This document shows, piece after piece, positions 1 to 25,906 of a stretch of 25,906 bases of DNA (positions are counted from its first letter, which is position 1; every line of letters starts with the position of its first letter). The DNA comes from a virus: IMG/VR virus record IMGVR_UViG_3300042472_000428, positions 1-25,906 of that record; one strand, given 5' to 3'. The translations under genes were made by a program, and so were the position numbers. The notes under the pieces were generated by a model. It was not told the origin of the DNA and did not search any database. It saw nothing but the letters and a program-made list of their open reading frames with translations.

Positions 1-754
1 CAGAGTCCTGCACCTGATCCCAGAGCATTTCGCCTGCGGCGTTCTTAGGTTGCTCGAATTTGATCGCGTCAAAAGTGTATCGCTGCCAGGTGCTGCACTG
101 CGGGCACGTCCAGCCCCAAACTTCTCGAGTCCCGCTGTCCCACTCGTGCTCCATCTCGTCCGTGCTGCTGCCGCCCTGCGAGCACAAAAACGTCTTGCGG
201 TTCCATCTGTCGTGGTGCCGGGCTTTGAGTTCCTTAATCATCCCATCCTTCCAGCGCCACACTTCATCGCCGATGCAATAGCGCATCGATTTTTCTTGCA
301 GGTTTGTCATGTTCGCGCCGCCTGCGAAAAGAACCATGTGTGGAAAGAATATCGTTGTCTTTCTAAGCGCGTGTCGATCTTCCGGGAACAACGCTCGAAC
401 CGGCTCGCAGTCTCGAAAGATCGGGAGCAGTCGCGATTCTGTCCAGTCCTTCACCATGTCGTCAGTCTGCCCCACAAACAAAGTCGGCCCTGGCTTCTGC
501 GCGACAATGAAGCACGCGAGCGTCTCCATCATCGTGGTCTTGCCTGCTCCGGTGCTGGCGCGCAAAAATACCTGCGTCGCTTCGTCGTCCGTTACCGCAA
601 GCAATACATCATTCATCCACGGTGCCACGGTGCGGTCGAAGCGCGACGCCCGATCGGAGTTGGGAAATTTGACGTGGGCTTCGGCCCAGTCGAGAACCGT
701 CCCGTCGTAGGCGAGCTTGATGCCTTCGCAAATACCTGTGGCGAGTGGATTCAT
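1..754 (-). CDS. Terminase large subunit, GpA-like (N-terminal part, runs off the left edge)
   Basis: This is the ATP-driven DNA packaging motor with headful or cos nuclease. The first 251 residues are visible and the nuclease half lies outside the window. A Walker A motif is at residues 66-73 (ASTGAGKT), followed by a GQTDDMVKDW segment. A Walker B-like motif is at about 158-164 (RYCIGDE), and a CPQC zinc pair is at 217-220. This order is typical of lambda gpA / PF05876-type large terminases rather than Terminase_6 types. The ATG at 754 overlaps the stop of the preceding small gene in an ATGA junction, which fixes the start. The likely small subunit lies upstream at 1903-2352, separated by five small genes. 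Family assignment is from recognition of motifs, not a search. Confidence 0.9.
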   Translation of the reverse strand, partial: MNPLATGICEGIKLAYDGTVLDWAEAHVKFPNSDRASRFDRTVAPWMNDVLLAVTDDEATQVFLRASTGAGKTTMMETLACFIVAQKPGPTLFVGQTDDMVKDWTESRLLPIFRDCEPVRALFPEDRHALRKTTIFFPHMVLFAGGANMTNLQEKSMRYCIGDEVWRWKDGMIKELKARHHDRWNRKTFLCSQGGSSTDEMEHEWDSGTREVWGWTCPQCSTWQRYTFDAIKFEQPKNAAGEMLWDQVQDS

Positions 755-984
755 AGCTCAACAAGGCCGGCATCGGTTGCGTGGAATCGCCGGCCATGAA
801 GGGAATCAGGAAAAGTTTTTCCGCTTCTCTCTTGTTGGTAGATCGCGGCATCGCAAACAAAACACATGCCGGCTCTTCCAAGCGTCCCGATAGCGGGAAC
901 ATAGACTTGCGAGTCGCTGATTGCATAATCCGTCTTCATTTTGAAGGGGATGGCAAGTTTGCCTGATATTTTTTTGCAGTTCAT
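751..984 (-). CDS. Hypothetical small protein (77 aa)
   Basis: I do not recognise this protein. It has a single CFVC pair near residue 42 and no membrane segment or signal peptide. It is joined by ATGA overlaps to the gene before it (981-984) and to the large terminase after it (751-754), which argues that it is really translated. A GGAG lies about 13 bases upstream of the ATG, farther than usual. An internal Met at residue 16 is an alternative start. It is one of five tiny genes between the terminase subunits. Confidence 0.6.
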   Translation of the reverse strand: MNCKKISGKLAIPFKMKTDYAISDSQVYVPAIGTLGRAGMCFVCDAAIYQQERSGKTFPDSLHGRRFHATDAGLVEL

Positions 985-1220
985 TTTTTATTTAATATCT
1001 CCATGGTTTGCCGGTAAATTTCGCCGGCATGCTCGACATGGCCGTGAAGCTTGCACCACTCCAGCCACAATGAAAGCAATCTCTCGAATTCGGCTTCGAT
1101 GTATTGCGCTTCAATAATCCGATGTTGCTGGCCCCTGATAAATTCATGAATCCACGCCGGCGTTTCGCCCCAAAGCCGAAGCGAGCGCCATTCTTTTAGC
1201 TCTTGATCGATTTCATTCAT
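981..1220 (-). CDS. Hypothetical small protein (79 aa)
   Basis: I do not recognise this protein. It is mostly helical in appearance, Glu- and Trp-rich and acidic, with no cysteine cluster beyond a lone WCKLHGH segment. It is coupled by ATGA overlaps at both ends (981-984 and 1217-1220). It belongs to the small-gene block between the terminase subunits, so a role in packaging or simply hitch-hiking are both possible. Confidence 0.6.
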   Translation of the reverse strand: MNEIDQELKEWRSLRLWGETPAWIHEFIRGQQHRIIEAQYIEAEFERLLSLWLEWCKLHGHVEHAGEIYRQTMEILNKK

Positions 1221-1456
1221 GGTTTCATTCCAAAGATTTTCATTAAGGCTTCAAGCGATTGCGACGAATTGGTAAAGCCTGGCTTGACCTGTGGCTCAGA
1301 TTCTATGCACGGCTCGTCTTCGCCGTCATAGAAAGCCGTGTCCCATGTGACATCAAACATCTTGCGCAGCCCTTTCGTGGTTAGCGTTATCTCGCCGTCT
1401 TCGGCGAATTTCGGGTTCTTGCGGCAGTAAATCGCCCAGAGTGACGATTTAGTCAT
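1217..1456 (-). CDS. Hypothetical small protein (79 aa)
   Basis: I do not recognise this protein. The N-terminus is basic and aromatic (SSLWAIYCRKNPKF), followed by an acidic middle (DGEDEPCIESE). The start overlaps the end of the upstream gene by 8 bases, and the stop shares an ATGA with the next gene. There are no membrane segments. Function cannot be assigned from the sequence. Confidence 0.6.
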   Translation of the reverse strand: MTKSSLWAIYCRKNPKFAEDGEITLTTKGLRKMFDVTWDTAFYDGEDEPCIESEPQVKPGFTNSSQSLEALMKIFGMKP

Positions 1457-1682
1457 GGCTGCGACACTCCTTCATCATGCGATCGATTGCAGCCTTAAGC
1501 ATCGGCCATTCATGCGGATCGATCTTGATCACGCCCGGCTCGGCGTCATCAGGCGATTGCGTAACTTTTAAGAACTCGCCTGCAGCTTCGTCAACGATCT
1601 CGATCTCGGTGGTGCCTTCGTGGAAGATCGCTTCGCCTTTTATGCAAACGGCGATCTTCAAGGTTCGGGTTTGATATGTCAT
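1449..1682 (-). CDS. Hypothetical small protein (77 aa)
   Basis: I do not recognise this protein. The sequence alternates like a small beta-rich domain (TLKIAVCIKGEAIFHEGTTEIEIV) followed by an acidic stretch and a C-terminal helix (WPMLKAAIDRMMKE). It is coupled to the upstream gene through 1679-1682 (ATGA). It is part of the block between the terminase subunits. Confidence 0.6.
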   Translation of the reverse strand: MTYQTRTLKIAVCIKGEAIFHEGTTEIEIVDEAAGEFLKVTQSPDDAEPGVIKIDPHEWPMLKAAIDRMMKECRSHD

Positions 1683-1906
1683 TTAGCCTTTCGCAGAAGC
1701 TCGTAAACTTCGGCCTTGGCCGAGTGGTATCCTTCAAGAATGCGAAAGACGCAATCGACGGTGTCATCGTCGCCCGCTTCGCTGTATCGCCAGACATGCG
1801 CGGAAATCTGGAGCATCTGATGGTTGCTGCGTTCCAACACTTTCAACCGTGCGAGTGAGATGGGCGTTGTTTCTGGTTTTGCTGGTTTGGGTTTGGTTTG
1901 TTTCAT
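1679..1906 (-). CDS. Hypothetical small protein (75 aa)
   Basis: I do not recognise this protein. A Lys/Pro-rich N-terminal tail (KQTKPKPAKPETTP) precedes about 60 residues that look helical, including HQMLQISAHVWRYSEAG. It is directly coupled to the small terminase by an ATGA at 1903-1906. It is the first of the five small genes that separate the small and large terminase subunits. Confidence 0.6.
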   Translation of the reverse strand: MKQTKPKPAKPETTPISLARLKVLERSNHQMLQISAHVWRYSEAGDDDTVDCVFRILEGYHSAKAEVYELLRKAK

Positions 1907-2352
1907 AGTTTCTCAAGTTCGTCTCTGATTTCAGAAAGTATCTGTTGCGTCCTTTCATGTAACTTCTTTCGCAGTTCGGCTTCGCCTAGGCCCGCCAACG
2001 CTCCGCTGGCGTCGTTGACGAGCGCGGCGAGCTTGGCGGAGAATATTGCGCCGATGCGGATGCCGGACTCGCGAACGCTGGCGATGTCTACCAACTCGCC
2101 ACGGTCTTGTTGAAGTCGCACCCGAATCCGCTCAGACTCGAGCAGCGTTTTTTCAAGTCGCGCTTCGTTAAGCGTGGCTGGTGCCGCCTTGCCAGACGCT
2201 TTAAGATACTCGTCGCGCCATTTCGTTGCGCTCTCGATTGAGTCGGTAGGGCATCCAAGTTTTACCCATTTTGCAACGGCTTGCTTGCTGATTTTCCAAG
2301 CGTCGCCGATGGCTTGGTGAGTGACTTTGACAACCGAGGATTTTTTATTCAT
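1903..2352 (-). CDS. Terminase small subunit (Nu1-like DNA recognition protein)
   Basis: This is likely the DNA-recognition partner of the GpA-type large terminase. Its 149 residues begin with a helix-turn-helix region (about 11-36, containing AIGDAWKISKQAVAKWVKLGCP), as in Nu1-like subunits. A long charged helical region follows (ARLEKTLLESERIRVRLQQDRGELV, shown only in part by its heptad-like spacing), then a C-terminal helical tail used in such proteins for oligomerisation or large-subunit contact. The upstream 127 bases are AT-rich and follow an HNH gene, so its promoter may have been displaced or supplied by that cassette. Assignment is from domain order and context. Confidence 0.75.
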   Translation of the reverse strand: MNKKSSVVKVTHQAIGDAWKISKQAVAKWVKLGCPTDSIESATKWRDEYLKASGKAAPATLNEARLEKTLLESERIRVRLQQDRGELVDIASVRESGIRIGAIFSAKLAALVNDASGALAGLGEAELRKKLHERTQQILSEIRDELEKL

Positions 2353-2479
2353 TCATAAAAGACTTACGATAGTATGTTAACCCCCAATCACTAGCCTTTT
2401 GCGGGAGCCTTCAAAAATTTTGCAAAAAAAATTTCTGGTTTCATTTTTTTCAAAATTGAAAAATAAAATTTTCATTTTT
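2353..2479. other. AT-rich intergenic spacer with an 18-bp dyad
   Basis: This is a strongly A/T-rich spacer between an HNH gene and the small terminase. It contains a dyad at 2446-2463 with arms TTTTTCAA and TTGAAAAA. It is not a canonical terminator because no T-run follows the stem on the minus strand. A cos site would plausibly sit near here in a GpA/Nu1-type phage, but nothing visible proves one. Confidence 0.35.
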
Positions 2480-3310
2480 TTAATTTGCAACGAGATCGAA
2501 TTGATGGGCGGCTGGAATTTTATTTCCTTTTTTTAAATTTTCTTTTGCTTTCAATGGTTGCAAATTAGAAACGTGATTAGCAAGCATGCGTTGTTTAGAA
2601 TCATTCAAATCAAATGAAGATAGTGGAACGATGTGATCAAGATGCCAGAACGATCCGTAGTTTGTCCAAGTCATGCCGCGAGTGAACTGCGATTCAATCC
2701 GACACCTAGCTTCTTCGAATGAACATCCCAAGTATTCTTCGGTTCGCATATTGCGACGCATCCGCATATGCATGCACACTCTTGATATTTGACTACGCAA
2801 CATTCGCCTTGTTCGCTGTATTGGAGTTTTGAGATCAGACTCCCCGGTTCTTTCCCGCCTTCTAACGATTAAACTCTTGCCGTCATTAAAAGCATTGTCT
2901 TCGCGCAAAACTATCTCCCGCCTTCTTGCAGAAACATTGCTGCCGTTCGGATTATAAACTCCAACTCTAACCATGGCATTTTTTACATTAGTATGACCCA
3001 TTGCAACTATCCTGCCTATTGCCTTAATCCCATACCCAATGGATTGCAGGCAAACCATGCATGGAATGATTGGAGTGATTTTTGATATATGCTTGCTATA
3101 GCATTCATGCGAACAGTAAGGTTGGGCCTTTACTCCGCACTTGAATGAAGAGTCGCATCCCTTGCATTCTTTTTCGTAGACTGTCCTTTTGGCCTGCCGC
3201 CCTTCTTCCCGTTTAGTCGAGACGATGACGCCTTCTTCTTTGATGTCAAAGCTCCAAGAACTTTGCCGATGTTGATTTGCTGGTTGCAATGTGGGCATTT
3301 CATTAAACAT
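2480..3310 (-). CDS. HNH endonuclease with N-terminal zinc fingers
   Basis: This is probably a free-standing (homing-type) DNA endonuclease of 276 residues. Cys clusters are at about 49/52/58/66/70 and 84/87, followed by a basic Arg-rich middle. The C-terminal HNH core at about 222-260 carries HLDH (223-226), NH (245-246) and NLQPLKAKEN. The gene is visibly richer in A/T than its neighbours and is flanked by AT-rich spacers, which suggests recent transfer. Two in-frame ATGs exist, at 3310 and 3303. A promoter placed at 3306-3335 would make a transcript starting near 3303, favouring the second. HNH proteins next to terminases can be packaging cofactors, but those are usually shorter, so a selfish role is equally likely. 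Confidence 0.75.
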   Translation of the reverse strand: MFNEMPTLQPANQHRQSSWSFDIKEEGVIVSTKREEGRQAKRTVYEKECKGCDSSFKCGVKAQPYCSHECYSKHISKITPIIPCMVCLQSIGYGIKAIGRIVAMGHTNVKNAMVRVGVYNPNGSNVSARRREIVLREDNAFNDGKSLIVRRRERTGESDLKTPIQRTRRMLRSQISRVCMHMRMRRNMRTEEYLGCSFEEARCRIESQFTRGMTWTNYGSFWHLDHIVPLSSFDLNDSKQRMLANHVSNLQPLKAKENLKKGNKIPAAHQFDLVAN

Positions 3311-3335
3311 ATATCCTAACTGGTAGGATTGTCAA
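3306..3335 (-). promoter_or_regulatory. Putative sigma70 promoter with a 17-bp operator-like dyad
   Basis: On the minus strand TTGACA (3335-3330) is followed by a dyad with arms ATCCTA and TAGGAT around a 5-base centre (3313-3329). TATGTT (3311-3306) serves as a -10 at 18-bp spacing. The dyad exactly fills the space between the boxes, as a repressor operator would. The predicted start of transcription falls around the ATG at 3303, implying a leaderless or nearly leaderless message. Confidence 0.45.
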
Positions 3336-3355
3336 CTGCAATTGCGATATCCAAC

Positions 3356-3907
3356 TCACGCCAACTTCTGGCCGGTGGCTTCGAGATAAACATCGACCAA
3401 CGGTTTCAATGCCACGCGCACGTGCTCGCGCTCATCATCGCGCCACTGATCGAGCGGCCTTGAACCAAACAGATCATTCAGCCCACGGTTGAGCTTACCA
3501 GCGTAAGCCAACCAATGGTTAGCGGCACCCGTGCTGCGCTCAGGATCGTCCGTGCTGCGGTTTGATGAGCCGGGTGGGGGCAGCAGGCCGACGAACTGTG
3601 CACCGACTTTGGCGACGTCCTGCGGCCACAGATCGAGAACCAACTGATCTCGGTTGCGTGCCAAGAACACCGCCTTGTCTGCGTCGGGTAGCGGGATCCC
3701 CAAGCTGGCTATCCACTCGGCCTTGCCCCCGCGCACATGCTCCCGTCCCATAAGCAGCATCTGGCCGCAGTCAGCCATGGCTAGGATAGCCTGACGAGCC
3801 GAGACCTTGGCGTCAGCGGCTAGGCTCTGCGCAAGTGCGTATTGTTGTTTGGCCTGCTGCTCTATGGCGTCAAGCGTGAGTGTTGCGTTGTGTTCGACGA
3901 TTTCCAT
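3356..3907 (-). CDS. Hypothetical phage protein (183 aa)
   Basis: Function unknown. The N-terminal half is helical and Ala/Gln-rich (about 8-60, possible coiled coil). The middle reads GGKAEWIASLGIPLPDADKAVFLARNRDQL, loosely like the DUF3102-type phage proteins that sit near replication or packaging genes. The start at 3907 overlaps the upstream gene by 38 bases, more than the usual 4. The real start may therefore be a little further in, although the sequence gives no clear ribosome-binding site to decide. Confidence 0.6.
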   Translation of the reverse strand: MEIVEHNATLTLDAIEQQAKQQYALAQSLAADAKVSARQAILAMADCGQMLLMGREHVRGGKAEWIASLGIPLPDADKAVFLARNRDQLVLDLWPQDVAKVGAQFVGLLPPPGSSNRSTDDPERSTGAANHWLAYAGKLNRGLNDLFGSRPLDQWRDDEREHVRVALKPLVDVYLEATGQKLA

Positions 3908-4352
3908 TTGTTTGTTTGTATGTTGTCTTTGCCTCTTCGCTCTTGAGCGCCGATGACGGTGGCAAGCCCGTCTCGGCTAGAAAGTCACAGGCTATTTTGC
4001 TAATCGCCTGCTTGGTGCACCCGAGATATCTCGCAGCCTCCAGCATACTCATCCCTGCAGTGAGCGGATGCCCGAGCGCATAGGCCATCCCCCAAAGCGT
4101 TTTGCTTTTGCCGTATCCGTGCCCCGAGAGAAATGTGATGAACGTGTTCAACGTCCCCATCATTCTTTCGCTGGCTTCCCGATAGGCCGACATCGTCGGC
4201 TCGGTTGGAAACAACCTGTGCCCGAGCGTTGCGTCAGCGCCCCCGTCGCAGATGCCCGCAAAGTCTATCTCGTAGCTCGCTTCGTCGAACTCTGCTGCGT
4301 CTCGGGGTGAGTGCATGTCCTTTGGGTTAGCGTTTGGCATGGCGTTCGTCAA
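3870..4352 (-). CDS. Helix-turn-helix DNA-binding protein
   Basis: This 160-residue protein has a convincing helix-turn-helix at about 103-124 (MLEAARYLGCTKQAISKIACDF), followed by a polar basic tail. The N-terminal half is acidic, and the middle contains FITFLSGHGYGKSKTLWG. It is coupled to the helicase gene by an ATGA at 4349-4352. The position just after the replicative helicase fits a replication accessory factor or a regulator. I do not recognise a named family. Confidence 0.65.
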   Translation of the reverse strand: MTNAMPNANPKDMHSPRDAAEFDEASYEIDFAGICDGGADATLGHRLFPTEPTMSAYREASERMMGTLNTFITFLSGHGYGKSKTLWGMAYALGHPLTAGMSMLEAARYLGCTKQAISKIACDFLAETGLPPSSALKSEEAKTTYKQTNGNRRTQRNTHA

Positions 4353-5605
4353 GCACGGGTTTGAGTGCGCTCGACAAAGCGTGAGATCGCGCCCTGCATA
4401 ACAACCGGCGCAAACACATGCCGCTCGCCGTTTCGGTTTTTAGCTAGATGTATAACGGCATCGCCGCTGTGATCGATGTGCAGGACGTAGTCGGTGTGAT
4501 GGCCGATAGCGCGGGACTCGCGCAGCTCGCCCTTGTCGTTAAGCTGCGATGCGGTGAGAACTAGGATATTTAAATTAAGCGCAAGGATTTTGAGCCGCCG
4601 CATGACTTCGCTCACCTGCTGCTCGCGAGTCTCGGCGCTGCTATCGCCGGGCGACTGGCAGAGCTGCAGATAATCAACGACAACCCAGTCGAGACCACCC
4701 TTTTTGGCTCTGACTCGGCACATGCTTTCGATCTCGTCGATCCCTGTTACCTGATCGTGGATCTCGATGCCGAATTTCGATATTTGCCGGATGGCCGCGT
4801 GCATCGAGTTAACGTGAGCCGTAGTCGGCCTGTGGCTTGCCGGGACTGTCGTAACGCCTGAAATGTTTGCCGACATCCGAGCGATGATATCCTGAGCCGA
4901 CATCTCCAACGAAAAGAACAGTCCGTTCTTGCCGTCCGAGCAGGCGCGGGTTGCGATCTGCACGAGCAGGATGCTTTTGCCGCCTGACGTCTCGGATGAA
5001 ACTACACCAACCCTGCCGCGACGGAACCCGCCACCGAGCAGCTTGTCGAGATGCGATACGCCGGTGCCAAACGTCTCCGGCAATGCCATCGACTCAAGCT
5101 CATCGAGTAATGCCATGCATTGAGTTTTAAGCGTCGGCGCGTTAGTATCCTCCTCTTCGGAGTCGGTAGCGAGATCGGCGAGCTGACTAAGATCGGCCTG
5201 CATTGATCGGATGTCCGGCATGAGATCTCCGGTGCGCCGAAGGGCGTTGCGATACCGGCGTGCTTTGAGCAAGTCTTTTCGGTGCTCGAGTGCGGTTTGG
5301 ATGTCAGGCACGGGATAGGCGGTCCAGATCGCCATTAGCTCACATTCACCGTCAGCGTCTGCAAAGTCCCCTTGGGACTGCAACCTACCCTGCAGCGAGA
5401 AAAAGTCCGACTTGCGGCCTTCCCGGTGCAAAGCGACGGCAGCACGAAAGCATCGGCGGTGCGAGTCGCTGAAGAAAAGGTCTTCGTCCCATTTCGCAGC
5501 GTCGAGAGTTTCGTAGTTTTGCGCGATGATCGAAATGGCTCCGCGCTCCGCGCTCAGGTTGGCGGGAAAGGTGGGAGCGTTGGCTTGAATTGGCTTCGTT
5601 GTCAT
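4349..5605 (-). CDS. Replicative DNA helicase, DnaB family
   Basis: This is a hexameric RecA-fold helicase that unwinds the phage replication fork. An N-terminal helical domain (about 14-140) is followed by a linker and the ATPase core. Walker A is at 204-211 (SETSGGKS), the catalytic glutamate is in SLEM at about 232-235, and Walker B is at about 308-315 (VVVDYLQL). Sensor motif H3 ends in TASQLN (351-356), H4 is LRESRAIGHHTD (361-372), and the basic finger is KNRNG (389-393). The 418-residue length is slightly short for DnaB but normal for phage copies. It follows directly after an origin-like region and an initiator-like gene. Confidence 0.95.
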   Translation of the reverse strand: MTTKPIQANAPTFPANLSAERGAISIIAQNYETLDAAKWDEDLFFSDSHRRCFRAAVALHREGRKSDFFSLQGRLQSQGDFADADGECELMAIWTAYPVPDIQTALEHRKDLLKARRYRNALRRTGDLMPDIRSMQADLSQLADLATDSEEEDTNAPTLKTQCMALLDELESMALPETFGTGVSHLDKLLGGGFRRGRVGVVSSETSGGKSILLVQIATRACSDGKNGLFFSLEMSAQDIIARMSANISGVTTVPASHRPTTAHVNSMHAAIRQISKFGIEIHDQVTGIDEIESMCRVRAKKGGLDWVVVDYLQLCQSPGDSSAETREQQVSEVMRRLKILALNLNILVLTASQLNDKGELRESRAIGHHTDYVLHIDHSGDAVIHLAKNRNGERHVFAPVVMQGAISRFVERTQTRA

Positions 5606-5668
5606 TCTGTTTTTTTTGCTTGTGTTTTTGCCTGTGTTTTTGCGCCTAGTTTTTATCGTTTAGAGTCC

Positions 5669-5699
5669 GCTTCGCTGCGCGGGACGCGCAGAGCGAAGC
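5669..5699. repeat. GC-rich hairpin with a 2-base bulge
   Basis: Left arm GCTTCGCTGCGCG (5669-5681), loop GGA, and right arm 5685-5699 pair over 13 bp with AG bulged at 5690-5691. No T-run follows on either strand, so it is not a typical rho-independent terminator. It is more likely part of the origin structure. Confidence 0.6.
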
Positions 5700-5705
5700 A
5701 TACTC

Positions 5706-5726
5706 GATAGAGTATTCTACTCTATC
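5706..5726. repeat. Perfect dyad, 9-bp arms
   Basis: Arms GATAGAGTA (5706-5714) and TACTCTATC (5718-5726) surround TTC. It sits between the GC hairpin and the iterons. It could be a binding site for a dimeric initiator or regulator. Confidence 0.6.
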
Positions 5727-5748
5727 TAGGACTGACATGGTTAGCTCT

Positions 5749-5803
5749 GGGTTACGGTTGGGTTTCATTTGGGTTATCGTTGGGTTATCGTTGGGTTATT
5801 TCA
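5749..5803. repeat. Five tandem 11-bp iterons, consensus GGGTTATCGTT
   Basis: Units at 5749, 5760, 5771, 5782 and 5793 are spaced exactly 11 bp apart. Units 3 and 4 are identical (GGGTTATCGTT), and units 1, 2 and 5 share the GGGTT start with changes in the rest. A degenerate sixth copy may lie at 5738-5748. The near one-turn helical spacing would place bound proteins on one face of the DNA. The last unit overlaps the stop codon of the initiator-like gene. Confidence 0.7.
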
Positions 5804-6166
5804 CAGCTTAATTGCAGCAACCTTTTTCAACGACTTAGGCTCGTCTGTTTTCGGCCTTCCGCCCTTCTTTCCGTTGCGATAATTCGCGAACAGTTTCTTG
5901 TTTTGGTCCTGCCATTGGTGCATTATTAGAGCGCCGCCTTCGCGTCTTGCGTAGCCGCTTTCGATCAACGCTTGCTCGAGCTGATCCGGATCTCCTTGCC
6001 AGTCGGCGATCGCTGCGACGATATCCGGGGGCTTCTCGATCCGTTCGGTCTTGCGAAACTGGCATTGCGACCAGAGTTTCAACAGACTAAAAACACCAGC
6101 GTGGCCGGCTAGGCGAAGCAGGATTTTAGTTTTGTAGTGGTCACAGAAGTCAGGTGATAGGATCAT
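5801..6166 (-). CDS. Putative replication initiator / replisome organizer
   Basis: This 121-residue protein looks like the winged-helix N-terminal domain of phage replisome organizers. It has a helical start (TKILLRLAGHAGVFSLLKLWSQCQ), a helix-strand segment (DQLEQALIESGYARREGGALIMHQWQDQN) and a basic NYRNGKKGGRPK linker at about 95-106, which is typical of such proteins. It stops soon after the linker, so it lacks the usual C-terminal domain. Iterons begin at its stop codon and the DnaB-type helicase is the next gene, so the likely job is origin binding and helicase loading. The start at 6166 shares an ATGA with the upstream gene. Confidence 0.7.
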   Translation of the reverse strand: MILSPDFCDHYKTKILLRLAGHAGVFSLLKLWSQCQFRKTERIEKPPDIVAAIADWQGDPDQLEQALIESGYARREGGALIMHQWQDQNKKLFANYRNGKKGGRPKTDEPKSLKKVAAIKL

Positions 6167-6471
6167 GTCATATTTAGTGGGGTTTTGATTTCTTGGGCGT
6201 CACGCAGAATTCCTTTTGCCAAATGTTGCGCGCACTCTGGATGCAGGCTGATGCCCTTGCCATGCGATCCGTGCCAATAAATATAAGGAGTGACTAAAAC
6301 TTTTCCGCAACAAAAACATTGGCTGCTGAGTTCCATTGCATCGCAATCTGCGAATTCTTCACCCATCCCCATTTCTTCTAGTAAAAAGCGTTTGTCTTCC
6401 GGGTTAACGTTTGGGTCTGTTACCCAGCTTGGTGGTCGATATTCAAAACTTTTTTCTGTGACTACACTCAT
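6163..6471 (-). CDS. Hypothetical small zinc-binding protein (102 aa)
   Basis: Function unknown. A CFCCG motif at about 52-56 and a later HPEC (about 77-80) with intervening His residues suggest one structural zinc site. The N-terminal 50 residues are acidic. It precedes and is coupled to the initiator-like gene (ATGA at 6163-6166). The sequence before its ATG (TTTCCT) has no Shine-Dalgarno match. Confidence 0.6.
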   Translation of the reverse strand: MSVVTEKSFEYRPPSWVTDPNVNPEDKRFLLEEMGMGEEFADCDAMELSSQCFCCGKVLVTPYIYWHGSHGKGISLHPECAQHLAKGILRDAQEIKTPLNMT

Positions 6472-6484
6472 AGGAAATCTTGAT

Positions 6485-6652
6485 TTAATTTTTACGATGG
6501 GGCGCTGCCCCCGGCCCCTGCTGCGCCCGCGCCTCGTCGCGCTCTTGCTCTAGTTTGCGGGCCAGCTCTAGCATCTCCTCCAAATAGATGAGATTTCCGG
6601 GATTCTCTTTCAGTAGGCGCTCATAGAGCGCATCTGTTTCTGATGTGTCCAT
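6485..6652 (-). CDS. Small acidic helical protein (55 aa)
   Basis: The reading frame is open much further upstream, but that part lies over the neighbouring gene in another frame. The ATG at 6652, five bases after that gene's stop, is the sensible start. The product (MDTSETDALYERLL...) is a charged helix with heptad-like Leu spacing and a Pro/Gly-rich end, and resembles a short coiled coil. Function unknown. Confidence 0.55.
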   Translation of the reverse strand: MDTSETDALYERLLKENPGNLIYLEEMLELARKLEQERDEARAQQGPGAAPHRKN

Positions 6653-6657
6653 ATTCG

Positions 6658-6888
6658 TTAGTCGCTGTAGCGTGTTGATTGCCCTGTCCAGATGTGTGTC
6701 CCGTCGTGCTGCGCGTGCTCGACTGCAAACGACTGGCCGCCGAAGCCGTGGATGTTCGCGATGTCTTCGACCGCGAGCCGTGTTAAGGCGTTTTGAGATG
6801 TGATTTCGAACGTAAATCGTTCGACGTTGCCGCTGCTGGAGAGGTGATCTCTCGCACCTTCTACCGTGATTGTATTTTGTATTTTCAT
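6658..6888 (-). CDS. Hypothetical small protein (76 aa)
   Basis: I do not recognise this protein. It reads like a compact alpha/beta domain (KIQNTITVEGARDHL ... VERFTFEITSQNALTRLA) with a Gly/His-rich second half. The leader before the ATG is A/T-rich (CTAAAAAAAT) and has no Shine-Dalgarno sequence. It lies in a run of short genes before the initiator. Confidence 0.55.
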   Translation of the reverse strand: MKIQNTITVEGARDHLSSSGNVERFTFEITSQNALTRLAVEDIANIHGFGGQSFAVEHAQHDGTHIWTGQSTRYSD

Positions 6889-6894
6889 ATTTTT

Positions 6895-7077
6895 TTAGCG
6901 GAACCACTTCGCGAAGTGTCCGAAATTCCTAGGTTGCGTTACGTTGTTATTTTTGCCGCACACGTCGCACTGGCCGTAATGCCAATTCGCAATGCGCGTG
7001 GCCTTGCTGCCGTGTTTTACGCCGCAGTCCCAGCACGCCCAGGATGGGTAAGGACGTTCTTCTTTTTTAGTTTTCAT
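6895..7077 (-). CDS. Small zinc-ribbon protein (60 aa)
   Basis: Two knuckles, CWDCG (about 15-19) and CDVCG (about 37-41), form a zinc ribbon. This matches a widespread family of roughly 60-residue phage proteins with a conserved RPYPSWACWDCG start and a FGHF.KWFR end. The role is unknown; nucleic-acid or protein binding is likely. It is coupled to the upstream gene by an ATGA at 7074-7077. Confidence 0.7.
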   Translation of the reverse strand: MKTKKEERPYPSWACWDCGVKHGSKATRIANWHYGQCDVCGKNNNVTQPRNFGHFAKWFR

Positions 7078-7271
7078 TTCTTTTTTTTGGTTTGGTTGGT
7101 CTCTGCAATGTATCTCTCAACCGCCTGCATGTGAGCCGTTGCTAGTGCTCGACCGTCCGCGTCATCCGAATAGCTCGTATCGTATCGCGGCATCGGCAAG
7201 TTGCGAGACAGGCGGAACCCTATCGGGACTTCGGCCATGCATATTACTAAGCGGATCGAAAGCGGTTGCAT
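7074..7271 (-). CDS. Hypothetical small protein (65 aa)
   Basis: I do not recognise this protein. The ATG at 7271 is supported by one of the few clear Shine-Dalgarno sequences in the window (AGGAAA, about seven bases upstream). This favours it over the internal Mets at residues 12 and 27. The sequence is polar and ends in a Lys-rich tail. Confidence 0.55.
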   Translation of the reverse strand: MQPLSIRLVICMAEVPIGFRLSRNLPMPRYDTSYSDDADGRALATAHMQAVERYIAETNQTKKKK

Positions 7272-7323
7272 TTTTATTTTCCTGCGCGTATCCCGCCGCG
7301 CCCCGGTAGCTGATAGTTTGTGA

Positions 7324-7803
7324 TTACTTATTAGAGTTACTAAATGACTCCCTCAGTTTTTTTTCGTTAATTTTGACGTGAATCTCTCCATGATGTTTTG
7401 AACATACCCAAACAACATCCAGTGGTTTTGAATAATCATCATGGTGAGCTTGCGCTTTATTCCCGCAAATAAAACATGGGTGTCTATGTAATTTCCCTAA
7501 CTCAAGTGCTGATCTTAAAAGTTGATGAGCTTGTTTTTTTTCAAGATTATTTAATGCCCATTTTTTCTGTGAGGCATTGTTTTTTGAAATTATTCCAAGC
7601 TCCCTGTATCTTTTAGATTTTTCTCTGTGCCTTTTTCTTTCTGATAAAACCCAATCAATGTCGTTTGATTTTTCTTTCCTTCTATTTTCAACATCTAATT
7701 TTGTGCATGACTTGCATTTGTTTAAATGACCGTCTGGCATTTTAGAGTGTTTGTAGAATTCAGATAAATTAAAAAGCTGATTGCATTTAAAACATTTTTT
7801 CAT
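7324..7803 (-). CDS. HNH / zinc-finger endonuclease-like protein (159 aa)
   Basis: The N-terminal zinc knuckles are CFKC (4-7) and CKSC (30-33). A basic helical middle leads to a C-terminal module at about 107-142: CFICG (110-114), AHHDDY (119-124), VVWVCSKHH (130-138) and H142. This module is common in phage HNH-like proteins. The gene is far richer in A/T than its neighbours (long A and T runs throughout), which marks it as acquired DNA. It has its own promoter-like sequence immediately upstream. Nuclease activity is inferred from the motif. Confidence 0.75.
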   Translation of the reverse strand: MKKCFKCNQLFNLSEFYKHSKMPDGHLNKCKSCTKLDVENRRKEKSNDIDWVLSERKRHREKSKRYRELGIISKNNASQKKWALNNLEKKQAHQLLRSALELGKLHRHPCFICGNKAQAHHDDYSKPLDVVWVCSKHHGEIHVKINEKKLRESFSNSNK

Positions 7804-7805
7804 AA

Positions 7806-7837
7806 CTGAATTTTATTCAGAATGGTATTTTTGTCAA
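7806..7837 (-). promoter_or_regulatory. Putative sigma70 promoter with dyad, leaderless HNH transcript
   Basis: On the minus strand TTGACA (7837-7832), a 16-bp spacer and TAAAAT (7815-7810) form a near-consensus promoter. A dyad with arms CTGAAT and ATTCAG (7806-7820) overlaps the -10 box. Transcription would start at about 7803, the first base of the HNH gene's ATG. The arrangement closely mirrors the one before the other HNH gene. Confidence 0.6.
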
Positions 7838-7838
7838 A

Positions 7839-8330
7839 TCAAAAAGGTATGGAGTCTGAATCGTCTTCGTCTTTTGTGGTTGCTGGTGCTGGTGCTGGTT
7901 TCTTCGCTGCGGGCTTGGACTTGCCGCCCAAGAACCCCTTGCGCTCGTCCCCGAAAACCCAGCGCTCGAGACAATTGAATTTGTGGTCTGGGTTCGTTGC
8001 TCCTGGCTCTTCGCCGATCAACGCCACGCCTTTAACTCCCACAATATCCAACGCTTCGATCTCAACGTCTTCGCCGGGGATTACTGCTCGCCCGATCGAC
8101 GCTAGGAACTGATCGATCTTCCAGCTCGCCTTCGCCGTAAAAACGAGATGATCCCAAACTTCAGGGCCTTCGCTTCCGTCAGGTAGAAGGATCGTGCAGA
8201 CCAGTTTAATCATCGCGTTTCCGCTTTGGCTTGTTTTCTCGGTTGCGCTCGCAACCTCAACGTTATAGATACCCGGCGGGACGAGATAGACTCCTGCGGG
8301 CTTCGGTTCGCTTGCTTTGTATGTTGGCAT
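7839..8330 (-). CDS. DUF669 protein with SSB-like acidic tail
   Basis: This 163-residue protein resembles the DUF669 (PF05037) family found beside phage recombination genes. A beta-rich body (VYLVPPGIYNVEVASATEKTSQSGN and NAMIKLVCTILLPDGSEG, for example) is followed by a flexible Lys/Pro/Ala linker. It ends DDSDSIPF, very like the acidic protein-docking tip of bacterial SSB (DDDIPF). The body plus tip suggest a single-stranded DNA-binding protein that recruits partners. It follows the Sak4-like ATPase and nuclease genes. An AAGGAAAG lies about 12-13 bases before the ATG. The family call is from memory of the motif pattern. Confidence 0.7.
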   Translation of the reverse strand: MPTYKASEPKPAGVYLVPPGIYNVEVASATEKTSQSGNAMIKLVCTILLPDGSEGPEVWDHLVFTAKASWKIDQFLASIGRAVIPGEDVEIEALDIVGVKGVALIGEEPGATNPDHKFNCLERWVFGDERKGFLGGKSKPAAKKPAPAPATTKDEDDSDSIPF

Positions 8331-8333
8331 TTT

Positions 8334-9353
8334 CTATTTTTCTTTCCTTTTAAATTGACGCATTTGCTTTGTGCCTGGAGCCGTCTTTACCAGTGTCTGG
8401 GGATTCTCGATGCCTAGCTCTGCAGCCAGTTCGAGAAATTGTTCTGCGCTCATCTTGCCGCCGCCGGTTAGAAACGCGTGCTGCGGCGTGAGCTGTGCTG
8501 CGATCATCAGTGCCGTCGCTGGCTCGATGTATTGCCGATCTTTTGGGTTGGTCAGTGCCCACCCATCAATCGTCTCTCCTGCCTCCAGCCGTGCTTTTAA
8601 CGCGTCGTTGAGCGGGTTGCCAAATTCCTTGACGAAGAATTTGAATCGAGCCACGAAGTCTGCGTGCTGCTTCGGATCCGCGAGTAGCCTGTCGCGGATG
8701 ATTGTTAGCGAATCTCCGTTGACTGCAGAGACATCGGCGAGAGCGGCCTTGCTTTGCACAACGAGCGCCTTGCAGGTGTCTTGGTGTTTGCACCAGCCGC
8801 AATACTCACAAGGTGTCGGCTGCGCCAGCGGGGATGTGGCGCGCGAGACGATTGATGTAATCATCCGCTCCGCCTGCTCGCGGGTGAATCGGTAGCTCCG
8901 CACCACTCGGTGGTCGATGTAAAGGACGTGTGCCGTCCACTCCTCGACCCAATACTGATCCATGCACGCTAAACTGTAGCCTGCGAGCTGCTCGCGGTAG
9001 TTGCGGATTTGGCCGCTTTTAATATCTGCAACCCACCTGCGCAATTCGCAGAGCGCATCCGCTGTGCCGCTTGCCGAGAGTTGGCTGACGTGCATCGCTA
9101 GGTATTCTTCTCGCGTCTCGATGTAGGCGCCTTCGCTTAACTCTCGCAGGGTTTCTACTCCCCAGACGCAGGCCGCGAAGTCTTCGCTCCCCGACTCTAG
9201 CGTCGAGAGCGGCAACGGATTGCCGAGCATCGTCTCGCGGATGATCACGTCGAGCTGCGTTCCACGCATCGCGGCGGGACTGCTCCCGCCGCTGGATTCG
9301 TAGAGCACGCACTCGGCGAGTTTTGAGAGCGAGCTGCAACGGATTTCACTCAT
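8334..9353 (-). CDS. RecB/Cas4-like PD-(D/E)XK nuclease
   Basis: The frame is open to 9527, but the ATG at 9353 overlaps the stop of the upstream gene (ATGA), giving 339 residues starting MSEIRCSS. The nuclease core shows RGTQLDVIIRE (30-40), GTADA (96-100, D99), VADIKSG (108-114, D110 and K112) and a QLAGYSL (Q122) motif, as in RecB-family exonucleases. A CEYCGWCKHQDTC cluster (182-194) could hold an iron-sulfur cluster, as in Cas4 and AddB. It is probably a 5'-3' exonuclease supplying single strands to the neighbouring annealing ATPase. Confidence 0.75.
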   Translation of the reverse strand: MSEIRCSSLSKLAECVLYESSGGSSPAAMRGTQLDVIIRETMLGNPLPLSTLESGSEDFAACVWGVETLRELSEGAYIETREEYLAMHVSQLSASGTADALCELRRWVADIKSGQIRNYREQLAGYSLACMDQYWVEEWTAHVLYIDHRVVRSYRFTREQAERMITSIVSRATSPLAQPTPCEYCGWCKHQDTCKALVVQSKAALADVSAVNGDSLTIIRDRLLADPKQHADFVARFKFFVKEFGNPLNDALKARLEAGETIDGWALTNPKDRQYIEPATALMIAAQLTPQHAFLTGGGKMSAEQFLELAAELGIENPQTLVKTAPGTKQMRQFKRKEK

Positions 9354-10291
9354 GCGTTTGTCGCCCTCCATTCCAAAGCCGTATTTACAAACTGATCGAC
9401 GCGGCCCGCCACTCTGTGGAGATACTCTGGTTCGCAGTCGCGCCACGTCTGCTCGCTCGTCAATACGTTGCGAGAAATCAAGAATTGATTCACTGCGCCT
9501 TCGTGCTCCGCGAGTCGTGCCTTCCAATCCTGCGCTGGCGGCTGCTCTGGCTGCTCTGCTGACGCCGGCATTGCTGCTGATACCGAGACAGGCTCAAACA
9601 AATGTGCCACCGACTCCCAAACTAGCGGCAACTCTTCTGCCAACCCGCTGCGGGTCTTGGCGTCGTAGGCCGCGCTGTGCGTTGTTAGGATGATGCGCTC
9701 CTTGCCGCCGATGCCTTTGCCTCGGCCAGTGTCAGTGGTCGAAACTTTGGTCTTAAATCGCAAGAACCAAAGCTCATCCGCAAACTCCTTGAGCAGCGGC
9801 GAGCACTGCTTTGAGAGTTTGAGTTCGTAGCGGTCGTATGCTGCCAACGCGTCCGGTGCTTCGAACTTGTGGATTTTACTGTGGGCGATCAGCACTACGT
9901 TTTTTCCGGCTTCGATGAGCGCATCAACGCTAGACAGCATCCGCGCCATCCGCTCGGCCACCATCACCCAGCCCTTGCCGTATCCGAAGTCTTCGATGCT
10001 GGTTTTCTTGGTAGTCGCCAGCAGGTCTTCGATACAGAGCCGTTCGGCCCAGTCAGCGGAGTCGATGACGATGGTTTTGTAGTCGGAGCTGCGGCACTCT
10101 GTCAGCGAGTCGGTCAACTGCTTCCAACTGCCAATGTCGCATCGGTCAACGTCCAAGTGGCTAGTGCCCTGCTCGATGTCCAGGAAGAGCGGCTTCGGGA
10201 ATTGAGCCGCGAAGGTTGATTTGCCGACGCTTTCGACGCCGTAGATTACTACGCGCTGGGCGCGTTGTTGTTTGCCTGATGTAATTTTCAT
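9350..10291 (-). CDS. Sak4-like RecA-fold ATPase (AAA_24 family)
   Basis: This 313-residue protein is probably a phage single-strand annealing ATPase. Walker A is at 18-26 (GVESVGKST), Walker B at about 73-78 (TIVIDS), and a later strand reads NVVLIAHSKI (sensor-like). The short RecA-like core with a divergent Pro/Gln-rich C-terminus matches AAA_24 (PF13479), which includes Sak4. Downstream lie the PD-(D/E)XK nuclease and the SSB-like DUF669 protein, forming a recombination module. A generic phage nucleotide-binding protein is the alternative name. Confidence 0.8.
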   Translation of the reverse strand: MKITSGKQQRAQRVVIYGVESVGKSTFAAQFPKPLFLDIEQGTSHLDVDRCDIGSWKQLTDSLTECRSSDYKTIVIDSADWAERLCIEDLLATTKKTSIEDFGYGKGWVMVAERMARMLSSVDALIEAGKNVVLIAHSKIHKFEAPDALAAYDRYELKLSKQCSPLLKEFADELWFLRFKTKVSTTDTGRGKGIGGKERIILTTHSAAYDAKTRSGLAEELPLVWESVAHLFEPVSVSAAMPASAEQPEQPPAQDWKARLAEHEGAVNQFLISRNVLTSEQTWRDCEPEYLHRVAGRVDQFVNTALEWRATNA

Positions 10292-10782
10292 TTGTTATTA
10301 ATTTTTTTGATTTCGTTGAATAATGGGCCGAACTCAAATAGTTCAGCGAGTTTTGAATATCTGACTTGGAATGCAATGAGTTCACTTTTTGCGTTTGCGA
10401 TGACCTGCCGTGTTGCCTCTGCATCGTCCATTATGTTATTGACATGAATGAAACTACCGCGCTTTGCGTTGTCGATTGTGCCATCTGGCTCGAGGTGTTT
10501 GATCGGCCAAAAAGCGCGAACCGTCAGCGTCTTTTGATCCGATGTGGTGATCTCTACTTTAATCCTACGAATAAGATCGTAGGCTTGGGCTTCGCGCCAC
10601 TTGATAGCGGCTTCAGTGTCGTCCCACTCAAAGTATTTGTGCAGACTGCTGAGTGGGTTTGCTGCTTCCGTCAGGAGCGTTCGTGGGTTGAGTCCTGCCG
10701 GACGACTCGCGATTGATTCCAACTGTTTTTTGATCTCATCGTTTTTCGATTCGATCTCGTTTTCTTCTTTTATCAGTTTCAT
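10288..10782 (-). CDS. Conserved phage protein of unknown function (164 aa)
   Basis: A charged coiled-coil-like start (KEENEIESKNDEIKKQLESI) leads into a SRPAGLNPRTLLTEA ... PLSSLHKYFEWDDTEAAIKWREAQA segment. I recognise this as recurring in phage proteins beside recombination genes, but I do not know its function. The second half looks alpha/beta. It is coupled to the Sak4-like gene by an ATGA and is the first gene after the GCCNN array. Confidence 0.65.
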   Translation of the reverse strand: MKLIKEENEIESKNDEIKKQLESIASRPAGLNPRTLLTEAANPLSSLHKYFEWDDTEAAIKWREAQAYDLIRRIKVEITTSDQKTLTVRAFWPIKHLEPDGTIDNAKRGSFIHVNNIMDDAEATRQVIANAKSELIAFQVRYSKLAELFEFGPLFNEIKKINNK

Positions 10783-10808
10783 TTTCTATTTTGTTTGTTG
10801 TTTTGCGA

Positions 10809-11099
10809 TCAATTTATACCCCGCTCTATCGCTGCGGTTTGTGCTATGCCTGCCTTGCCGCGCCCCGCCGTGCCGAGCCATGCCGCGCCACGCCCAGCCT
10901 GCCATGCCGTGCCGCGCCCGGCCAGGCCGCGCCCCGCCGCGCCATGCCTGCCTTGCCTGGCCCAGCCGCGCCCTGCCGCGCCTAGCCCAGCCTGCCTTGC
11001 CAAGCCACGCCGCGCCCCGCCTCGCCTAGCCTGCGTAGGGTTGCAGTCGGATTCCACGGAATCCGCTGCGGGTTGTATTGTCGCCGTGGCGAAAGTCAT
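10809..11099 (-). CDS. Possible Ala/Arg/Gly-rich protein encoded across the GCCNN array (96 aa)
   Basis: An ATG at 11099, one base after the stop of the upstream gene, opens a frame that crosses the whole repeat array without a stop and ends at 10809. The first 30 residues are ordinary (MTFATATIQPAADSVES...). The rest is low-complexity, such as ARRGGARRGLARQ, with a rough 5-residue rhythm because 15 bases make 5 codons. There is no Shine-Dalgarno sequence. GC-rich repeats stay open in many frames by chance, so this may be a non-coding DNA element instead. Confidence 0.25.
   Translation of the reverse strand: MTFATATIQPAADSVESDCNPTQARRGGARRGLARQAGLGAAGRGWARQGRHGAAGRGLAGRGTAWQAGRGAAWLGTAGRGKAGIAQTAAIERGIN
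10848..11032. repeat. Degenerate pentanucleotide array: 38 GCCNN units
   Basis: This 185-bp tract consists wholly of units beginning GCC. There are 33 pentamers (GCC plus two variable bases) and 5 tetramers, each exactly GCCT. I parsed every base and no unit breaks the rule. On the transcribed (minus) strand it reads NNGGC repeats. It fills the gap between the glycine-rich-tail gene and the Sak4 module. It is not a CRISPR array, having no spacers of the right size. See findings. Confidence 0.9.
11048..11065. repeat. Perfect 18-bp dyad beside the GCCNN array
   Basis: Arms CGGATTCC and GGAATCCG are separated by two bases (AC on the plus strand). The spacing is too tight for a comfortable RNA hairpin, so a binding site for a dimeric protein is more likely. 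It lies 16 bp from the array, on the promoter-proximal side of the leftward operon. Confidence 0.55.
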
Positions 11100-11100
11100 A

Positions 11101-11727
11101 CTATTCGTTAGCGAGGGTGAAAGTGCCCCAGCCCATGCCGGCTGACATCTTGGAGTCTGGGCGACCTTCGCCGATACCCACTTGCTGCCCAACTCGCTGG
11201 AGTAGGTTGGCAACATCCGTCGAAGTGAACTGGTCAGAATCATAGCTGATGTTCACATCAGCAGACCAAGGCCAAAATTTAGCCCGCACCCGGATGTCGC
11301 AGACGCCTGTCGCGTTTCGAGCGTGCATGATATGTGGCTCCGACGTTCCGATGATTTTTATCAACGGGACGGCGTCCACTTTATCGAATCCATCGCCCTC
11401 GACAAAGATCGAGAGCTTGGCCAGCGTCATTTTAAACCCTACCAATCGGCAGGCTGAAATAAGACCGTTGCGAAATGCTCCGGCTGGGATGCCTTCCCAC
11501 CCTTCGCTGCTAACGTGCTTTGCTGCCACGAAGTCTGCGTCAAAGTCGCGTGCCTCTTTGGCTTTTTTCTTGTTTGCTTGGCTTCCTAGCTTGTGCTTTT
11601 CGATCATCGTGTTGATCGCCTTCTCCGAAAATCGGAGTTGGATGTAGGGTGCCGTGCCGACGATGTTAAATCGTGCCTTGACGATGTTAGGCGCTTTGAT
11701 TGTTACGTTTTCAGTTTCTGGTTTCAT
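11101..11727 (-). CDS. Conserved phage protein with RAMP-like glycine-rich C-terminus (208 aa)
   Basis: The ATG at 11727 is chosen over a longer open frame because that extension lies over the resolvase gene. The protein has a short beta-strand start (KARFNIVGTAPYIQLRFS), a Lys-rich stretch (45-60), EGWEGIPAGAFRNGLISACR (75-94), and a C-terminus with GIGEGR (184-189) and GMGWGTF (197-203). I recognise the overall pattern as a recurrent phage family of unknown function. The glycine-rich end resembles the G-rich loop of RRM-fold RAMP proteins, so nucleic-acid binding is plausible but unproven. Confidence 0.7.
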   Translation of the reverse strand: MKPETENVTIKAPNIVKARFNIVGTAPYIQLRFSEKAINTMIEKHKLGSQANKKKAKEARDFDADFVAAKHVSSEGWEGIPAGAFRNGLISACRLVGFKMTLAKLSIFVEGDGFDKVDAVPLIKIIGTSEPHIMHARNATGVCDIRVRAKFWPWSADVNISYDSDQFTSTDVANLLQRVGQQVGIGEGRPDSKMSAGMGWGTFTLANE

Positions 11728-11744
11728 ATTCTGTATTTCTATTT

Positions 11745-12179
11745 CTATTTTTCTTTGGTTTCGGCAGCATATACGGCCACTGCCAGTGCCGCCCAGGTGT
11801 GGGATTTGATGCCGTAGGTTCCCCCCGGCTTCTTCTTCGTTCCTTGCGGCCCGAAAATGTCGATGAGTCTCTGGCGGATGTTGCCGTCCTTTGCTCGCAT
11901 AGAGCCGCACAGATACATTTTGATGTCTTTGCGGTAGCAGAGCCGCACCTCGCAGCGTGCCACCTCGATAAACCGTCCGATCCACACGCATGTTTCGAAT
12001 GTCGAAGACCCTACCGCCATGCCGTAGCTGGCGATCATCTCACAAGCGACTGACTTGTATTCGCGTCCGATCAGTATCTGGCGAATCTCCGCATTAGGCA
12101 AGTGGTCGTGGTCTATTATCAGACCGTGCTCGAATTGCACGAACGCTGTGTGCGTTGTGCCGGGGTCGAGGGCAATCAT
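11745..12179 (-). CDS. RuvC-like Holliday junction resolvase
   Basis: This 144-residue RNase H-fold nuclease would cut branched DNA during recombination or before packaging. It begins MIALDPGTTHTAF with catalytic D5, has a second acidic site at E47 in SVACEMIASYGM, and ends with KSHTWAALAVAVYA, the usual last helix. The final acidic residue of RuvC appears as His127/Thr128, a common phage variation. D98 (KDGNIRQ) may contribute. It lies at the head of the recombination genes and is coupled to the upstream small gene (ATGA at 12176). Confidence 0.8.
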   Translation of the reverse strand: MIALDPGTTHTAFVQFEHGLIIDHDHLPNAEIRQILIGREYKSVACEMIASYGMAVGSSTFETCVWIGRFIEVARCEVRLCYRKDIKMYLCGSMRAKDGNIRQRLIDIFGPQGTKKKPGGTYGIKSHTWAALAVAVYAAETKEK

Positions 12180-12406
12180 TTCAGTGCCGCCCTTTTGAGT
12201 TTGTCTGCAGGCAGGCCCAAAATCTCGCAGATGTGTGCGAACGAGCGACTCCGAATAAAATGCAGTGCGCTCGCCCTGTTGTCGGCCTGTTCCCGGCGAG
12301 TCGACTTGCTGGCATACTCTTTATCGTTCTGGGCGTCGATGATCGATAGCTCAACCATCCCGCAGAGAACATTCCGGACAAACATATCACACATGGGTTC
12401 GCTCAT
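12176..12406 (-). CDS. Hypothetical small protein (76 aa)
   Basis: I do not recognise this protein. The helical first half is hydrophobic (CDMFVRNVLCGMVELSII), and the C-terminal half (SFAHICEILGLPADKLKRAAL) reads like one helix-turn-helix-sized unit. It is coupled by ATGA overlaps on both sides (12403-12406 and 12176-12179). A small DNA-binding regulator is possible. Confidence 0.55.
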   Translation of the reverse strand: MSEPMCDMFVRNVLCGMVELSIIDAQNDKEYASKSTRREQADNRASALHFIRSRSFAHICEILGLPADKLKRAALK

Positions 12407-12555
12407 TTGCGCTCTCCTTTGTTGTGGCGGTTAAACCACCATTTCCGCATTTTCGTGGCGTTGTCTTCGGCTCTGAGTTTGCCGACCAGGTATCCAGCGG
12501 CGAACGTCATTACTCCGCCGATGGAGTAGATGAGAATAAATTCTTGTGCGCTCAT
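12403..12555 (-). CDS. Small single-pass membrane protein (50 aa)
   Basis: The frame reads MSAQEFILIYSIGGVMTFAAGYLVG, then a basic tail ending HNKGERK. Residues 5-25 form one membrane segment with the charged part inside by the positive-inside rule. It is joined by ATGA overlaps to both neighbours (12552-12555 and 12403-12406), which supports translation despite its size. Function unknown. It sits well away from the lysis cassette. Confidence 0.6.
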   Translation of the reverse strand: MSAQEFILIYSIGGVMTFAAGYLVGKLRAEDNATKMRKWWFNRHNKGERK

Positions 12556-12755
12556 TGTGTGATCCAGTGCAAGGCGGTGATTTGTCCGTTGACCAGCAAC
12601 CTTGCGCTAGGGTGCGTGCTGGTTTCGCTGGCCCAAACTTCTCCGTGCGACTCGACCCACCCTTTACCTAAGTCGATGTCTAGGCAGGTGGCGATGTCTC
12701 TCGCTCCGCCGACGCTGCGGCGGGCTCCGTCGCTGTATTCGATTGTGATTTTCAT
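12552..12755 (-). CDS. Hypothetical small protein (67 aa)
   Basis: I do not recognise this protein. It starts as a beta-hairpin-like sequence (MKITIEYSDGARRSVGG) and ends SARLLVNGQITALHW. It begins five bases after the preceding gene and its stop overlaps the next start. No motifs were seen. Confidence 0.5.
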   Translation of the reverse strand: MKITIEYSDGARRSVGGARDIATCLDIDLGKGWVESHGEVWASETSTHPSARLLVNGQITALHWITQ

Positions 12756-12760
12756 ATATT

Positions 12761-13159
12761 TTAGATGTTGTAGAATTTTGCGCGGACACCAGCTAGTGCC
12801 GTTTTTTCTTGATCGGCGTTGAGTCCGACTCTGCTTCCGCCGTCTTGATTTGGCCAGAGTTCAATTTTGGCGATGCTGGTAACATACCAGAACGAGCCAC
12901 CGCGAACCGCTGTGATCCGATTGGCAATTCGTGTATATTTATAAGCGCGAGCCACCGATCCACCTGATGTATATGTCATCTCGGCTCCGATGCGTGAGGA
13001 TTTAGATATTCCGAATTCGGCCAGTTGGCGTTCGCAAAATTCTGTCGCATTCAAGATATCCATTGCGGAGGCTGTTGAGGCGGTCGCCTTACCGTTTACT
13101 TTTTCTAAGGAGTCGGAGAGTTCGCGGCCTTTGGTGTTGAGTGCAATTTTGATTTTCAT
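12761..13159 (-). CDS. Hypothetical protein (132 aa)
   Basis: The open frame extends to an ATG at 13228, but I prefer the ATG at 13159 (MKIKIALNTKG). The leader there (GAAATACAAAA) matches other starts in this phage, and the extension is Pro/Lys-rich filler. The C-terminal half looks beta-rich (VRGGSFWYVTSIAKIELWPNQDGG). Function unknown. It is the first gene after the lysis cassette and the inverted repeat at 13242-13290. Confidence 0.55.
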   Translation of the reverse strand: MKIKIALNTKGRELSDSLEKVNGKATASTASAMDILNATEFCERQLAEFGISKSSRIGAEMTYTSGGSVARAYKYTRIANRITAVRGGSFWYVTSIAKIELWPNQDGGSRVGLNADQEKTALAGVRAKFYNI

Positions 13160-13241
13160 TTTTGTATTTCTATTTGGTTTCTTCGTCGGAGGGTTCATCC
13201 CTCGTTCGATGTGCAAACCATCTAACATCTCAAAAAATTGA

Positions 13242-13290
13242 AAAGCTTTTTTTTAAAAATATATTTTCCGCCGAGACGAAAAAAAGCTTT
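13242..13290. repeat. AT-rich inverted repeat at the lysis / DNA-metabolism boundary
   Basis: Arms AAAGCTTTTTTT (13242-13253) and AAAAAAAGCTTT (13279-13290) pair perfectly across a 25-bp centre containing AATATATTTTCC. It lies in the only real gap between the endolysin and the DNA metabolism genes. It could end lysis transcripts, hold a promoter, or both. No clear -35/-10 pair was found. Confidence 0.5.
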
Positions 13291-13334
13291 ACATACCCAC
13301 TCAGCCAATGCCAGAGCGGCTCTGCGGGTGTTCC

Positions 13335-13769
13335 CTACCCGTGCCAGTCTGTATTTTTGCCCCTGCAGTCGATGTGGACAAAGCCTGCGTAGGTGCCGAT
13401 ACCGCCTGAGAAAATGCCCTCTGAGCGCACTTGCTTGGCGATTTTCACGATCTCAGGCACGGGCACTTTGGCAATGATATCGAGCGCCATGAACTTCGTG
13501 TGGTAGCTGTGCAGCGCTCCGCCAATAGCCCTGTTGTATTTTTCGTTGCGGTAGGCCGAAATGATGCGCACCGGCACTCCGAGCCGCTCGCGTATTGCGT
13601 CCGCAGCATAGAGCGTCGGGATGATGTCAGCCCAGAGAGCGCGAGCGGGGATCCTGTTGCAACGCAGATAAGAATTACTCGCTCCGAGCGTAAGAACCTC
13701 CTTCGCGCTAAAATATTTGATCCCTTGGCGGTCGAGCAACTTTTGGAAGTCGATATGCGCTTGGGTCAT
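13335..13769 (-). CDS. Endolysin, peptidase M15 family
   Basis: This 144-residue zinc peptidase cuts peptidoglycan cross-links at lysis. RIISAYRNEKYNRAIGGA (68-85) is the usual lead-in. Zinc ligands are His90 and Asp97 in SYHTKFMALD and His132 in FVHID, with the H-x6-D spacing of M15A enzymes. The end GKNTDWHG is typical. No signal peptide is seen, so release depends on a holin. It is last in a four-gene lysis cassette, coupled by ATGA to the lipoprotein gene. Confidence 0.9.
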   Translation of the reverse strand: MTQAHIDFQKLLDRQGIKYFSAKEVLTLGASNSYLRCNRIPARALWADIIPTLYAADAIRERLGVPVRIISAYRNEKYNRAIGGALHSYHTKFMALDIIAKVPVPEIVKIAKQVRSEGIFSGGIGTYAGFVHIDCRGKNTDWHG

Positions 13770-13957
13770 TTATCTCGGCGGGTAGGCGAATTAAAAAGAT
13801 AACCGCCGTATTGCGAGATCAGCTCTGGCGGCGGCTGAAATGACAGCGTCACGTTGCCTGCCTTCGTCGGGTAGGTGAGCGCGCAGCCGGTCAGCAGCAA
13901 AATAACAGCGAATATCATCGCCGCAAACATACCGTGGATGAGAGTTGCGTAGTTCAT
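13766..13957 (-). CDS. Small lipoprotein, possible Rz1-type spanin
   Basis: Residues 1-25 form a signal sequence with a lipobox, LLLTGC, placing the lipidated Cys at residue 25. About 38 residues follow, including Pro-rich FQPPPELIS. The size, lipobox and place in the lysis cassette fit an outer-membrane spanin subunit or other lysis lipoprotein. No partner Rz-like protein is obvious, so the spanin role is an inference. It supports a diderm host. Confidence 0.65.
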   Translation of the reverse strand: MNYATLIHGMFAAMIFAVILLLTGCALTYPTKAGNVTLSFQPPPELISQYGGYLFNSPTRRDK

Positions 13958-14133
13958 TTTTTCTCTTTCCGGAAAACGTCGTAGAGACCGATCAGCGCGA
14001 TGACTAATGAGCCTACAGCCGCGAGCTGATCTGGATCAATGACAATGCCGGCTAGCGCCAGCAGGGTGGCAAGGCCAGTCCAAGTGGAGCTTTCGCGGAG
14101 CTTACCTAACAGGGAGTCGATTATAGTTTTCAT
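13954..14133 (-). CDS. Holin-like membrane protein (59 aa)
   Basis: It reads MKTIIDSLLGKLRESSTWTGLATLLALAGI and ends IALIGLYDVFRKEKK. Two membrane stretches (about 17-31 and 40-51) flank a short DPDQ turn, and the tail is basic. This is the layout of small two-pass phage holins with the STWTGLATL signature. It is coupled by ATGA to both neighbours and sits directly before the lipoprotein and endolysin. Confidence 0.7.
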   Translation of the reverse strand: MKTIIDSLLGKLRESSTWTGLATLLALAGIVIDPDQLAAVGSLVIALIGLYDVFRKEKK

Positions 14134-14303
14134 TTTCGGAGTTGTTTGACCATGTGTATGAGTGTGGCAATTCCGACCGCGAGCCCAACCGAGAGCGAAG
14201 CGATGCGGATGCCGGTTTCTATGTGGGGGAGAAGAGAGACGAACACACCGCCGAACGATGCGCTGGTGCCGAGAAGGCCGGAAAAGTAAGGGTGGTCGGT
14301 CAT
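14130..14303 (-). CDS. Second small membrane protein, holin or antiholin candidate (57 aa)
   Basis: It begins MTDHPYFSGLLGTSASFGGVFVS. Two hydrophobic segments (about 11-26 and 32-50) end in a basic tail KQLRK. It overlaps the tail-protein stop by ATGA and the next holin-like gene by ATGA. Paired small membrane proteins at this place usually include the holin and its partner; which is which cannot be told from sequence. Confidence 0.6.
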   Translation of the reverse strand: MTDHPYFSGLLGTSASFGGVFVSLLPHIETGIRIASLSVGLAVGIATLIHMVKQLRK

Positions 14304-16036
14304 TTTATTTTCTCAATGCGCACCCATGAGCCTGTTAAAATTTCATTTGCGCCTGTAATGGTATTGGCTTCCTTTGCAAACAAAAATGAAACCTCTCCCG
14401 ATGTTAATCCGGTTTTAATATATGCGATTTGACTTGAGAATGCATTATCATTTGCTATTACTGCGAAGTTAGTCTCAATTGTCAGTCCATTGCTGCTTGG
14501 AGAATAAGTCGCGTTGTTCTCATCACATACTGTCCATCTTCCGTAAATACTTGATCCAGTCGGAGCTGTAATTTTCCCATCAAATGAATCACCTGTAGAA
14601 AGCAAATCAAGTCCCCATTGCGCCAAATACTCTGAATTTGCCTGTGCCGTCCAATTCAATGCCGTGATAGCGACAAGCGATGTCGTCGCGTTAGTCGCAG
14701 CCGTCGTGAGAGCCTGAAAAATAAAAGATGGATAACCGCTCGTCGGCGAGAACGCCGCCGTGTCGATCAGCTCCTCCGCAACCGTGCATCCGCTCAGGAT
14801 AACCGTCTGGCGAGTGCCTGCCTCCGTGAGTTCGATCTCCAGATCAAGATCAACGGTGGAGTTGTTTCCGACGAGATCGCGAAGCGCGAACGTTGCAAAA
14901 TTAACGTCTGCCGTTTTGCCGGGCTTGGCGCTCAGGCCGCTTTGAACGGTAAGGGTTGGTTGATCGCTGTAGCCTTTGCCGCCTCCGAATGTGATGTCGA
15001 AATACTCGCCCTGGATGCCCGAGACTGTCACGCCGCCTGCACCGATAGAGTCGAGAGCGGCAAGGGCGGACTCGATATCTGCCGCGCTCCCGTTGGCAGC
15101 GATAGGCGACGTTTGGCGGAGCGTCGTGAGAACGTTGCCCGTCGTTGCCGTGCCTGTTAATGCGGTCCCGCCTGCCGTAACAGAGACCGTGAACTGTGTT
15201 GCTTCAGGGATCGTGCGAACAAAATACTGCTGCCCGTTTGAATAGCCTGTGAGCGCAGAGAATGCCGTGAGAGTCACGGGCTGGTTAGTGATGAGTCCGT
15301 GGTTTACTGGCGTGATAAAAACACCTGCCGTGACGAGCGAGCCGATCGTGAGAGACGAGCTGGGTGCCGTCAGACGATACGTTCCTGCAAACGGCACCTG
15401 CGAAAACGAGAGCCGCTGGACTTCGTTGTTTAGGCTGCTGCCGGTCACGGTTGTGGCAACCGTCGCGGTGACGGTTGTTGAAAGATCGGTCCACGCGGCT
15501 TGATAGACAGCAGGTGTGAGACGGAGTTGGATCTCCTGCACTTCTTTTGTGCTTGCGCTGCCCGCGATGCGCTCGTCGATAACCGCAACCGTATCGGGGA
15601 TCAATTGCGAGACGTCGGCGGTAATGCTGCCGCGAGTGCCGGCGGTTGCGAAGCGGACGGTGAAGTGATCGGAGAGTTCTCCGGTTACCGTTACGCCTCC
15701 CGCGCTTGAGATCGCTGAGAGCCCGTTTAAGGCGCTTTGAATCTGGCCTGCCGTAACCGCCGCATCGAGTCCCGTTGTTGTATCTCCGCCAAACGTGAGC
15801 GAGTAAGTGCCTGTCTCCGGTGTGGCGAGTCTTGAGCCGATGCCGAACTTAATGCTTGACGCGCTCTTATCGACAACCGTGAACGGCTGGTTGATAACTC
15901 CGGTGGCCTGCAAAAAATAAAGGTTGAACGCGCCGTTGTCTCCCTTTGTAAACCGGACGCTTCCGGCGGGTGCTAGGTTTGTCTCGCTCGCAGCGAGACG
16001 GTTGTTGGTGAGATCGATGAAAAGGTCACGTGCCAT
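14300..16036 (-). CDS. Large tail-tip / fibre-like structural protein (578 aa)
   Basis: This is a beta-rich, Thr/Ser/Gly-rich protein with no enzyme motif. The N-terminal 60 residues look like a beta-sandwich attachment domain. A repeated domain follows: copy A at about 75-147 (GTYSLTF ... IQSAL ... GGVTVTG ... FTVRF) and copy B at about 218-365 (GTYRLT ... IESAL ... GGVTVSG ... FDITF). Copy B is split by an inserted HGL..NQPVTLTAF-type domain at about 232-307, a module common in phage structural proteins. The C-terminal third (about 370-578) is unique and may be the receptor-facing end. It is the last structural gene before the lysis cassette. Confidence 0.7.
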   Translation of the reverse strand: MARDLFIDLTNNRLAASETNLAPAGSVRFTKGDNGAFNLYFLQATGVINQPFTVVDKSASSIKFGIGSRLATPETGTYSLTFGGDTTTGLDAAVTAGQIQSALNGLSAISSAGGVTVTGELSDHFTVRFATAGTRGSITADVSQLIPDTVAVIDERIAGSASTKEVQEIQLRLTPAVYQAAWTDLSTTVTATVATTVTGSSLNNEVQRLSFSQVPFAGTYRLTAPSSSLTIGSLVTAGVFITPVNHGLITNQPVTLTAFSALTGYSNGQQYFVRTIPEATQFTVSVTAGGTALTGTATTGNVLTTLRQTSPIAANGSAADIESALAALDSIGAGGVTVSGIQGEYFDITFGGGKGYSDQPTLTVQSGLSAKPGKTADVNFATFALRDLVGNNSTVDLDLEIELTEAGTRQTVILSGCTVAEELIDTAAFSPTSGYPSFIFQALTTAATNATTSLVAITALNWTAQANSEYLAQWGLDLLSTGDSFDGKITAPTGSSIYGRWTVCDENNATYSPSSNGLTIETNFAVIANDNAFSSQIAYIKTGLTSGEVSFLFAKEANTITGANEILTGSWVRIEKIK

Positions 16037-16054
16037 ATTATTTTGGGGGAGTTG

Positions 16055-16276
16055 TCAAATGTAATTGCGGGCTGAGTCGCAGCAACCTGAGACTCTCGGT
16101 GCAGAGCTAGGGTGGGATCGCTCGTATCGTGCCGCGAGTTCGGCGGCGTGTTGGGGGTTGTTTTGGTTTTTGGCGATGCACTGTTGGCAAGTGCCGTGGC
16201 TTGGTTTGCCGCCGTAGAGTCCAAGGCCGCAGGCGTTGTATTCTTTCGCGCTGGTGATGATGTGCGGGCAGGTCAT
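16055..16276 (-). CDS. Small Cys-rich tail-region protein (73 aa)
   Basis: It starts MTCPHIITSAKEYNACGLGLYGGKPSHGTCQQC, with Cys at 3, 16, 30 and 33 and a later CC pair. The TCPH ... CGLGLYGGKPS ... C..C pattern recalls short metal-binding proteins encoded at the distal end of tail modules, but I cannot name a function. It is coupled to the preceding structural gene (ATGA at 16273). Confidence 0.6.
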   Translation of the reverse strand: MTCPHIITSAKEYNACGLGLYGGKPSHGTCQQCIAKNQNNPQHAAELAARYERSHPSSAPRVSGCCDSARNYI

Positions 16277-16881
16277 GAGACGGTGATGGTTTGTCCGAGC
16301 GGTTGACCCGGGGTTGACTCATAAACTCCAGCTGGCGTGTTTTGGTTTTCCTTCCCGTTCACCGTGCGACCCGCAATGTTCTCGCATACCAAAGTGGGAT
16401 CATAAAACGGCAGCGCAACAGACCATTCGTAATCTGTTCCGGCAAACGGCAGTGAGCTATCGTCCCCATAAACCAAATATGCCATATTGCCGCACCCGTC
16501 CTCCCCCCTCCATATGCAAAGGCTTACTCGCGTGACCGTGACGCTGAAAGAAAGCGGCCCGCCGCTCATCGTATAACTATCCGCGAATTCGTCTTCGACT
16601 CCGCCTTGAATTAAGCAGGGTCGAGACGATCGCACTCCGTTTGTGTATTTAGCCCAAACATTTCCTTCCAGAATTACTCCGTTCGTTGTGTTTCCGTATC
16701 CTGTGCCAGATAGCGAGAAGCTGGCGCCATTTACGGTAACATTATCTGGCAAATCGCTTGCAGAATATTCGCCATCCGCTAATGCCTGCGCTGGATACAT
16801 ACAGCACTCAACCTCACAACACTCGCAACTCACCTTCCCGTCCTTCGTAACAACCTTACCGCCTTGAGTCTTGATCGTCAT
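16273..16881 (-). CDS. Putative minor structural protein with Cys-rich N-terminus (202 aa)
   Basis: Residues 1-32 contain GGKVVTKDGKVSCECCEVECC followed by MYPA, a distinctive cluster of five cysteines. The remainder is beta-rich and Gly/Ser/Thr-rich (SFSLSGTGYGNTTNGVILEG), as in virion surface proteins. It sits downstream of the tape measure among distal tail genes. A C-terminal GVYESTPGQPLGQTITVS ends the protein. Structural role is inferred from location and composition. Confidence 0.6.
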   Translation of the reverse strand: MTIKTQGGKVVTKDGKVSCECCEVECCMYPAQALADGEYSASDLPDNVTVNGASFSLSGTGYGNTTNGVILEGNVWAKYTNGVRSSRPCLIQGGVEDEFADSYTMSGGPLSFSVTVTRVSLCIWRGEDGCGNMAYLVYGDDSSLPFAGTDYEWSVALPFYDPTLVCENIAGRTVNGKENQNTPAGVYESTPGQPLGQTITVS

Positions 16882-17157
16882 TTAGTCGCAGGCTTCGGTT
16901 TCGATCCAACTCAACACTCCGCCAGTCGAGCCGAGCACGTAGGTTCCGGAGCCTGGCAAGGCGGGGATTTTAAGCTTTCGTTGAGGGTAGCCAAATTGGC
17001 CTATAGTGTTTTCAATTAAACTGTCATCCGCATCAAGCGCAGCAAATACAAAGTCGCGCATTAGATCGGCCCCCTTAATTTGATAGGGGTAGCCTCCCGC
17101 AGCAGGATTTCCGCCCGATTGGGCTAACGTTTCAAAATTAATTGGAAAGTGATTCAT
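16882..17157 (-). CDS. Hypothetical tail-region protein (91 aa)
   Basis: I do not recognise this protein. It contains FVFAALDADDSLIENTIGQFGYPQRKLKIP and a C-terminal GSGTYVLGSTGGVLSWIETE hairpin, a motif like those that cap phage fibre repeats. Its stop abuts the next start (TAAATG). It was placed as structural by context only. Confidence 0.55.
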   Translation of the reverse strand: MNHFPINFETLAQSGGNPAAGGYPYQIKGADLMRDFVFAALDADDSLIENTIGQFGYPQRKLKIPALPGSGTYVLGSTGGVLSWIETEACD

Positions 17158-17169
17158 GAAAATGAATAA

Positions 17170-17862
17170 CTAAAGGTTAGCCCGGATACGAAGTGCCGCG
17201 TCCTCGGATGCGTTTGTAGAAGCAATTATTGCGATCGTTACCTCCTTAAAAAATCCATAGCTTTGCTCATCATAACTATTAAGCCTGCTCGTAATATTCG
17301 TCTTTATAAGATATTCATCTTGACCTTCGGTAGAAATATCGGCCTGCGATGGTAAAATGTAAGTATTTAGGAAAGGTGAAGGTAATTGTTTCCCATCTGG
17401 AAGATAAATATTTAAAATATTACTTGGCGTAAAATTAATAGTCTCGCTTGGGTCGATTACTATTTTTTTTATTTCAACATCCAAAATGCCCTGGCGAGTA
17501 GCAGCATCAATAAAATATTGATTAGTAAAATAAAAATAACTAAAGTTTGAAAGGATTTTTGAAACAGATACATTGCCCGTTGTATTTACCCGCCCATACG
17601 CAACAACCGTGCATTTAACAAATCCATTTCCCATATCCTGATAGTCGGGCGCAGGGAAAATGTATGCTTGGTCAATACATGGATTCGAGTCCTCTTGAGA
17701 CAATACGTCACCCTCCCTGAAGTCCTCGTAGCTAATACTGTCGCGGGCGGCGATATAGTCCTGTTGGATCATGCACAACCCGCTCGGAAATGTTTTTGCG
17801 AGTCGATTAGGTTGTTTTATCCATCTCCCCGCACTTCCGCTTTTAATAATTTGATATGCCAT
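17170..17862 (-). CDS. Putative minor tail protein (230 aa)
   Basis: Function unknown. The first half is mixed polar and aromatic (QQDYIAARDSISYEDFREGDV), followed by beta-rich stretches. The gene is slightly more A/T-rich than the tape measure gene before it. The start is AT-leader type with no Shine-Dalgarno sequence. As the first gene after the tape measure it occupies the place of distal tail or tail-tip proteins in other siphoviruses. Confidence 0.5.
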   Translation of the reverse strand: MAYQIIKSGSAGRWIKQPNRLAKTFPSGLCMIQQDYIAARDSISYEDFREGDVLSQEDSNPCIDQAYIFPAPDYQDMGNGFVKCTVVAYGRVNTTGNVSVSKILSNFSYFYFTNQYFIDAATRQGILDVEIKKIVIDPSETINFTPSNILNIYLPDGKQLPSPFLNTYILPSQADISTEGQDEYLIKTNITSRLNSYDEQSYGFFKEVTIAIIASTNASEDAALRIRANL

Positions 17863-17867
17863 AATTT

Positions 17868-20660
17868 TTATGCGAGTGCCGTTATCGGCAACCTGTCTCG
17901 GATCGTTGAAATAATATCTGTCCAGCCGTTGAGAATGCTTGTAATCGAAGTAACATCGGCAATAGCGTCGCCGCCAGCCCCGCCCGCTCCACCATTGCCA
18001 CCGTTGCCACCCGCTCCGCCTTCGCCACCTGTGAAGTTGTTTGTGATCTCGGCTTGCAGGGCTCCTACAGCACTGTCGATTTGGGCCTGATCGGCCTTGA
18101 CTGTCATCGGCACGTCGGTGGCTGCGGCTTCTAGCTCATCCCGCACATTCTGCAGCGATGTGCCGTCTACCGTTACAGTTACTACGGCGGCTACGCTTGC
18201 GAGCCCAGTTTCGAGCGTATTTTTTGCATCAGCAACCGTTTGATTTAAATCTGATTCGTTTACGGATGGCGTAACGTCTGGCGTTTTTATCCCATCGAGC
18301 TCAGTGTTTGCCGTAGCGACACCGTTCGAAACACTCCCGATTGATGGCGTGACGTTCGGCCGGTTAATGTTTGCCAGAGCTGTTTTGACGGCATCGAGCT
18401 TGTCGTTTACGCCAATCTCATCAACGGTTGGAGTGATGTCTGTCACCTGCATATCAGCAATCGCCTGCACAGCCGCGTTGATGGCTTTAATTTTAGTTTC
18501 CTGCGTCGCCATTGTATCGACATCAAGGCCGAGTTTCTTGATGATGTCCTCGATACTCATCTTAGACATATCCACGCCGATAAAATCTTTCACCTCCCCG
18601 AGTTTTGTTCGGGACTCAACTAGCGCGGCATTAAGCGCCTTGGCGCTGCCGTCCATCTTCTCTTGAGCAATTTTCTTGACGGCCTCCTGCACCGTGCCTG
18701 CTTCGGTTGCTGCGTTGGTGAGGTTAGTTTTGAGTCCGTCAGCATGGCTTTTTGCTTTCTGCGCAGCTGTTTCGCTTCTGACCATTTCTTTGGCAAGGCT
18801 TTCTGCTTCGGCTTGCGGCATTAATTTAGCGTATTCAAGAACGAGCGTGTTGATGCGCTGTTGCTGTTTTTCTCCGTCAAGCAATTTCTGCAGTCGCTCT
18901 TGCTCTGCTGTGTTCCCTGTGGCAATCGCGTTATTAAGCGCGATTTGATTCTCGACTTCTGTAAACTTTGCTTCTGCGACATCTGCTGCGCTTTCGAGTT
19001 TTGCCAACTCGAGAGCTTGCGACTGCTGCTGTTGCGCCACCAACTCCTGCATGGTCGGAATCTGCGCTTGTAGCGCTTGGTTTGTTGTGCCTGCCGCCGT
19101 GGCAATCGTCTCGTTTATTGCCGCGACCTTTGCCGCCTGAGTTCCCACATCAAAAAAGTTGGATTCGGATTCTGCCAGATTATCTTTAAATGTTTGCGTT
19201 GAATTCCCAAGCACACTACCGATATCTTCTGCGGCAAGTTCGGCGGCAACAGGTATGCGCATTAACGCTAATTCTGCCGCAGTCGCTCCCGCGTCGGCTG
19301 AAATTTTTAGCGACTCGGTCATTTGACCGAATGCTGGCCCCATCCCGGCAAACATCTCTGCCATAGCGGTAGCAATCTTGTCCTTAGCGTATCCAGCGAC
19401 AAAATCGAATGATGAGCGAAGCACCATAAACGTAGGGCCGTCAGCTCGAAAAATCTCTGAAATTATATCTCCAACGGTTTTGAACGCCGCAGTGAAATTT
19501 GTTATGATGGCGTTTCCAGTCTGCATAGCTTGCAGTTTTGCTGACTCCCAAATTGACGTCAGCGCCAAGGTGATGTTCCCAGCCTTAAACGCATCGACCG
19601 CAGATTGAAATCCTGACATCGCCTGAGTCCCACCTAAGAACGCATCAGCAAGCTGCTGGCCGATTGCCGCTGTGTCAATGCGAGAGAGTCCCTCTGTTAC
19701 AGCGTCCAACGCCGGCACGATTCGGTCTAATATGCCAGCGGCAAATTCCATAAATTTGCCTTTGACGATATTAATTTTATCACTCACAGCATCGAACACG
19801 GCAGCATTGCGGTTCATAATATCGACCATGCTGCCAAGCTGCCCTTCAGCGGTTCCTAGTTCTCCGGAAAAATTAGTGAGAAGCGGGAGAAGTTCGCCGC
19901 CGCTCTTACCGAAAACATCCATCGCCAGCGCGGTTCGCAGGGTCGGGTCTTCAACCGAAGATATTTTTTGAGCAAAGGCTTCTAGCTGTTGTGTCGGTGT
20001 TTTCCCAGCCAATTCATCAAGCGAAATCCCGAGACGATCCATCGCCGCAGTCTGCGTCGCTCCGCCTTCGGCGGCTCCCTGCATAAAGTTTTGGAGCTTG
20101 TTAATCGCTGGGCCTACAGCTTCAGCCCCCGCGCCAGAATTTTGAAAAGCACGCTCCAGCAAAAGCAAATTCCCTTCGGCTTCGCCGGTTCGCGCAGCTA
20201 GATCGGAGAGCCGTCCGCCGAGATCGAGCGCAGCTCCGAACTCTGCAATGCTCGCTTTTGCGAGATCAAACGCAGCCTTAATCCCTGCCGTTGCAATATT
20301 GACGGCAACTTGACCTGCCGCAACTGCTGCCGACATTTTTAAAAAACCGCCCTCTGATTTCTTGCCAACATCCGTAGCTTCATCTCCGGCCTTTTTCATG
20401 TTGCCGCCAAGGTGCGACACTAGTGGCGACGCAGCGGATGCGGCTGTGCCTGCATCCGTTGTAGCTGTTGCCATGTTCTGGATTTTTGTCTCCAGCCCTT
20501 CCAACTGCTTTATTTTGCTGAGAGACTTTTGAAATTCTTCAGCCGACATCGCAGTAGTTTTCTGCTGCGCGTCTAAAGTCGCAAGCTCGGTTTGGATGTT
20601 CTTGAGCGTTTGCGCCAGGCCAGTGTCACTGGCTCCAAATTCGACTGATACGTCCGCCAT
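17868..20660 (-). CDS. Tail tape measure protein (930 aa)
   Basis: This scaffold sets tail length and is ejected with the DNA. It is the longest gene in the window, rich in Ala, Gln, Glu and Lys with long helical runs. Hydrophobic segments lie near 110-125 and around residue 300. The central part has coiled-coil character (AQQQQQSQALELAKLESAADV style, given by composition). Three spaced TPTV/TPSI/TPSV motifs (about 750-830) and a Gly-rich string (GGEGGAGGNGGNGGAGG) lie near the C-terminus. By the usual 1.5 angstrom per residue rule the tail would be about 140 nm. Confidence 0.9.
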   Translation of the reverse strand: MADVSVEFGASDTGLAQTLKNIQTELATLDAQQKTTAMSAEEFQKSLSKIKQLEGLETKIQNMATATTDAGTAASAASPLVSHLGGNMKKAGDEATDVGKKSEGGFLKMSAAVAAGQVAVNIATAGIKAAFDLAKASIAEFGAALDLGGRLSDLAARTGEAEGNLLLLERAFQNSGAGAEAVGPAINKLQNFMQGAAEGGATQTAAMDRLGISLDELAGKTPTQQLEAFAQKISSVEDPTLRTALAMDVFGKSGGELLPLLTNFSGELGTAEGQLGSMVDIMNRNAAVFDAVSDKINIVKGKFMEFAAGILDRIVPALDAVTEGLSRIDTAAIGQQLADAFLGGTQAMSGFQSAVDAFKAGNITLALTSIWESAKLQAMQTGNAIITNFTAAFKTVGDIISEIFRADGPTFMVLRSSFDFVAGYAKDKIATAMAEMFAGMGPAFGQMTESLKISADAGATAAELALMRIPVAAELAAEDIGSVLGNSTQTFKDNLAESESNFFDVGTQAAKVAAINETIATAAGTTNQALQAQIPTMQELVAQQQQSQALELAKLESAADVAEAKFTEVENQIALNNAIATGNTAEQERLQKLLDGEKQQQRINTLVLEYAKLMPQAEAESLAKEMVRSETAAQKAKSHADGLKTNLTNAATEAGTVQEAVKKIAQEKMDGSAKALNAALVESRTKLGEVKDFIGVDMSKMSIEDIIKKLGLDVDTMATQETKIKAINAAVQAIADMQVTDITPTVDEIGVNDKLDAVKTALANINRPNVTPSIGSVSNGVATANTELDGIKTPDVTPSVNESDLNQTVADAKNTLETGLASVAAVVTVTVDGTSLQNVRDELEAAATDVPMTVKADQAQIDSAVGALQAEITNNFTGGEGGAGGNGGNGGAGGAGGDAIADVTSITSILNGWTDIISTIRDRLPITALA

Positions 20661-20669
20661 ATAATATGG

Positions 20670-21497
20670 TTATTCAGTCAAAGTTTTCTTGCGCTTTTTT
20701 AAGATTTGCGTCATCTGATTAATCATTTTTCCAATTACAATATTTTTAGCATTTTGCACTTCGCTCTGCGGTAAAACTTGGCTCGCATATTTTGTTGCAT
20801 TAGTCAGCGTCACGCGCGGATTGTTCAAGTCGCGAGAATTGTCAATAACATCAGAGTTCGGCGAGTCGTGGCGAGTGACCCATGCAGGGATTCCGCGAGT
20901 TGCACTACCACTTGTCACCTTGCGAAGCTCGCGAGCACACGCAGCCCAAGCAGACTTTGCCCAACCCACTTTTAAGATTTGGGAATCAACATAGCTGTCA
21001 AGCGTGGATTGATCGACAAACATTTTCTCGGTAAATCTCCATCGGCCAATAGTCCGATCACGCCCGCCAGCAGATGACATTTTGCCATTTACGAATTTAC
21101 TTTTGTGGAATGTTCGCAACTCACCTTCACTAGCGTTTGGTCGGAAAAAACTTTTATCGGTGCCATAGACCTTCCCGTCTTTTGTGATGAACAATCGCAC
21201 ATTCGGCCCCTTAGCATACCAAGCAAACCCTTCATCTTTTTCAAAATTAGCGACTCCAAAAATGCCTGCCCTTACAGTTCCGCTGCCACCCCTCCCGCGC
21301 AGATCGCGAGTAATAGATTTCTCGCCCACCTTCTTGGCCTTGTCATCGACTCCGAAAGGCTGCGTGCGACGAGCTAACTCTACGCAAAGCAATCGAGCCG
21401 ATGCTACGACAGCGTCAGGAATCGACTGCTCCCGCAGCTCCGCGTATTCTTCAAGGATGTTTTTCAATCCTTCTGTTTGAAATTTAAATTTTGCCAT
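20670..21497 (-). CDS. Putative tail-module protein (275 aa)
   Basis: Basic protein between the tail chaperones and the tape measure. Features include LARRTQPFGVDDKAKKVGEKSI, a Gly-rich RGRGGSG stretch, and a C-terminal basic helix (KKRKKTLTE). I do not recognise a family; tail completion or minor tail proteins are the likely class. The start overlaps the end of the second chaperone segment by 14 bases. Confidence 0.5.
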   Translation of the reverse strand: MAKFKFQTEGLKNILEEYAELREQSIPDAVVASARLLCVELARRTQPFGVDDKAKKVGEKSITRDLRGRGGSGTVRAGIFGVANFEKDEGFAWYAKGPNVRLFITKDGKVYGTDKSFFRPNASEGELRTFHKSKFVNGKMSSAGGRDRTIGRWRFTEKMFVDQSTLDSYVDSQILKVGWAKSAWAACARELRKVTSGSATRGIPAWVTRHDSPNSDVIDNSRDLNNPRVTLTNATKYASQVLPQSEVQNAKNIVIGKMINQMTQILKKRKKTLTE

Positions 21498-21714
21498 ATC
21501 GCGAAAGCACGTCGTCTAATAGGGCGAGAGCGTCAACGCTGTTGCCTGCCTGCGCATTCGTCCAAACCCGCGTTTGGCCGCTCGCCATGCCGTCGCAATG
21601 CAGCAACTGCAGGCCTGCTGCAAACGGCAGCTCTTCGACAATCTCTCGGAATCCCCAGCCGGTGATTTTTGCGATACGGTAAACGTATCCCGACAACCAA
21701 CTGGGAGATGCTAG
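21484..21714 (-). CDS. Tail assembly chaperone, second (T) segment made by -1 frameshift
   Basis: The frame lies in -1 phase to the preceding chaperone and is entered at the GGGAAAC heptamer. It has no ATG at its beginning; the only alternative start is a TTG at 21696. Read through the slip, it adds 76 residues starting LASPSWLSGYVYRIAK and giving a 210-residue fusion with the upstream segment. It contains KITGWGFREIVEELPF, the sort of helix seen in gpT-like chaperone tails that bind the tape measure. Confidence 0.7.
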   Translation of the reverse strand, partial: LASPSWLSGYVYRIAKITGWGFREIVEELPFAAGLQLLHCDGMASGQTRVWTNAQAGNSVDALALLDDVLSRYGKI

Positions 21715-22115
21715 TTTCCCGGCGCCGAACCCTTCTGGTTGTTGCCCACAGGGTGACTGGCACTCGCTGCGTAGGCCTTAAAGCCGTCGTTCATGGCGAC
21801 TCCTACAGCGTCAAGCTCGGTGTGGTGGCTTATGTTTTTCTCGATCCACACGTCCACGGCGTCGATGAATGTAGTCTTGTCGTTAACAACCGAGCGAATC
21901 GCCGGGAACGGAGCAGAATGCAGGAACGCAAAAGCAGCGCTTTTCCAGATCAAATCTTTTTTGTCGGAAAAGATTTCGTTGCGGTGCATCCACGATACCG
22001 AGAGCGCCGTGACAGGTCGGAAGCCGATTCCGATGATTGTTTTAGTGCCGTCGGTAATGCCTTCTTCGCGCAGGATCTCGTCGTCTTTTTCGTATTCAGG
22101 TTTTACTTTTTTCAT
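21711..22115 (-). CDS. Tail assembly chaperone, first (G) segment
   Basis: This 134-residue protein is positioned after the tail tube and before the tape measure, exactly where gpG-like chaperones lie. Its last codons are GGA AAC TAG, within the slippery heptamer, so most ribosomes would stop here and a minority would continue into the T segment. The sequence is charged at the start (KKVKPEYEKDDEILREEG) and then mixed. The assignment rests mainly on position and the frameshift site. Confidence 0.7.
   Translation of the reverse strand: MKKVKPEYEKDDEILREEGITDGTKTIIGIGFRPVTALSVSWMHRNEIFSDKKDLIWKSAAFAFLHSAPFPAIRSVVNDKTTFIDAVDVWIEKNISHHTELDAVGVAMNDGFKAYAASASHPVGNNQKGSAPGN
21714..21720 (-). promoter_or_regulatory. 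Programmed -1 ribosomal frameshift site (GGGAAAC)
   Basis: The heptamer reads G GGA AAC in the first chaperone's frame, immediately before its TAG. It fits the X XXY YYZ rule, with GGA and AAC tRNAs able to re-pair on GGG and AAA. Lambda uses GGGAAAG at the same place. Confidence 0.75.
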
Positions 22116-22118
22116 AAA

Positions 22119-22181
22119 TTATTTGCCCGGTGTGCCGGGGTTTCCGGGCCGTCCAGGCTTACCTTTAATTGGCGCAGGCAT
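22119..22181 (-). CDS. Possible collagen-like mini-protein (20 aa)
   Basis: The frame starts ATG two bases after the upstream stop and ends TAA three bases before the chaperone ATG. Its product contains GKPGRPGNPGTPGK, four and a half Gly-X-Pro triplets. There is no clear Shine-Dalgarno sequence. It fills the gap between two genes exactly, but at 20 residues it could be fortuitous. Confidence 0.3.
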   Translation of the reverse strand: MPAPIKGKPGRPGNPGTPGK

Positions 22182-22183
22182 GA

Positions 22184-22597
22184 TCAGATTTTACTTGCCA
22201 AAAACTTGCGGTCTTCTTCGGTCGCGTCTTCGCGGATGGCAATTTGCTTGCCGTTGCGCTCGATGATAATCCGTCGCGGAGTGTTGCGGATGATGTCTAC
22301 AAGCGCATCCCTGTTGGCCGCGTAGGCTCGCAGGTAATTGATGATGTTCTCCGGATCGCTTTGCTCCAGTGCTTCGCCACCCTTCGTCATCCCGCGGTAG
22401 ATTTCATCGGCCTGCTGGCCCTTGTCGTTCAAGCAATCGAACCAAAAAACGGTTGATTCTTTGCCGTCTGCCCGAACCGTGCGAGTGACGGCGTTACCTT
22501 CCTTCAGGCGGAATCCCAACGTCACGAGTGCGACGGCGGCTTTTAAGTTTGGCGTGTAGAAAAACTCTTCACGCTCATTTGTTGTTTCTCGGATCAT
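22184..22597 (-). CDS. Hypothetical tail-module protein (137 aa)
   Basis: It starts right in the T-run of a terminator (TTTTTTATATATG), with no Shine-Dalgarno. The sequence (FFYTPNLKAAVALVTLGFRLKEG and FWFDCLNDKGQQADEIYRGM) is a mixed alpha/beta protein I do not recognise. It lies between the tail tube and chaperone genes. Confidence 0.55.
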   Translation of the reverse strand: MIRETTNEREEFFYTPNLKAAVALVTLGFRLKEGNAVTRTVRADGKESTVFWFDCLNDKGQQADEIYRGMTKGGEALEQSDPENIINYLRAYAANRDALVDIIRNTPRRIIIERNGKQIAIREDATEEDRKFLASKI

Positions 22598-22603
22598 ATA
22601 TAT

Positions 22604-22635
22604 AAAAAAGGCGGCAGACTTTCGACCGGTCTGCC
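22604..22635 (-). terminator. Rho-independent terminator after the tail tube gene
   Basis: On the minus strand the stem GGCAGAC / GTCTGCC (22635-22629 and 22619-22613) has a 9-base loop and is followed by GCC and six T (22609-22604). It lies 22 bases past the stop of 22658-23029. It would limit expression of downstream genes relative to the abundant tube protein. Confidence 0.75.
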
Positions 22636-22657
22636 AGCGGCCAGCGATGAGGAATTT

Positions 22658-23029
22658 TTACAGCGATGGGTATTGAGTTGCCTCAATCGTCAGCGTCTTG
22701 AAGGCGTCGCTGCCTTGCTCAGAGGAAACAGAATCCACAACGATCTTTCCGCCGGTCACACCGAACTCGGTGGTCGCGTTAGCGATCGTGAGAAGCGATC
22801 CCACGCTGGCTGTAGCTACTCCAGTCGAGCCGTTGATCGCGCCGGCAATCGAGATTGTTGCAGTCCTGCCGTAATACGAAACGGCAACAATGTCGCCATC
22901 TTCGTCCATGAGTTCAGATTTGGAACTTTGAACGCTGCGGGAGAATGAAGAAAGAATAACGCCGGTTTCGGCAGTTGCGCCGAAGATGACACTCGCGGCG
23001 GTGGATGATGTGATAACGGTAGCGGCCAT
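22658..23029 (-). CDS. Major tail tube protein candidate (123 aa)
   Basis: A small, Ser/Thr/Ala/Val-rich, beta-sheet-like protein with no enzyme motif (for example SSFSRSVQSSKSELMDEDGDIVAVSYYGRTATISIAGA). The composition, position after the tail terminator and before the chaperones, and a strong terminator immediately behind it all fit the highly expressed tube subunit. There is no Shine-Dalgarno sequence before the ATG. Assignment is by context. Confidence 0.65.
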   Translation of the reverse strand: MAATVITSSTAASVIFGATAETGVILSSFSRSVQSSKSELMDEDGDIVAVSYYGRTATISIAGAINGSTGVATASVGSLLTIANATTEFGVTGGKIVVDSVSSEQGSDAFKTLTIEATQYPSL

Positions 23030-23057
23030 AACTGGCCGAAATTGTCAACTCACCGAA

Positions 23058-23543
23058 CTATCCGACGAGCGCAGCGTGAACGGTCAGCGAGACCGAGCGC
23101 AGGAAGTGCCGGTCATTCGATTCTTGTGCAACGGCTCCGTTGCGCAGGAGCCCGTAGACGTAGCAATACTGCGGGCGGATAGAATTTAACTTGTCGCGCA
23201 AGCCAAAAATATGGTGCGTAACGCAGAGCACTTCGCTCCACAGAGACTCTAGTGCCTGGGGATCGGAATCATCAGCTTGAACAGCGAGAACAACGTCTAA
23301 AGAAAATTGGAAAATGCCAGAGTTGGTAATACTCTCGGTCTGTCGAGTCGCCTTTACGAAGCACGCCGGCAGAACAAAGCCATCAAAGTTTTGCGCATTG
23401 GTAACCGTGAGCGCTGATCCCATCTCTCCTTGGATGGCAAGGATGAATGCATCAGCGAGCGCCTTCTCGAGCGTGAGCGTGATCGTCGCCGGTGGTTTAA
23501 TTGTCGCAGTTGGAATTGTCGCAGGTGGGAAAAACAGGCTCAT
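23058..23543 (-). CDS. Tail terminator / head-tail completion protein candidate (161 aa)
   Basis: The N-terminus is Pro/Thr-rich (FFPPATIPTATIKPPATITLTLE), followed by an alpha/beta domain of the size seen in tail terminators. It lies between the head-tail joining gene and the tube gene. The start has a good GAGGA about nine bases upstream, one of the few in the window, and overlaps the previous gene by four bases. Confidence 0.5.
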   Translation of the reverse strand: MSLFFPPATIPTATIKPPATITLTLEKALADAFILAIQGEMGSALTVTNAQNFDGFVLPACFVKATRQTESITNSGIFQFSLDVVLAVQADDSDPQALESLWSEVLCVTHHIFGLRDKLNSIRPQYCYVYGLLRNGAVAQESNDRHFLRSVSLTVHAALVG

Positions 23544-23848
23544 TTATTTATATCCTCCAGCGCAAAATCTACAGAGACCGCATCCTGCGAAAGGTCTGCT
23601 GACATCACGCGAAATCTCGCGCTGTTGATCGTGAGCAAATCACCGAGATTGACAAGCTGGGTCGTTCCGTCGTAGGCCGCGGTCAGCGTCATTGCAACGC
23701 TCGCCATAAAGCCGCCGTCGCCCAGGCTGTTTTCTCTCCGAAGGTTCGTTCGATTCGCCACGAACTGCCGGCCTTCGTGCAATACAGTTATCGGCATTTC
23801 GCCGATGATGGCTGAGAGATCAGATGCGAAAATGTCGAGCAGGCTCAC
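23540..23848 (-). CDS. Head-tail joining protein candidate (102 aa)
   Basis: This small protein starts with GTG (MSLLDIFASDLSAIIGEMPITV) and has a beta-rich second half (TAAYDGTTQLVNLGDLLTINSARFRVMSADL), as in gpFII-type stoppers. It is coupled to the tail terminator gene (ATGA at 23540). It comes straight after the glycan genes, so it marks the start of the head-tail module in this window. Confidence 0.55.
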   Translation of the reverse strand: MSLLDIFASDLSAIIGEMPITVLHEGRQFVANRTNLRRENSLGDGGFMASVAMTLTAAYDGTTQLVNLGDLLTINSARFRVMSADLSQDAVSVDFALEDINK

Positions 23849-23863
23849 AATTAGGCGAGCACG

Positions 23864-24550
23864 TCAAATCAAATCAACGGCCTTGCACAGCCGCTCGTAT
23901 TCGCTGTCCTTGATCGGCTTCTCCTTGCTCTGGTTGTGCGTGGCATTGCTCCAGTGGATAACATCTGCAGTGATCGGATGCGAGTAGGGTGAGAAGGTCA
24001 GGCCACCGCAGTCGCAGTAATTAGGCAGGGTCTTGTAATCAATGCCGTGGCGCTGCAGGCCAGCGTGGATGAGCAGCATGGCTTCGTGCCAGTCGCGACC
24101 AGCCATACCGTCAGCGAGCATATCGCGCAGCTTCGTTGCAAGATCAATCGCAAACGCGCTACCTTCGGGAATCCGCATCACGACTGGCGAGATGCTCGAA
24201 AGCCACGGAGAAAATGTGTAGTCTTCTAGGTCAAGTTTCACCGTCACGGCGCAATCCATCTGCACCCACACGCCGCCGTGCCGGTAGAGCGTCTCCATCG
24301 CAAAGTAATCGCTCCAATGCGCGAAGCTCCCGATGCCACCGTTAGGGATGTAGGCGTGTGGATTGCCTGCGAACCCTACGGGAGCGAGCACGTCTTTCGG
24401 TAGTTGCTCGACCTGCACACCGTCCGGCACGCCTTCAACCTTGCCTTTAACCCAAAGCGTAGGCTTGTTGCCGCTGCGCTCAAGGAGCATGAGCGTGAGT
24501 TTCTCCATTAGCCCGAGCTTCGGGCCGATCCATACTGAGTGCGTAATCAT
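23864..24550 (-). CDS. DXD-type glycosyltransferase (GT32-like)
   Basis: This 228-residue protein begins MITHSVWIGPKLG, the usual opening of the GT32/OCH1 and capsular polysaccharide family. The core motif is HWSDYFAMETLYRHGGVWVQMD (residues 79-99), with D81 and D99 as the nucleotide-sugar and metal site (the second box reads QMD, not DXD). No membrane segment is seen. It is coupled by ATGA to the glycosyltransferase-methyltransferase gene. In phages such genes may decorate the virion or the host surface; the target is unknown. Confidence 0.75.
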   Translation of the reverse strand: MITHSVWIGPKLGLMEKLTLMLLERSGNKPTLWVKGKVEGVPDGVQVEQLPKDVLAPVGFAGNPHAYIPNGGIGSFAHWSDYFAMETLYRHGGVWVQMDCAVTVKLDLEDYTFSPWLSSISPVVMRIPEGSAFAIDLATKLRDMLADGMAGRDWHEAMLLIHAGLQRHGIDYKTLPNYCDCGGLTFSPYSHPITADVIHWSNATHNQSKEKPIKDSEYERLCKAVDLI

Positions 24551-25716
24551 TTCCTTGTGAGAATTGTCAAGCCGTTATTGTTTTCGTGGTGCTCGAAAAG
24601 TGCCCAGTGATCGTTGTCTCGCATCCATTCTTGAATTGCCAAATTAATGCCGGTGCCGTTGTCTTCTCCAAGAATTCCGAAAGCCACCGTGTCGTGAAAC
24701 GCGATATACTTTCTTGCCTGGTTGCCGTGCCGCTCTAGCTCGCCCTTCACCTGCGCGTAGGTGTGCAAAGTATCTATGAAGAGCAGGTCGGTTGGCTCGA
24801 TAACATCAGCTTCTAGCGTGCTGCCCTGCCGAAACGTCCAGTCGATTTCGAGTTGGTTCCGGATAGCGAAAACGTTGAAGAAATCGTGCAGATCGTAGCT
24901 GCGTAGCTTTGCGTCCGGCTTGTTGCTGAGTCCGTGCAGGAATGAATATGTTGACATGCCTGTTCGGACTCCGAACTCGGTGACGTGCTCGCACTGCCGC
25001 GCCAACTGAGCCAGCCGCAACATATGCTCGTTGATGTCTCCGCAAATCCCGCGGCTGCGCTGAAAGATATTATTCAACGGCCACTTCTGCATAAACTTCG
25101 CTCCGCCGTAAGCGTATGCCGTCTCGCTGTTCTGGTGCTCCACGATGCTATCACTTTCTCTCGAGCCGTTAGTTGGGTGGTCGTGCTGCCACTCCAGATC
25201 GCGAACAGAATAAATCGGTGCTTCCAGTTGCGTTCTCACATTAAAATCGTTGTCGCAGTAAACGCCGAAAAAGTCAGGGTGGAAGACATACCCGCGTTTG
25301 TCGTAGAGTGCGCGAGAGAGCACCGGATGGCACATAAGACCGTCTTGCCGCAAGGAGTCGGGAACGTAGCAAGCCCATTTTGTTTCGGGGTCTGGAAGCT
25401 TGCGCAGCTTGGTATCCCATCCCTGCGGTGGTGTGAGATCGTCGGCAATCACGACCAAGATATGCCCGGTCGAAAACTCCGCGCAGATATTCCAGTTTGC
25501 CACGCTCGACGATGCCCACGCTGGCGGTGGGGTAGTGCACGACCAGTAGACCTTCGCTGCAGCGAATGCCTTGATGCTTTCAAGATCGTCGCTTTGAATC
25601 CCGAAAATATGCTCGACATGATCGGCATCGTCGGCTCGGTCAAGCCAAGTCTTGCGTGTTGCGAGTGCGCGTTCGGGCGTGCCGCGAGTCGCGTGAAGTA
25701 GGCTTAGGATTTTCAT
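24547..25716 (-). CDS. Bifunctional glycosyltransferase-methyltransferase fusion
   Basis: The N-terminal part (about 1-215) resembles a glycosyltransferase: KILSLLHATRGTPERA start, HILVVIADDLTPPQGWD with ADD at 91-93, and a YVFHPDFFGVYCDNDFNVR segment. The C-terminal part (about 225-389) is a class I SAM-dependent methyltransferase, with motif I EFGVRTG (247-253), LLFIDTLHTY with D315, and IAFHDTV, as in Methyltransf_24-type proteins. The two domains read as one frame without a break. It would add and then methylate a sugar. The ATG at 25716 overlaps the preceding stop. Confidence 0.75.
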   Translation of the reverse strand: MKILSLLHATRGTPERALATRKTWLDRADDADHVEHIFGIQSDDLESIKAFAAAKVYWSCTTPPPAWASSSVANWNICAEFSTGHILVVIADDLTPPQGWDTKLRKLPDPETKWACYVPDSLRQDGLMCHPVLSRALYDKRGYVFHPDFFGVYCDNDFNVRTQLEAPIYSVRDLEWQHDHPTNGSRESDSIVEHQNSETAYAYGGAKFMQKWPLNNIFQRSRGICGDINEHMLRLAQLARQCEHVTEFGVRTGMSTYSFLHGLSNKPDAKLRSYDLHDFFNVFAIRNQLEIDWTFRQGSTLEADVIEPTDLLFIDTLHTYAQVKGELERHGNQARKYIAFHDTVAFGILGEDNGTGINLAIQEWMRDNDHWALFEHHENNNGLTILTRK

Positions 25717-25906
25717 TTTGTTAGTTTTTCAAATATTTCTTTTGCGCGGGTTGATTCTTTCGGGTCGTTTACTCTCGCGTAGGTTTCGTCGGTCGGAATA
25801 TTCTCGAAAGCCGGGTGGTGATGGACGCAAACAATATCGCGAGCATCAACAATCGCGCCAGCCTTCGCGGCACGAACGGTGAACTCTGCGTCGCTGTATT
25901 GGTTTC
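25713..25906 (-). CDS. C-terminal end of a probable glycosyltransferase (runs off the right edge)
   Basis: Only the last 63 residues are visible, NQYSDAEFTVRAAKAG ... VHHHPAFENIPTDETY ... EIFEKLTK. The SDAEFTVRAAKAG.IVDA...VHHHP pattern is the usual end of GT2-like glycosyltransferases (acceptor and His motif). It shares an ATGA with the next gene. The start and catalytic core lie outside the window. Confidence 0.55.
   Translation of the reverse strand, partial: NQYSDAEFTVRAAKAGAIVDARDIVCVHHHPAFENIPTDETYARVNDPKESTRAKEIFEKLTK

Follow-up and report, generated by a model that had tools for sequence, protein, structure and literature searches.

A degenerate GCCNN array in an uncultivated phage genome is very probably the guide RNA of a VIPR system and may hold several guides

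Analysis of the window, a stretch of 25,906 nucleotides comprising positions 1 to 25,906 of the IMG/VR virus record IMGVR_UViG_3300042472_000428, identified a repeat array that very probably serves as guide RNA (vrRNA) for a VIPR system encoded by the phage. A preprint of April 2026 (PMC13142463) presented VIPR as a possible precursor of CRISPR, made up of a RAMP-like Vipr protein and vrRNAs in which GGY and NN alternate ahead of a structured 3' tail. The DNA is chosen by the NN pairs only, double-stranded DNA being read with one base skipped between pairs; silencing of targets was shown for the SUSP1 VIPR and natural targets indicate conflict between phages (PMC13142463). In the present analysis we observed the repeat rule, a Vipr homologue with its modelled fold, linkage of gene and array, compensatory changes in the tail and whole blocks common to different arrays. 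The features concerned are as follows:

10288..10782, minus strand: phrog_15946, a candidate VIPR accessory (vap) gene; of 17 loci with a homologue, 16 have it within 400 bp of the array
10805..10847, minus strand: predicted 3' tail of the vrRNA, an H-type pseudoknot; compensatory changes across related tails
10834-10837 with 10821-10824, minus strand: tail stem 1; CCGC pairs with GCGG
10828-10832 with 10805-10809, minus strand: tail stem 2; loop GCGAU pairs with downstream AUCGC
10848..11032, minus strand: putative vrRNA guide tract, (NNGGC)n in RNA sense; exact unit parse and the GGY/NN consensus of PMC13142463
11033..11064, minus strand: 5' flank with palindrome GGATTCCGTGGAATCC and ...CTACGC immediately before the first AGGC; kept among close relatives
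11101..11727, minus strand: vipr, 208 aa, RAMP (Cas7/Csm3-like) protein, phrog_4652, just upstream of the array; profile match and structure model

The tract at 10848-11032 parsed fully into 38 GCC units, namely 33 GCCNN pentamers and 5 tetramers that were all GCCT, with 9, 9, 8 and 7 pentamers separating successive GCCT units. Chaining GCC at a spacing of 4-5 nt gave at most 38 units in the window in comparison to 2-3 in 60 dinucleotide shuffles of the window, while shuffling of the 185 bp tract itself (1000 shuffles) gave chains of at most 8. The rule of GCC plus two variable bases, noted for this tract in a preliminary description of the DNA, is exact. The NN letters were varied, with 15 of the 16 dinucleotides present and GC the most frequent (8/33). 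On the gene-bearing minus strand the tract reads as (NNGGC)n, so that the RNA strand is NNGGC throughout. Rfam returned no match in the window or in loci L083, L099 and L132, and a literature search on the repeat pattern itself yielded nothing relevant.

The preliminary description also anticipated similar tracts in other phages, and a search of IMG/VR with (GCCNN)x7+GCC gave at least 120 matches, with high NN entropy in 93 of the 120 loci among the matches listed. The mirror pattern CCGNN gave 82 matches in IMG/VR, where none of 80 loci had that entropy and almost all were simple repeats. In bacterial and archaeal genomes the matches were mostly simple repeats, only six loci being degenerate. 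Array tetramers were almost always GCCT (136 of 141; 327 GCCT in a larger set), and the triplets counted over 267 arrays were GCC (5352), ACC (207) and TCC (68), every other form occurring fewer than 30 times. The main departure, GCC to ACC, corresponds to GGC to GGU on the RNA strand and agrees with the GGY rule.

The array and the vipr gene are linked. ORF clustering showed phrog_4652 to be the main recurring array neighbour, present in 42 of 94 array-bearing loci, within 400 bp of the array in 31 of these 42 and on the strand opposite to GCC in 41. A gene-first search with the window Vipr recovered 37 viral loci in IMG/VR, 35 of which carried an array directly after vipr; the contigs of the other two (L282 and L292) end at that point. 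A stricter pattern allowing 4-5 spacing only was passed by 29 of the 37 Vipr loci, and none of 17 control contigs fetched by an unrelated pattern carried such an array. The 32-member family profile matched PDB entry 36pp ('SUSP1 Vipr protein') at E=1.7e-36, phrog_4652 was assigned in 31 of the 32 members, and the window Vipr alone showed a weak direct single-sequence similarity to 36pp (E=0.0019). The structure model of the window protein, modelled alone, had a pLDDT of 88.9, and its best Foldseek matches, at TM ~0.4-0.5 and E from 1e-5, were backbone subunits of CRISPR class 1 such as Csm3. A structure search with the phrog_15946 model found nothing matching in the PDB.

Directly 3' of the array the sequence reads AUAGCACAAACCGCAGCGAUAGAGCGGGGUAUAAAUUGAUCGC in RNA sense. 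The tail stem in relatives was either CCGC/GCGG or CCGG/CCGG, and the helix formed by the loop covaried in array-bearing relatives (GUCAGU/ACUGAC, UGGAGCG/CGCUCCA, GGCGG/CCGCC, GAGCGC/GCGCUC and ACUGG/CCAGU). Over 21 distinct loops the loop-to-downstream helix averaged 4.57 bp in comparison to 2.84 with partners swapped, the best of 2000 swapped-partner permutations being 3.95, below the observed value; the tail set (n=30) still includes a few chance matches at non-VIPR loci, such as L144, L218, L232 and L248. These compensatory changes indicate an RNA of minus-strand polarity.

An array with a pseudoknot tail of the window type was also located in a Chthoniobacterales MAG (L141:3301-3390). 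A phrog_4652 search of that assembly found no Vipr, and the array is possibly an orphan vrRNA or the genome incomplete. Because an array with the same tail sits in this MAG, the host is probably a verrucomicrobium.

Comparison with the type II VIPR of SUSP1 (PMC13142463; PDB 36pp) showed several common traits, including a Vipr RAMP gene, GGY/NN repeats with variable NN, carriage by a phage, a pseudoknot 3' tail, which is reported for the SUSP1 clade, and a small neighbouring gene, in the window the candidate accessory phrog_15946. The window tail was found independently, and its likeness to the SUSP1 tail is one of having a pseudoknot; phrog_15946 may correspond to one of vap1-6. In SUSP1 there are four separate vrRNAs of ~100 nt, of which one precedes the genes and three follow them, whereas the window has one continuous tract with four AGGC-delimited blocks and a single tail. 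Resemblance to CRISPR class 1 extends to the predicted fold of the window Vipr, which is like that of the backbone subunit (Csm3/Cas7) that accompanies crRNA, and to a store of several short guides with turnover between near-identical genomes. Unlike CRISPR class 1, the window Vipr is a protein of 208 aa, modelled alone, and the guide code runs for only 2 nt between interruptions. No CRISPR-type array of direct repeats and spacers was found near the tract, and a scan of eight neighbouring proteins for cas genes yielded only the Vipr RAMP.

The window tract is divided by AGGC into four NN blocks of 9, 9, 8 and 7 that have one tail in common:

10852..10896, minus strand: putative guide block 1 (last in RNA); plus-strand order TT GC CC GT GA AT GC AC CA
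10901..10945, minus strand: putative guide block 2; plus-strand order AT GT GC CG AG GC CC GC AT
10950..10989, minus strand: putative guide block 3; plus-strand order TT TG CA GC CT GC TA CA
10994..11028, minus strand: putative guide block 4 (first in RNA); plus-strand order TT AA AC GC CC TC TA

In close relatives, separators of AGGC or ATCGCAGGC gave blocks of 6-11 NN with a mode of 8, and over all arrays the separator spacing had a standard deviation of 3.7 in comparison to 9.2 under random placement. PMC13142463 gives 9-16 repeats per vrRNA, and the block lengths here (7-9 NN, in a tract of 38 units overall) lie at or below that range. The 35 array-bearing loci held 30 distinct arrays, though most of their Vipr proteins were 94-100% identical. 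Window block 1 recurred in L266 and in L267, whose array otherwise differs, and the block GT CC AG TT GA AA TT TG was common to L283, L287 and L289; some blocks of relatives were near-variants, one NN apart. Pairs of distinct blocks with four NN in a row in common numbered 26, against a shuffle mean of 10.9 and maximum of 19. In L083 two blocks of the same array have TT GC CT AA in common, at the end of one and the start of the other, as if their targets were adjacent. The occurrence of near-identical Vipr proteins with different arrays, together with whole blocks in common, makes the blocks look like separate, exchangeable guides, which, judging from these sequence comparisons, would be stored before one tail. 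We tentatively interpret the system, with somewhat less than even confidence, as a multiplexed VIPR: one transcript would be divided at AGGC or ATCGCAGGC separators into exchangeable guides, which near-identical phages would gain, lose and swap blockwise. This would amount to a guide memory like that of CRISPR but lacking known acquisition genes.

Alternatively, the tract may belong to a VIPR guide RNA and yet function undivided, as a single long guide, or in the form of 'staggered' vrRNAs that overlap, with AGGC only a change of register. The single tail serving all four blocks is consistent with this, as is the mention of staggered arrays with overlapping vrRNAs in PMC13142463, but narrow separator spacing of 6-11 NN in close relatives, exchange of whole blocks at separators and the two L083 blocks with their common four-NN run, as if of neighbouring targets, make such a layout possible but rather unlikely. 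The separator and block layout goes beyond the main text of PMC13142463, and may already be described in that preprint or be equal to its staggered-array class.

The preliminary description had listed three roles for the tract, of which an RNA element fits the covarying tail, the GGY triplets and the Vipr link. The other two, loading or annealing of Sak4/DUF669 recombination proteins at the tract and a recombination hotspot with related phages, were not supported; the neighbour that recurs in the array loci is Vipr. Sak4 does lie two genes downstream in the window, but when its co-occurrence with arrays was checked over the 94 array loci a homologue was present in only 7, against 42 with Vipr, so the gene neighbourhood of arrays is far from random without pointing to Sak4. 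The fetched stretches, which are parts of contigs only, point towards arrays without Sak4 and DUF669, and a DNA site needs neither a covarying RNA pseudoknot nor the GGY rule; we consider a binding or annealing site very improbable. That the tract is a functionless satellite born of slippage, or a translated repeat, is scarcely credible despite its high G+C content, its repetitiveness and the rarity of stop codons in any frame. The flanks are kept while the NN differ among phages with 94-100% identical Vipr, and the mirror triplet CCGNN yields only low-entropy repeats. The kept GGY triplets, the covarying tail and the Vipr link also speak against a satellite, and the earlier view that the constant part is selected was right. 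The tetramers shift frame, blocks and separators do so freely between phages with near-identical Vipr, and no conserved reading frame or amino-acid pattern was seen across relatives.

Under the VIPR guide RNA reading, the minus strand would be transcribed to give the order vipr, (NNGGC)n, pseudoknot tail and candidate vap gene. Vipr subunits, as Cas7-type RAMPs, would coat the RNA, each gripping a GGC and leaving the NN pairs exposed; these would recognise double-stranded DNA, passing over one target base between successive pairs. The target would then be silenced; a rival phage or mobile element is its most likely location, and the AGGC separators most likely delimit four guides of 7-9 NN side by side before one tail. 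By analogy with the SUSP1 and P. fulva systems, for which PMC13142463 gives experiments, we propose that the array is transcribed and bound by Vipr, and that it silences targets read by the 1-nt skip code. The window and its 37 relatives form a ready-made series of uncultivated phages that are nearly identical but differ in their guides, and comparison of their arrays across sites and dates would allow a direct test of how VIPR guides are acquired. Further members, including arrays with no nearby Vipr gene, could be sought through the tail pseudoknot and the separators.

None of our scans established targets of the window guides. Exact 1-nt-skip patterns of window blocks 1 and 2 had no match in IMG/VR, nor did the block common to L270 and L271 or the merged L083 guide have an exact target match there. 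A test of the skip rule within the fetched loci, a database of only ~2 Mb, showed no excess at any skip length, and a 16-base pattern from L283 gave 17 matches, near the estimated chance number; in 9 of these the skip base fell on the third codon position. Block 1 had no match with up to 1 mismatch in 197 genomes of the order of the Chthoniobacterales MAG, and block 2 had one exact and nine one-mismatch matches in 384 genomes of the same class. The exact match and one other fell in genes read as pilT. The genome with the exact match had no block 1 match at up to 2 mismatches, the genome of the other pilT match had one 2-mismatch match to block 1, and block 3 matched in neither; given these results, the matches in pilT were treated as due to chance. 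Competitors of an uncultivated kind may be unsampled.

Other array layouts were noted among the fetched loci. In L021 (1986-2351) another type of separator, GCCNTGAAC, occurs every 6-10 pentamers instead of GCCT, and in L128, L051, L015, L123 and L033 tracts of ~10-20 units are split by short repeated linkers or hairpins (for example AAGGAACG in L128), a layout unlike that of the window. In L032 (~6850-7200, RNA on the minus strand), L120 and L017, minihelices made up of a tRNA T-arm (GGTTCGANTCC) and an acceptor-like stem (for example GGGGCGG...GCGTGGTTCGACTCCACGCCGCCCC) lie between or after guide tracts and are perhaps signals for guide-RNA cutting by tRNA-processing enzymes; the main text of PMC13142463 makes no mention of them. 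A type II hammerhead ribozyme (Rfam RF02276) was located ~3 kb from the array on a VIPR-array contig (L118:7940-8010), and hammerhead-interspersed arrays are mentioned in PMC13142463. Finally, a ParB-like protein ('SLYPR...DGFHR') was a second recurring array neighbour, lying within 400 bp of the array in 5 of 5 loci (L087, L117, L124, L054 and L159), and may be the accessory of a different VIPR type.
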